This document shows positions 1-64,000 of a DNA stretch of 64,000 bases, piece after piece (position 1 is the stretch's first letter; every line of letters begins with the position of its first letter). Both the position numbers and the translations under genes were made by a program. The DNA is from Diplonema papillatum (Eukaryota; Euglenozoa; Diplonemea; Diplonemida; Diplonemidae). The DNA lies in the NCBI GenBank assembly GCA_030068145.1, contig JAPJBO010000857.1, positions 34,538-98,537 on the forward strand. Direction: 5' to 3'. The notes below the pieces were generated by a model that was given only the letters and a program-made list of their open reading frames with translations, searched no databases and was not told the DNA's origin.

Positions 1-1056
1 AAGCGGGTGTCCTACAATCAAAGCGCGTGTAAACCCACACCGAAAAGCGGGTGTCCTACAATCAAAGCGCGTGTAAACCCACACCGAAAAGCGGGTGTCC
101 TACAATCAAAGCGCGTGTAAACCCACACCGAAAAGCGGGTGTCCTACAATCAAAGCGCGTGTAAACCCACACCGAAAAGCGGGTGTCCTACAATCAAAGC
201 GCGTGTAAACCCACACCGAAAAGCGGGTGTCCTACAATCAAAGCGCGTGTAAACCCACACCGAAAAGCGGGTGTCCTACAATCAAAGCGCGTGTAAACCC
301 ACACCGAAAAGCGGGTGTCCTACAATCAAAGCGCGTGTAAACCCACACCGAAAAGCGGGTGTCCTACAATCAAAGCGCGTGTAAACCCACACCGAAAAGC
401 GGGTGTCCTACAATCAAAGCGCGTGTAAACCCACACCGAAAAGCGGGTGTCCTACAATCAAAGCGCGTGTAAACCCACACCGAAAAGCGGGTGTCCTACA
501 ATCAAAGCGCGTGTAAACCCACACCGAAAAGCGGGTGTCCTACAATCAAAGCGCGTGTAAACCCACACCGAAAAGCGGGTGTCCTACAATCAAAGCGCGT
601 GTAAACCCACACCGAAAAGCGGGTGTCCTACAATCAAAGCGCGTGTAAACCCACACCGAAAAGCGGGTGTCCTACAATCAAAGCGCGTGTAAACCCACAC
701 CGAAAAGCGGGTGTCCTACAATCAAAGCGCGTGTAAACCCACACCGAAAAGCGGGTGTCCTACAATCAAAGCGCGTGTAAACCCACACCGAAAAGCGGGT
801 GTCCTACAATCAAAGCGCGTGTAAACCCACACCGAAAAGCGGGTGTCCTACAATCAAAGCGCGTGTAAACCCACACCGAAAAGCGGGTGTCCTACAATCA
901 AAGCGCGTGTAAACCCACACCGAAAAGCGGGTGTCCTACAATCAAAGCGCGTGTAAACCCACACCGAAAAGCGGGTGTCCTACAATCAAAGCGCGTGTAA
1001 ACCCACACCGAAAAGCGGGTGTCCTACAATCAAAGCGCGTGTAAACCCACACCGAA
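1..1056. repeat. 44-bp satellite, 24 perfect copies, open at window edge
   Basis: The unit is 44 bp, begins AAGCGGGTGTCC and ends CCCACACCGAA. It repeats without a visible change from base 1 to about 1056, then breaks into a degenerate copy followed by a CTTTTTTTAACTCCAGC flank. The array continues off the left edge, so its full size is unknown. Perfect identity between units suggests recent expansion or an assembly-collapsed array. Short ORFs reading through it are artefacts. Confidence 0.98.
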
Positions 1057-1135
1057 AAGCGAGTGCGACACCCGCTTTTTTTAACTCCAGCTTTTCACTC
1101 CAGCTTCTGACTGGACTTCACCGTGCAGCCCCAGA
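1057..1135. repeat. Edge of the dispersed element that hosts the satellite
   Basis: A degenerate last unit is followed by TTTAACTCCAGC, CTCCAGCTTCTGACTGGA and CTTCACCGTGCAG. The same flank follows the single-copy relative at 6740-6795 (TTTTAACTCCAGCTTCTGAG, then GGACTCCACCGTGCAGG). Related CCTCAGAAGCTGGAG cores lie at about 1990, 4865 and 45515. I read this as a short interspersed repeat, one copy of which expanded into the satellite. Confidence 0.7.
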
Positions 1136-1329
1136 AGATGCGGGAAAAGGGGGAGGTCTGGAAAAATACTCGGAAGACGTCGTCCCAGTGCTTTTTTTTC
1201 TGCGGAGGCTAGAGGCAGGGTATGAGCTACAGATTTGGCGCTGCCAGATTCAGGCCAATCGCAGTTTTTTGCTCTGGGGTGATTGCAAGAACGTGCTTGG
1301 AATGGGTATGTGCTCAACACCGCACTGGT

Positions 1330-1860
1330 CCCGTCTGCGCCGTGTTTCGGTCCTTTAAGCCACGGACACATAAGGCGGACCATCATCAGCGCGGAATCTG
1401 AGTGTCTGCAGACAGGACTGCGGTGTGAGTCTGGTTTGTCAGGCGGCTGTTCGTAGCTCGTCACAGCCAGGACCACCCAGCACAGGCGAATCCGTTACGG
1501 GGAGAAGGCCCCTACAACCGTCTGAGCAATCAGTTAAAAACCTTTGCTCTGGGGTGGGGGGTTGTTACAGCGAAGAGTATGAAAGCTGGGGTTGTTTGCT
1601 GCCAAAGAAAATACTCGAGGGTCTGCCTTGTTCTCATTTCGAAGATTTTGTTGAACGCTTACGCCCGGCACCAAACCCAGATTTACCTGTGTTTCGTGTG
1701 GGCTACAGCATATGTACCTCCTTTGATACTGGAATATTGTTGCGACAGGGGTGTCATAGGCATGTTGATGAGTACCACACGATACCTTTGATATTTCGCA
1801 ACTGGAAGCTCCTCAAGTATTTCCTTCAAAGCACGTGCGCATACAAAGGAATTTCGCCAG
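1330..1860. repeat. Dispersed mosaic repeat, related to 44370-44720 and 45360-45420
   Basis: Shared segments include a GCCACGGACACAT core, GCGGACCATCATC, AAATACTCGAGG and a GAACGCTTACGCCCG block that occurs again, diverged but collinear, near 44370-44720. The GATTGCAAGAACGTGCTTGG segment at about 1280 recurs at about 45370. No long conserved protein is seen, so ORFs of about 170 residues here are not called as genes. Confidence 0.6.
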
Positions 1861-3984
1861 AACACCTTGTATTATTTTTTGACCACGGGATTGCCAGATT
1901 CGGACCGCGGTCCGAATATGGTAACAGAAGTTAATCCCCTGCTAGAGGAGGAGGAGGGGCAGGGTGGGCAATACACGGGGGGGGCCCAGCCTCAGAAGCT
2001 GGAGCTAAAAATATGCCTTCGCCCTTTCGCCATCCTTTGAACATTGTTGCAACGGGCCGGGATCATTTGTAGGTCTCGTAAATTCGGCATGCAACTTTGA
2101 GAACCGGGTTCCCAGAGAGGTTTCTTGCCCTGTCCGGAGAGGAACGAGGGGCTGTTTTGGCCTGTCTTGCTCTAAGAGAACGAGAGTTTTGCATAGAACG
2201 GCGCCATGCCACGAGAGGAAAATGTAGACCGTTTTGTAGCACCAACCCTTACTCTAATCAGCTAGGCCGTGAGCCCGTTCCCTTTTCGCACCAACGGGGG
2301 GCGCACGTGGGGAACTTGACACGGTTGAGCGAAAAAGGAGCTGCTCCAGACTCTTCTCTGGTGACATGAGTCCCTTCCTTTTATCCACTGAACGTGTAGT
2401 GCAGGAGTGACGATAGACCGCACAGGCGTCGCAATAGCGAAAGGCAGAACAGGAACGGCAGGCGCGGTCGGTACGAGAAGCGGCTAAGGCAACGAGTACC
2501 GAGTAGTCGTCGCGCAGAAGAGCAGTGCGTAAGCAGCCCGTCGCAGGTGGCACAAACCGGAGAAGCCCGTGCGGCAGGGAGTGGAGACGAGGTGATGCAA
2601 GACGAAGGGGAAGCGCGAAGCGACCAGCCCGGACGGACCAACAAGACGCAAGACCAGGCGACCAAGAGAAGGAGGGGGACGCGACCCAGAGACCCGGGCT
2701 AAGTAGCCTGGAACTAGTGTGATGGACCTTTCTTCGGAGGGGCTCACGCACTCAAACATCGACTTATACGCACAGGCGTCGCAGTAGGCGCTAGTGCGGT
2801 GTACCTTTCTTCGGAGGGGTTCACGCACTCAAAGTACGACTTATACGCACAGGTGTCGTAGTAGGCGTTACCTGGTTTACTTCGTGTTCATCGCCCAAAA
2901 GTGTCTTATTTTCGAGTTATTTCTTTCTTCTTGTCCGTAGGGCCAAATACTGGAAAGCTATTTCGGAACCCTGGTGTATCCATAGGCTCACACAGCCCAT
3001 TCTATGTCGGGGTCACCCCAGCACAGACCTACGTATACACTAGAGGAAGTCCATAACAAAGCTTCGAGAGCTCAACCAGAGACTTTTTAGGGTGGGGTCT
3101 GCTGCGGGGCGTAATTCCTTTTTGTGTGTTGGCATTTTTTGACTTTAATTCTTTTTTTTTAAGGTCACACTGTCACACACCACAAACGCCAACGATAGGA
3201 AGAACTGGAACACCTTGCCTGCATGAGGTCTCCGAAGCATGGTGGAAAGCCGTGGCTGGGCGACGACATCCAATTTAGCCAAGGTCGCATCAGGATCAAA
3301 CCTGGTGGTCGAAAGCCGACCTTTGAATGGGGCACGGGCTCGCAGAATAGTCGAAAACAGCAACAGCGCTGTCAGTTGTCCGAAGCGTGGGTAGAACTCG
3401 TCGTGCTCCAGGTTCATGTCCACAACTGGCCCGCCTTGCCAATGGACATTGAGCGGGCAAGCGATCAAAAACAACATAGACGCAGCGCGGGGGGCGGACT
3501 CTCAAGTTGGTCTGCGGATGGTCCTCTGATCACAGGGCTCCCGACGCTTCGCCCGGTCCGCCTATTTGGTGGTGTACTCTTTTTGGAGCGAGGGACGGGT
3601 GGAGAGTGTGTATGTCCAAAGGGTACACAAACAAGCTACCCAGGGCGGGGAGAGATACTGGAATAGAGCGGCGAAACGGTTTCGGGTGGCAGGTGCCAGA
3701 CCCACCATGGACCTTAACGACTTTCCACTGTCTTCCCATCGTGCACTGTCCACATGCGGTGGGGGCTGGCCCCGGGGCTGGGAATGGATCTGCACTGAGA
3801 AGCCAGTAGAAAGTATTCCCTGGTGTTCCAGTGGATCCATTCCGAGCCCCGGAGACGCGGGGCTGCCGGGACCGGGGCTGAGCCCCGGCACCGGCCAGCC
3901 CCGGGGACTGGCACACGCGACGCTTCATCCCAGGATTCGCTCGTGATCAAAGTAAGAGCTCGCCAGTGGGTCCTGGGGGAAATG
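1861..3984. other. No gene recognised; 77-bp tandem duplication and a GC-rich block
   Basis: A segment beginning ACCTTTCTTCGGAGGGG occurs at 2726 and again at 2803 (period 77), each ending in a GCACAGG(C/T)GTCG motif that also appears once near 2420. At 3760-3915 there is a GC-rich block with repeated CCCCGG and GGGGCT words. The overlapping small ORFs on both strands at 3145-3950 have no recognisable domain and look like chance frames. Confidence 0.5.
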
Positions 3985-6135
3985 ATGTTTAGGCAGAACA
4001 GTGCCTTTCATGCATGCCGGATGCTTGCGGCAAGGGGGGGAAATCTTAGTGTTTAGGCAGAGCACTGCCTCAAGCATGGTTGATGCTAGCGTCAAGTCTT
4101 CGGGGAAGATGTTGTCTAGAAAGGGGGAGGTGTTTCTAGCCAGCTTTTCCGATGCTCCACCTGCTAGCTTGGAGTCTCTTTTAATGGTTCCAATGGCCCT
4201 CACCGAAGCATGGCTAAGAAGAAATTCGTCAAAATCGCCCACGAAGGCCAGGTTAACCACAGGGGGCACCTACCGAAGCACTGGAACCTATCCGCACGAT
4301 CTGCGCTTCCCCGGGGCTAAGGAGCGAAATCTAAGTTTACTAAGGGAATTCTGCAAGCAGAGTTGGATCCCTAACTCACCATGAGCCCAGGTTTGGGTGG
4401 TGGTGGCGGTGGGTTGGACATCTTCTTTTTGCCCGCCCACCCTTCCCCCTGGCGGCTTGCTGCATAACATGCAAGCACCGCGATGCCCCCCTCGTTAGTT
4501 TCGTTCTCACAATCCTTCGTTTCCTCTCGTGTTCCCGGCATTGGCTCCGGTTTATTCCTCGTGTTATTCCGCTCACGTTTCCTGCATAACGGCGCGCAGA
4601 CGAATTCCGACGAGATCAAGCAAGGAAAGTGGACGAAACAAAAAACAGAATTACTGGCAAGGCAAGAAGTTGAAGAACGATGAGGGGAGGCAGTACCCCT
4701 AGCTTTCCTGAGGGTCTCGCTGAATGCTCAAGGAGATGCTGACCTAACTCAACCCGCTCTCACAACAATTTGCCATATGAAGGGGGATTTCAATCAACGC
4801 CAGTCTGGTCGAATGGACTACATTATTAACCGCCACAGTGTGCATTCACTTGCACCATGGTGGAGTCCAGCCTCAGAACTGGAGTTAGAGAGGGTGTGAC
4901 GCCCACTCTTAGATCCAGTTCGTGAGGCTAGACTCGACGGTTGAACTAACCAATTCTTTTTGGGATGGACATCTGCCATCCCACCCCACCCCCCTTTTTG
5001 ATTTTTGTTTGCAATCTACTTTATTTCATGACTTCAACCCCACCCCCTCATTCTGAGCGCATGGCCCGTTTTGAGTATGCTAGTCCGCAGCCCCGACGGA
5101 TTAGGGGGTTTGTTAATCCGAAGCAGAGGTTTTTGATAATTGTTGCGGTTTCCCGTAGGAAAATCCTAAGCGTTTGGCTCGCGGAGCGAGGGGAAATCTT
5201 AGCCTGACTGGCCAGGCAGAGCACTGCCTCTCATGCATGGTTGATTATTGCTAGCATCAAGTCTTCTTCGAGGAAGGGGGGCGGAATCGTACACGACGAG
5301 GCCCAGCTCAGAGCTACAACCCAAAACGCATGTATGGCCACACCCGCTGTGTGAGCTCGGCCTGAGGCTGAACATTCCGCTGTGTAGGTAAGTGCTTGGG
5401 CATAATCTTGCCTCTTATGTATGTGCGATTTGCATCAAGTCTTCATCGCGGGAATGCAAAGTTTTGTTTTCGGGAGGGGGTGGCTACACAGGATTTCAGC
5501 CCTGCAGAGAGTCCATTGCAGTGTTGGGTCTACCAGTTTTGCTTGTGGCCGACTTGGCACCAGAAACCCAGAACAAGATATTCTCGCAAGCCTGGTTCAG
5601 AGCAACATGGAGGGGGGCTGGGGGGCACCACCCCCCGGCGAAGGGTATGGTACACCAAATTCGTCCTGGGATGCTCTCTGCAGCTTTCCGGCTGAATGGA
5701 CCTGATAGAAACAGTGTACCTCCTATCGCAAAGTCACCCACCTCGCCCCGCCACGGCCACCACAGTTTGGGGTGTCTCCAACGTCGAAGGGGCCGTATAA
5801 CCCTGTGCTTCCAAGTCAGGGATGTATAAGACAATCTGGGTCCTGTGTATTCCTTCACATGCTCGTGGGTGTGGATGCTTTTACACGGCAGTTGCCTAGT
5901 AGGGTGCTGCGTTGGTTGCATTGCCTCCGGGTAGCCTTCCCCTCAGATGCCAGAGTACGCAGATACTTGTCGCAGTTGTGGTTCAGAGCTGAGCAGAACT
6001 TTAGCATCAAGTAGAGAATTATGAATCAGGACAGCGTTCATTGTGAACGGGGTTGTGCAGGTGAAGAAAAGCTGCGCAATCACTGTCGTGTTCACTCTCG
6101 CCTCTCTGAGTTACGTCCTCAAAAGTACGAACTCT
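3985..6135. other. No gene recognised; copies of a short interspersed motif
   Basis: The block AGGCAGAGCACTGCCTC followed by ATGGTTGAT and CTAGCRTCAAGTCTTC occurs near 4055-4110 and near 5215-5260. Weaker forms are at 3985-4020 and 5395-5440. CCTCAGAACTGGAGTTAGAG at about 4872 is a copy of the motif flanking the left-end satellite. None of the short ORFs shows a domain or plausible splice pattern. Confidence 0.45.
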
Positions 6136-6639
6136 TTCATGAAAGAGTCATGACAGAGCGTTGAAGTGTGGCTAAAGAAAAAGTGGTGGAGCCAACGAAG
6201 TCAGTGACTGGCTCATCAGACAACAACTGACCGTACACAAATACCGGCGTACAAGCATCTTCAGCCGGTTGTTTCGCAGAGAAGAGACACTCCACAGAAG
6301 CTGTACCGAAAGGAAGGACCCCAGGGTACCAGCTTTTCCCGACAGATTTTACTTTTCGGTGGTGACTCCCACGCATACCCGTTTTATAAATCACTGTTCC
6401 AATTTCTGATCCCCTGGAGTATTTGGTCCGCTCGTGCTCCGGTGTCTGTTCAATTTTCAATTCTCCCTCCGACCTCTGAGGGACGGCGGCTGTTTCGAGC
6501 TGTATCCGATATCAGCGACATCTCCTCTTTCAATGCGAGCACAAGTGTGCCAAGGAAAGCCTGCTACACGGGAGCCAAGCTTCACGCGTACCATCGGGCT
6601 CGGGACTCGCGCTGAACACGAGTCCGTACACGGTGGGAT

Positions 6640-6795
6640 GCAATATCAGAAGTTGGAGCTGAAGGGTGTGCCCGAGTCACACCCGAAATGCGGGCGTGCT
6701 GCAACGAAAACGCGTGTAAATGCACACCCGAAAAGGTGTGACGCTCGCTTTTAACTCCAGCTTCTGAGGCTGGACTCCACCGTGCAGGCCCGCGC
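6640..6795. repeat. Single-copy relative of the left-end 44-bp satellite unit
   Basis: Positions 6687-6732 read AATGCGGGCGTG, CTGCAACGAAAACGCG and TGTAAATGCACACCCGAA. They align end to end with the 44-bp satellite unit, with substitutions and two extra bases. The right flank (TTTTAACTCCAGCTTCTGAG and onward) matches the flank of the big array. This locus preserves the pre-expansion state of the repeat. Confidence 0.75.
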
Positions 6796-7189
6796 TCAGC
6801 CACAGGGCAGAGCGAACGGGGTTGCAACACTGTGCTAACTCCGACTCAAGTTTTGAGTGCGGCCCGTGCTTGTACACCCTTGCTCCGGAGTGAGCTACCT
6901 TTGTACGCTTGCTACCTTCAACGTCTGCAACTGATGCAGGGACTGGTCTTGATTATGTGCTCCGTTCCGTCAAGAGCTGCGACTCATTTATTCACAGGAA
7001 AGGGGTCCTGCGCCATGCGGTACGTTCGGTATTCCGACCCCGCAATCGCGAGCAAGTATTCCCTGCAGCTGCAGCAGTGGTATTCAGCGACGGGGTAATA
7101 ACGTGTACAAGTGCCAGTTCTCTAGCGTTATTTATCTCGTCAGAATAGTAATAGTTTTCCAAGATCTTCGATCGGGTACGACTGAAAAG

Positions 7190-7330
7190 AAAAACGAGCG
7201 TTTCGTTTTGTTTGCGTGTGCCGGTAGATCACGTTCTCACGTGTTTTCCCCCATTTTTTCCAGGCCAGGAACTCTGATCAAACCACTAAAAAACGCGCTG
7301 TGTCTTGTCTTTTATCCCTACACGGTATAC
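7190..7330. repeat. Dispersed repeat, also at 44240-44345 and 46990-47120
   Basis: Three separated loci share the order TTCG, TTTGTTTG, TGCCGGTWGATC, a pyrimidine-rich stretch, CCAGG and an AAACGCGCYG-type block. The copies are diverged and none encodes a recognisable domain. The pyrimidine run ending in CAGG resembles a splice acceptor, so an origin from a duplicated intron-exon junction is possible but unproven. Confidence 0.5.
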
Positions 7331-7735
7331 ACGATGTGTGGGTAGGCTGCCTGTAAGATTGTTGGTTTAAAAAAAAAGACGAGAAGGGCGAGCTGGCCGT
7401 GCTCACTGCAGGCTGTTGACGGACACGCAAAGAAAAACAAGAATCGGCGAATCTCGCGCACCCTGAAACTTGCTGCATGCAACATCTGCTTCGGACTAAC
7501 GAACCGCTCGATGCGCGACAAGGGCGGATGGCCCTTCGGTTTAAGTGGCCCGCGTACAAGCTTCCTTTTGGCGATGTATTCACTGTTGTTCGCCAACCGG
7601 GGGCTGCTGGGAGCTAAAGAGAAGCGAAGAGGCATGCTGCTCACCTCTTGTATGTTCTTCTGAACGATGAGCTACGCTTCTTTTGGAGCATCCGACCTGT
7701 GTGTAAGTGATTGCCCTCAGGATCAAGAACGGTGT

Positions 7736-8092
7736 ACCCCAAGTTTGGGAACCCAAGTTTGGGAACCCAAGATTAGGAACCCAAGTTTGGGAACCCAAGT
7801 TTCGGAACCCAAGTTTGGGAACCCAAGTTTGGGAACCCAAGTTTGGGAACCCAAGATTAGGAACCCAAGTTTGGGAACCCAAGTTTCGGAACCCAAGTTT
7901 GGGAAACCAAGTTTGGGAACCCAAGTCAAGTTTGGGAAACTAATGGGAACCAAAGTTTGGGAACCCAAGTTTGGGAACCCAAGATTAGGAACCCAAGTTT
8001 GGGAAGCCAAGTTTGGGAACCCAAGTTTCGGAACCCAAGTTTGGGAACCCAAGTTTGGGAACCCAAGTTTGGGAACCCAAGTTTGGGACCCG
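7736..8092. repeat. 14-bp minisatellite (AACCCAAGTTTGGG)
   Basis: About 25 units of AACCCAAGTTTGGG, with variants AACCCAAGATTAGG and AACCCAAGTTTCGG recurring in a higher-order pattern. The unit is itself a near-palindrome. It has no stop codon in several frames on either strand, so the proline/glycine-rich ORFs here are artefacts. Confidence 0.95.
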
Positions 8093-8516
8093 AAGATTGG
8101 CCGTGCGATGAGGAAAAAAAATGTCGACACAGTTCAGGCAGTATGTCCAGCAGTGAATAGAACTCCTACTCAGCCCTGCGATCCTGGAACTGTCTGTTGC
8201 GTGGGTTATGAGCTGCTCTGTGACCAGCCTGGCCCGGTTCACCCAACTTCAAGTTCGCCTGTACGAAGGTCTGCACCAACGCACTGACAACAACACCAGA
8301 CTAACCAGGACAGTGCCTCAGCACAGAAGTCCCACCGCCGATCCCTGAACAGGGACCACCCAGTTCCGTGTCAACGTTGCCCCCCGAAGCTAGGGTTTCA
8401 GGGCTTTGCTTGTGAGCCCCGGCTAATTGTAGAAGGGCAGCATTTCACGCTGATTGTTATAGTTCGGATTAAACGCTCAAAAAGAGTGTTTGTGCGGAAT
8501 TGATTCCGGCAAACTT

Positions 8517-8570
8517 TCGGAAAATGTGGCTATCGCGGGATTCGAACCCACAACCGGCCAGTCAAATTGC
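8517..8570 (-). other. tRNA-like T-arm and 3' acceptor remnant
   Basis: On the minus strand GTGGGTTCGAATCCCGC forms a five-base-pair T stem around a TTCGAAT loop and is followed by acceptor-like GATAGCCA. No pairing 5' acceptor and no clear A box are visible upstream, so this is a decayed tRNA or the head of a tRNA-derived SINE rather than a working gene. Confidence 0.5.
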
Positions 8571-8966
8571 TGTAAGGTTGCATACTGTTGACGTCGGGTG
8601 TAGCGAAGACGGGTTTGCAAGTGTCGGAAAGGAAGTGCGAGCCAACTTCGATGACGAGCGGATGATACTTGACGCAGACTTTGAAATCCTCGTACGACAT
8701 AAAGCCTGTCAGAATTTGCGAGCTGAGTGACAGAAAACTAATGAAAAGATTCAACGCAAGCAGCCCATGAAGGAGGTGCTTGTTTACTACTCACGCATTC
8801 ATCTTTCTTGCTTTTCACAGCCATACCAAGAACGAACGAAAGGAAACAGAAAACAAACAAACGCCCCAAGGATGAAGAGAAGGCACAAGCCTTAGCACCG
8901 TATCCCCGGGTGCGAAATTATTGAAATTTGGATTTAAATTGAATTTTCACTTTTTTTCGCTTCGTA

Positions 8967-9037
8967 GCGTAAATGGTCTAGTGGTAGAATGGCCCCCTGC
9001 CACGGGGTCGGCCCGGGTTCGATTCCCGGTTTACGCA
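8967..9037 (+). tRNA. tRNA-Gly (anticodon GCC)
   Basis: This is a 71-nt cloverleaf including the discriminator A at 9037. The acceptor stem GCGTAAA/TTTACGC is perfectly paired. The D arm contains GTGGTAGAA. The anticodon loop CTGCCAC places GCC at 8999-9001. The T arm is CCGGGTTCGATTCCCGG, an intact B box. A TTTTT run follows at once (9038-9042), as expected for RNA polymerase III termination. No intron is present. It is the only tRNA in the window that looks functional. A minisatellite begins about 40 bp downstream. Confidence 0.96.
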
Positions 9038-9077
9038 TTTTTCCCGCCGGCCCCTTTTTCTTTCGTTCGGGGTAAAC

Positions 9078-9390
9078 ACCATTCTCACACTTTTTCAACA
9101 ATTCTTACCATTCTCACACGGTTGCAACAAATGCTACCATTCTCACACAGTCGCAACAAATGCTACCATTCTCACACAGTCGCAACAAATGCTACCATTC
9201 TCACACAGTCGCAACAAATGCTACCATTCTCACACAGTCCAAACAATTTCTTACCATTCTCACACAGTCGCAACAAATGCTACCATTCTCACACAGTCCA
9301 AACAATTTCTTACCATTCTCACACAGTCGCAACAAAATGCTACCATTCTCACACAGTCGCAACAAATGCTACCATTCTCACACAGTCGCG
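9078..9390. repeat. 29-bp minisatellite downstream of tRNA-Gly
   Basis: Units read ACCATTCTCACACAGTCG followed by CAACAAATGCT, about ten copies, with a variant carrying a TCCAAACAATTTCTT segment. The first two units differ (CTCACACTTTTTCAAC). This starting block is found again at the centre of the palindrome at 16148-16218. The reverse complement of the array occurs at 10373-10549. Confidence 0.95.
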
Positions 9391-9414
9391 TGTACACACA
9401 AAATGATTAGAAAG

Positions 9415-9505
9415 CTACAGGGCAGTGTGAGGTTTAGCTACAAGAAGCTATAGCTAGCTATAGCGTAGCTTTTGTAGCCTTTTGTAGCCTTTTGTAGCTC
9501 TTTTT
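9415..9505. repeat. TAGC-rich motif shared with the palindrome arms
   Basis: GGCAGTGTGAGGTTTAGCT followed by alternating AGCTATAGC words. The same GGCAGTGTGAG plus TTAGCT block borders the TAGC tracts of both arms of the 15479-17085 palindrome, so this is a dispersed piece of that element. Confidence 0.6.
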
Positions 9506-9974
9506 TTGGGGGTTCCCAGCCCATTCAGGATACTTTTCGCCCCAAAGTTCTTCAGCTTCGAAGTTTTCTGGGCATATTTTGGCGTGTTTCCTGGCACCTG
9601 CTTGCCCTGTTCACTGAGGCCTCACTGCCGGGCCCGCTGCAGCCTACCGAGCCTCAGTGAGGGTCGGTGAGGCTGCAACCACGCAGGCGGCGAGGGTGAT
9701 GCAGCAGGGAAGCCTGGGGCGCCAGAGTCACGACGGTTCCATGAAGCGAAGCCAATCAGGACCCCAACCGCAGAGCGAAGAGCGCTCGAGACAGTGTGGG
9801 CCCGGAGCCCCGGCTGGAGCTCTCATTGCACTCCAGAGCCCCGGGCTGAGTCAGGTATTTGGCCGGTACCACCACTTACCAACACTTGGGCAGATGCTGC
9901 AGTGTGGACTGCCGAAGCCACCGTTTAGACCAGTCACTCCCCGTCGGACGGGGCCCCCCAAAAAGCCTCACGGG

Positions 9975-10200
9975 GCCTCCTGGGGATTCGCCACAAGAAC
10001 GCACTCACCCACCCTTTGGAAGATAGTGGAGACCATTCCTCAGTCCGGAGGCTTCCGGGTAGGGAGAGGCACAGAGAAGCAGCTCCACGGTGACGGCGGC
10101 AATCAACCGGAAAAAAGGCCGATTCACATGCTGCTCGCCTTCGACCTGGCGCGCGCTTTCGACGGGCAGCACGCTTCCGGCAGGCGGGACTCCCGGGAAG
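9975..10200 (+). pseudogene. Fragment of a LINE-type reverse transcriptase
   Basis: Within an open stretch at 9657-10256 the translation contains GGFRVGRGTEKQL and, 17 residues later, LLAFDLARAFD. These match the order of LINE reverse transcriptase motifs (a Q-x-GF-x-x-x-R-x-T-x-x-Q region, then motif A with its catalytic aspartate). The rest of the palm, including YxDD, is absent and the flanking frame is not RT-like. I read this as a short decayed relic of a LINE clade different from the elements at 52562-64000. It lies between two inverted copies of the 29-bp array. Confidence 0.6.
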
Positions 10201-10339
10201 AGCACGCCGCTCAGCACGAATCAACCCCGACTACTTTACGCGTATTCCCCGGGTGAGAATGCCCAAACTTGACACATTGCAATTCAAGTCACTTTGGCCC
10301 TTTGGAAAGTTTGGGGTCTTATAATCTTAGGATTTGAGT

Positions 10340-10366
10340 GGCGTCGGTTCAAACCCGCCTCTCTGG
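10340..10366 (+). other. tRNA-like T-arm abutting an array
   Basis: GTCGGTTCAAACCCGCC is T-arm-like (four of five stem pairs) and is followed by TCTCTGG in the acceptor position. The minisatellite starts within about seven bases. No matching 5' acceptor was found, so it is a tRNA relic or SINE head. Confidence 0.4.
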
Positions 10367-10372
10367 TCTTTG

Positions 10373-10549
10373 GTATTTGTTGCGACTGTGTGAGAATGGT
10401 AGCATTTGTTGCGACTGTGTGAGAATGGTAACATTTGTTGGAGCTTGTGTGAGAATGGTAAAATTTGTTGCGACCGTGTGAGAATGGTAAGGTTTGTTGA
10501 AACTTGTGTGAGAATGGTAAAAATTTGTTATTTTGTGTGAGAATGGTAT
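10373..10549. repeat. Inverted copy of the 29-bp minisatellite
   Basis: Units read TTGCGACTGTGTGAGAATGG with variable spacers (TAGCATTTG, TAACATTTG, TAAAATTTG). This is the reverse complement of the array at 9078-9390. The two arrays face each other across about 980 bp that contain the RT relic. Confidence 0.92.
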
Positions 10550-10646
10550 TTGCCCCCTTTCGTTCAAACAATTGTAATATCACCCATTCCACGAAGTACG
10601 TGCGCTCGGCTAAGGCCGGCGCGTGGCGAGACTGGAGGCAGCAGTT

Positions 10647-11375
10647 AAAGTTCGGGGAACAGCAAAGTTCGGGCGAAGCTAAGTTCGGGCAATGCTAAGT
10701 TCTGGTGAAGCAAAGTTCGGGTGAAGCTAAGTTCGGGCGAAACAAAGTTCGGGCGAAGCAAAGTTCGGGCGAAGCTAAGTTCGGGTGAGCAAAGTTCTGG
10801 TGAAGCAAAGTTCGGGCGAAGGTGAAGCTAAGTTCGGGCGAAACAAAGTCCGGGCGAAGCTAAGTTCTGGGTGAAGCAAAGTTCGGACGTTCTGGTGAAG
10901 CTAAGATCGGGCGAAACAAAGTTCGGCGAAGCTAAGTTCGGGTGAAGCAAAGTTCGGGCGAAGCTAAGTTCTGGTGAAGCAAAGTTCGGGCGAAGCTAAG
11001 TTCGGGTGAAGCAAAGTTCTGGTGAAGCTAAGTTCGGGCGAAACAAAGTTCGGGCGAAGCAAAGTTCTGGGCGAAGCTAAGTTCGGATGAAGCAAAGTTC
11101 TGGTGAAGCAAAGTTCGGGCGAAACAAAGTTCTGGGGGAAGCAAAGTTCGGGCGAAGCAAAGTTCGGGCGAAGCTAAGTTCTGGTGAAGCAAAGTTCGGG
11201 CGAAGCAAAGTTCGGGTCAAGCTAAGTTCGGGCGAAACAAAGTCCGGGCGAAGCTAAGGGGGAAGCAAAGTTCTGGTGAAGCTAAGATCGGGCGAAACAA
11301 AGTTCGGGCGAAGCTAAGTTCGGGTGGAGCTAAGTTCGGGTGAAGCAAAGTTCTGGTGAAGCAAAGTTCGGGCGA
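10647..11375. repeat. 17-bp minisatellite (AAGTTCGGGCGAAGCTA family)
   Basis: About 40 imperfect units alternate AAGTTCGGGCGAAGCTA, AAGTTCGGGTGAAGCAA and AAGTTCTGGTGAAGCAA. The array starts directly after the GTACGTGCGCTCGG head module. Shorter arrays of the same unit follow the other two copies of that head. Confidence 0.95.
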
Positions 11376-11514
11376 CTCTCCGGGATTCTCCGCTTTGGAG
11401 GTCCAACATGACTTTTCCAAAAAAAAGCCGAAACGAAAACGGCCCTGAAACCGCCTCACTGACTGGCTCACACTCAACGGCAGTGCGAAAGTGTCAGCCG
11501 TACAGTAACATTAC

Positions 11515-11607
11515 AATTCAATTGTATTATACGGTTGGGATGCGCCGATTCCCCGAAAAAAAAGTTCAATTGTATTATACGGTTCAATTGTATTATACGG
11601 TTCAATA
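11515..11607. repeat. 18-bp minisatellite (TTCAATTGTATTATACGG)
   Basis: Four copies of TTCAATTGTATTATACGG, one separated from the others by a 30-bp spacer, lie near the right end of the insertion flanked by the 18-bp duplication. Confidence 0.85.
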
Positions 11608-11660
11608 GTAATTAGCCCCCCCCGGTAGCTATTTTAGCTATTTATCACCCATTCCACGAA

Positions 11661-12290
11661 AAAGTGTCACAGATTTTCCGTCTGAAAAGCAGCCCGTTTT
11701 GGGTCAAAATTTTGGAATTTTTGGGAAACTTTTTTTGGGATGGAAAGAGCTATCCCTGGCGATTATGGGCAAGCAATCAGCTCGCGTGGCGACCAAAATC
11801 TGGCGTGCAGATGGACAAAAGGTCGGTTTTGGGGTTGTTTCAAAAAAAAAAAACCTCAGGTAGGTGCCCAAAAATGCAAAAAAATTGCGACGAAACCAGA
11901 TTTTCTGCCTCGATCTCGTTTTTTTTTTTTTTTGGGGGGGGGGGTGTTTTCACCATCCGGGCACCCCGTGCATGCACCCAGGCCGGTAACATGGCCTCCA
12001 GCTTAGTGTCCTCCTCCCATGTGTTGTCACCTTACTGCAATCTCACTCATGATTCTCAGCCTCAGCCGTGCCAGTGCTCGTTGCTCTTTGTTATTTGCGG
12101 GTGCACATGCGGCGTAGTATGAGGGTAGCCACCGCGGTAGCCCTTCAGCTGATGCACAGTAAAAATAGCTGCCAGCCAGAATTGATATTGTTAGCATTTT
12201 GAGTGAAACAGAAAGCGAATTGAATTTGAAACTCCGTTTATCGACCGGTCGAGCAGGCAACCACCATTTTGAGAAACTCTTTTCGTAAGA
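11661..12290. other. Homopolymer-rich spacer upstream of the hAT gene
   Basis: It contains runs of A, T and G (poly-T then poly-G near 11920-11945) and no recognisable coding domain. I looked for a CAGGG-type hAT terminus and an 8-bp duplication to bound the transposase gene that follows and found none I could defend. Confidence 0.4.
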
Positions 12291-14780
12291 ATGAAAAGAA
12301 AAGGGGCATCGCAGCAAGGGGCATCAAGCCAGGCTGCGAAGAGCAGAAAAACGGCAGACGAGGACAACGAGAAGCAGCCTTTACGTACGGCAGAGTCTGC
12401 CGCAGACGACGACTCGGACGAAAAGCAGCCTTTGTGCGGCTGCTTATGCGGAAAGGATCTGGGGGTGATTGGCACGGATGCTGCCTCCTTGGAGGAAACG
12501 GCTGCCCTCCGTGGTGGAAGAGACGTATGGGAGTGCGACAGCTGCGGCACAACCTCGGACAGAAGATATGGCTGTGTGCAGAAGAACGGTGGCTGTGACC
12601 TGGACGTGTGCGGGAAGTGCCGGGATGCAGGCCATTGCAGCTCCATCATATCCACTGCACGCACAAAGATCGAGGACATCAAGCAGAAAGCAAAGGAAAG
12701 CGCACGATACAATAAGGATCTGGTGCAGGCGACACAGCGTAAGAACAAGGAACTCCAAAGCAAGCTTGCTGAAGCAGAGAAGGAGCTGATCGCACTGAGG
12801 GAAGAGGTCAGCGAGTTGAAGGCTGTGCGAAAGCTGGACATGGACGAGCCGGAACCAGAGTGGGGTACGGGAAACTTGGAACCCAAAGAAGAAGAAGAAG
12901 GAGGCAGCGAGAATGAAGACCTCGCTCTTGTCGTCAGCACACCAAAGCCAGAAGCGTTGGCAGCGCCCGTGAATCGTCCGCCGCCGGCTGAACCCGTCCA
13001 CAACAAACCAGAGTCTCCCCAGAGCCAGGCTCCGTCTCCCACGACGTGGAAGATAGTAGCGGGCGTGACGCTCACCGACGGCTTGAAGTCGAAGGCGATG
13101 TGCTGGGGAAGCGAGAGCAAGACGGAAACGGTTTGTGGCCCTGTCACTGACTGCAAAGTAAAGTGCAACCACTGCGGGAAGCAGCTGCAACCGAAGGTCC
13201 ACAACATCAAGGGCCATTGGAAAAACCACCATTCTCCGGAAGCTGAGAAGGGTAAGGCGGCGAGACCCAAAACTGGTGCAACGACTCCGAGCGCAGTATC
13301 AACCAACACCAGCGGCACTCACAAAAGCCCGTTTGAGGCAGAGTCGGCCACCGAGCTGTCCATTCAAGACAGCATCACGATCGATACCGCACTGAAGTGT
13401 ATCCCGTTCTCGTGGTACTCGGACACGCTGCACCGGCGAAACCTTTCTTCGGAGCTGCAAGGCGAGGGGTTTGGGAAAGAGAAGGTGGCTGCCCGAACAG
13501 ACACTCTCGCAGAAGAAGTGAGGACGGTCGTGCGCGAGAAGGTAGTCGATCGCGACTGCGTCGTTATGATCGACGTGGCGAAGAAGAACCGACGATCCTG
13601 GCTCGGGTTCGCGCTGGCGTGCGATGGCGCCACCTATTTCCACGACGTGGTAGAGCTCCTGGACACCAAATCCGAGACCATCCGAACGGCGTGCGAGGAA
13701 AATTTTGCTAACCTGGAGGATCACGGCGTCAGGGTGTTCGCAGTTTGCGCTGACAACGCAAACAATATGCTGCGAGCTCTCAAAGACATGCAGGGCGAGT
13801 CCATGGATGTGGACGACTTAGACGGCGACGATGACTACGAACCGAACGACGAAGACGAGGATTCCTGCGACCACATCGTGGACCTGACCCTCGACTTTTG
13901 TGCCCGTTTAGGGTTTTTTACATTCAGGTGCTCTGTGCACACTTTTCAGCTTGCTCTGGGGGACCTGTTTAAATATGCCAGTTTTCAAAGCATAAAGACA
14001 GCCATACTTGACCTGTCGAGCCGGTACAACGAGCCCCACGCTAAAAGCGACCTGCTTGCGCGGCAGATGGCCAAGGGTGTTGAAAAGAAAAAGTGCTTCG
14101 GTGTGAGCGTTCCCACAACAGTGCGGTGGAACAGCATCGTCGACTGTGCTCTGTCCATCGCATGTTTGGCAGAGTACCTTGATTTCTCAACGGTTTCTGC
14201 CGGAATGGAGCAGAAGATTGTGTTTTTTTTGAAAATTGCCCAGCCTCTAGCGTTGGCCACGGACCGTCTGCAAGCAAACTCTGCCGGCTTGGGCAACGTC
14301 AGGCAGGAAATTGCTCGCATCGATGGAATCTTCTCCGAACTAAAGAGCAAGCACACGAATGCCGCGAGATGGAGGAAGGATTTGATCGACTTTGCGATCG
14401 CCAAATTTGAGAAGAGAAAAGTAGTTCATTTCCGTTCTGATGGTCTGAGGATTCTTGAAATCCTCGATCCTCGAGTCCTAAAATCGTTCAGCCCTGCCCA
14501 GTCTGAAAAAGACAAGCAGGTAGTTATGAAATATCTCCAGAAATTCTGGGAGAAAAGGGGGGTCGCAAAAGATAGCTGCCTCGATCACTGGCTCGACTAT
14601 CGGAGTTCGGGTGTCATTGTGTTCCCCCCGGGCAGAACACTACAAGAGTACTGGAAGAGCAAACGTGACCTGTGGCCGACCCTCGCTACATTTTTCTTGT
14701 GTCTTACCAGAGCTGCCGCGAGTGAAGCTGTTGTCGAGCGACACTTCAAGCAGCTTGGGAGGATGCTGACGAAACTCTAA
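12291..14780 (+). CDS. hAT-superfamily transposase, near full length
   Basis: An intronless frame of 829 residues. The N-terminus is basic and low complexity. A Cys-rich segment follows at about residues 82-118 (CDSCGTTSDRRYGC and CGKCRDAGHC, a ZZ/PHD-like cluster), then a probable coiled coil at 130-180. A BED-like zinc finger at about 280-320 has CNHCGK then HIKGHWKNHH. The RNase H-like core shows hAT hallmarks: D428 in VVMIDVAKKNRRSW, D488 in VCADNANNML, the FRCSVHTFQLAL block, the VRWNS block and E816 in SEAVVERHF. A DDE-type transposase of this family cuts and pastes DNA with 8-bp target duplications. The frame stops 13 residues after E816, so the C-terminal hATC dimerisation domain seems cut short by a TAA. 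It could be inactive, or could supply transposase to the hAT MITEs in this window. Its own termini were not found. Confidence 0.9.
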   Translation: MKRKGASQQGASSQAAKSRKTADEDNEKQPLRTAESAADDDSDEKQPLCGCLCGKDLGVIGTDAASLEETAALRGGRDVWECDSCGTTSDRRYGCVQKNGGCDLDVCGKCRDAGHCSSIISTARTKIEDIKQKAKESARYNKDLVQATQRKNKELQSKLAEAEKELIALREEVSELKAVRKLDMDEPEPEWGTGNLEPKEEEEGGSENEDLALVVSTPKPEALAAPVNRPPPAEPVHNKPESPQSQAPSPTTWKIVAGVTLTDGLKSKAMCWGSESKTETVCGPVTDCKVKCNHCGKQLQPKVHNIKGHWKNHHSPEAEKGKAARPKTGATTPSAVSTNTSGTHKSPFEAESATELSIQDSITIDTALKCIPFSWYSDTLHRRNLSSELQGEGFGKEKVAARTDTLAEEVRTVVREKVVDRDCVVMIDVAKKNRRSWLGFALACDGATYFHDVVELLDTKSETIRTACEENFANLEDHGVRVFAVCADNANNMLRALKDMQGESMDVDDLDGDDDYEPNDEDEDSCDHIVDLTLDFCARLGFFTFRCSVHTFQLALGDLFKYASFQSIKTAILDLSSRYNEPHAKSDLLARQMAKGVEKKKCFGVSVPTTVRWNSIVDCALSIACLAEYLDFSTVSAGMEQKIVFFLKIAQPLALATDRLQANSAGLGNVRQEIARIDGIFSELKSKHTNAARWRKDLIDFAIAKFEKRKVVHFRSDGLRILEILDPRVLKSFSPAQSEKDKQVVMKYLQKFWEKRGVAKDSCLDHWLDYRSSGVIVFPPGRTLQEYWKSKRDLWPTLATFFLCLTRAAASEAVVERHFKQLGRMLTKL

Positions 14781-15478
14781 ACGCGTTAGGGGACTTCACA
14801 AGGTTTCACAACGGAGTGACACAACACCCGAAACGAGTCGCACTCTTTTACTTTTCTCAACCCCCCGCCATACCCAAGCCTCTACGGTCAACCGGAGACT
14901 TTAAAATACCGACCTTCTAATCCACAAATAACGCTAGAAAAAGAAGTCACGCCTCACCGAAGCAAGGGTGAGGAACTCTCTCCAGATTTCCCTTAACTCG
15001 AAGCAGGTGTTCAAGTTCCTGCGGGATCCACCCCCCTCACAATCACCAGAAGGCAGAGAAGCTCGCGGAAGAGCCACCTGGGAGCACGCACTTGGGAGTC
15101 AAGTCGAATAGCCCCAGCGTCTTCTGAATCTGAGCCCACGTTATTGGTTTTTTGTCTTTTTTCTTCTTCTTTTTTTCGATCCAACTCACTAACCTTGCTG
15201 CAACGTGTTGTGGTGCAACTGGTTGTGAGTGGTGGTTCTTTCCACCTCAAGCCCTCTCTTCGTCTCTCTTGTTGAAAGCGAGCCCGCGTCATGGCAGTCT
15301 TGCAATTCGATTGACCTTGCTTCCCGTTTGCCTTCAAGACTTTAGACTGGAGCAGTAGAGACGGTGATGACGAACCCGTTCTCTGGTGTCGACTCGACAG
15401 TCGAGCCCGTGCGGCGATCCGGCTGATGGCCGGGGCCCGGACCCCCCCCCCTGCCACAACAACGACCCCCCCCCCCAT
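14781..15478. other. No gene recognised
   Basis: The stretch downstream of the hAT frame is A-rich and then C-rich (C runs at about 15440 and 15468). It contains no domain-bearing ORF and no repeat that I can match elsewhere in the window. Confidence 0.4.
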
Positions 15479-17085
15479 GAAAAAACCGGGAAACTGTGGA
15501 AAACGGCACAAAATCCGAGAAAATCGTCAGAATAGTGACATTTCCGTTGAAAATGCTCAGTCAGCTATTTTAGCTATTTTAGCTATTTTCAGCTATAGCT
15601 AGCTAGCTATAGCTAGCTATCAGCTAGCTATAGCTAAGTCTCACACTGCCGGTAGCTCGTGGTAGCTCAAAAAAAAAAAATTTTTTTTTTCATGTCGAAT
15701 TCGCTCGAAACTGAAAGGAGCATCACTCAAATCTTGATTGGCTGCGGCGTTACTTACCGCTCTGAGTCTCTCCCGCTCCTCTGGAGTCATTTCGTGACGT
15801 CGCGCCCGTCGCTGGTTACTACTCGTGGTAAAACAGTGGCTCTGATTCTGAAGAGGTTTCGGCACAGAATTAGGAAGCGCTACAAGTAGAACGGGCTGGT
15901 CACTCGTGCATACCTGAATTATGCACGAATCTGTGTTTAGGTATGGGTGGTGAGTTCGAATCCCACCCTGGGCAAATTTCAATGTTCGAGAATGGGCAAA
16001 AATTTAGGCGACTGTTCGAGAATGGGCAAAAAGTTAAAAAGTGTTCGAGAATGGGCAAAAAGTTAGCGAGTGTTCGAGAATGGGCAAAAAGTTAAATTGT
16101 GTTCGAGAATGGGAATTAGCCCCTGTGGAGACACATTTTCAAGGGGTAAACACCATTCTCACACTTTTTCAACAATTCTTACGATTCTCACACGGTTGCA
16201 ACAAATGCTACCATTCTCACGGGCTAATTCCCATTCTCGAACACAATTTAACTTTTTGCCCATTCTCGAACACTCGCTAACTTTTTGCCCATTCTCGAAC
16301 ACTTTTTAACTTTTTGCCCATTCTCGAACAGTCGCCTAACTTTTTGCCCATTCTCGAACATTGAAAATTGCCCAGGGTGGGATTCGAACTCACCACCCAT
16401 ACATCCAAAAAATCCCAGCCATTTTTGGGTTCGCCATTTCCGATTCCGATTTCCGTCGGATCCGTTCCTCGAACAAGGTGCCAGCATTGTGGTTGGCTGC
16501 TGCGTCCCGGCTCGGTATCCTGGCTGCGCACTGGGTCACTGACACCGCAGACTACGGGTAAACGGTTTTCTAAAGGTATTGTGCACACAGATTCGTGCAT
16601 AATTCAGGTATGCGCGAGTGACCAGCCCGTTTTACTTGTAGCGCTTCCAAATTCTGTGCCGAAACCTCTTCAGAATCAGAGCCACTGTTTTACCACGAGT
16701 AGTAACCAGCGACGGACGCGACGTCACGAATGACTCCAGAGGAGGAGCGGGCCAATCAAGATTTGAGTGATGACTCTTACAGTAGAAGCTGCAAAGAAAA
16801 AGTGCCAGTCGTCTGAAAATAATCAGGAGCTGGCGGCTGGTGACTGGATCTTGTCCTCCCTGCCGCAGGCTGGCAGGCTGAGAGAGAGACTGGAATTGCC
16901 GGCGAGCCGCCAGGGCAGTGTGAGACTTAGCTGTAGCTAGCTGATAGCTAGCTATAGCTAGCTAGCTATAGCTGAAAATAGCAAAATAGCTAAAATAGCT
17001 GACTGAGCATTTTCAACGGAAATGTCACTATTCCGACTATTTTCTCGGATTTTGTGCCGTTTTCCACAGTTTACCGGGATTTTTC
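15479..17085. mobile_element. 1.6-kb palindromic (foldback) element
   Basis: The left arm, 15479-16123, and right arm, 16221-17085, are inverted copies, both ending outward in a GTGGAAAACGGCACAAAATCC-type block. Each arm carries a TAGC-rich tract, a GGCAGTGTGAG motif, about 200 bp of unique DNA, a tRNA-like T arm (GAGTTCGAATCCCACC) and a short array of GTTCGAGAATGGGCAAAAAG. The 97-bp centre contains the CCATTCTCAC array seen downstream of tRNA-Gly. The right arm has about 180 bp (16386-16570) missing from the left. No clear target duplication was found. The reading GVRFEL/IRTHH peptides here come from the tRNA-like block and are not genes. Confidence 0.85.
15958..15986 (+). other. tRNA-like T arm in palindrome arm (mirror at 16364-16392)
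   Basis: GTGAGTTCGAATCCCAC resembles a T arm with a perfect B box (GGTTCGAANCC-like) and is followed by CCTGGGCA in the acceptor position. An array of TTCGAGAATGGGC starts about 12 bases later. The inverted copy in the other arm retains about 60 bp more upstream, but I could not fold a full cloverleaf. Confidence 0.45.
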
Positions 17086-17227
17086 AGGCAGATGATCAGC
17101 ATGAGGTTCACACCGTGCTACCCCCCCCCCCCCCCTTCATCGGGCTTCCCCCCTGTAGACTACTGCACAGTAGGACTGGACCTGGGTCTGGGACTCTGGC
17201 TTGCTGCACTCTGGCAGTGGGTCAAAT

Positions 17228-17615
17228 CCCATTCACGAGCATTCTCAAAACTTTTTGCCCATTCACGAGCATGCTTGAACTTTTCGCCCATTCACGAGCA
17301 TTCTCAAAGTTTTTGCCCATTCACGAGCATGTTTTAACTTTTCGCCCATTCACGAGCACTGCCATTCCCATTCACGAGCATGATTTTTTTTTTAGCCCAT
17401 TCACGAGCATTCCTCAATAGTTTTAGCCCATTCACGAGCATAGCCTAACTTTTTGCCCATTCACGAGCATGCTTCAAACTTTTTGCCCATTCACGAGCAT
17501 GCTCAAAACTTTTTGCCCATTCACGAGCATGCTCAAAACTTTTTGCCCATTCACGAGCATGCTCAAAACTTTTTGCCCTTCACGAGTATTCTTATTTTTT
17601 TTGCCCAATCACGAG
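17228..17615. repeat. 30-bp minisatellite (GCCCATTCACGAGCATGC...)
   Basis: Units of GCCCATTCACGAGCATGC plus TCAAAACTTTTT repeat about twelve times, with perfect 30-bp spacing in the right half. The word GCCCATTC-C-GA-CA and the CTTTTTG end are shared with the GCCCATTCTCGAACA array inside the neighbouring palindrome, so the two arrays are related. Confidence 0.93.
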
Positions 17616-20494
17616 AATTCAAGCATAACTTGCCATAAGTCAAATTGGCTCAAGCTACCGAGTGCACATTACACGTGTAGGCGAGTTCAAACTTTCAGCC
17701 GTTCAGCTTAGAGCAGGATCAGTTCAATTCTGTCGCTCCCATTCGGTGATACGGATCTCTCAACAGCTCAGTCGTGCATGTCATGACTGTCCAGTTCTGT
17801 TTTGTGTTTCCGACGATCCCGTTTTTCTCAATTACGTTTCCTTCTTCAAGTGTTTCCTAATAGTTTTGCGTCGCCGACCATGATGAAAGTCGGCCCGTTT
17901 AAAACGGCGTTTTGGGTATTACCGTACTTTGGGTATTGACACCGGCCTGCTCTGACAGATGTATTTCGCCCTTTGAGTTTTTTTCTTAGCCACATGCAAT
18001 GTGTGAGGAAACTGAACCGCCCAAGTAGGACCTTCTGATCATGATCATTTGCCAAATTTACCACCTGAAACCACGTCCAGGATTTGGCTCAGGGTAGTGC
18101 GGTCAAAAAAAAGTGACGTGGCTCTTATTATTTACGCACAGCCGTTTGTTTGTGCGTATGTGTATCACCTGTATGGTAATTTCCACAGTACGCTGCCAAC
18201 CGTCACTTTTTGATAATGACAACCGCGGTTGTTACCATAAAAAAACTTTCCCTTTCTACGTTTTTCCTACTCTCGCGGTGTACGGTTTCCTTGTTTGGTC
18301 ATTTGAAAAATCGAATCTCGAGTCCAAGAACTACTGCAACTCACTGACTTAGAGCAAGTTAGACACATCCTGAACAGTACCCCTTGCAGAACCAGGATTG
18401 ACCCAGGATTGTGTTGTCGTTGACTGGGAATCAAGGGAGACAAGCTTTGAGACTTCGTCGCGAGGTGACCCCTCGCCCGCTAAAATGCCCCCTCTCGGGC
18501 TCACCCCCTCGCCATTTTTTTTCGCGTCAAAGTTCCTGTTCTGGCCCTCGGCTCCCTTTGTAAAAAGGTGCCCCGCATCTGGTAAAGACCCACGAACCAC
18601 GCACATAATTCTTGGTCCCCGGGTCTATTTTTCGCGGTTCTCTTCATCGGAGCTCATCGCGATCAGGAAACCGTCGAAAAAGGTCTGTTATGCGGACCAA
18701 GAAAAAATCCAACTTTTTTCCAGATTTCCAAAATGCCTCTTCCTTTTAATGCCTCCTCAGTCGAGTCTCAGATACTAGTAGCTGCTTCAGGCATCGGAAG
18801 GCATAGACGCGTGCACTGCCCCGGACTGGTTCTGTGTGATAATCGCACCACAGTGGCAAAACCTCCCGACATGCCTTGCCGGTAAAACCGCGCACACTTT
18901 CGAGGCTGAGGCAATCCCGGCAGGAGCTGGCTAAAGCTACGCAAATCTTGCTGCTTAGATTGACACCAACGTCAAAGTAGCACAATATTGCTTGCCCAGC
19001 GCACCAACCCAGCACCGGGCATAGTCAGCTTCAAAGTCAATACACACTGAGGTGAGGAACAAAGTCTATGCGATTTGCAGCCGTGAAGTATCGGTGTGAT
19101 GAACCGGGTTTCGACTTTTCCCAAGCCGGACACGCTCGTGACTACGCCTGCAGTCGCTCTCACAGATCCCAAAAATTTTTTTTTTTGGCAAAAGTTTTTT
19201 TTTCCGGGAGTATCCAAAAACTTACGCGCGCGCGGACAATCAGAGAAGTAGCTTCATATACCCGATGTTAACCCCATACAACCAGTGATTTATATATGGG
19301 TCTGGGGCTCGGGGCCACCCCGAGCAGCGAAGTAGCTTCATATACCCTATGTTGACCCCATACGACATAATATAGTGCTCGCGCTAAGAAAAAAGCCGGT
19401 CATTTATGACTAAAAAAATCCATCGCTGAAAACTGATCGGTCATTTATGACCGGTCATTTTTGGGTCAAAAGTGACCAGCAGTGTTGTCGTGCCAGAGCA
19501 GCCGGGCAGGCCCTGCCTGCCTCCCACCTGGCTGTGTTTTCTTCCTGGTGTCACAGTGGTGTACCCAATCACTGCACATGTGCCCTAATTACCGTCCGGA
19601 GCCGAAACCCAGCGACGACAGAGCCGGCTAACATGCTGCAGATCCAGCTGGCACAACGGCCAGTACTAACGTGTGATGAAGTGGACAACGACCAGCCGCA
19701 CCTTTTTCCTGGGTCACTTTGATGCTTTGATTCATAGAAAGGGCTGTGCCAGCTGGTGCTTGACCAATAAATCCAGTGAAAACCTGAACAAAAACTCAAC
19801 ATGGGGAGTGAACCGCCCTGACCAGGGGAAGGAAAACCGCCGAAAATACTGAAGCAGGCCACTTGGTTGGCATGGACCACGCCCAGTAGCCTCCACAAGT
19901 TGCGTGGACGGTGCGAGCCTTCAGCTCAGCCGAGCTCGATGAACTCAATGCCAACGTTCACGCACGACATACAGTTGGAGTGTCGACCTCGCACGAGGGC
20001 GCTGCACAGCGGCGGGTGAAATTGTCCAGAAATGTCGCGATGTCCAGAAGGAAAGCCAGCAGCTATCATATAATGATAGCTAACGACTGGAGCAAATCTT
20101 TTTGTTCGGGGAAGGATCCTGCAGTCAGAAGCAACCCAGCCACCACAGATAGAGCACAAATGCCTCAGCCAGCCGAAGGATAACCGAATAGCTATCGACG
20201 GCATTTTGCACGAACCTTGGTCCAGTTAACCCAGATGGGTCATGCCTAGAACTCTTTCCTTACGCCATTCTGACGAAGCTGACTCAGCGACTGGTGAGGG
20301 GGCTCGCGACTCGGCCGTATCCAGGCTGCAGGTAAGCTCCATTGTGTAAGTGGCTGCCTGCACTGAAACCCCTGGAAGACGAACACTAGTAAAAAAAGCC
20401 ACACGCCTGAGATGCTTCGAAATAAAAAACTGCCCAGAGGCAGTTTTGAAAAATGACTGGGCCACCGGTCTTAAAGCGAACACTGTACGACATC
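17616..20494. other. No gene recognised; small direct and inverted repeats
   Basis: A 30-bp segment containing GAAGTAGCTTCATATACCC and GATGTTAACCCCATAC occurs at about 19244 and, slightly changed, at about 19329. GGTCATTTATGAC words cluster at 19400-19460. AGCTATCATATAATGATAGC at 20062-20082 is a perfect hairpin. The ORFs of 60-130 residues have no recognisable domains. Confidence 0.45.
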
Positions 20495-21471
20495 CGGGGA
20501 ATTTCCTACACAGGGGAAAAATTTTTTTTTCCCCAAAAAAAAAAAAAATTTTTTCCCCTGAGGGTTGGCTAGTCCACTGCACGAACGACACAGGGACAAA
20601 CGGCCGGGGAAGGGTGGTCGGCTCAAATTTTCTACACAAAACGACGATGTCTCTTGCCAAATTTGGTGGTTGGTTGGTTTCTCTGCGACGCCGCGCAATA
20701 CCCCTCGCGATGACCAGCTCCAGTTCGACTATGCGAACTGGCAGGGGCCCAAAGCTGAAAAGCAAGCGGCCTTGAGAGGTATCACTCAAGGCACCGGTGT
20801 CAACCGGCTGAAGAAAGGTGCGCTGCTGGATCTGATCAAGACTCATGACCGTGTCCAGAAACAGAAACAAGACGAACAAAAGGCGCGCGAAGCAGCCGAG
20901 GTCGTCCCGCCTGCAGGGAATTTAATGGTCGACACGGTATCTGAACAACTGCAGGCAACCACGGAAGAGCCAGCGGAGTCGGCTCAACTTGACATCTTCG
21001 GACCAGGCTACACCGTCGTCGCAGAGTACGAATCGGACGACGAAGACAACCGCACTGGGTTTGCTTGCGTGGCCTCTGTTTTCTGCATCATCTCACTTCT
21101 TGTAGATACACAAAGCAGGACGCAAATCATGGACGCCGACGAGGAGTCGGATACGGAGCCATCCCCTGACCCTGAGGCAAGCGGGAAATGCAAAAAACCG
21201 AAGTTTGGCGTGGGTAGCATCCTCTGCAGCACCATCGAGAGGTGGGTCGCCGAATACACGTGGCTGGATGTAACGGGGGAAGGAGCTCAGTGCAGCGTCT
21301 GCAGCCTGAAATACCCGAAGGTCACAGCTCCGTTTATCAACACCCGGTACGCTATCCCAAACACGCGCGCGCGAAGTTTCGTACAGATGTACTACTAAAA
21401 AAAAATTTGCAGCATCATTTTACTCTTTCCCCGGCAAAAATCCATATTCTCGGGGGCCAGGAAAACCCCTG
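20495..21471. mobile_element. hAT-type element A with coding remnant
   Basis: The left end is CGGGGAATTTCC and the right end, read inward, is CAGGGGTTTTCC. ACGACATC flanks both sides (20487-20494 and 21472-21479), an 8-bp target duplication as made by hAT transposases. A hairpin of CAGGGGAAAAAT and ATTTTTTCCCCTG lies just inside the left end. The interior carries a 277-residue frame with a transposase-like zinc finger. The element looks like an internally deleted derivative of a larger autonomous copy. Confidence 0.75.
20565..21398 (+). pseudogene. N-terminal part of a hAT-like transposase
   Basis: A frame of 277 residues. The first 45 are probably untranslated or chance. A basic region with LKKGALLDLIKTH resembles the second helix of a SAP DNA-binding motif. 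An acidic stretch follows, and near the C-terminus ERWVAEYTWLDVTGEGAQ then CSVCSLKYP, which looks like the CxxC half of a TTF/BED-type zinc finger common at the start of hAT transposases. The frame ends before any catalytic core. A possible short intron (GTTTGCTTGCG to CTTGTAG, about 21058-21105) may interrupt it. As it sits inside element A, it is a truncated transposase reading frame, perhaps kept as a binding-domain-only protein, perhaps dead. Confidence 0.5.
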
Positions 21472-21479
21472 ACGACATC

Positions 21480-22139
21480 CAGGGATTATCCTGTACGGCT
21501 AAAAAAATTTTTTTTCACCAAAAAAAAAAAAATTCTGAAAACAGGCCGGTGAAAAAATATTTTTTAACCATGGGGATTTCTGGTGAAAACTTTTTGGCAA
21601 GGGACCCAGGCTACAGGCTCAGATCCTGGAGTCGTAGTTGCTGTTTTGTGTGTACACAGCCTGCCAGCAATTTGGTCCAGAAATATCTATGGGGCATGAG
21701 GGGCGTTGGGATTAGCGTGTTGGGGGGCGCCTGTCGTGAGCAGCTTCGCCCTGCCTCGATTCGTTGAAAGGCGTTGAGGCCATCATGCTGTAGTGCCCAC
21801 TGGGACTGACAAGTGAAGGCTACAACAAAGTGGAGAAGCAGCAGCCAGATTGTGTTTTCCATCACACCCAGTAATCAGTCACTGGAGGATCGTTTGCTAT
21901 CCTGAAGCTCGCAGGCCCGAAAAGATTTTGAAACTAAAGAGATGTCGCTCGCCGCATTTGGTTTTAATGGTGCTGCCGCTGTCGACACTGTGCTAACGTA
22001 ATGACGCTACTGTGTGGGACACTGCTTGCTTCAGCAATCCATGCTTTCCCACGCGCAGCGTGGGAAAAAAATTTTCTGGCCATATCAAAGATTTTTTAAC
22101 CGGGATTTTCCAGAATTTCGGGGATTAGAATAACCCCTG
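21480..22139. mobile_element. hAT MITE B, copy 1 (660 bp)
   Basis: The termini are CAGGGATTATCCTG (left) and CAGGGGTTATTCTAATCCCC (right, read inward). The flanks are ACGACATC at 21472-21479 and 22140-22147. The body is an inverted, diverged copy of the element at 42995-43648. It has no coding capacity. The left duplication is shared with element A, so three ACGACATC copies punctuate two adjacent insertions. Confidence 0.9.
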
Positions 22140-22184
22140 ACGACATCCAAAAAAAAAAAAAAAAAACTATAGTTATAGCCAGCG

Positions 22185-23035
22185 GTCAGGTGTCGTGGGT
22201 GGGCAGCGGTAGTGGGTGGTCAGGTGTGCAGTGGGGTGGTGCAGTGGGCAGTGGTGGTGGTGGGTATGTAGTGGGCAGTGAGTGGGTGGATGATGCTACA
22301 GTATGGTTACTGCACCTTTGGATCATCGTTCTAGCAATGTACACCCTCAATTTTGGAACCTGCTGCACTGGCCCATTAGCTTGGCAAAAATTTCCGCGCC
22401 TGCGGCGCTGGCATTTTTGGCTTGTGTATTGTTTCATGCCCTGTTGCCAAGAAGACCGCAGTAGTCCGCCCTGCTCTCTGCTGTGGTGGGCAGTAGTGAC
22501 AACCACAAAGAGGAGCTGAAAGTGCACTTGACTCAACTTTGCCGCAGTCCCTGTGGACTACAACGCGGCTCTAGCGATTCTTGCTGTTTGGATACCTGCA
22601 GCGCTGACCCATTAGCTTGAAAAAATTCTCGCGCCTGCGGCGCTGGTATTAGCTCATGTAGTGTTACATGTCGTGTTGCCAAGAAGACCACAGCTGTCTG
22701 CCCTGCTGTCGCAGATAACCACCAGGCGACACTTGCCTTCTTCGCATGGCTTTTTTGCTTCCCGAAGGACAGTCTCTGTGGTGGACAGTAGTGACAACTA
22801 CAAAGTTGCCACAGTCTGTGGACTACAAAGCGGCAAGCGATTATTGCTGTGTGGCGCTACCTTCGATGAGCAAAACCCACTTGCATGTGCCGCATTTCGT
22901 CCGAACACCCCACGCCCTCAACACAGTGTCGGTCTGAGCTCCACACGCACCAAATGCCACGAGGACCCCTGAAAAGTGCTCTGTACAACATTTGGTAGGA
23001 TTTTACGTGGGGCTCAGAGCTCAAGCTACTTCCCT
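22185..23035. repeat. Direct segmental duplication, copy 1 (copy 2 at 24885-25563)
   Basis: It starts with a G-rich GTGGG(C/T)-type tract, continues through CACCTTTGGATCATCGTTCT and CCGCGCCTGCGGCGCTGG, and ends in CTCAGAGCTCAAGCTACTTC. The second copy follows the same order. Within each copy a smaller block (GCGCCTGCGGCGCTGG to GTTGCCAAGAAGA) is repeated. The G-rich strand could form G-quadruplexes. No protein domain was found. Confidence 0.8.
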
Positions 23036-23076
23036 GACCCCGAGCGCGAAAAAAAAAATAAAAAAAATACTACTAT

Positions 23077-24698
23077 GGTGTGATCCACCCTGGAGTTTTT
23101 CCGGGTTTGTGCCGGGTTTGTGCCGGGTTTGTACCGGGGGGGGGGTCCGGGTTTTTTATTTTTGTCTCCCCAGCACCCGCTAGCACCCTTGGTCGTGGAG
23201 ATTTCTGGCTTCGCGGTGGATTTTGCCACATTTCATGATCGTCTGGTGCTCGTGGGGGTTTGTCCCGCTCTTTGCGGTCCCTCGCCCTTCTGTCATGTTC
23301 AGCCTACGGGCTTCGGTATCGTGTATTTTCTCGGTTTGAGGCCCCTTCCGTAGCTTGGAAAACGGAAAGAGAAGCAAGCATCTCCATCGAATCAGAACGA
23401 GGGACAGAAGTTCCCACGCTCAACCCGCTCGGCTGTGCCATAACAGAAGTCGGCAACAAGCGGTTCGGACGGGCGGGTTCCCCGCCCATCAAGTACAACC
23501 GGTTTTCCCTCGCCTAGAAGGTGCTGTCGGATGGCTTAAGATGTGGCCTGAGCAGACTGCTACCTTTGGTTCCGCATCCTTTCAAACTGTGGCTGACCAA
23601 GCCGCTGTTTGAGCTCTGCAAGGGTTTCGATGCACTCCTAAATGCGGGTACCAACAACCCCGGCAGCTGGGAGGAATGGCTACCGAGCATGGGTGCGTGG
23701 CGTTCGTGGACGCGCAACTGCGTGCAAACAAGCGTCACGCAATTAGCAGAGACAGGTCACCACTCGTTCTGCAGTGGAGTTAGCATTAGCTCAATGTGTC
23801 GGGAGCAGTAGTTGTCGACTGAAAAGTACCGCGGATGCAGAACATCGATGCAGACGATGAATGCCGCAAATGCAGGCATTCGAGGCCGTTCTGCGAGCAG
23901 GCAAGATGGCAAGCGAGACCTCAGGCAGGTCGCTCGAAAACGGCGACCCGAAATGGAAGATGCACCCCCAGGAACAATACCCAGCGGACTGGAAGCGCAG
24001 GCAGGCCCGGATGGGGGAAGCATGAGGTGAAGCAGAAGAGACAGAGGAGCGGAGAAACGGGGCCGCACCAGTGGCAGACCCGGACGTTGGGGTTAAACAA
24101 TTGAAGAAGAAGTGTAAAGACGAGGAAACACCGACTCGGACATACCGGCCGAGAACAGCCAATCATGGAACCCAGGGCACAAGGGAGGCTACGGCGCGGT
24201 GGTGAAGTAACGAAGCTCGCTCGCTAGCATCCGGCAAGAGCCAGCATGACATTTGGAAATGATGCTTCATTTGAAACAGCGAGGGCAGAGGGTTAATCTG
24301 CTTGTACTAGGCTCCTCGGTTCCAGTATCGGGGGAGTTTGAGGCAATTGCTGGCTGGTGGTCGGTTGTAGTCCGGTTGCGTCAAGCACAACCGGGCTTGC
24401 CCTCTGGAGGCTTTGGAAAATAGTGGTTCTTGTCTGTCAGAGATGTGCATTCAGCGCTGCAATGGCAAAACATTCCGGGTACCTTCTGCGGTGGACCTAC
24501 ACTTTCGGTGCCGCCTTACATATTTATGGGTGTTGGTTTTTACTTGACAGGACCCTGGTGCAGTCGGTTTAGCTTGATTGCAGCGACTACCTGCCATAAC
24601 CTGAAGGGGTGGTGCAAAATAAAATCGGACCCCCCTTGAGTTTTTCCGGGTTTGTGCCGGGTTTGTGCCGGGTTTGCACCGGACATATGGATCACACC
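23077..24698. mobile_element. Candidate TIR element with GGTGTGATCCA ends
   Basis: The left end is GGTGTGATCCACCC and the right end, read inward, is GGTGTGATCCATATG. Just inside each end lies the same direct block, GAGTTTTTCCGGGTTTGTG, with an 11-bp tandem CCGGGTTTGTG. The ends resemble those of the 25599-31033 candidate (GGTGTGATCGGT), suggesting a shorter relative. The interior has only small ORFs without domains. I could not fix a target duplication, so the boundary call is moderate. Confidence 0.5.
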
Positions 24699-24884
24699 AA
24701 CTACCGCTCCGGAAGCAACCGGATACCGGCAGCCCCGCTGTACCAACATGGCAAGTACAGTGTCCCGCGCAAATGAAATAATTTTGGGCCGGGGTTGGGG
24801 TAGGGCCGGGTTACTACCAACCGGGATCAGCGGCAAGGGGTGAGCCAAGGCAGGAGGGCCAAGGGGCGAAGCCATGGGGGCGGC

Positions 24885-25563
24885 CATGTGGTGGGAGGTC
24901 GTGGAGGTTGTGCAGTGGGTGGGCGGTGCGGTGGGCAGTGGTGGTGGTGGGTATGTACACGGTTCCTGCACCTTTGGATCATCGTTCTAGCAACGTACAC
25001 CCTCAATTTTGGAACCTGCAGCCCTGGCCCACTGGCTTTGCAAAGATTTCCGCGCCTGCGGCGCTGGCATTTTTGGCTTGTGTATTGTTTCACGTCTTGT
25101 TGCCAAGAAGACCGCAGTTGTCCGCCCTGCTCTCTGTGGTGGGCAGTAGTGACAACCACAAAGAGGAGCACCCTGTCGGGTACATAAGTGTGCACTTGAC
25201 TCGCATCAACTTTGCCGCAGTCCCTGTGGACTACAAAGCGGCTATAGCAATTATTGCTGCTTGGATACCTGCAGCGCTGACCCGTTGGCTTGAAAAATTT
25301 CCGCGCCTGCGGCGCTGGTATTGGCTTGTGTAATGTTACGTGTTGTGTTGCCAAGAAGATCGCAGCTGTCCGCCTTTGTGTGGCACTACCTTCCATGAGC
25401 AACACCCTCCTGCACGTGCCGCATTTCGTCCGAACACCTCACGCCCCCAACACAGAGTCGGTCTGAGCTCCACACGCACCAAGTGCCACGAGGACCCTGA
25501 AAAGTGCTCTGTACAACACTTGGTAGGATTTTACGTGGGGCTCAGAGCTCAAGCTACTTCCCT
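24885..25563. repeat. Direct segmental duplication, copy 2
   Basis: Same order of blocks as 22185-23035, ending in the same CTCAGAGCTCAAGCTACTTC. The pair brackets the 23077-24698 element, which might have recombined or been captured between the copies. Confidence 0.8.
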
Positions 25564-25802
25564 GGCGGACATGGGCCAAGGAAAAAAAAAGCCTATCTGG
25601 TGTGATCGGTATAACCATGGGGTACTACGGGGGAACTACGGGGAACTGGCCTTGGGGTGTCCTTTTTTTTTTTGGTGGTTCTTGAGGGGCATAGGTCTCA
25701 TGTTTCCCTCAGACTGCGGGGGCTTTGGAGTTAGTTAAAGGGTTCGGGGCTTTTTGGGGGTGTTGGTGGACAGGGGCGCCAGGGGTCTTCAAACCGGCGC
25801 GT

Positions 25803-26160
25803 TTAAATTTAGGGAAAACGACAAAGTGGATTCTATATAACTGGATTACGACAAAGTGGATTATAATCCACTTTGTCGCCAATCCACTTTGTCGCCTAAT
25901 CCACTTTGTCGCCCCGTATGACGGACCTAAGCTCACTTTTGATGGTTTCAATGAACTCAAACAGCTCAAAATAGTCACTTTCCCTGTGGGAACTTTTTGT
26001 GAAAGGGTCCCCCTATATAATTCATGCCGGTTGTCAGAAGCGACAAAGTGGATTATCAAAAGCGACAAAGTGGATTATTACTGGATTATAATCCACTAAT
26101 AATCCACTTTGTCGTAATCCAGTTATATAGAATCCGTTTTGTCGTTGACCCTAAATTTAA
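25803..26160. mobile_element. MITE with about 65-bp terminal inverted repeats
   Basis: The left arm TTAAATTTAGGG, then CGACAAAGTGGATTCTATAT and AACTGGATTACGACAAAG, is mirrored at 26088-26160. Additional CGACAAAGTGGATTA words alternate in both orientations inside, so the whole 358 bp can fold into nested hairpins. The ends contain one TTTAGGG unit each, like a plant-type telomere repeat, probably by chance. It is non-coding. Confidence 0.88.
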
Positions 26161-26161
26161 C

Positions 26162-26211
26162 AGAGAAGCATTGCATAATAAAGCTAGACAGCTTTATGAA
26201 ATGCTTCTCTG
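26162..26211. repeat. Perfectly folding hairpin next to the MITE
   Basis: AGAGAAGCATT and AATGCTTCTCT bracket AATAAAGCT and AGCTTTAT in a stem of about 22 bp with a four-base loop. It abuts the right end of the MITE. Its role is unknown. Confidence 0.8.
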
Positions 26212-26347
26212 TGTTCTAACATCTGCTGCTGTAGCCTAAACGAAATGTGACCCCAATACGATGCAATCGCCTTACAGGTGACTTTTGCATCCGGAATCTC
26301 AAGCGAGCTCGAACTCTAAATAAAGCGCAAATCATCTCTCTCGTAAA

Positions 26348-27259
26348 ATGATCGTTTCCATTGAACTGGCTACAAAAGAAAGTACCCAAATAAAGGCACG
26401 AAACAAAATTCAAAAGCGTAAAATGCAATTCTGTATCGGCGTTACGTTTCACTGCTTTACGAAATATCTCCAAGTCCGCACGACGGAAGAGCGTGAGGAG
26501 AACGACAACAGCGAGACCGAAGAAAGCGACACCATCGACCTGAAGGAAGAAGACATGAAGTACAACGCCGACTTTATGACTAACGGCTCGCTGCAAACGT
26601 TCCACGAGTCCACAATACGGCCGCACCTGCTGGAATGCGGAAACCAGCTTGCAGAAAAGAAAGACGCTCCTTTCCTTAGGGGGGCTACCGGTGTCGCACG
26701 TCGCTGGTTTTATAAGGAGCGCGACGACGAGACGGAAGTGCTCAACGACGCGGGACTACAAAAGGTCGTCGAAAAGAAGTTGAACCTCCATATAGTGGTC
26801 CGTTTGGAGCTGAAAAAGCACTCGGCAAAGCACGTCCGAAAGCACCTGCTAACACACGACGCGGAAGTGCACGACAACTCATACACATCGCGGGCGGACA
26901 GTAGCTCGATGATTACGAACAAGTTGGAGGAGGCGCTGTGTGACAGGTTCGGCAAGGTGGGGCTGAAGTTCGGACCCTCTTGGGTGCTTTGTATTTGTGG
27001 CACAAAGGTCAGCAACCCGCCGGACAGGCTTTCTGACGGGACGTCGTTTGTACGACACGGTTGTCGATGCCCGAAGTTCGCCAAGAAGCTGTCAAAGAAC
27101 GCGAAAGCAGACCTAAAAGCTTTCAGAGAAAAAGAAGCTGCTAAAAAGTACGTGCGCTCGGCTAAGGCCGGCGCGTGGCGAGACTGGAGGCAGCAGCTAA
27201 AGTTCGGGAACAGTAAAGTTCGGGCGAAGCTAAGTTCGGGCAATGCTAAGTTCGAGTGA
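26348..27259 (+). CDS. Uncharacterised 303-residue protein with Cys/His cluster
   Basis: I do not recognise this protein. The frame encodes a basic N-terminus, an acidic linker (about residues 45-75), a Lys/Arg/Glu-rich middle with predicted helices, and a segment SWVLCICGTKVSNPPD followed by FVRHGCRCPKF. That arrangement (C-x-C, then H-x-C-x-C) could bind a zinc ion. The last 38 residues are encoded by the dispersed GTACGTGCGCTCGG module and the start of its 17-bp array, so the natural C-terminus was probably replaced by an insertion at about 27149, or the module was born from this gene's 3' end. It sits inside the 25599-31033 candidate element, on the same strand as the 786-residue frame. 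An upstream exon is possible. Confidence 0.5.
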   Translation: MIVSIELATKESTQIKARNKIQKRKMQFCIGVTFHCFTKYLQVRTTEEREENDNSETEESDTIDLKEEDMKYNADFMTNGSLQTFHESTIRPHLLECGNQLAEKKDAPFLRGATGVARRWFYKERDDETEVLNDAGLQKVVEKKLNLHIVVRLELKKHSAKHVRKHLLTHDAEVHDNSYTSRADSSSMITNKLEEALCDRFGKVGLKFGPSWVLCICGTKVSNPPDRLSDGTSFVRHGCRCPKFAKKLSKNAKADLKAFREKEAAKKYVRSAKAGAWRDWRQQLKFGNSKVRAKLSSGNAKFE

Positions 27260-27290
27260 TGCTAAGTTCGGGCGTTGCTAAGTTCTGGCG
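27149..27290. repeat. GTACGTGCGCTCGG head module with short 17-bp array
   Basis: GTACGTGCGCTCGGCTAAGG through GGAGGCAGCAG is nearly identical to 10596-10646 and 35884-35940. About five degenerate 17-bp units follow. This copy begins at the same base as the retroposed copy at 10596. Confidence 0.85.
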
Positions 27291-27714
27291 CTAAGCGCTC
27301 AGGACCGAGTCAGGCTGCGCTGGTACTAAAAAAAAGTTCGGGCACGAACCGAAGTTCGGCCAGGGTGGTAAAGTCCGGGTGAAGCCAAGATCGGTGCTCG
27401 TGCCCGGGACACCCCCTGACCCACCAAGTACGGGAAAAGTTGGGCGCTGGTACCCGGGGGGGACACCCCTCGGACCCACCGAGCACGGGTAAAGTTTGGC
27501 GCTCGTACCCGGGTGGGGCGCCCCCCGGACCCCTGGCACGAGGGGCCTGGGGCAGCCTTTTCCCGCCTGTCCCCCCCCCCCGCCGGCCTCGGGGCGACGG
27601 GGTGACCCAAATACCGCGAGATACTGAGAGACTTCGAAACAAACAACGCAAATTTCGGGCACATTAGACCCCGGAACGCAAGAAATCTCGAAAACAACAG
27701 TCGGCCGGAAAAGT

Positions 27715-27787
27715 GCGGTGAGCGGGGTTCGAACCCGGGCCTACTGGCCTGAAGGCCGTCACCCGCTCACTCTGCCACGCCCCTGCC
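27715..27787 (-). other. tRNA-like sequence with intact A and B boxes
   Basis: On the minus strand TGGCAGAGTGAGCGG is an A-box match and GGTTCGAACCC is a perfect B box, spaced as in a tRNA. The anticodon arm around CGGCCTTCAGGCCAG does not fold into a standard seven-base loop with five pairs, and the acceptor halves (AGGGGCG and TCACCGC) do not pair. It is best read as a pol III-competent SINE head or tRNA pseudogene. The anticodon cannot be assigned safely. Confidence 0.55.
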
Positions 27788-27903
27788 TACTGGCAGGCGG
27801 GAGAAAAGTTATATCCGCAATATTATCCAGTCCAAAAACAATACAGTTTCATAATTGTTGCAAGAAAAGCCGGGTTGGCTCGAATAGAGGCTATTCACAT
27901 TGC

Positions 27904-28083
27904 ATGTTCATAGGACCTCCAGTCTCGAATAAGAAGAAGGTGGCGGCCAGGAAGGATCTCACAAGGGGCATGTCCGAACAAGAAAAGGCCAACGCCAAAA
28001 AGATGTTTGAAATGGTTGGCTTCAAACGAAAGGCAGACGAGGAAGCAGAGGTCGAGAACCCACGCAAAGAGGCAAAAATCTAG
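27904..28083 (+). CDS. Short basic frame, possible first exon of the 28296 gene
   Basis: The translation contains SNKKKVAARKDLTRGMSEQE and ends with KRKADEEAEVENPRKEAKI: charged, lysine-rich, with a possible nuclear localisation signal. It is followed about 210 bp later by the 786-residue frame, whose start lies next to an AG acceptor-like TTTGTTGCAG. A spliced transcript joining the two is plausible, but no donor stands out. It could also be a chance frame downstream of the tRNA-like sequence. Confidence 0.3.
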   Translation: MFIGPPVSNKKKVAARKDLTRGMSEQEKANAKKMFEMVGFKRKADEEAEVENPRKEAKI

Positions 28084-28295
28084 CTTTCTGGTGATAGCCT
28101 CCATCGTAAAGGCATTTCTTTTTTTGTGTGTTCCCGACGATCAATTATAGTTTTTTGTTGTCTCAATTCTCTTTTGTTCTGGATGTCCATTGGAAGCGAC
28201 GGCCTGTCTATCCGGCGGCAACTCGGGTATTCGACTAGCTGACGAAGAGAAATTAACGTTTGTAATGTCGGTGTGTTCAAAACCAATGCAGGGGT

Positions 28296-30656
28296 TTGTT
28301 GCAGGAAAAGGAACGAGAGCGAGTCAGGAAAGCCTGGAACAACGGGGAGATGAAGATTGACGTTACTTTCGTGAAGCCGTGTGGAATGCGCCATGAAGGT
28401 TTTCTCGTCGAGAATGCTGACTGGAACGCTATCGTAGGACTTGCGAAGTCGGTTGGCTACGCGCTTGCTGGGACATATGTGCGCCTCGCTACCGGCCCCC
28501 CTTCAACAGTTTGTCTGGCCGACTGTCCTGTTGTTCTCAGAGAGGACTTGTGGAAGCTCAGTTGCGGCCATTGCGTGCTTGTACCAGTCCTCGACAAGAA
28601 TCGCGCTGTGGTGACGGACGGCGGAGGCCTGGCCGACGGAGAACTGCGAGGTATCGTAGACAGCCTGATGGCGGAAGATGTCAAGATCCGACGCATACCC
28701 CGGGTACTCCTCATTATCCAGCGAGTAAAAGTGAGTCGTTTCAGGGTTGAGCGAGCATGGCAGAGCAACCTGGTTGCGCGTGATATCTCGTTTTTGTGTG
28801 CCATCGAAGACAAGGATGTCGCCTTGCAGCACGATAGCACACCTGTTAACGAGAATTGGCATGCAATCCACTTGACAGCAACTTGGATGCAAGGAACATC
28901 ACAAAGGCACCATTTCCTGAAGGCGTGCCTTTCAACCGTGCACGATGGCAGCATGGTGGAAGACGCAGTGACAGAAATCTGTTGCTACTTCTCGTCTCTC
29001 ACGCAAGAACTTCGAGGGCTTGGCGTTCTCGGCCCTGATGCCTTTTTCGAGCAAGACCGCTTCTGCTGTATGTTTACGGACCGCGGAGCAGGTGTGGGGG
29101 GCCTCAAACAACCCCGGGTATACGAACCAGTGCACAGGTTGCATCGGACGATGAGCAGGGTTGTGACCGAGCTCAAGATTGGGAAGGAGATGACGTTCCT
29201 GTGTGCAGCAGCGAACGACGTGGCATCTTCACCTGCATTTGCTGTATGGCTGCGGGAACAGGGCGGCCCGGAGTTGAAAGGTGTGTTGTGGCAGAGGGCG
29301 ACGACAGGGAGATTCGGAACGTCCTGGGCAGCCGCGTGGTCTCTATCATGCACCGTTGGTCAGAAGACCCTATTGGGATGGTACTTGGACTTCCTCGGCA
29401 GCTTTGATGAAACGACAGAGTATTCGAAAAAAAAGAAGAATATCGTCATGTACCTGACTCCTCGTGGTACCCAGGAGCGCTTCCGTCGAATAGGTTTAGC
29501 ATTTGAGATCATTGCATATCCGGCGTTGAGGCGAATCTGGCAGTACGCTGGGGAAGAAGTACTCGACGACGACTTTACTGCCGGCTTTGCCAGCGATTTG
29601 ATGGCTACCCTGGGTCTCTATTTCACAAAAATTCGAACTGGAAAGGACATTTTCGGGAATCCGCTGTGGATGGAAAAAGCGAGACGAGGTGTGACATTTC
29701 CTACGAAGGCCCCGGAAGTAAAGTTTGTGTGCCAGCGGAACTCCGTTCAGCAGTTCATTCGGCGTATGAAAGCCCACTTAGACGCGGCTGGCTCTATTGC
29801 GAGCTATTACGGAGGTCCCGGCGTGCAGATGCCAACCATTAAACCCATAGACGAGGCAACAGATTCAGCTTTCCTGTCTTCTGTTGCCCACAGGTTTGCC
29901 TGCGGCATTGTTGCAGAGCTGACCATGTACAGCAAGGCAACAGCGGATACCCCAAGACCCGTAAAGCTAGGACCGAGTCTCATAGAGGGCACCGTTGGAT
30001 CCATGAAACGTCACCTGCAACAGCAGACAAACACGCGCATCCGCGATGAATGCATCAGGGCAAAGCTATCGAGCACCAACGCTCACCTGAGCATTCACCA
30101 GCCCTACCCAAAGACAATTCAGCAATATGCTGCGCAAAGGATAGAAACTATCCAGGCGAGGAAAGACCGATGCGGTTTGCTGAAGTTGACCCACTACAAG
30201 GCGAAGCAAGTTTCTCATGACGACAGGAAAAAGTGGCAGGCAGAACGCAATGACTTCATCAAAAGGATTCCTTGGCGATTCGATGCAGACAGTCATTGGC
30301 GAAAGGATGCGCTTGTGCAGCAAGCTGAACGGCGAGGTATCAAGTCCTGCCAAAACTGGAGCAAAGACAAGCTTGTGTCTGCATGTCAGGAAGCTGATGA
30401 GAAGTTGCTTCTTGACGAGCTAAAACAGCACGCCCTTGCCCGAAGCATGCGATTCCGGGCTAATGTTGTTGCTGGCAAGTTGCTCCATGACCTGGAACAG
30501 AAGGATGCAAAAACCGAAGAACCCGAGGCTTTGCCGCGTCCGAGGTCTCCCTCCCGGCAGCGAAAGAAGCAACCCCAAGAAGACGAGCCCCCCCTGAAAA
30601 AGGTGCGCTTCGAGACAGCTAATAGCGAGGATAGTGAAAGCAGCGAGGAGATGTAG
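28296..30656 (+). CDS. Uncharacterised 786-residue protein with SAP-like C-terminal segment
   Basis: I do not recognise the family. The frame is long, intronless and free of low complexity until the tail, so it is a real gene or recently was. Acidic positions in LQHDSTPVNENWHAIHL (about residues 180-195), CCMFTDRGAGVGG (about 258-270) and GPSLIEGTVGSMKRHL (about 563-578) could be three legs of an RNase H-fold transposase site, but this is a guess. Near residues 690-715, VQQAERRGIKSCQNWSKDKL resembles a SAP DNA-binding helix pair. The tail is Pro/Ser/Arg-rich then acidic, typical of nuclear proteins. TTTGTTGCAG at 28302-28311 could be a splice acceptor, so translation may start in an upstream exon. 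The context (TIR-like ends, MITE, pol III head) suggests a mobile-element protein. Confidence 0.65.
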   Translation: MLQEKERERVRKAWNNGEMKIDVTFVKPCGMRHEGFLVENADWNAIVGLAKSVGYALAGTYVRLATGPPSTVCLADCPVVLREDLWKLSCGHCVLVPVLDKNRAVVTDGGGLADGELRGIVDSLMAEDVKIRRIPRVLLIIQRVKVSRFRVERAWQSNLVARDISFLCAIEDKDVALQHDSTPVNENWHAIHLTATWMQGTSQRHHFLKACLSTVHDGSMVEDAVTEICCYFSSLTQELRGLGVLGPDAFFEQDRFCCMFTDRGAGVGGLKQPRVYEPVHRLHRTMSRVVTELKIGKEMTFLCAAANDVASSPAFAVWLREQGGPELKGVLWQRATTGRFGTSWAAAWSLSCTVGQKTLLGWYLDFLGSFDETTEYSKKKKNIVMYLTPRGTQERFRRIGLAFEIIAYPALRRIWQYAGEEVLDDDFTAGFASDLMATLGLYFTKIRTGKDIFGNPLWMEKARRGVTFPTKAPEVKFVCQRNSVQQFIRRMKAHLDAAGSIASYYGGPGVQMPTIKPIDEATDSAFLSSVAHRFACGIVAELTMYSKATADTPRPVKLGPSLIEGTVGSMKRHLQQQTNTRIRDECIRAKLSSTNAHLSIHQPYPKTIQQYAAQRIETIQARKDRCGLLKLTHYKAKQVSHDDRKKWQAERNDFIKRIPWRFDADSHWRKDALVQQAERRGIKSCQNWSKDKLVSACQEADEKLLLDELKQHALARSMRFRANVVAGKLLHDLEQKDAKTEEPEALPRPRSPSRQRKKQPQEDEPPLKKVRFETANSEDSESSEEM

Positions 30657-31039
30657 CGCAGAAACGTCACAGGTTTGCAGACTGGGTTATTTCATCAAGA
30701 TGTTGGAACCGTTTGACCGTCGAGATCCCACAAATTTCGCTTTCCAATTTCCGGAGGACGTGTGCCGTCTTGTTTTTTGGTCGTTTTATTTTGTTTTTAC
30801 GCAGTGTCTTCTTCTTCATCCTCTTGGCTTTCCGACCTTCGTGGGCCAAATATCATCAGAATTGTCCACATTGTGTGACAGAAAGGTGCAAAGTCGCTAG
30901 GAAGTGCTCGCCAAGATCAAGAATCACAGCCCTGAAGTACTCAGCAAAAACTGAAAAAGCAAAAAAAAAACGACACCCCCCCCCCTGGTTGAACTACGGG
31001 GGAACTACGGGGAACTGGCCCACCGACCACACCAACTAT

Positions 31040-31330
31040 CCATTTTTTTATTGGGAAAAATAAATTCCCTCTGGTGGAAATGGCTTGCGGAGCGTGACGA
31101 TAAATTTCGTTTATTTTTGGCAGGATTCCATTGTGTTTACACAGGCCGGAAAAATAAACGAGTTTATTTTTGGAATTTATTTCGTGTGGCAGCATTTATT
31201 TTGTGCCGCCAGCCATTTTCAGGTGAAAAAAATAAACGAAATTTATTTTGTATCGCGAAAAAAATAAACGTTTATTTTTGCGTGGGGGTTATACAGAGAA
31301 ATCTGTAGGGGAGACCCCTCGCAAATTTTT
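31040..31330. other. AT-rich stretch with repeated AATAAACG words
   Basis: AATAAACG and its complement CGTTTATT occur at least six times in both orientations between 31060 and 31280, giving many small hairpins. No coding domain is seen. AATAAACGGAAATT recurs in the palindrome at 31765-31920. Confidence 0.5.
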
Positions 31331-31764
31331 TTTTCTCCCTGTGGTGAGTGAAATCGCGTGTTTTGAGCTCGTTTTGAGCCGAATTCATTGGTGTCTCATC
31401 CTCGGTGCTCAAAGGCCTGTGAAGAAAACCCCTCCCGTGAACGCTCCAGCCCAGTAAGTGTCAGATGAAGTTCACCGCCAGCGAACTCACCCATGCTGAA
31501 TTCCAGGTCCAAGTGCGTAGAAAACTTGTACCAATTCAGTGTGCTTGAGTCTCGTTGCAAGAACATCTGTGGGTCTGCCTGAGCACACTGGATTCCAGCT
31601 GTCTGAGTTCATCTGCTGATCGCCTGCTGTGCATGTGCAAGCGGCCGAGCACTCGCGTTGCAAACTAACACCACATCAACTCCCCGCGACTTATCAAAAT
31701 TTCACGCCGTCCAAGCAACGATGTTTTGTTTCCACCCTCGGGAATTTAGTTTTCCCAATAAAAT

Positions 31765-31920
31765 CATTTATTCGGCAATAATTTCCGCCAATTTTGCCTC
31801 GGTGTCGGTTTTAGTCCCTCGGGAGGCCCTCGGGGGGGTTTGCAACCCCCCCTCGGGCCTCCCTCGGGACTAAAACCGACACCTCGACAAAATAAACGGA
31901 AATTATCTTGCCGAATAAAT
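31765..31920. repeat. 156-bp palindrome
   Basis: ATTTATTCGGCAATAATTTC at 31765 is mirrored at 31901-31920. The match continues through GTGTCGGTTTTAGTCCCTCG and CGAGGGACTAAAACCGACAC to a centre of GGGGGGGTTTGCAACCCCCC. Each arm is about 74 bp with a loop of a few bases. Weaker pairing extends about a dozen bases further out. It is non-coding and could be a tiny foldback element. Confidence 0.9.
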
Positions 31921-32449
31921 GCTTATTATTTTGGCGAGCAACTTTCCTTCCGGGGAGTACCTGCTGCACGAGCTTTCTGCAGTGCCGTGCTCCACGTGGC
32001 GGCCGTCAACTTCATCTTTGCAGTATTCTGTTAAACGTGCACGCTTCTTGGCACCATTGTTCTCCTTCCAGCGTCTTTTTCAGCTGCTGGGTTGCTGGCG
32101 GGGTTGGTCATGCTCTGATGTGGTCTCTCCAGGGGCTAAGGGCATCGAACACAAGATGTTTGATATCTCACCAGATAGTGAACTTCCGACACCGGCTGCT
32201 TCTTGCTCGGCCCGGACAACGGATAATCTGGCCCGTGATGCCAGTCCCTCGAAGGCGTCTTCACCTTCACCAGTGTCTTCGTCCGATACGATGGAGCTTG
32301 CACACGAGCACTGCAAACACCATCTTCCCGTGATGGCAGGTCAGTCATTTCTTGGGGTTGCAATGGTGAGATTTCGGGTTTTGTAAATATTAAGGGCAGA
32401 GTCTCATAATATTTTCAAAACCTCATAATATATACAATCCTCATAAGCT
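31921..32449. other. No firm gene; possible exon on plus strand
   Basis: At 32135-32340 the plus frame reads EHKMFDISPDSELPTPAA and then a Ser/Pro-rich run, ending at a GTCAGT that could be a donor. The DNA for DISPDSEL (GATATCTCACCAGATAGTGA) occurs exactly, inverted, at 36119-36138. I do not call a gene here. Confidence 0.3.
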
Positions 32450-34822
32450 AGGGGGGGGGGTAGAGGGTGCGATTGCCGTGGTAAATCTTGTCCGTTTTAT
32501 TATTTTCGCGATTTTTACATACTTTGAGGCCCTTGCGGGTGTCGTTCGCCCCCAAAATCGGTTCAGATGAGGTTGTCGAGGGCGCGCGCGCCAGAAACTG
32601 ATCAGAATGTCACCCAAAAGTGCGAAAAGAAGGGGTAGCATGTTGCAAAATGGAGGTTTCGGCCACCTCGACAAGATGTCCAAAATTAACCGATTTCTAA
32701 AACCTTTACAAAACGAGTCTCAAATCTGGATGAAAAATAGTGTAGAGAAATTTTTGGAGCATTCCGGGGCACAAATGACCACATCCTGAGTCATTCCTGT
32801 CACAGTCTGACCCTGCTGCCGTCGTTTGTGGCTGCTTTTTGGTGTTTGGATGCCCCTAGACCATACCCGGATCAGCCCGGACCATACCCGGATCAGCCCG
32901 GATCAACCCGCATCACCCCAGACCAACCCGGACTGGGCCCGGTTCAAGGTCAAATGCTGGCGAAACCACCACAGGGAGCACTCCACAACGCCCAAATTTT
33001 GAAATTTATACGAAAAAAGCCACAAGGAAATCATCATGAAAGCTGCGGCAACCGGGCGAAGCGGTTCTTGGAGAAGATTGAGAACAGAGCCAAGTCTAGA
33101 ATTGCTACAAGCGGGTCCCAAATCTGGAGGAAAAACAGACCGGAGAAAACATTTTGAGCATCCCTGGGCACAAAAAACTGCATCTTGAGTCATTCCAGGC
33201 ATAGTCTGACCCTGCTACCGTCTTTTGAGGCTGCTTCCTGGTGTAGATGACCCTGGACCAAACCCGGATCAGCCCGGACCAACCCGGATCACCCCAGACC
33301 AACCCGGACTGGGCCCGGTTCAAGGTCAAATGCTGGCGAAACCCCCAGGGGGCACACCACAACGCCCAAATTTCCGAATTTATACTCGAAAAAAGCTACA
33401 GAAAAACATAATGGAAGCTGCGACAACTGAGGCGAAGCGGTTCTTGCAGAAGATAAAAGAAGTCATCGGGTGTGGCACGTGACCGCGGAAGCAGAAGGTG
33501 CGCCGGGAACCGAGGCAACAAGGTCCCCCGCGTGTAGGAATCCGCCAACTGTCCGTCGGACGGCACCCGCGGGCTCTGGGCAAGGGAGATTCTGGGCCAG
33601 GAATGGTGGATTCTGGACCAGGGAGGGTGAACTCCTGACCAGGGAGGGTGAATCCTGGATCAGGGAGGGTGAATTCTGGACCAGGGAGGGTGGATTCTGG
33701 ACCACAGAGGTGGATTCTGGACCACAGAGGTGGATTCTGGACCACAGAGGTGGATTCTGGACCACAGAGGTGGATTCTGGACCACAGAGGTGGATTCTGG
33801 ACCACAGAGGTGGATTCTGGACCACAGAGGTGGATTCTGGACCACAGAGGTGGATTCTGGACCACAGAGGTGGATTCTGGACCACAGAGGTGGATTCTGG
33901 ACCACAGAGGTGGATTCTGGACCACAGAGGTGGATTCTGGACCACAGAGGTGGATTCTGGACCACAGAGGTGGATTCTGGACCACAGAGGTGGATTCTGG
34001 ACCACAGAGGTGGATTCTGGACCACAGAGGTGGATTCTGGACCACAGAGGTGGATTCTGGACCACAGAGGTGGATTCTGGACCACAGAGGTGGATTCTGG
34101 ACCACAGAGGTGGATTCTGGACCACAGAGGTGGATTCTGGACCACAGAGGTGGATTCTGGACCACAGAGGTGGATTCTGGACCACAGAGGTGGATTCTGG
34201 ACCACAGAGGTGGATTCTGGACCACAGAGGTGGATTCTGGACCACAGAGGTGGATTCTGGACCACAGAGGTGGATTCTGGACCACAGAGGTGGATTCTGG
34301 ACCACAGAGGTGGATTCTGGACCACAGAGGTGGATTCTGGACCACAGAGGTGGATTCTGGACCACAGAGGTGGATTCTGGACCACAGAGGTGGATTCTGG
34401 ACCACAGAGGTGGATTCTGGACCACAGAGGTGGATTCTGGACCACAGAGGTGGATTCTGGACCACAGAGGTGGATTCTGGACCCGGGTGACAGGGATCTG
34501 AGCCGCAGAGGTTGAAATAAGGCCAGAGGGGGTGAATTCTGGACCAAAAAGGCGAATTCCGGGCCATGCATGGCAGTTTCTGGTCGACGAAGGGAAGATT
34601 ATCTCTTTGCCAACACGGACAGGTCCCTCTATTTTTCACAATATTTTCATCATTTCTGCCTTTTTGGGCGAGATTCTGATCGATTCCTGGGTTGAGGACC
34701 CTCAAAAGCCTCGTGAACACATACCTTTAGGGCTCAAAGTACCCGGAGGTGCCTCCGAAGCATGCAAAAATGGCAAAAATAATAAAACGGACAAATTTAC
34801 AATGGGAGTCGCACCCCCTAGG
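32450..34822. mobile_element. 2.4-kb foldback element containing the 20-bp array
   Basis: The left end, from CTAGGGGGGGG plus GGGTGCGATTGCC, and the right end, CTAGGGGGTGCGACTCCC read inward, match for about 200 bp, including TTGTCCGTTTTATTATTTT. Inside are a direct duplication of about 170 bp (32840-33010 and 33230-33400, sharing AACCCGGACTGGGCCCGG and CAAGGTCAAATGCTGGCGAA) and the 20-bp array. No ORF is credible outside the arrays. Confidence 0.65.
33590..34482. repeat. 20-bp minisatellite, 39 perfect units plus degenerate left edge
   Basis: ACCACAGAGGTGGATTCTGG repeats exactly from 33701 to 34480. To the left, diverged units with CAGGGAGGGT replacing CACAGAGGT grade into unique DNA, which marks the older edge. 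Three units make 60 bp, so several frames on both strands stay open and yield spurious repeat proteins of 260-446 residues. Confidence 0.98.
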
Positions 34823-35622
34823 GCATTGCTAGCTGCAAACGGCTGCAAACGCGTTTGCGCCGATTCTGCAAACGGCAAACGTTTGCAGTGCAAACGTTGC
34901 AAACGTTTGCAAACGTCATTACCGTTTTACAGGGTTTATACGGCGGGAGAGTCTTGGCGGTGTTCCTGTTGTTGTAGGTCAGCCGCACGAGGGAATCTGC
35001 TGTTTTTATCCCCATGCTGCTTCGCTTGTTGTCCTTCACTGCGTCATACACCGACCACCCTGGGCTGGCCATCTTTTTTTTGGCTACCGCCTGCAATGGC
35101 AGCCACTTGGTTCCAAATGCGTGCCACCAGATCTCCACGAGCCACTTGTTTGCTGCTTTCAAAGCTAGTCCCTCTGGTACGGTGAGGCAGTCAGAGTGCT
35201 CAGCCAATGCACAGAGCTGGTCGTGTCGTCCGGAAAGAAGCGAGGACCTTCGCAATCCCTCTGTCGCGTTGGTGTAGATCTCCGTATTCCACTGCGGGCT
35301 GAGAGCGGCGGCGGCTTCGTGGAGGGGACGCCGGTAATAAATCCCCCACAGCAGAAGTCCGACTAGGGGTCCCACAGAAACAAAGCCTTTTCCTTTGCGG
35401 TTTGTCGACATCCCACTGTCACTGCTGCCACTTACGACAGCATAAATGTCACTTGCCCACGTCTATATCGCTCGCATGTGTCTATCCATTGCTAGCCTTG
35501 CACTGCACCGTTGCCGTTTGCAAACGTTTGCAAACGGCATCTGCCAGATCTGCAAACGCAAACGCAAACGTTTGCGCAAACGTTTGCACGTTTGCAGCCA
35601 GCACTGCCCTAGGGGGGGGGGG
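34814..35622. mobile_element. 0.8-kb TIR element with TGCAAACG-rich ends
   Basis: The left end CCCTAGGGCATTGCTAGCTG and the right end CCCTAGGGCAGTGCTGGCTG (read inward) are followed on both sides by many TGCAAACG/CGTTTGCA words, which are self-complementary. The element carries one minus-strand frame. It interrupts the downstream part of the EF-hand gene region and shares its CTAGGGGG edge with the foldback element to its left. Confidence 0.7.
34818..35411 (-). CDS. Small cargo frame of the TIR element, unknown function
   Basis: 197 residues starting MSTNRKGKGFVSVGPLVG. A short hydrophobic stretch (VSVGPLVGLLLWGIYY) could be a membrane anchor. The middle contains ALKAANKWLVEIWWHAFGTK and GWSVYDAVKDNKRSS, with normal amino-acid balance. 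The last 35 residues (Cys/Asn/Val repeats) are encoded by the TGCAAACG-rich terminal repeat and are probably not native. I recognise no family. The composition of the first 160 residues argues for real past coding, either host sequence captured by the element or an element protein. Confidence 0.4.
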   Translation of the reverse strand: MSTNRKGKGFVSVGPLVGLLLWGIYYRRPLHEAAAALSPQWNTEIYTNATEGLRRSSLLSGRHDQLCALAEHSDCLTVPEGLALKAANKWLVEIWWHAFGTKWLPLQAVAKKKMASPGWSVYDAVKDNKRSSMGIKTADSLVRLTYNNRNTAKTLPPYKPCKTVMTFANVCNVCTANVCRLQNRRKRVCSRLQLAMP

Positions 35623-35665
35623 TTTAAGATTTCCCCCCCAGTAGAACCTTCATGGAAGTACAAAC

Positions 35666-38600
35666 CTTGGTGGATGGCGTCGCCTGGTGAGTCTTTCCTG
35701 ATTTCGATCACCTTTTCGAAGACCTCGTTGACGTACTTCACGATGCCTGCAAGGGGTATAGATAGGGGCTCAAATACAACAGTGGAACTGCAGTTACTGA
35801 GGAGGGTCGGATTCTGAGTCACTGAGAGCCTAAGGGTTAGACAGTGTTGTCATGCCAGGCAGCCAGATAGGGCAGGGGCCCTACCTAAGAACGTGCGCTC
35901 GGCTAAAGGCCGGCGCGGGGCGAGACTGGAGGCAGCAGTTAAAGTTCGGGAAACAGTAAAGTTCGGGCGAAGCCAAGTTCTGGTGAAGCAAAGTTCAGGC
36001 GAAGCTAAGTTCTGGTGAAGCAAAGTTCGGGCGCAGCTGAGTTCGGGCGAAGCAGAGTTCGGGTGAAGCAAAGTTCTGGTGAAGCGAAGTTCGGGCGCAG
36101 CTGAGTTCGGGCGAAGCTCACTATCTGGTGAGATATCGGCTACCGGTACGCAAGCTACTTCGGGGTCCTTCACCAGTCCACAATTCCCATAAAGTAGCTT
36201 ATTGCCCCCACAAATAGTGCAACTTTGCTGCCGAACACCGCGGTAGCTGCGGAGAGTGGTGGCTACGTCTTGTGTCGACTTTTGCCGTGTTGGCTGCAAT
36301 GCCTGCCGATACCGGTGGTTAATGTAGCAACTAGATGCTGTTTATTTCGTGGCCCACGGGAAATGTTCATTACATCTGCTGGTTGTAAGACAATTATCTT
36401 TGCGAAAATCTTACTCTCCTCCTGCACCCGTTTGCTGCCTTCGTTCTTATGATATTGCTATTATTAGCGTTATTTGTGTATTATTATTAGCTGCTGCGTG
36501 ATTCAAACTGGTATATTTTCTCGGGTCGGCAACCTTGCAGAAAATGCTAGTACTCGTTTGGCATCGGCGGCTTGCTGCTTACCCGAGACGCGCACTACTT
36601 CTTAAGGGGACTGCGCGCGACTTATAGCGCGCGGAAGAGCGAGCCAATAGCAGGTCTGTGATGCTCCTAAATGTCCTAGGCTGCACTACACTGACGCAGT
36701 AAACGAGTTTGAGAGCCTTCCGGCTACCTATCTTGAAGAGGATGGGATTTCTTTTGAACCTGCGTCGTGTCGGAATACTATGACCCCTATTTCGACCGGG
36801 CACCTGCAGATTAATTAGAGTGCAAGTTCGCTCAGGGATCCGGGGTTTTATAGTCTCCGGGTGACCGCAGTCATAAAGGTTCCTTTAAGGTATAGTATGT
36901 TCGTGTGTATATCTTTGCTGCCTATTGCCGACTATTCGACTTACTTTAGCCTAATTCTGGGGGTTCTGCGACAGAGTTGACACGGGCATACCCTCTATCG
37001 GCTATGCTCAGTGTTGGGCATTGCAGTAGGACATTGCAGCCAGGCATTGCTGCTGTGCATTGCAGCAGCGGTTTTCGTTCAATGAGAGGAAAGGAACGAA
37101 GAATCCGACTAACAACTTACGATGGGGTGATACCCCAAGAGTACTTAGGACACCCTGCGGGGTCACGGTACGGGGGAAACAAAATGTTTCCCCCCGTAGA
37201 ACAGACACCCTGTATGCAGATTCGTCAAGCCTCGCAGATTCCCTCGGAAAGTCCGTGATACCTTGGGTCAACTTTCTAACCGGCATATGATGGAAAAATC
37301 GTTCCATTCCATATGTTCTGGTGTATTTTGGTACTCGGCGCACACCCTAAGCACCAGAGGACCGATTAAACCGGATATATATACGTCCGGCTCGTCGGAG
37401 TCGGGGTAATAGACTGTTTGTCGATTCCTCGTGGGAACGCTAAGCGCGTAACGAACCACTCACCAGGAAGGTGTTGAGCACCGGATTCCAAAGGAATCGG
37501 AAAACAAAAGTTGTGGCGGTGTGACCTCCTGGACTAGCCTGTTTCTCTCCCCATTCAGCGGCTCTCTCGGGGGGTTACCCCATCGTAAGTGCAACCCGTT
37601 TAGTTTTCTTCCTTTCAAGCGTTCATTTCATTGGTCAGTCAAGATCGTCAACGAGTGAAGCGCGCAAAGCATTCCCTTGTGCAAGCAGTCATTAGATCAG
37701 GGTCTTTTGATTAAGTGCAGCAACAACGAAAAGAAAAACGACGCTGCCGCGATAGTAAATAAACACACCGGCTCGGTCGTCGGAGTTCTCGGGTTCCCCT
37801 CTGTCCTTGTCCAGACGGATGCCGTCGAAGGCTCTTCGCATGCTATGGAAAGCGTTGACGAGGTCTTCGCGGGATACTGCGTCTCTGCCCGCCTGGTCGT
37901 ACATGGCTGTGTTGAAACAATTTGTGCCGCCGCCGCCCGAGGAACGAACAGCTTCATGTCATGAAATCGTTGTGCAGAGAGTCGGAGAGCCGGGACAATG
38001 AAAGTCTCTGGACGACCTTCGTCGACTGGGTTTAGCAAGAATAACCGCAAAAATACAGAAATGTGTGTTTTTAAACCCTGTGGGGGGCAGCACGTGTAGG
38101 TGGTACTCATTTGCATGCAAATGACTCCCCACTAACGCAACAAGAAGACGTGTCGGACGCTAGCGTCTGTCAAGAGCATGCGTGACTCAGCCGTGTTTTA
38201 AAGGTGAGATGAGAGGCATCGGCTCACTCTGTCAAAGGACCATACCACTAACACAACAAGAAGACGTGTGGGTGTGAATTTTGGTGATCACGTTCGTCGC
38301 TTGTTTTCGGCTGGCCACATTCGTTTGTTGTGACTACCTCTTTGCCCCCAATTCGAATCCCTCTCTCACGAAGAAGGGGCGACATACAGAAGATGAGTTG
38401 CAGCTTGTCTTCATCGGTGTTGTTCTTCGTAATGATGCTGAGGCCAGAGCAGAACTGCTGCAGGTTGATCTTTCCTCTGCTTTCAGTGTCGAACGCGCTG
38501 TTGCGTGGGTTTGTTCTTGTATTTCCAACTGGAGGTAGATCAGTGAAACTGCGGTACTGTGTTGAGCCACCATGCGCCACAAAGGAAGCGGCGGATGCCG

Positions 38601-39195
38601 GCGCCAACACCGCCATCGAGAACGCCGCAGCAGGCGACAACACCAGGATGGCCGCTAGCAATGAAGCGGCGGCGGAAGGACTCGCCATCATCGAAGACAG
38701 AGACGTGCACTCGCGGCGGGCAGAGGTGCAGGATTAAGGTACAAGCGATGCGAAGTATACCCTAAACGGAAATAATATGAACCGGAATCCAGCATAAGCG
38801 GTTATCTTGGCCGTCTTAATTGGGAGTCGCAATGATGTAGCGTCATTATTTTAGAGTGTAAGTTCACTTCGAGAACCGGCTGTGAAGTCTCCGGGCGACC
38901 GTTGTCGTTAATTTTGTCCGAACGGCCGAATACCGAGATTTTGCAATTTTCGGCAACCAGAGTTTTATACGTAGAAGACATACTAGAACAGACTTTCGAT
39001 GAACAAGTCATCGAAGGTAACGCCGCGCTTGACCAGCACTTCTTTGAGGTCCTTCAGCGAGATGCTGTCGCCGCCGTGCGATAGCTCCCTGAAGTGGTGG
39101 TACAGCTCTTCTATCTGATCCTTCGTGAAGACGGTGGAAGCTTGGAGCATTTGAAGCTCCTGCTTCGAAAGCGTTTTGGGGAGGGTGTTGCCCAT
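35666..39195 (-). CDS. Calcineurin-B-like EF-hand protein, four exons seen, 3' end missing
   Basis: Exons on the minus strand are 39195-38984, 38497-38388, 37906-37769 and 35746-35666. All junctions keep phase, with donors GTATGT, GTATGT, GTGTGT, GTTTGT and AG acceptors, the last preceded by ACCCCTTGCAG. About 180 residues are encoded. The start MGNTLPKTLSKQEL has Gly2 for N-myristoylation and resembles calcineurin B, CHP and EFCAB1 proteins. Four EF-hand positions follow: FRELSHGGDSISLKDL, FYAFDTESRGKINLQQF, FSMYDQAGRDAVSREDL and VFEKVIEIRKDSPGDAIHQ. All four loops lack several calcium-ligand residues, so calcium binding is doubtful. The family tethers calcium signalling to phosphatases or transporters at membranes. 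A fifth exon must begin with two bases completing a codon. It was not found and may lie beyond the insertions at 32450-35622. Introns carry a TIR element, an array and dispersed repeats. Confidence 0.8.
35884..36115. repeat. Head module plus 17-bp array, third copy
   Basis: It starts ACGTGCGCTCGGCTAAAGGC and runs into about ten 17-bp units (AAGTTCGGGCGAAGC type). It lies in the third intron of the EF-hand gene. At its right edge is the 20-bp sequence shared inverted with 32164-32183. Confidence 0.85.
36140..37114. other. Intronic DNA of the EF-hand gene; dispersed repeat piece
   Basis: At 36819-36890 a block with AATTAGAGTGCAAGTTCGC then TCTCCGGGTGACCG is a diverged relative of 38850-38915 (AGAGTGTAAGTTCAC then TCTCCGGGCGACCG). 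A GCGCGCG-centred inverted repeat lies at 36610-36638. No exon-like segment was found. Confidence 0.4.
37115..37590. mobile_element. 476-bp TIR element in EF-hand intron
   Basis: The left end ACTTACGATGGGGTGATACCCC and the right end ACTTACGATGGGGTAACCCCCC (read inward) are inverted copies. It is non-coding. A target duplication was not clear. It lies between exons 3 and 4 of the EF-hand gene, showing insertion into a host intron. Confidence 0.75.
38107..38124. repeat. Perfect 18-bp palindrome TCATTTGCATGCAAATGA
   Basis: It consists of two overlapping ATTTGCAT/ATGCAAAT octamers back to back in an intron of the EF-hand gene. It could be a protein-binding site, though none can be shown. Confidence 0.6.
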
Positions 39196-39563
39196 CGTGG
39201 TTGGCTGGCGGACGAGAGAGAGGAGGTCGACGAGGTGCCTGCGTGGTTTAGTCTCGCCCGTCCGCGCTACGTTGGACCCTCTTCTTTTCCGCAAAGCCTC
39301 TCAGATTGCGGTGCGGTGCGGAATTTGCTTCTTCCCTTTTGTTTTGTTTTTTCTGTGTATTATTCTGCAGGGAGCATACATGGTGCTAACTTGCGGCGAG
39401 GCAGACGCTCGTGAAGCAGGGGATTAGCTTCTATATCCACATTTGGACTGTCAGTGCCACCGAGAAAAAAAGAAATACCGGTTTTGGGGGGGCGCCAGGT
39501 TTATTTCCGGCCAACATTTTTTCCAACCAACATTTTTTTTTTTTTTTTTTTGGTTAAAGCAAG

Positions 39564-40187
39564 CAGGGGTTTTTCCACTCACCAGTTTCGGGCCAAACCC
39601 GTGGTGATAAAAAATTTCACTCCGGCAGAAAAGTTTTTCTGCCGGTGTGGTGTGGTGTGGGTGCCAGTCGACACGTGCCTGTGTCTGTCTGTGTGTGGTA
39701 CGCGTCGTTGACCTCGTAGCCCCATAAGCGGGGGTCCCTCTGGCCCTTCACCCCACTCAAGTTTGGGGTGCTAGCTCACTCCCTACCCTCTTGCTCCTCT
39801 TCAGATCAAGCAGGAAACGGATTCAGAGAACATGCAGAACAGCTACACATAATGCCGTGAACGATGTAAGTAGAAGATGTAAGTAGAAATCACAAAGGGT
39901 TCATGCTTCACCACCAGCCCACCACCCACGCCCACCCACACTGTCCACCACAACCCGCGCCCTTACCACCCACAACCCACGCCCCGACCACACACAACAC
40001 GCACCCACTCCACCACCAGCGCCCACCACCCACGCCCACCCACACTGTCCACCACAACCCGCGCCCTGACCACCTACACCCAGCAACGCAAAATCCCTTT
40101 AGTGAAAAAAGTTTTTTCACCAAGCCCATTTTGGGAATTTTTTTTTTTTAGTGAATTTTTTTTTTTCACTAAAGGGGAAAATCCCTG
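39564..40187. mobile_element. hAT MITE C (624 bp)
   Basis: The termini are CAGGGGTTTTTCCACTCACC (left) and CAGGGATTTTCCCCTTTAGTG (right, inward). AAAGCAAG flanks both sides (39556-39563 and 40188-40195), a perfect 8-bp duplication. The interior has TTTAGTGAAAAAA hairpins near the right end and a 104-bp direct duplication of a C-rich block (39905-40090, ACCACCCACGCCCACCCACA). It is non-coding. Confidence 0.88.
39905..40090. repeat. 104-bp tandem duplication, C-rich
   Basis: ACCACCCACGCCCACCCACA followed by CTGTCCACCACAACCCGCGC occurs at 39921 and 40025. The strand asymmetry (C-rich against G-rich) resembles the G-rich start of the duplicated segment at 22185 read from the other strand. Confidence 0.85.
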
Positions 40188-40195
40188 AAAGCAAG

Positions 40196-41842
40196 TTGTA
40201 CTTAGCAGATTTCATACTACACCTAGTCAGGCAGCGCCTTCACCGGAAGCTGTTCTCCCGCCTACAGGGATAGCGCAAGGGTTTGCTGGGATCGCCGACG
40301 GCTTAGATACACGGGCCGTCATGATCGCCATCACCGACGGCTTCTTAGCCTCCCAGGGCCACCCCAAGCAAAAAGCACGTCCAAGTGGAGCTTGGATCTT
40401 GGAGAGCAAGAGCGGGAATCCGGTTGAGGAGCCACGTCGTTGTTTCCAGGCAAGTGCGGCGTCACCCCCAGAGCCTGCGCGAAAAGGTCTGGTAATCACC
40501 CCCATTCTTCAACCTCATTGATGTCCTGAAGAACCTTCAACGATGCCCGTTCTTATCGAACAGCTCGAATCCTGGCGGTGTCGGGAACTGGTCACGAAAC
40601 CCTCCAGTCAACTGCGTCGGGCGGAGCAAGGCGGCTGCAAATGAAATAGTGGCGGACGAGAAGGTGCTTGCTTCGCTGTTCTCCGAGAACTATGCCGTGG
40701 ACGTGTAAGACAACTTCTGAAACTATTTCGGACATATTAGACAACTAATGAAACTATGTCGAACATGCTCAGAAACTATGTCGGACATGTAAGACAACTT
40801 CTGAAACTTTGTCAAACATGCAAGACAACTTTGAAATTCTGTCGGACACCTACGACAACTTTTGTAACTGTGTTGGACATATAAGACAACTTTTGAAACT
40901 ATGTCGGACATATAAGACAACTAACGGATGCAGTCCAGAAAGTGAGCCAACTTACTAACGCGGGCTTGCGCTTCTGTAAGTTGTTTTCTTCAAGTTTCGC
41001 CCTGCCTCAACCCGGATGACCACGGGCATGGAGATCATTTGTATCTCTGAGCTCGAGCCGTGTCAGTGCTAGACATGATCTCGTGCATTCGTTACCTTTT
41101 CAATGGGCTCCTGGTCGCACAAGCCCGCATGCAGACTTCATACACACAAAGATCGGGCGCTTCCTTTGTTTGCGCACTTCCTTCAACCCTGTTTTGTTCA
41201 TCTAACGGGAGTAAGGATCGTACGCCGCCATCGATCGTTTTTTGTTCTTGGGGCAAATTACATTTGATAGACACAAAGAACGCTGTTGGAGCGGGTGTTG
41301 TTGTGCAGGTCCATGTCTCATCAGCATGGAGCAGCATCGAAGCACAACAAGTGCGACTACTCCTTATTTGTATTTGCACTGCTTGTGTGCTACGTTCGCG
41401 TACGTGCGCCTGTACAATCACCGTCCGAGCGCGACGCAGCATCACGATACCAAAAACGAAGAAACAGCCTAAGAAATGGACAGCTTTTCTTATTCTTCCG
41501 CTCACTAGTTTTGAGTGTTTATTTTTTTCCTCTGGGTCCAGACTCTCTTCATGCCCGCCCGCGGTTAATGCTCTTGTGAAGAGAAGAAGGAGTTTCGCTC
41601 TGGGAGGCGAGAGCGTGCAAATGCATGTTCGGAGGTGGTCAGTGCTACAGCGCCACTCTCAGCGTTGACATTGAGGGCGTTGGGCAGAAGTCACACTCCA
41701 CTCGCCACCAGAGCCAATCCTTTTCCCGAAGTTACGGATCCAGTTTGCCGACTTCCCTTACCTACCTACTGGTTCTGTCGGCTAGCGGCTTTTAGCCTAG
41801 GAGACCTATCGCAGTTAAAACGGTACGGCTCGATGCAAGATA
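40196..41842. other. No gene recognised; degenerate 33-bp array at 40708-40922
   Basis: About six units of roughly 33 bp alternate GACAACTT(T/C)TGAAACT and ATGTCGGACATATAA. The frames at 41060-41668 (plus) and 41092-41505 (minus) overlap each other and contain no recognised domain. The minus one has a basic start and several Cys residues but nothing diagnostic. Confidence 0.5.
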
Positions 41843-42946
41843 CAGGTTAGACGTTAATTCTGGCGTTTTAAATTCTGGCGGATTTGGCTGTCCGCCAGAA
41901 ATACAAATGCCAGAATTAACGCCGCCACAATTAAAAGCGCACTGTCAGATCCCGCCCACTGCTACTGCTCTCCTCGAAGGCCGAATGAAGGTGCGCCGTG
42001 ACCGCAAATACAGCTACCTCGCCTCTGCGCCTGATGCGGTTTCGAAGGAGCAGGTTGTGAAGTCCTGGGGTGCGGCAGGGCTTCTTCGTGCCGTGTGGAA
42101 CTATGTGCCCTCCTCCACCCTCACTATCTACTACGACCAATACCGGCGGCTCGCCGAGCTTGACATTGAGGAAGCCGAACCGATGGGTCCAGACAACGAG
42201 GCCGACGAAGAAAGACCGGCTGCAAGTGAGCCTTTGGGCACCGATCAGCCTCCCGCGAGCGCGCCTGCTGTTAGAACAAGCCAGTCTGTTTCTCGGCGAC
42301 AACACAGAACGCCAGACGCTGCAACCCCCGTGGCTGCTGGCCATCAGCCCTTTGTGCTTGTGGTGAGAAAAGGAAGGCCCAAGCAAGAGAATCTAACTAA
42401 CGACCAGCGCAAAGCAGCGGACCGTGCGCACACGGCAGCAAAAAAAGCGCAGAAGCGCCCGAGAACGGCCGGACTCCAAACATTTGGTTTTGGGGCTCCC
42501 CCAGCCAAGAGACGTCTGGCCGACATCGATTGACGAACCAGAACACGCTTTCCCTCACTACCCACTTGCTAAATGATCACTCTAATGGAGCGCTAATCTG
42601 GTCATGCAACAGGTGAACTACGGACACACAGTGTTGGCCTTCTGTGTTTTTTTGATGAAAAACGCCCACCCGCCAGCATAGCCCTCCCTTTCCCCCTCAC
42701 GCGTTACTGCTTTCTTTTTCGTTTCTTGAACGTTGCCCTTCTTTTTTCTGTCCAAACCCCTCGTGTGCCTTCTACTGTACCGTTTACCCACGGTACCAAT
42801 CACCACGATGCCATTTTCCCTCCTCCTCTGAAATAAATAATTAAATCAAAAAGGCCGAAAAATCGAAAAATCCCGGTCCGCCAGAAAGAAAAACGCCACC
42901 TTTAAAGACGACGCAGTTAAAGCCGCCAGAATTACCGTCTAACCTG
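41843..42946. mobile_element. 1.1-kb TIR element with TA flanks and one ORF
   Basis: The left end CAGGTTAGACGTTAATTCTG and right end CAGGTTAGACGGTAATTCTG (read inward) are followed on both sides by alternating TTTAAA and CTGGCGG words, extending the terminal repeat to about 60 bp. TA lies at both outer edges (41841-41842 and 42947-42948), compatible with a TA target duplication as in Tc1/mariner-like elements. A single plus-strand frame begins inside the left repeat. The next element, a hAT MITE, starts only 48 bp away. Confidence 0.8.
41907..42533 (+). CDS. 208-residue cargo protein of the TIR element
   Basis: The family is not recognised. The N-terminal part (MPELTPPQLKAHCQIPPT, then MKVRRDRKYSYLASAPD and KEQVVKSWGAAGLLRAVWNY) is well balanced and looks folded. 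The middle is Pro/Ala/Glu-rich. The C-terminus is lysine-rich with KAAKKAQKRPR-type and PPAKRR-type basic clusters, so a nuclear DNA-binding role is plausible. The frame starts within the terminal repeat region, so element and ORF probably travel together. It is too short for a DDE transposase and shows no such motif. It may be an accessory protein of a two-component element or captured host sequence. Confidence 0.55.
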   Translation: MPELTPPQLKAHCQIPPTATALLEGRMKVRRDRKYSYLASAPDAVSKEQVVKSWGAAGLLRAVWNYVPSSTLTIYYDQYRRLAELDIEEAEPMGPDNEADEERPAASEPLGTDQPPASAPAVRTSQSVSRRQHRTPDAATPVAAGHQPFVLVVRKGRPKQENLTNDQRKAADRAHTAAKKAQKRPRTAGLQTFGFGAPPAKRRLADID

Positions 42947-42994
42947 TAATGAGATCCCCCCTGTTTTTTCTTTTTCTTTTTTTTCATCCACAAC

Positions 42995-43648
42995 CAGGGG
43001 TTATTTTAATCCCCGAAATTCTGAAAAATCCCGGTTAAAAAATCTTTGATATGGCCAGAAAAAATTTTTCCCCACGCTGCGCGTGGGAAGCATGGATTGC
43101 TGAAGCAAGCAGTGTCCCACACAGTAGCGTCATACGCTAGCACAGTGTCGACCACAGTGGCAGCACCACTAAAACCAAATGCGGCGAGCGACATCCCTTT
43201 TAGTTTCAAAATCCTTTCAGGCCTGTGAGCTTCAGGATAGCAAACGATCCTCCAGTGACTGATTACTGGTGTGATGGAAAACACAATCTGGCTGCTGCTT
43301 CTCCACTTTGTTGTAGCCTTCACTTGTCAGTCCCAGTGGGCACTACAGCGATGGCCTCAACGCCTTTCAACGAATCAGGGCGAAGCTGCTCACGACAGGC
43401 GCCCCCCAACACGCTAATCCCAACGCCCCTCATGCCCCATAGATATTTCTGGACCACATCGCTGGCAAGCCGTGTACACACAAAACAGCAACTACGACTC
43501 CAGGATCTGAGCCTGTAGCCTGGGTCCCTTGCCAAAAAGTTTTCACCAGAAATCCCCATGGTTAAAAAATCTTTTTTCACCAGCCTGTTTTCAGAATTTT
43601 TTTTTTTTGGTGAAAAAAAAATGTTTTAACCATACAGGATAATCCCTG
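42995..43648. mobile_element. hAT MITE B, copy 2 (654 bp)
   Basis: The termini are CAGGGGTTATTTTAATCCCC (left) and CAGGGATTATCCTGTATGG (right, inward). TCCACAAC flanks both sides (42987-42994 and 43649-43656). It is an inverted, collinear relative of 21480-22139. Two MITE copies with different perfect 8-bp duplications confirm independent hAT-type transposition. Confidence 0.93.
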
Positions 43649-44632
43649 TCCACAACTTGGACCACAAGTAAATCGCCTCCGCGCCAAGCCGTTCCCGGAT
43701 TTGGAAAATCGGTGGCCACTTGACCCGTAGGTCCGGTAGCTCTGCAGCACCGCGCCGCGTGGAGCTTGCTGCCGAGGAAAATTCGAGCTCAGACGAAATC
43801 GTTTCTGCCAGCAAACTGTGACTAAAGTCACGATTTTGACTGATCAGTGTTTGATCGTCTTCTTTTTTTTACGTAAAGCTAGATTCAGGACGCAAGTGAG
43901 AATGCCACGGTTTGCGGTGACAAGGCCTCTCAGTTCCGACATTTTAGGGGGATTAGCTACTGTTACTAAATTTGGACGAATACAGTAACAGTAGCGAATC
44001 CCCTGGAAGCAGGACGCAAGTGAGAATGCCACGGTTTGCGGTGACGAGCCTCTCAGTTCCTCCGAAACTTCGTGTTTGGCAAAAATACTCGACGTAGCTG
44101 CTTTTGACTCCGAATGGGGGGTGGGAAAATATACCTCGCTTCCGTTCAACACGCGGTTCGGTAGTTACAGCACTTGGGATCCCTTCGGTTCTATGTCTGG
44201 CAGCCCAAGCTGGCGCAAAGAAAAAAAAGAGGTGGAAAAAACAGGTGCTTCGTTTTGTTTGTGCGTGCCGGTTGATCGTTTCCCCACTTTGTATCTACCC
44301 TGTGTCATTTTCAGGTAAACGCGCTGCCTACGTCTTTTCAAGATTGCTACTAAAGGAGCACCCGAGTCCTTAAAGCCACGGACACATGAAGGCGGACCAT
44401 CATCTGCGCTGACTGAAGAACAGGACAAATGCTGACACAGCCAGAACCACGATGCTACCAGAGCACAGGAAGATTCGTGTCGGGAAGAAGGCCCCCGTGC
44501 CTGCATAGCAATCCTAACCTAAAAATAACGCTAAAATACTCGAGGGGCTGCCTTGTGCTTACTTCGAAGGAGGCTAGAGGGGGAGAAAACAATACAACTA
44601 CAAAATGGATCTTTTTTTTTTGAACGCTTACG
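43649..44632. other. No gene; direct repeat around a hairpin, then mosaic repeat
   Basis: CAGGACGCAAGTGAGAATGC followed by CACGGTTTGCGGTGAC occurs at about 43887 and 44010. Between them GCTACTGTTACT and AGTAACAGTAGC form a hairpin (43958-43997). From 44240 on, the DNA matches the dispersed repeats at 7190 and 46990, and from 44370 the repeat at 1330. Confidence 0.5.
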
Positions 44633-45286
44633 CCCGCCACTAAACCCAGATTCACCTGTGTTTCGTGTGGGCTCCAGCACATTTACCTCCTTTGATCTTT
44701 TGCAGCTGGCAGCCTCCTCAAGCATTTCCTACAAAGCAGGTGCTTATACAAAAAACTCTGAGTGGCCTATGACTGCGACTCGCTAGACCGCACCGACGTG
44801 TCTTTTTACGGTGGCAACCTGCAAAGTAAACTCCGCACAGTGGACCTGGGCCCGCCACTAAACCCAGATTCACCTGTGTTTCGTGTGGGCTCCAGCACAT
44901 TTACCTCCTTTGATCTTTTGCAGCTGGCAGCCTCCTCAAGCATTTCCTACAAAGCAGGTGCTTATACAAAAAACTCTGAGTGGCCTATGACTGCGACTCG
45001 CTAGACCGCACCGACGTGTCTTTTTACGGTGGCAACCTGCAAAGTAAACTCCGCACAGTGGACCTGGGCCCGCCACTAAACCCAGATTCACCTGTGTTTC
45101 GTGTGGGCTCCAGCACATTTACCTCCTTTGATCTTTTGCAGCTGGCAGCCTCCTCAAGCATTTCCTACAAAGCAGGTGCTTATACAAAAAACTCTGAGTG
45201 GCCTATGACTGCGACTCGCTAGACCGCACCGACGTGTCTTTTTACGGTGGCAACCTGCAAAGTAAACTCCGCACAGTGGACCTGGG
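44633..45286. repeat. 218-bp tandem repeat, three copies
   Basis: Copies start at 44633, 44851 and 45069 with CCCGCCACTAAACCCAG and are almost identical. The first copy differs only at its left boundary, where the unit lies within the larger mosaic repeat related to 1660-1850. Identical 60- and 80-residue ORFs in each unit are by-products. Confidence 0.95.
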
Positions 45287-46989
<1,703 letters not shown>

Positions 46990-47329
46990 GATAAAGACAG
47001 GCGCTTCGGGTTGTTTGTACGTGACGGTTGATGGTTTCCTCCACTTGAGTTTACCCTGTTTCTCTTCCAGGTCAGGGATTCTGTACGACCACCAAACACG
47101 CCGCCTACCTCTCTTTGAGAACTTACAAAACACCGCGGGACGCCCCCGCAAGATTGTCAGTACCAAAGTACAGCAAGCCCGGGTTCCTGAGCATGAGAAT
47201 ATTGCTGGAGGCGAGCGCAGGTTCTTCAACAGATGAGATAGAGCCGGCGACACGTCGAGTTGTCGAGTGTGCCCGCTTGGTTGAAAGGCGAGTGATACTT
47301 CGTGTCATTTTTTGGTGAGTCTCCATGAT

Positions 47330-47745
47330 CAGCAGCTGCACTACACGTTCCTTATCACATAAGTCTTTATGTTCAATCTGCGAGTCAGCTACATTGTTTC
47401 TCATCACACAAGTTTCTATGTTCAGCCTGCGAGCCAGCTACACTACTGTACCTCCTCACATGTTCAGCCTGTAGCCAGCACACTAATGTTTCTCGTCGTA
47501 TAAGTCTATTTTCAGCCTGCTAGCCAGCTTCTATGTTGTCTGTGAGACAGCTACACTGCTGCTTCTCGTCGCATAAGTCTCTATGTTCAGCCTGCTAGCA
47601 GCCAATCTACGAGGCAGCTACACTACTATACCTCGTCACGTAGTCTCTGTTAGCCAGCTACGAGACTGATACACTACTGTTTCTCGTCGCAAAAGTCTCT
47701 GCGAGACAGCCTCACTACTGTTTCTCGTCGCACAAGCCGGTCGCT
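47330..47745. repeat. Degenerate 45-70-bp tandem repeat at the 3' end of the TTD14-like gene
   Basis: Repeated words CTCGTCGCAYAAGTCTCT, TATGTTCAGCCTGC and AGCCAGCTACACTACTG alternate with variable spacing. The last unit overlaps the predicted end of the neighbouring coding frame, supplying its final LCDEKQ residues, so the annotated stop may not be the native one. Confidence 0.8.
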
Positions 47746-49108
47746 GTGCAAGGCGCAGGACCCGGCTTCGGGGGCAAGTCTTCGGGCTGCGTCGCGCAGC
47801 TGAACCTTCTGGCCTTGCTCGGGCTGTGGTCTGACGCCCGCTGCAGGGTAGCGAACGCGTGGGAGCTGAGGGTGGACGGCTGCCGGTGGAGCCACAGGTC
47901 GTCGCTGGCGTGGCTGTGCGGGGAGTTGTAGTTGAGCGAGTCGGAGAATGACACCCGATTCGCGTCGAGGGTCTCGCGCGGGCTCAGCGGGCACGGGTTG
48001 GCGAGGGCGTGGTTCATGGGCGACGTGACCCACGCGGGCGGCGGCGTCGGCGGCGGCGCCGCGTGCGACGTGAGCCCCGAAAAAGCGAGCGCGTCGTCGT
48101 TTTCGTACAAGTTCGCGTCCTCGCTCCCGATGACGCTGACCTCGCCGTCGGGCCTCCTCAAGAACGGCGGCACCAAATCGAGCCCGCCGTCCTCCATCGA
48201 TACACTGTCCCTCGTCCTCTCCCCCGCCTTATCGCCACCCTGCCCTTCACTGTGCTTGCTGTCCTCTTCCACCAGCAGCACACACCCAGACGACGCCAGG
48301 CGTGAGGGATACTTGATCTGTTCGAGTTCGTACTTGAGGTTGTTGTACACGAAGCAGGTGACCATTTTTTCGACGACTTCGTGGCCGGGGTCGCGGTAGC
48401 CGAGCATGTTGTTGTACGACGCGATGGCCAGCGGCTCCTCGGTCCGCTGCACGAAGTAGTTCCCCGGCTGCTGCCAGTCCTCGGCGACGGCCTCGTCGTC
48501 GCCCGTCGCCGACGGCGCGGCCGAGTGGGCGGCGGACGCTCGGCGGAAGCCCTGCTTCGGCGTCCGGCGGAGGATTTGGTGGCTGCAGACGACGCCGTGC
48601 CCGTCGCTCTCGCGCTTGTGGTACAGCCGGTTGCGCTGGCTCGGCACGTCGCAGCGGAGGGTGGTGATGGTGATGAAGCTGGTCGTCTTCGGCACGGGGT
48701 AGTCCTCGGGCGGCTGGTACCGGAGGTGGAACCGCAGGATCTTCGCCTGCGTCCCGACGCCCACCAGCTGCAGAATCGGCTGCAGCGCCCGGTCGAGCTT
48801 ATCTTGGAAGAGCCGGCGGTTGTCGATGATCTTGTGCCGGGGGTGCCCGAGCCACGAGTGCAGGAGCTTGTCGTCCTGCGCCCGCGCCTCCTCCTGCGTT
48901 TCGGTGCGCGCGAGGTTGTTCGCCGTCGTGTAGTACTCCTCGGCGCCGTTCGCCGCCGTCACGAGGTGCAGGACCAGGTCGTACCGGCCGTCCCTCAGCC
49001 CTGACGTGCTCCAACCCCCCGACTGCAGGATCTGCTGCCACAGCCGCGGCGTGCAGAAGGCCCGCCCGTCCATGCTTCCCCGATCGCACAGAACGACGGC
49101 GCGTTTGT
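47715..49108 (-). CDS. TTD14-like AAA/CYTH protein, C-terminal exon
   Basis: The minus-strand frame is open from 49295, but the protein-like part begins at about 49108, just after an AG. It encodes AVVLCDRGSMDGRAF (Walker-B-like), then GLRDGRYDLVLHLVTAANGA, NLARTETQEEARAQDDKLL and WLGHPRHKIIDNRRLF. This order is typical of the NTPase half of TRPL-translocation-defect-14-type proteins. A CYTH-like region follows with NRLYHKRESDGHGVVCSHQI, QRTEEPLAIASYNNML, YNNLKYELEQIKYP and SGCVLLVEEDS. Animal TTD14 binds GTP and phosphoinositides; the role here is unknown. The P-loop half must lie on an exon to the right of 49295 and was not found before the retrotransposon stack begins at about 52560. The tail after about residue 365 is Ser/Pro/His-rich. 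The coding DNA is strongly GC-rich against AT-richer flanks. Confidence 0.75.
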
Positions 49109-49295
49109 CTGTTCGCGTTTTTGTGTTGATAGAGTCGACGCGGACAACATGGCTCAGTACCCCCTTTGTTTTTTGAGCTAACAATGCATTGTTGGTACTG
49201 GAAACTTGTAGTTGGTGGACTACGCGAAACGTACCAAGGCAGGTGAGTTCCGCTAGTGTCCACAAAGCAGATTTATAGGTCGGTGGTTGGCGCAC

Positions 49296-52200
49296 GCAGG
49301 GAGTGTTGATCGGTATAGTCTCCGGAGTTGACCATTGAGGCTGGGTGCTGGGTGAAGGAGATGTAGACAGATTCGCACACTTTAACTTTGGCTAACCAAA
49401 GCTGACTAATGAGATCCACACCAAGACGGTTTGATAGAGAGCACAGACAACCAGTAGACCAGTTCCCCGCTTTTTCGGACCCCTTTCCACACCTGCTGCT
49501 GCTAGAGCTGACGCTGTACGTCTCATCACCTAACCCTGGTATGCCCCGAGAGTACGCGCAGGCCTTACTCTGCACGCGCGCGCGGTATTGGGAACAGGAG
49601 CGACGTACCCAGCAGTACGATACATAGGCAGTGCAGATCGGTTTAAAGTTTGAAAGGCTCGTGTTACAGGGGGGGTCAATTTCAATATCGCAGTCTACTG
49701 ATTGAACTTTGAAATCGCGCACTCGCCGAGCCAGAATTCTGAATACAATTCAACTTATGGGATGCAAACGAACTCTATTTGATGGTGCTCGTTGTCAGGT
49801 TGCAAAACTCTTAGACACACTTTTGAAAGCTACAGTCTGGGTACTTTATTTCGTACAGCAACGCCCGAGATTAGCCTTCTTGATTAAGATGGATTTGATC
49901 CCGGCGGGTCTTTCCAAATTGTTTGGATTGATCCCGGAGGGGTACCCGGTGAGGAGGAGGTGGTATCATGTACCCACCTTTCTAGAGTTCTTGATACTGA
50001 AGAGCTTCGACTTCATAGTGTCGTGCGCTTTTCCTCAACAGCAAGAAGTGGACAATACGTCAAACACAGTGGGGCTCGTTGAATTGGTGGAAGAGGGTGA
50101 AGAGGTTCACTGCATCGTCTCGCTAGGGTTCCTCGTGTGAGATCTTGCTGAGGCCGGTTCAGCGTGGTCAGCCTCACACTCACTTCATTAACAGATCGGA
50201 CGCCGCCACCGAACGGTGACCGTGCAAGAGGGACGGACGGCGCCTGCTCCCAGCGGCAGTGCCTGACTGAAAAGCTCGCGTAGCTTTGCTAGAAGATCCA
50301 ATGCGCACCTCATCCGCCTGCAGTACTGCCGTTCGAGCTTGACAGCCACTTCACTGAATCAAGCTACCATGGTAGTGTGGATGCATGCCTCCCCATGGAA
50401 GTTGCACGAATCTGACCCGTCAGCGGCTGGCGACTACCTCTACCCATACTACGTATGTGTGCCAGTATTGGACCGCGTCGTGTCATGCTTCGGTCGCTTC
50501 TTGCCCCGCGTACTGTTTGTCTCCGGTGCGCGCTTCGTGTCCGCTATGGTGTCTGACGAGCCCGAGGAATCACCAGACGATTCGGCGCATTTCCTGTTCT
50601 CCCTCGCAGGTTGTCTCCGGCAGTGATCTCGACCCTCCATGTTCCTTGCCTTAGCCTGCTCGTCTTCGCGGCTGTCCACCTTTGGTGTGCGCTTCTCGTT
50701 CGGCTTCTTGTGGGCGCTTCCACCTGCTTGCTCGTCGTCGCGTCTCGAGTGGTCCAGACTGGTGAATGGTTTCCCCTTTTGCCCTTTGGGCGCCTGCCCC
50801 AGCTGTTGGTCATAGTACGCTCAGCATTCAGGCGCCGTCGGAGTGCACATTTGACGTTGACTCCTTCCATCAAAGAGGGACTAAGCGACGCCCTCTAGGT
50901 TGCGCTTCCTCGAAACGAACCATCGTATTTCTCGCAGGGTACCATTTGGGTTTGATTGCCTGAACAAGCACAAACTGCGGGCAGGCGGTGCGTGTTCGTT
51001 GAAGATGGCACGCAAGATGCCGGAAGCCACCCATGACTTCACCACCACTTCCTACGAGGTGGTGGCCAAAGCCTTGACGAGGTACTGCTACTTAAAGCCC
51101 TGGAAGGGCTCAGCATCAGCGCTGTCGCATCAGCATGCCGACCAAACTGGCGGCGCCCTTAGCCACTGGACCGTGCTCGGTAAGGAATGGTCGCACGGTG
51201 CATACAGTGATTGAGAGGCAGGGACCTCTGCAGGGGGGGTTTCTGCAGACGTTCTAGCGGCTTCATTTTCGGCGATTATATTTTGTCGGCAACCCCCAAA
51301 CCACCAAAAATTAAAAACGCCAAAAAAAAAAAATCTGCTTCTGCTGTAATATTAAAGACACGAGCGTCCAAAAACTGTACACGAATAAAAAACAGAAGAA
51401 GTAGCGCAAGGTAAGAAGCTCGGTACCAGCCCCCTGTCGCCGACACTTTGCCAAAAGTTCACGTTAAGTGTGCTGCTGCTGTGCATCTGCGTGCCGACGC
51501 ACACACCGACGCCCGAGGGTATGGGCGTTGACGAAGGCGCTGGAGCAGACAACTCCACGCTCCGCGGTGTTGGAAGTCGCCCGCGAGGTCGAGGGCACCG
51601 CGGAGGCGGGCCAGAGGTGGTTACACAGACGAGGAGCGCCTCCCGAGGGTGTGGCCCAGTGCCTGTGAAGGCGTTCTTGGTTGTTGGTGTTGTTCGGAGA
51701 GTTGTTGCTTAGATTCGCTGCTGATCTGCTGTGTGGTTCTGAGCTCAGTTATGATAGGTGGATGCTACCCAGGGTAGCATGCGACCGGGGGGTGGATGGT
51801 TGAGCTGATGGGGCTGTGGGCATGGGTGATGCCGGGAATCGCGTGGCTGGCGGTTGGCGTCGGCTCCGTCTGCCACCGCGGACGAGTTCGCGGACTTGCT
51901 TCTTTCAAAGTTCCATCTCTGAGGCCGCCTCCCTGTCGCCGACTCTCTGCCATAAGTTCGCGTTAAGTGTGCTGATGTGCATCTGCGTGCCGATGCACAC
52001 ACCGACGCCGAGGGTATGCGTTGACGAAGGCGCTGGTGCAGACAACTCCACGCTCAACGCTCCAGCGTAGGCCTTTGTTAACTACTGGATGGGTTGGTGA
52101 TGGCGCCAGGTCTGCGCTAACATTTCCATAGTCGCGGATGGCAAGGCGGTCGCTTTTCGCGATCACAGTCGAGATGCGATCGAAAGCCGCGCCAACGGAC

Positions 52201-52561
52201 TCGTGCTGGGGCAGGCAGCAGGGCCGCCGACGAAGGATGGGCGCCAACAACGACAAGCGATACCGAGTCCGCGATTCCACGCGACGCACCCCAGCCGAAC
52301 ATAGCCTTTCCTACTCTCACGAACAAGATGTTGTTGTTGCCATTCAACCCAGGTACCCAATTGTAAGCTGCACAACTTAGCCCTCGACTCAATTCTCTGG
52401 CTAGCGTAAGACTGACCTCCTTTCGAAAGCTTGTGTCTAGGCTTCCGCCGATCCGGTCTAGGAAAAGCACTCAGCCTCATACAAATGGGGAAGGCGTACA
52501 GGAAAGTGGTTGCACAGCCGTGGTTCTGCGGCCATGAATACTCCACCACCGTGTTGACATC
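49296..52561. other. No gene recognised; one 130-bp direct repeat
   Basis: A block with CCCTGTCGCCGAC, GTTAAGTGTGCTG, GTGCATCTGCGTGCCGA and GACAACTCCACGCTC occurs at 51430-51565 and, diverged, at 51930-52065. A frame at 51005-51175 ending in a GTAAGG donor-like site and a minus frame near 52075-52200 (AAFDRISTVIAKSDRLAIRD) have coding-like composition, but nothing ties them to a gene. An N-terminal exon of the TTD14-like gene was sought here without success. Confidence 0.4.
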
Positions 52562-52569
52562 TGACGGTT

Positions 52570-53145
52570 GTGCGGTGTGTTTCGAGGCGCGCACAGTTGT
52601 TGACCGCGACCGAGGATGTGATCATGAAGATACGCAATGACACACGAGAAAGCCGGCCAGAACAACAAGAAAACAGCCCGTTCCCTCCGCACCTGGAATG
52701 GGCCGCGACCTTTTTGCCAGAGGAGGCCTATCCGGCAGGGTGGACGCAGGGAAAGCCGGACTGGAAGGCGAGGGCTGAAACGACAGGAAGAAGCTCAAGC
52801 ACGGATCCGTGCAAAGGAGCTCCCCCTATCGAGGCCCCAGAAGGCGCGGTGAAAACTTCCCGTCCCGGAGGGGTTTGCTCGGATCACAGAAAGCCGCGAT
52901 GCAGTGGGTGTGTCACAAAGCGCCTACCGGCGGAGGCCTGCTGTCGCCTCAAGCAGCATCATCACGGATCGGATGGTCTAAGGAAGGCCGCGGATGCACT
53001 TTTGCACAGCTCACAGACTAGGACGCTGCGGCGATTGCGTAGCCGCAAACGAAGCATTAGCCAGCTGCTGCTCGAAGCATCACGCAAACAGAAGAGCGGA
53101 CAAAGACCCCTACTCCCAGCCCGGCCGTCACTTCGCCATATATGA
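52570..53145 (+). pseudogene. LINE family A ORF2 C-terminus, frameshifted
   Basis: It aligns with the intact 3' end at 61146-61726: HLEWAATFLPEEAYPAGW, then CSDHRKPRCSGCVTKRLP and RLKQHHHGSDGLR. After GSDGLRK the frame slips by one base, and the conserved MHFCTAHRLGRCGDC continues in another frame. The Cys/His-rich C-terminus (CxxH...CxxC...CC...HHH...CxxH...CxxC) is a putative nucleic-acid-binding zinc cluster found at the end of ORF2 in these elements. This copy is dead. Confidence 0.8.
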
Positions 53146-53194
53146 GCGTGGTCGTACTTTCGTGAAGGGAGGCACCACGTTAAAACGGGTCCGC

Positions 53195-53360
<166 letters not shown>

Positions 53361-53400
53361 GGCTGGAAGAAGATCAAATTATTAAAATATACAAAACATC

Positions 53401-55212
53401 ATGCCTGCACCTCCACGTGGTGGCCCCGGGCAACGCGGCGACTCTGCTGGGCCGCCGCGGCCGACGCAGGCCAACGACGCGAAAGCACCTGGCACTGGCT
53501 GGGTGCTGGCGGGAAAACGGCGAGGCCAGCTGGCACAGCTCAGGCCAGAGGACTGGCCCGTAGCGGTCGTAACGGCCAACGACATCAGGAAGCCGGAGAC
53601 GACACAGGGCGTAGCCCTGGTCACATGGGCGGACGCCACTGAGTTGGCGAAGAAGAGCCGGAAGGGACGACTGGCCGTGGTCGTCCTCGGGGCCAAAAGG
53701 CGGGAAGGCGAGGGGGTGGAGACGACGGTGGTGACGCGCAGAGGTCCGCGAACTGAAGTCCGCCCGGCCGTCCTGCTGCAGCTTGGCGACGAGCTGGTTG
53801 GGACGCTGCTCCGAAGGACAAGCGCACCCCTGCCGCCCGCGGACGAACACAGGGTGTCCGTGGTAGTCGCGCGCCGGTACGCGACGGTGGAAGGGTGGAC
53901 GGGCTGTGGGGCGGACGCCAGGGCCTGGCTTACGGGCCATTTCGTGGGAGAGGGCGTACCCCGGGAGGACATCAAGTCGCTTACGGGGATCGAGACGCGC
54001 GGCACCCCCGGCCCCACGGCCCAGATCCGCGCACTACTGCGAGTCGCTGGACGCAGCAAGGAGGGCGCCTTGGCGGCTTCGGGGAAAGGGGGCGTCTTCA
54101 CAACGCTGAAAGGGGACGGAAGAGGCGCGCTATGGCTGAGGGACGACCTTACCCTGGACGAAGCGAGGAAAGCCGCTGCGCGCGCGAAGACGAGCCTCAT
54201 CGTCAGTGTGCGCGGCATGGGCGTACTAAAAGGGGAGGGGGAACAGGCCGAGGCGGCTATGAGAGCGTTGCTGGGGACGGCGGCTGCGCAGGAGGAGGAG
54301 CAGCCGGGACAGCCGGGCCAGATCTGGGACGTAGCCGGGTTTCCGCGGACGATCTCGCCGGTGCAGGTGGCAGCGTTTCTCCACGCGGCCGGATGGACGG
54401 GCGTCGAGGTGATCCGCGTGATCCCGAAGCGCAGCAAGCGCCTCGCCGTCGTCCGCGGCCCGGAGCCACCGGCCTGGATTTTCCAGGTCGAGACGACTGG
54501 GGAACTGGTCACCGTGTCGACGGTCAGGGAGAAGGACGAGGCGCAACCGAGATGGGTGCAGACAAAGGGGACGGAAGAGACCCGGACAGACCCGGCCGAA
54601 GACGGAACAGAGCGTCAGGGAATGACCTACGCCAAGGCCGCTTTCATCGGCCTGTACGGAAGGAAGCAGGGCTTGAAGGCCTGGAGTGACGGCAGACCGC
54701 AGACGACCCAAGCGGCGCCAGCAGAAACAGGACAGCAGAGCGGGCCCCCGGGGAACCCCGGCGCCGACATCCCGCAAACCTCGGACGCACCACCGCCGAA
54801 CGCCGGAAAGGGGGGCAAGAAAGGAAAGAAAGGGGGGAAAGCAGGAAAGCACCAGCCGCAGCCAGCCGAACAGGACGCGCAGCGACCCGACGAGGTGAGG
54901 GCAAAGCTCGAGAGGGAGGTGTCCGAGCTGCGCGCCCAGAACGCTGACATGTGTCGGAAGATGGAGGAGCTGGGGACGCTGGTGCAGGCCTTGCGTGCGC
55001 AGCTCCAGGCACGGACAGGCGACCCCCAGAAGACGACGTCACCCTCGCCGAAGCGGCAGTCGCTGGCGGAGCCGGACAAGGTCAAGAAGCGGCCGAGGTC
55101 GCTGACCAAGTCCAAGTCGCGGTCACCGGAGCCCCCGAAGCAGCCACCGTCAAAGGCGACGAGGACCCTGAAGCAGATGGGCTTCGGGAGCACGGCGCCG
55201 GCCCGTAAATGA
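53401..55212 (+). CDS. LINE family B ORF1 protein
   Basis: 603 residues, probably the RNA-binding partner of ORF2. The N-terminus is Pro/Gly/Arg-rich. The middle (about 40-370) has repeated beta-alpha-looking segments such as WPVAVVTANDIRK, HRVSVVVARRYATVEGW and RTISPVQVAAFLHAAGWTG, which may be RRM-like folds as in many LINE ORF1 proteins, though no RNP motif is clear. The segment at about 490-540 (VRAKLEREVSELRAQNADMC) is a coiled coil suited to trimerisation. Basic, Ser/Pro-rich tails follow. It ends AAA TGA. The start was chosen as the first ATG after the CA tract, 42 bp in. ORF2 continues in the same frame after the TGA. Confidence 0.85.
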   Translation: MPAPPRGGPGQRGDSAGPPRPTQANDAKAPGTGWVLAGKRRGQLAQLRPEDWPVAVVTANDIRKPETTQGVALVTWADATELAKKSRKGRLAVVVLGAKRREGEGVETTVVTRRGPRTEVRPAVLLQLGDELVGTLLRRTSAPLPPADEHRVSVVVARRYATVEGWTGCGADARAWLTGHFVGEGVPREDIKSLTGIETRGTPGPTAQIRALLRVAGRSKEGALAASGKGGVFTTLKGDGRGALWLRDDLTLDEARKAAARAKTSLIVSVRGMGVLKGEGEQAEAAMRALLGTAAAQEEEQPGQPGQIWDVAGFPRTISPVQVAAFLHAAGWTGVEVIRVIPKRSKRLAVVRGPEPPAWIFQVETTGELVTVSTVREKDEAQPRWVQTKGTEETRTDPAEDGTERQGMTYAKAAFIGLYGRKQGLKAWSDGRPQTTQAAPAETGQQSGPPGNPGADIPQTSDAPPPNAGKGGKKGKKGGKAGKHQPQPAEQDAQRPDEVRAKLEREVSELRAQNADMCRKMEELGTLVQALRAQLQARTGDPQKTTSPSPKRQSLAEPDKVKKRPRSLTKSKSRSPEPPKQPPSKATRTLKQMGFGSTAPARK

Positions 55213-55347
55213 AGGCAGAGCCCCCTTGGCGGGGCGGGGGAGGAACACGGACATGCCGGCTACGACACGACGGGAAGGAAGCTCGTTGGGGGGGGACCTG
55301 TAACTATCCTCGCCGACGAGCGGTGGGTACGAGCTGCGACCCGCGAG

Positions 55348-58300
55348 ATGCTTGGCCGCGCATGCCCGGTGCCGGGAGACGGGAACTGCCAGTTCTCAGC
55401 CATCGCACAACGGCACGGGACAGTGGATGCAGAGCGACTGCGACAAATGGTAGTTGATGAGATGGGGGCGCGCCCGGCTGACTACCGTCCGTACATGGTG
55501 ATGGAACCGGGGCCGGACAGTCGAGGGCTCACGGTGGCGGAAGAGTTGGCCAAGTGGCAGGCTTACCTGGCGGCCATGCGGAGGAACGCCACGTACGGCG
55601 ATGAGCTGACACTACGGGCAGCGTCGCGAGTGCTGCGCTGCGACATCTGGGTGCTGAACGCGACGAGCCGGGAGGCCCTACGTGGATGCAGACAACCGTC
55701 GCCGACCGCGACCATTGTTCTTACGTACCGGCCGGAGCACTACGACACCGTGATTCTACCGCTGCCGAGCCAGCGCCTGCTGGAGGCGACGACAGGCGAC
55801 ACGGTACCCTTGGCGCGGCTCGCTCTGATTAATGCTGGCCCGGTTGCTGGCACAGACGCACCGACCCACCACCTACCAACCGGCGTGCCCGCCGCTGCGC
55901 GGACCCGGCAACGGAACACGCGCCCCCGCGCGCCCGAACCAAGGTTACCCAGCATCGCCGAGGCGAAGCAGGATCGATCATGGAGCCCGCACGACGACGA
56001 TATAGTGATCGTCACCATAAACGTGACATCCTTGGACACGGAGAAGCTGTTGGTGGTGGCCCTGCTCAAAGCAGATATAGTCGTACTGCAAGAGACCCGG
56101 GTAACCAAGGCAGAAAAGGCGTACATGGGTTCATTTCTCGCGGCGTACGGATGGAACGTGCACTGGGGCGACGACGTAACGATGGTGGAAGGTGGAGACG
56201 GGAGAAGCCAAAGAAGACCTGGTGGAGTGGCAGTGCTAACCCGTCAGCACCTCACAGCGCAACTAGTGGCAGCGGTTGAAGACTCAGAGAAGAGAGTGGT
56301 GGCATCGACGCGCGTTGTGCATGTTGTCGTAGCCCTGGGGGACGGCAGAACAGCATTACACATATTCTCGTTGTACGGGCAGAGCGGGAACAGCGTGCAG
56401 GTGCAGGGGGAAAGGGAGCAGTTGATAACAGAGGTGTTGGGTATAGCGGCAGGCCTGGGGCAAGTGCCGACCCTTGTAGTGGGTGACTTCAATTGTTCGA
56501 CAGAGACCAGTTCAGTACTAGCCGCAGCATGCCGGTCGGGAAGATGGGCAGATGCGGCAGCCGCTTACGCGGTAGGCCAAGGCGAAGAACCACCGTGCAC
56601 GTGCTGGGCGCCGAATGCGACAGGAGGGAGCAGGATAGACTTGTGCCTCGCCAATGCCTGTGCGGCACCAGCCATCAGCAAGGTCTGCACAGTGGAAAGG
56701 AAAAACAGCGAGTTCCACACGCATGCACCAATGTACGTGACGATGCGCCAGCAAGTGTTCCGAGAGCGCCACAGGCGCGCAATACTCCCGACAGCATTTC
56801 CTCGGGCATATCCGTTGCTCAACCTGAGTGAGAAGAGTCTTTTAGAAGTGTTCGCCAACGAGGCAAAAGAGGCCATGACGGGAGCTATGAGTCTGAAACA
56901 GCTATCGCAACACGCAGAAAGCTATCTGCTCATGTTGCACAGGCGCGAGCTCGCATTGCCGTCCAGGGCGTACAAGGGACGCGGGAACCAAGTGGTCAGC
57001 GACTCGCGACTAGCCACCAAATTCCAGCACTCGTCAACAAGGGGTGCCTCCACGAAGCAAACTCGAGCACGAGACGAGCTGTTGGGGCACCTGCGGACAT
57101 TGGTACAAGCAGCCCGGGAGCGACTGAGATCTGACATACCGTATCCGCTTACAAGACGAGAGGAAAAAGCGAGAGAAGCCGCACGGAAGAGGGTAGGAAG
57201 AGGCCACATCCCGGAGGCAGTCGCCAACATCGTGATGTCAGGCGATCTCTCCGAGTTACAAGCGCTTCAAAGCGCCTTGACGAGCCTGGAGGGATCCCAG
57301 AGGGCAGCATTCTCCGCGCTCAGACGGCACAGAAAGGCGCAGTGGACGCATAAGATGCAGGAAGCATGGGCGCATGGAAGGGGCTTAGTGTTCAATTTCA
57401 TCGCCGATAAATATGCCTCGCCGTTGACGTTCCTGCGACGGGACGACGGAACCCTGACGGCGAACGCGGCGGAAATTGACGAGATCTTGAGGGGCGAGAA
57501 GGCGTGGGGTGGAATCTTTCAGCGATACACGACGCGGGAGGAACCGTGCTGGGGGCGGTTTCTGCGGATGTACAGCCCCGTCCTGCCAGACAGGGCCGAA
57601 ATGGAGTGCGAGGCGATAACGGTGGGTGACGTGAAAGCAGCGCTTGCGAAGATGAAGAAGTCAGCCTCAGCTGGGATGCACGGGTGGAGGATCCACGAGC
57701 TGCAACAGCTGCCGAACTCGCTTCTGGAAGGGTTCGCACGAGTACTAAATGAGGTGGAGGAAAGCGGAGAATGGCCGGAAGAACTGATGCACGCTCTCGT
57801 CTCGCTGATACCGAAACCGAAGAGCACAGGAGATCCCTTGTCCCAACGACCGATCTCAGTGGCACCGGTGCTGTACAGGATATGGGCTGCTGTCAGGGCT
57901 AAAGACGCGCAACGCTGGATGGACGAACTGGCTCCAGAGGGGCTCCACGGCTGCCGGCCTAAGCACAGCACGGAAGACCTTTTCTGGCATCTGGCAGCCG
58001 AGATCGAAGAGGCGCACCTCATGGGGCGCCCGCTGTATGGCATCGCGTTCGACTTTAAAAAGTGCTTCGATTCGGTGCCCATCAACGTCACCCTGCAACT
58101 CGCAAAGAAGCTGGGATTCAACCGAAAGGTACTTCGGGCATTAGAAGCCGCATACCGACAAATGCAACGGCATTTCAAGGTAAACGGGACGGTCGGAGGT
58201 GGGTTTATCCCAACAAACGGGATCATGCAGGGCTGCGCAATCAGTGTGATACTGATTGGGCTGTTGATCAGCGTGTGGATGAGGCACGTAGCGCAAGAAG

Positions 58301-61029
58301 GACGTCCACGATCATACGTGGATGACATAACAGCCACGGCCAGAGAAGCAAGTCACCTGCAGACGATAGCGAACAAGACGGTACAATTCGAAGAAATGAC
58401 CGGCTTATGGATTTGCCTAGCGAAATCCCACTCGTTTGGAACGACGTTGCGCCAACCAGCGGTCGAAATCATGAGCTGGCAAGAAGACACTGATGTTTTC
58501 GTCTCGGAAGACCCCCCGCGATTCTACAAACGGACGGACAGCTTCGATTGCCTTGGGGTCATGGTGCACGCACGTGGGCATGGACGCCAGCTGTCGAGCA
58601 GGATCCGACAACGCAGAGAAGGAGCAGTACTAAATTTGCAACGAATAAAAAGAATACCAGTACCGGCAACGGCACGTGAGACGCTGGTTTCAATGACCGC
58701 GTGCGCAAAAATGTACTACGGCATATCGGTCATGCCGTTAGACAACAGGACGTCGAACACCATGCGCCAGGCCGTCATGACAGCCCTATGGACCGGTCCC
58801 AGCAGACGTGCAGTTGAAGTGGTGATGCAGGTGCTTCACCACGGGCACCGGCTGGACCCTTACACTGCCCCGGCTTACATACGGATCCGGACATGGGTGC
58901 GACAAATGCGGAAGTGGCGGCACATCAGGACACTGGCGGGTGTGGCTTGGGCGCACAAAGAGACGTTACCGGATGGTTCTCCGCACAGGTTGATGTGGGA
59001 TGCTCTAAGCCAGGCGGAGTGGGCGTGGACAACCCCTGACACCATCGGGTATACCAATGAGATCGGAGAGCAGGTCGTTTTTAACACGGACGATGCGAAC
59101 GAGAAGCAAACGACAATCATGCTGCACGACTTGCGCCAGGCGCTACGACGCCAACAATTGGCAAAGATGTGCAACAGAAGGGAAGACTTGCGAGGATGTG
59201 CGCACGGGGTGGATGGAAGCGTAACCCGACATCTCCTCGAAGCTCTCGATAATGGATTGACAGGATACCAACAGGGGATGTTACGATCAATAATAGCTGG
59301 GGCCGTGGCAACTACAGGCAGAACGGGGAAAAACGAGACTTGCCCATATTGCAACCAGGACGAAAGGGAAACTGTGGCGCACTTGTGGTGGGAGTGTGAG
59401 GCTTGGAGGGGTATACGGCAGGAGCACGGCATGGGCACCGTGGACAGGACAACATGGCCGAATTGCCTGAGCATGTGCGGAGTCGCACCCATGCACAGAC
59501 ACGGCACGGACCCCGCCCTGCAGCCAGTACCACTCGACCATGGTGAAGCCTGCCAATTTGTAAGCAGGCTACAGCGATACTACCTGGCTGTACTGCGTGC
59601 AAGGCAGATAAGGGATGAGAGAGAGCAGGAGACAAGTCGCCACCATCGACTGACCCAATACCCGTGGGGGTGGAGAACAACGAGTCCAAGGCGGGTCTGC
59701 ATTCCAAAGATTGAGGCCGAAACAATCACGCAGCAGTGGAAGCACGGCGGCGAATTGTGGAACGCCATGCACTGGTGGCTAAACAGACTTCGATGGGCGC
59801 ACGTTGGATCGGAACACGCAGTGACTTTCTTGGAGTTGGCCATAGACTTCGAAGTCACAACGGGCGTGCGGCTGCCGATAGTGGCAAATCGGCGAATCCA
59901 ACCGCCGGCAGCCTCGAAAGCCAAGGCGACGTCGGCCCGAGCCGTACTCCCCCCCAGAGAAACCACCGAGGGCCTATGCATGTACTTCGATGGCGGCTCA
60001 AGGCAGAACGGAACTGCACTGGCGGTGGCTGGGGCCGGAGCAGTCATCTACAAGGATGGGCTGAAGCTGGCGGAGACAACAGTTCCCTTGGGTCGGACCA
60101 CCAACAACGTGGCCGAGTACAACGGCCTGATAGCGGGGATACGACTGCTCGGGGAACAGCCGGGCGACGTTGAAGGGCCGGTAAAAGTCAGGGGCGACTC
60201 ACAAGTTGTAATAGGACCAGTAAACGGGACGGCCATGTGCAAACCCAACTTACGACCGTATTTTCTGCAGGCGAGGGCGAGCATGGCCGACCTGACACCG
60301 CGGTTTGAGTTCAGTCTGGAACACGTACCGCGGAGTAGGAACGTCGATGCGGACGCGTTAAGTAACGCGGCCATGGACAGGGTGCAAGCAGAGACGGGCG
60401 CGCAAGTAGGATTGATACGGGCGCAGTATGAGGAGTACAAGGGCAGTGCACTGGCGAAAGGTCAGTCTTTCCGAGCGGTCACCAGCGCGGTAGCACGAAT
60501 CTGTGGCGTAGCGTGGCACTGTGGGCACGTCTCCAATGTCACCAGCGTCACAGCGCTAGGCGGAGGGGTAATGCTAGGCCTCTCGTGCCGAGCCGAGCTA
60601 GCCCCGCAGACCGAAGCAGTGTTGCAGGAAATGAGTCAGCCGCGCCCTGGCACACACACAGCTGCGACGGCACCCGCGAGCCCATTCGTCAAGGCACATG
60701 AGGCATGGGCAGCGAGCAGGCACCCGGAACACTTTTACAGTACAACATGGAAGGAGGAGGCGGAGTGGAAGGGAAGAGAGCAGGAGAGGGGCGCAAGCAG
60801 CCAGCGATCCCGACCAACAGCAAGGAAAGCGAGGAATGCGACGGCACGATGCGCGAAACATGATGAACCCCGCTGCACCGCGTGTAAGAAGAGGCGATTG
60901 CCCCCAGATACGTGTTGCGACCAGCAGCACATGGGACATGGAGCAGGGAGCCTAAACCAAACGAGGCTGCAGTTTAGATCAGAGCGTGGCCACCACGAGC
61001 AGCCGGCAGGACCATCAGCTGTGACGTGA
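55348..61029 (+). CDS. LINE family B ORF2: OTU protease, endonuclease, reverse transcriptase, RNase H
   Basis: 1,893 residues from the first ATG; the frame is open 135 bp further up to the ORF1 stop. Domains: OTU cysteine protease (D11/C14 in GDGNCQF, H131 in YRPEHYD); APE-like endonuclease (N225 in TINV, E249 in LQETR, D380 and N382 in VGDFNC, GGSRIDL, closing His in FHTHAPM); reverse transcriptase with D902 in FDFKKCFD and D992/D993 in SYVDD; a CCHC finger C1332/C1335/H1345/C1350 in CPYCNQ...HLWWEC; RNase H with D1548 in YFDGGS, E1590 in NVAEYNG, D1617 in RGDSQ and D1667/D1669 in NVDADALSN; and a C-terminal Cys cluster (CAKHDEPRCTACKKR). It nicks target DNA and copies its RNA there. The OTU domain may cleave ubiquitin or process a fused ORF1-ORF2 product. 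All visible catalytic residues are intact. Confidence 0.95.
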   Translation: MLGRACPVPGDGNCQFSAIAQRHGTVDAERLRQMVVDEMGARPADYRPYMVMEPGPDSRGLTVAEELAKWQAYLAAMRRNATYGDELTLRAASRVLRCDIWVLNATSREALRGCRQPSPTATIVLTYRPEHYDTVILPLPSQRLLEATTGDTVPLARLALINAGPVAGTDAPTHHLPTGVPAAARTRQRNTRPRAPEPRLPSIAEAKQDRSWSPHDDDIVIVTINVTSLDTEKLLVVALLKADIVVLQETRVTKAEKAYMGSFLAAYGWNVHWGDDVTMVEGGDGRSQRRPGGVAVLTRQHLTAQLVAAVEDSEKRVVASTRVVHVVVALGDGRTALHIFSLYGQSGNSVQVQGEREQLITEVLGIAAGLGQVPTLVVGDFNCSTETSSVLAAACRSGRWADAAAAYAVGQGEEPPCTCWAPNATGGSRIDLCLANACAAPAISKVCTVERKNSEFHTHAPMYVTMRQQVFRERHRRAILPTAFPRAYPLLNLSEKSLLEVFANEAKEAMTGAMSLKQLSQHAESYLLMLHRRELALPSRAYKGRGNQVVSDSRLATKFQHSSTRGASTKQTRARDELLGHLRTLVQAARERLRSDIPYPLTRREEKAREAARKRVGRGHIPEAVANIVMSGDLSELQALQSALTSLEGSQRAAFSALRRHRKAQWTHKMQEAWAHGRGLVFNFIADKYASPLTFLRRDDGTLTANAAEIDEILRGEKAWGGIFQRYTTREEPCWGRFLRMYSPVLPDRAEMECEAITVGDVKAALAKMKKSASAGMHGWRIHELQQLPNSLLEGFARVLNEVEESGEWPEELMHALVSLIPKPKSTGDPLSQRPISVAPVLYRIWAAVRAKDAQRWMDELAPEGLHGCRPKHSTEDLFWHLAAEIEEAHLMGRPLYGIAFDFKKCFDSVPINVTLQLAKKLGFNRKVLRALEAAYRQMQRHFKVNGTVGGGFIPTNGIMQGCAISVILIGLLISVWMRHVAQEGRPRSYVDDITATAREASHLQTIANKTVQFEEMTGLWICLAKSHSFGTTLRQPAVEIMSWQEDTDVFVSEDPPRFYKRTDSFDCLGVMVHARGHGRQLSSRIRQRREGAVLNLQRIKRIPVPATARETLVSMTACAKMYYGISVMPLDNRTSNTMRQAVMTALWTGPSRRAVEVVMQVLHHGHRLDPYTAPAYIRIRTWVRQMRKWRHIRTLAGVAWAHKETLPDGSPHRLMWDALSQAEWAWTTPDTIGYTNEIGEQVVFNTDDANEKQTTIMLHDLRQALRRQQLAKMCNRREDLRGCAHGVDGSVTRHLLEALDNGLTGYQQGMLRSIIAGAVATTGRTGKNETCPYCNQDERETVAHLWWECEAWRGIRQEHGMGTVDRTTWPNCLSMCGVAPMHRHGTDPALQPVPLDHGEACQFVSRLQRYYLAVLRARQIRDEREQETSRHHRLTQYPWGWRTTSPRRVCIPKIEAETITQQWKHGGELWNAMHWWLNRLRWAHVGSEHAVTFLELAIDFEVTTGVRLPIVANRRIQPPAASKAKATSARAVLPPRETTEGLCMYFDGGSRQNGTALAVAGAGAVIYKDGLKLAETTVPLGRTTNNVAEYNGLIAGIRLLGEQPGDVEGPVKVRGDSQVVIGPVNGTAMCKPNLRPYFLQARASMADLTPRFEFSLEHVPRSRNVDADALSNAAMDRVQAETGAQVGLIRAQYEEYKGSALAKGQSFRAVTSAVARICGVAWHCGHVSNVTSVTALGGGVMLGLSCRAELAPQTEAVLQEMSQPRPGTHTAATAPASPFVKAHEAWAASRHPEHFYSTTWKEEAEWKGREQERGASSQRSRPTARKARNATARCAKHDEPRCTACKKRRLPPDTCCDQQHMGHGAGSLNQTRLQFRSERGHHEQPAGPSAVT

Positions 61030-61085
61030 GGATGTTGACAACGTGGGCTATACTCCGCTTCAGGGGTTACCCGAAATTGAATTCC

Positions 61086-61086
<1 letters not shown>

Positions 61087-61145
<59 letters not shown>
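61087..61145. repeat. (CA)n tail of LINE family B
   Basis: About 29 CA units after GAAATTGAATTCC, directly followed by the truncated family-A copy starting GGACGGTTGT. Confidence 0.98.
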
Positions 61146-61147
<2 letters not shown>

Positions 61148-61726
61148 ACGGTTGTACGGGGCGTCACCCGACGAGCGCAGCTGTCAGAGGCGACAGAAGG
61201 CATCATCGTGAGGATACGCGAACACGCGCAGGCGGGAATCGCGGACGAACATGAGAGCAGCCCTTACCCGCCACACCTGAATTGGGCCGCAACCTTCTTG
61301 CCAGAGGAGGCTTACCCGGCAGGATGGACACAGGGAAAACCCGACTGGAAAGGCAGAACGGAAGAGGCCGAAAGGGGTTCAAGCACTGACCCGCGCAAAG
61401 GTGCCCCCCCGTGCGAGGCCCCAGAAGGCGCTGCTAACACTTCCCGCCCTGGAGTGGTTTGCTCGCTCCACAAAAAGCCGCGATGCAGTGAGTGCGTAAA
61501 AAAGCGTCTACCGGCGGAGACCTGCTGTCGCCTCAAGCAGCATCATCACGGATCGGATGGTCTAAGGCCCCGGATGCACTTCTGCACAGCTCACAGACTA
61601 GGACGTTGCGGCGATTGTGTGGCTGAAAACGAAGCATTAGCCAGCTGCTGCACAAAGCATCACGCAAACAGGAGAGCGAATGGAGGCCCCCACTCCCAGC
61701 CCGGGGGTGCATCGGCCGTCACCTAG
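61146..61726 (+). pseudogene. LINE family A ORF2 C-terminal fragment (frame intact)
   Basis: The frame runs from the CA tract to a TAG and contains FLPEEAYPAGWTQGKPDW, CSLHKKPRCSECVKKRLP, TCCRLKQHHHGSDGLR and MHFCTAHRLGRCGDC, ending GASAVT, very like the PSAVT end of family B ORF2. It is a truncated relic of a larger gene, not a complete one. The conserved Cys/His pattern across families suggests a functional zinc-binding end of ORF2. Confidence 0.85.
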
Positions 61727-61783
61727 CTTAATCTGAGCGTGGTCGTACTTTCGTGAAGGGAGGCACCACGTTAAAACGGGTCC

Positions 61784-61796
<13 letters not shown>

Positions 61797-61825
<29 letters not shown>
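61797..61825. repeat. (CA)n tail of family A copy 2
   Basis: About 14 CA units, directly followed by GGGGGGAAAACC, the start of the family-C element. Confidence 0.97.
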
Positions 61826-61827
<2 letters not shown>

Positions 61828-61869
61828 GGGGAAAACCATAACGCACTCAACACATACTCAAACGGTAAA

Positions 61870-63096
61870 ATGAACCTCCACGCGGTCCCCCTGGGGCCCG
61901 AGGGAATACCCTCGGGCAGCGAAAGGTTCGAAGCCGAAGTGCGTGTGGTGCACCTACCCGAAACCCGTGCATACACTCTGCGTCTTGAGACGTTGAAGGG
62001 GCGGGTAGGTGCGTACGAGCGCCTGGTCGAGCAGCTTGGGTGGGCTGGGGCCAGAGTGCGGATCAAGAAGGGAGTCGCGCACATCGAGGCGACGGAGCCA
62101 CCACCAGTTGCCAAGGTGCGCGTTGGCGAGGAGGAAGGCGAAATCGTCGACGTCGAGGCGCGCGACCGGGCCCGGCAAGAGGCGCACCGACAGGAGCGCA
62201 TCCAGCGAACCCGCCAAGAGCTGGACAGCCTCGCCGCTGCAGGACCACCGAAACGCCTGCCGGACAACGGGGCCCCCAGGGGACCCACGTACTCCAAGCC
62301 CGAGTTCCTCGCCGAGTTCGGGAAGAAGAAGGGGGAAGACGAGTGGCGCTGGGCGCTCAAAGCGCATGAAGAAGTGCGGAAGAGGCAGCTGACGAGACTG
62401 CGGGAGCAGCTGAAGGAGCTGTCCCCGACGGACGACGCGGAGATGCGAGAAGAGAGGCGCGAGCAGGGGAACCAGGACGAGACGGCAGCGGCCTGGGAAG
62501 CCTGGGCGCAGCAGCAGAGCAGGCAGCGAGAGGCCTGGCAGAAGGAGCGAACTGCCGCGCGAGAGGCTTGGGAGGGCGCGTTCGAAAAGCGCTTCCGAAG
62601 CTGGGCTGACGCCCAGACGCAGATAGCCACCAAGCGCGAAGACAACGCCTACACGCGCCAGATAGGGTGGATGGCGGAGACGGAGCAGAAGCTGGACCGT
62701 ATTACGCAGGAGATGTGCGCCAGAATCGACTCAGCGCTTGGGAGAATTGCACAGGTCGCACAGCAATCTGCCGCCGCAGGCGTGCCCGCGCGGACAGACG
62801 AGCCCGTACCTGCAATCCAACCGACTCCACCCCCTGCCGAGCCGCCGGTACCTTTAGCCGAAAACGCCGCGCAGGAGCCCCTCCCGGCCCAGCCCCTCAC
62901 CACAGCTTCCAAGAAAGGGAAGAAAGCTAAGAAGGAGGCTGACGAAAAGGAGCTGGCCGAGCAGTTGAAGCAGCTCAACGAAGCTACAAAGAGACCGGTC
63001 GCCGGAAAGGCGAAGGGCGGGAAAGGCGGGGGTAAGCAGCAGCTCCTGACTGACATGGTGTCAACCAACCGCTACAGCCCCATCGATAAAAAGTAG
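61870..63096 (+). CDS. LINE family C ORF1 protein
   Basis: 408 residues. A beta-rich N-terminal part (VRVVHLPETRAYTLRLETLK) precedes a very long charged helical region (about 100-310) rich in Arg, Glu, Gln and Trp (AAAWEAWAQQQSRQREAWQK), a probable coiled coil. A Pro-rich linker and a Lys/Gly-rich tail (KKGKKAKKEADEKELAEQ) follow. It has almost no similarity to family B ORF1, but a like arrangement: fold, coiled coil, basic tail. The first ATG after the CA tract was chosen as the start; an ATG at 61753 lies in the upstream family-A 3' UTR and would read through the CA repeat. It ends AAG TAG GGG. Confidence 0.82.
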   Translation: MNLHAVPLGPEGIPSGSERFEAEVRVVHLPETRAYTLRLETLKGRVGAYERLVEQLGWAGARVRIKKGVAHIEATEPPPVAKVRVGEEEGEIVDVEARDRARQEAHRQERIQRTRQELDSLAAAGPPKRLPDNGAPRGPTYSKPEFLAEFGKKKGEDEWRWALKAHEEVRKRQLTRLREQLKELSPTDDAEMREERREQGNQDETAAAWEAWAQQQSRQREAWQKERTAAREAWEGAFEKRFRSWADAQTQIATKREDNAYTRQIGWMAETEQKLDRITQEMCARIDSALGRIAQVAQQSAAAGVPARTDEPVPAIQPTPPPAEPPVPLAENAAQEPLPAQPLTTASKKGKKAKKEADEKELAEQLKQLNEATKRPVAGKAKGGKGGGKQQLLTDMVSTNRYSPIDKK

Positions 63097-64000
63097 GGGG
63101 CTGGGCGTGCCGGACAAGAACTGACACCAAGCAAGGAAAACGTGTCAACTGGCGCTGTCCGGTGCGCCAACCCTACTACTGGCAAGCGAAATCGACGAGG
63201 GGAGGAAGTCAAGAGTGTAAACCAGTCAACCGCCGTGAATCAACCGACGCCAGCTGAAAGCGGCGACACGGAACTCGACAGGGCGGCTGCGATCTTGCGC
63301 GCGAAGCGGATACCGGTTGAGAAAGATGGTAACTGCCAATTTGCCGCGCTGCTGCGAAGTAGTAAGCTGAGTCTTTCGGCTACTTCCCTAAGGCAGAAGG
63401 TAACCTGGCAGCTGCGACACCACCCGCCTTCGGCGTTCCTCCCTACTGATTCGTCTCTATCTGAGTATCTTTCCACCGTAGCGCGGGACGGACACTACGG
63501 TGACCACCTCACGTTGCAAGCCGCAGCAGAAGTGCTGAAGGCAACTGTGTGGGTACTATCAACAACGAATTTGGCGCACCTCAGGTGCGAAGGAAGAGCT
63601 GGTAATTCGTCACGCATCATCACCGTGACGTACCGGCCGCAGCACTATGACGCGTTGCACGTACCGCATGAAACTCTGCAGCTGCTGTCGACCCTCGGCC
63701 CCGAGGTGTCACAGCTTCCCCTGAGTGAGATAGCAGCAGACAGTAAACCCAGACTCTCAGCCCGGAATACGATAGCGCCCCCTGGTCGCACAATAGTGCT
63801 AGCAACGGCAAACGTGGGTTCCATAAATGCGAGAAGTCGGACAGTGGCGACCCTCCCGGCGGACATCGTCGCTCTGCAAGAGACCAGGGCGGGCCCAGAG
63901 ACAAAAAGGACATGCGGGCTGTTTCTTGCGGCATACGGATGGGACTGTCACTGGGGCGAAGACGTGCCTGTTGTTGTGGGTGCGAACGGTATAGGACAAC
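63097..64000 (+). CDS. LINE family C ORF2, N-terminal part with no in-frame ATG
   Basis: The frame of ORF1 continues after its TAG with no further stop to the window end (301 codons). After a linker of 76 codons comes an OTU domain: KDGNCQFAALL (Asp codon 63325, Cys codon 63334), HYGDHLTLQAAAEVLKATVW and TYRPQHYDAL (His codon 63643). The endonuclease start follows: ATANVGSINAR, ADIVALQETRAG and LFLAAYGWDCHWGED, matching family B residue for residue at key places. There is no ATG in this frame anywhere in the visible part, so it cannot start independently at AUG here. Readthrough of the TAG, or a non-AUG start, is needed. RT and RNase H should lie beyond base 64000. Confidence 0.9.

Follow-up and report, generated by a model that had tools for sequence, protein, structure and literature searches.

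It has long been asked how a LINE obtains the product of its second open reading frame (ORF) from a single RNA. In the available portions of the published accounts, the couplings put forward for LINEs are reinitiation and proposals of frameshifting or bypass (PMC5972666, PMC5009743); for human L1 constructs, ribosomes have been reported to read through premature stops (PMC4176336). Retroviruses and many RNA viruses are known to use readthrough. As set out in the part of the source available to us, type III readthrough generally combines a UAG with some structure on its 3' side and with either a G or a purine-rich octanucleotide next to it; structures at readthrough sites usually start about 8 nt past the stop (PMC3542737). 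OTU domains have been placed in Ginger1 and Helitron/Helentron transposons in the accessible parts of two further reports (PMC2836005, PMC4067079). In a search of the open-access literature, programmed readthrough between ORF1 and ORF2 was not encountered for any LINE.

We analyzed a stretch of 64,000 nucleotides from the genome of Diplonema papillatum, here called the window. Its end is also the end of the contig; a LINE of the family that we call C is truncated there, and the remainder of the element was read from other contigs. The protein-coding features of this element in the window are as follows.
61870 to 63096, plus strand: family-C ORF1, with ATG at 61870 and 408 codons followed by TAG at 63094-63096
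63094 to 63096, plus strand: UAG stop, putatively read through; TAG in 158/158 copies of families C, D, G, H and I
63244 to 63267, plus strand: block encoding PTPAESGD, its nucleotides near-identical in C, D, G and H, with an in-frame ACG
63325 to 63570, plus strand: OTU-like cysteine protease domain of ORF2 (Pfam PF02338, E 7.9e-6, 26.8 bits, cut-off 23.3)
63802 to 64000, plus strand: start of an AP-like endonuclease domain (PF03372, E 1e-13 over the full copy L010; the window's own stub is below the cut-off)

A preliminary description of the window had read the end of ORF1 as AAG TAG GGG, followed in the same frame from 63097 by 301 codons that are open to the window end and lack an ATG, and had placed an OTU domain and the start of an endonuclease in that frame. 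Rereading gave the same junction and the same open frame, and Pfam recovered both domains, the OTU (PF02338) in the window itself and the endonuclease (PF03372) over the cut-off in a full copy. A full family-C ORF2 contains OTU (23.6 bits, cut-off 23.3), endonuclease, RT and RNase-H-like domains; a Pfam search of family-C ORF1 returned nothing over the cut-off. No in-frame stop was observed in the 408 ORF1 and 1945 ORF2 codons of this family, compared with 95 and 49 in the other two ORF2 frames. In all seven copies fetched far enough, ORF2 is 1945 codons long and its first in-frame ATG stands at codon 314, which places the first Met within the endonuclease domain (codons 236-449), the OTU domain occupying codons 77-158. 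Since 43 of the 1945 codons encode Met, an even spread would place about 6.9 of them before codon 314, and none was observed there (P ~0.0009 on that assumption); chance is therefore a poor explanation for the missing ATG in family C.

Close to the ORF1 stop, several families carry a short motif (QSTLVGFM, QQTLKGML or KKITDYMK, e.g., window positions 63037-63060 and about 520-543 of L048) that was found in neither O nor R and that we take to be PIP-box-like. The end of the family-O ORF1 (L058, 1-725) gave a weak Tudor-like match (PF00567, E 0.066) below the cut-off.

Related families were collected by genome searches with OTU-endonuclease proteins, the best 121-150 candidates per search being scored, and membership among LINEs was taken from PF03372 (endonuclease) and PF00078 (RT) over the cut-off in one ORF. 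The window holds a second element, of family B, upstream of the family-C element.
53401 to 55212, plus strand: family-B ORF1, ending in TGA at 55210-55212
55213 to 61029, plus strand: family-B ORF2 in the frame of ORF1, with OTU, endonuclease, RT and RNase-H-like domains by Pfam and 0 in-frame stops in 1938 codons
55282 to 55296, plus strand: LVGGG motif between the UGA and the OTU domain, a candidate OTU cleavage site; [L/M]xGG stands here in B, P, E, F, J, K, M, N, O and R

The best solved-structure match of the family-B RT was LINE-1 ORF2p. A search for relatives of this RT outside the genome gave 2 pattern stretches in viral_contigs and 6 in genome_contigs, none of which was confirmed by tblastn; because no relatives were confirmed elsewhere, all family evidence comes from one genome. 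Searches for psbA and for light-harvesting proteins gave no match. The LINEs lie head to tail in CA microsatellites (window positions ~61791-61825, 61090-61145 and 53190-53368). The 5' flank is a CA repeat in 14/14 readable family-C loci, not all of them distinct copies, and at seven full family-C 3' ends ORF2 stops shortly before a CA repeat, the element running into the CA repeats. From these flanks, the LINEs look target-specific. Elsewhere in the window, positions 33463-34635 are repetitive and open in several frames on both strands, with a short peptide repeat. Comparison of the family-P sequence P1 (L052/L068) with window positions 55213-56560 revealed a B-like OTU region joined to a different endonuclease, and a J-like 5' end (L060) precedes a B-like endonuclease; modules seem, from their sequences, to have been swapped between families.

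In each family representative read, ORF2 follows the C-terminal part of ORF1 in the same frame, with a single in-frame stop between them. The stop and its context fall into three groups. UAG followed by G (GGG, GGA, GTC or GTT) was found in C, D, G, H and I, UGA-AGG in B, P (two loci), E and F, and UGA-CUC or UGA-CUG in J (two loci), K, M, N, O and R. The CU after UGA is present in 6/6 of the last group; identity to B over the OTU region is only about 33% for its members O and R. It is conceivable in principle that the host decodes UAG and UGA as sense, so that no stop exists, and both codons are indeed found at junctions. Neither occurs, however, within the 408 + 1945 codons of family C or the 1938 codons of the family-B ORF2, the window's C-type 3' end closes with TAG, and the family-B ORF2 closes with TGA; a reassigned code, rejected for the lack of internal UAG or UGA, is scarcely credible.

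The preliminary description had proposed that ORF2 is made as an ORF1-ORF2 fusion by readthrough of the TAG, or else from a non-AUG start, and had called for a survey of other copies. When the genome was searched with patterns that left the stop codon free, TAG was kept in 100/100 copies of C and D and in 58/58 copies of G/H/I; such patterns need exact flanks, so that young copies were counted and copies decayed around the stop fall outside the count. TAG also stood at the junction in 46/46 family-C loci, several of which are repeats of one copy. A search allowing two mismatches was mostly noise (866 matches versus 1067 in the control) and was kept out of the counts. Judged from the copies compared, decay does not account for the junction stop. 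In L047, the first D copy read, ORF1 is damaged and contains four earlier in-frame stops; three further D copies (L079-L081) have no earlier in-frame stops in the stretch read. Earlier in-frame stops were also met in a P locus (two, L053) and in L074 (one), both of which have a different ORF1 end. Locus L062, of the I type, keeps the UAG context but was excluded because its OTU catalytic stretch is missing. Eight additional loci, mostly near-duplicates of P, K and J, were read, and 7/8 fit the pattern. ORF1 and ORF2 in different frames, which the preliminary description had named as evidence against readthrough, were encountered once, in an R copy (L077) whose shift lies in or near a CAT repeat.

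Were the stop read through, the linker between it and the OTU domain would have to be translated. No in-frame stop was observed in the 406 linker codons of 13 families (N, I and duplicate loci left out), and the other frames contain 8 and 11. All 13 linkers were open in 0.04% of Markov resamples, and with one family per lineage the corresponding value was 0.3% (P 0.003). Several stops in the linker, the second observation that was to speak against readthrough, were thus absent from all 13 families, and the survey as a whole bore out a single retained in-frame junction stop followed by linkers without further stops. Substitutions were counted by codon position in place of dN/dS. Six sister pairs gave 38, 38 and 91 (91/167 at third positions; p 1.6e-8), and their indels, of 18, 27, 3, 39, 18 and 6 nt, were multiples of three in 6/6 cases, some sitting in triplet repeats, which favor multiples of three. 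The signal is weaker over the first 60 nt after the stop (12/12/21; p 0.043) and from the stop to the conserved ACG of the UAG clade (17/17/27; p 0.049), and there is no third-position signal between the UGA and [L/M]xGG (4/6/3). From [L/M]xGG to the OTU domain, the counts were 25/27/79 over six comparisons, J being used twice; the O-R alignment 3' of the motif contains two 2-nt gaps. These counts support translation of the linker as a whole, and less so that of its first codons.

The RNA downstream of 63097, where the preliminary description had suggested looking for a stimulatory structure, was then considered, and a structure was predicted in C, D, G and H. In the family-C element of the window it comprises the following elements.
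63097 to 63100, plus strand: 5' strand (GGGG) of an outer 4-bp helix, partner 63171-63174
63104 to 63113, plus strand: 5' arm of the main stem, 10 bp (13 bp in C), from nt +8 after the UAG
63122 to 63147, plus strand: apical hairpin UGACAC...GUGUCA in C, from MFE folds
63159 to 63168, plus strand: 3' arm of the main stem, from folds and alignment
63171 to 63174, plus strand: 3' strand of the outer helix, from folds and alignment

The common fold of the four families opens with a 4-bp helix at nt +1; after a bulge of 3 nt, a 10-bp stem begins at +8 and closes a loop of 45 to 78 nt; in the single-sequence fold of H the outer helix is shifted. The counterparts of 63122-63147 in D, G and H are hairpins of partly or wholly different sequence, C/D and G/H being unalignable there. 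On the alignment, which holds four families but effectively two lineage pairs, 55/56 pair cells are standard, compared with 35-50% for slid partners. Three pairs are changed on both sides, and the outer helix has both-side changes in D and G and one mismatch in H. Most measures were reached by 5/500 shuffles, and the number of doubly changed pairs by 130/500. The alignment folds at -27.2 kcal/mol, against a mean of -5.9 for column shuffles, none of which (0/500) was as low (z -8.6). Because about 41/500 column shuffles match or exceed the covariation term of -1.62, the weight of the structure lies in the shared pairing more than in covariation. Single-sequence z-scores over 130 nt ranged from -2.1 (C) to -5.3 (H) in the UAG clade, and no unusual local folding was detected over the same length in the UGA families B, P, E, F, J, K, M, N, O and R (z -1.9 to +1.1). 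An Rfam scan of 62900-63500 gave no match up to E 5. By these predictions, a hairpin after the UAG is conserved in C, D, G and H, with some compensated pairs. A general pseudoknot was set aside as unsupported. With regard to a compact pseudoknot of the gammaretroviral type, an 8-nt match between loop and downstream sequence is present in C and D; such matches occur in about the number expected by chance, and this one is absent from G/H. CAT-type repeats have expanded within the hairpin loop (H and I) or the linker (R), with in-frame His or Ser runs (L051, L059, L061 and L063).

The structure also bears on splicing, which might take the stop out of a fraction of transcripts. Inspection by eye places a GT across the stop in C, D, E, P, M and N and immediately upstream of it in B and J, but none overlaps or directly precedes it in F, G, H, I, K, O and R, and the last 20 ORF1 codons hold no GT common to C and G/H. 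Moreover, splicing leaves the RNA structure unexplained. Splicing over the stop was rejected for want of a GT common to all families, and we regard it as very improbable.

Two further explanations give ORF2 a start codon of its own, and the distribution of ATG codons bears on both. Over the first 920-940 nt of ORF2, in-frame ATGs number 0 in C, D and G, 1 in H, 6 in E, 8 in F and 7 in B, and out-of-frame ATGs are found in all seven. The absence of ATG from the UAG clade is not absolute, the one of H standing at codon 237, 3' of the OTU domain. The earlier proposal that ORF2 cannot begin at an ATG stands for C, D and G, in which such a start is impossible before the endonuclease, and does not extend to E, F, J, K, O and R, in which it is possible. 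In these six families, termination followed by reinitiation at a downstream AUG, as in SART1, would be helped by an AUG 12 nt past the UGA (E and F) or at the MxGG motif (J, K, O and R), and the strong coding signal begins at [L/M]xGG. SART1 is reported to require a downstream structure for reinitiation, so that a hairpin could serve a coupling other than readthrough (PMC5972666). The motif opens with AUG in six families (E, F, J, K, O and R); at that codon B and P have CTC, and M and N have CTG. Because these four encode Leu, the Met of the motif is not conserved as an initiator. The families C, D and G, moreover, have no in-frame AUG over about 920-940 nt, though out-of-frame AUGs are present. 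Reinitiation is accordingly an unlikely route even for the six families that would allow it.

Initiation at a non-AUG codon, either the conserved ACG of the UAG clade or the CUG of M and N, with the hairpin aiding re-start or ribosome landing, deserves somewhat more credit and is still improbable. The ACG stands in frame 26 codons before the OTU Asp-Gly-Asn-Cys, at the same distance in C, D, G, H and I, within a block of near-invariant nucleotides; among CTG, GTG, TTG and ACG codons, it alone is shared at a fixed OTU distance in the UAG families. In M and N, the CUG is flanked by A at -3 and by G at +4. The context of the ACG, however, is poor in all five families, with a pyrimidine at -3 and C at +4, and non-AUG initiation leaves unexplained both the open, in-phase frame back to the ORF1 stop and the families B and P, whose motif codon is CTC. 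Since the motif starts with CTC or CTG in B, P, M and N, conserved coding in these families begins 5' of any in-frame ATG.

The motif itself was found between the stop and the OTU domain in 10/10 UGA families read, with invariant glycines, starting 32-37 residues N-terminal of the OTU catalytic motif; four of these families (B, P, M and N) have strict LxGG, the other six (E, F, J, K, O and R) have MxGG, and the motif is missing from C, D, G and H. The catalytic motifs DG[N/A]C and HYD are present in all 14 sequences compared, O and R having DGAC. The C-terminus of ubiquitin is LRGG. By analogy, this suggests that in the UGA families the OTU may free ORF2 from a readthrough fusion by cutting at [L/M]xGG; a UAG-clade fusion may stay whole or be cut elsewhere. 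Families E and F (L048 and L049) have two tandem OTU domains, the second resembling the OTU of C, D, G and H, and the sequences suggest that the UAG clade lost the first.

We propose that ORF1 and ORF2 constitute one reading frame interrupted by a single programmed stop. The majority of ribosomes would terminate there and yield ORF1 protein alone, and a minority would insert an amino acid and continue into an ORF1-ORF2 fusion with OTU protease, endonuclease, RT and RNase H, in the manner of Gag-Pol. The signal would be UAG-G with a conserved hairpin, its main stem starting 8 nt downstream, in the UAG clade (type III-like), and UGA-CUN in J, K, M, N, O and R (type II-like); B, P, E and F have UGA-AGG at the stop. 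The sequences show the continuous frame, the retained stop, the lack of ATG, the open linkers and a shared structure; that readthrough occurs, its rate and the ORF1:ORF2 dose ratio that it would set are what we infer. Stop retention, open in-phase linkers and the structure in C, D, G and H lend support to the fusion first proposed from the window, although immediately 3' of the stop the coding signal is weak. In the UAG clade, to which the window's own element belongs, programmed readthrough yielding the fusion is in our judgment probable. For the UGA-CUN families the balance leans gently toward it, and for E and F it is a tentative assignment that falls a little short of even. More speculative still is the view that the whole LINE superfamily is retrovirus-like, with a low-dose readthrough fusion cut by the OTU at a ubiquitin-like [L/M]xGG tail and a swap of signal from UGA-CUN to UAG-G plus structure, the architecture being kept. 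Such stop-signal switching within one superfamily, if true, would show the evolution of recoding signals. The readthrough claim can be tested directly, given a compact signal, copies that are nearly identical and several families that have diverged.

These junctions can be set beside the recoding systems described so far. The type I hexanucleotide (CARYYA of UAG-CARYYA) is absent after the stop in the families read. J, K, M, N, O and R share UGA-CU with type II (UGA followed by CUA or CGG), but have C or G at the third position and unremarkable local folding, so that they depart from the type II definition, as do the four UGA-AGG families. SART1, as described in the available part of its account, is likewise a LINE in which translation of ORF2 is coupled to that of ORF1 and an RNA structure lies downstream, its signal being the stop-start UAAUG (PMC5972666). 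Unlike SART1, the linkers of C, D, G, H and I have no in-frame AUG, and no SART1-like AUG overlaps or adjoins a stop in the ORF2 frame; in B and F an AUG overlaps the UGA in another frame. In human L1, low-level readthrough of premature ORF2 stops has been proposed to give full-length protein, the accessible part of that report dealing with mutations in incompetent copies (PMC4176336), whereas the stop here is the normal, conserved junction. For processing, the nearest likeness is to viral protease/deubiquitinases that process polyproteins. In the available portion of the source, the OTU of EAV has the putative site RLIGG and coronavirus enzymes, of another fold, cut at LXGG, and the tymovirus and arterivirus OTU protease/deubiquitinases resemble the present arrangement of an OTU domain near a di-Gly motif (PMC5695851). 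Unlike the viral sites, P4 would be Met in six families here, the UAG clade is without the motif, and the cleavage site is a candidate. The closest match is to type III readthrough, as in gammaretrovirus gag-pol and the luteovirus coat extension. The UAG clade differs in that it belongs to a non-LTR retrotransposon and in that its predicted structure is an extended hairpin, with no pseudoknot above chance complementarity. It shares UAG-G and a 3' structure at about +8, and the purine-rich bases after the TAG had been likened to known leaky stops at the outset, from the window alone. As far as the available text of the type III description goes, the predicted junction of the UAG clade fits it, and gammaretroviral pol lies in frame with a gag-like ORF just as ORF2 lies in frame with ORF1 (PMC3542737).
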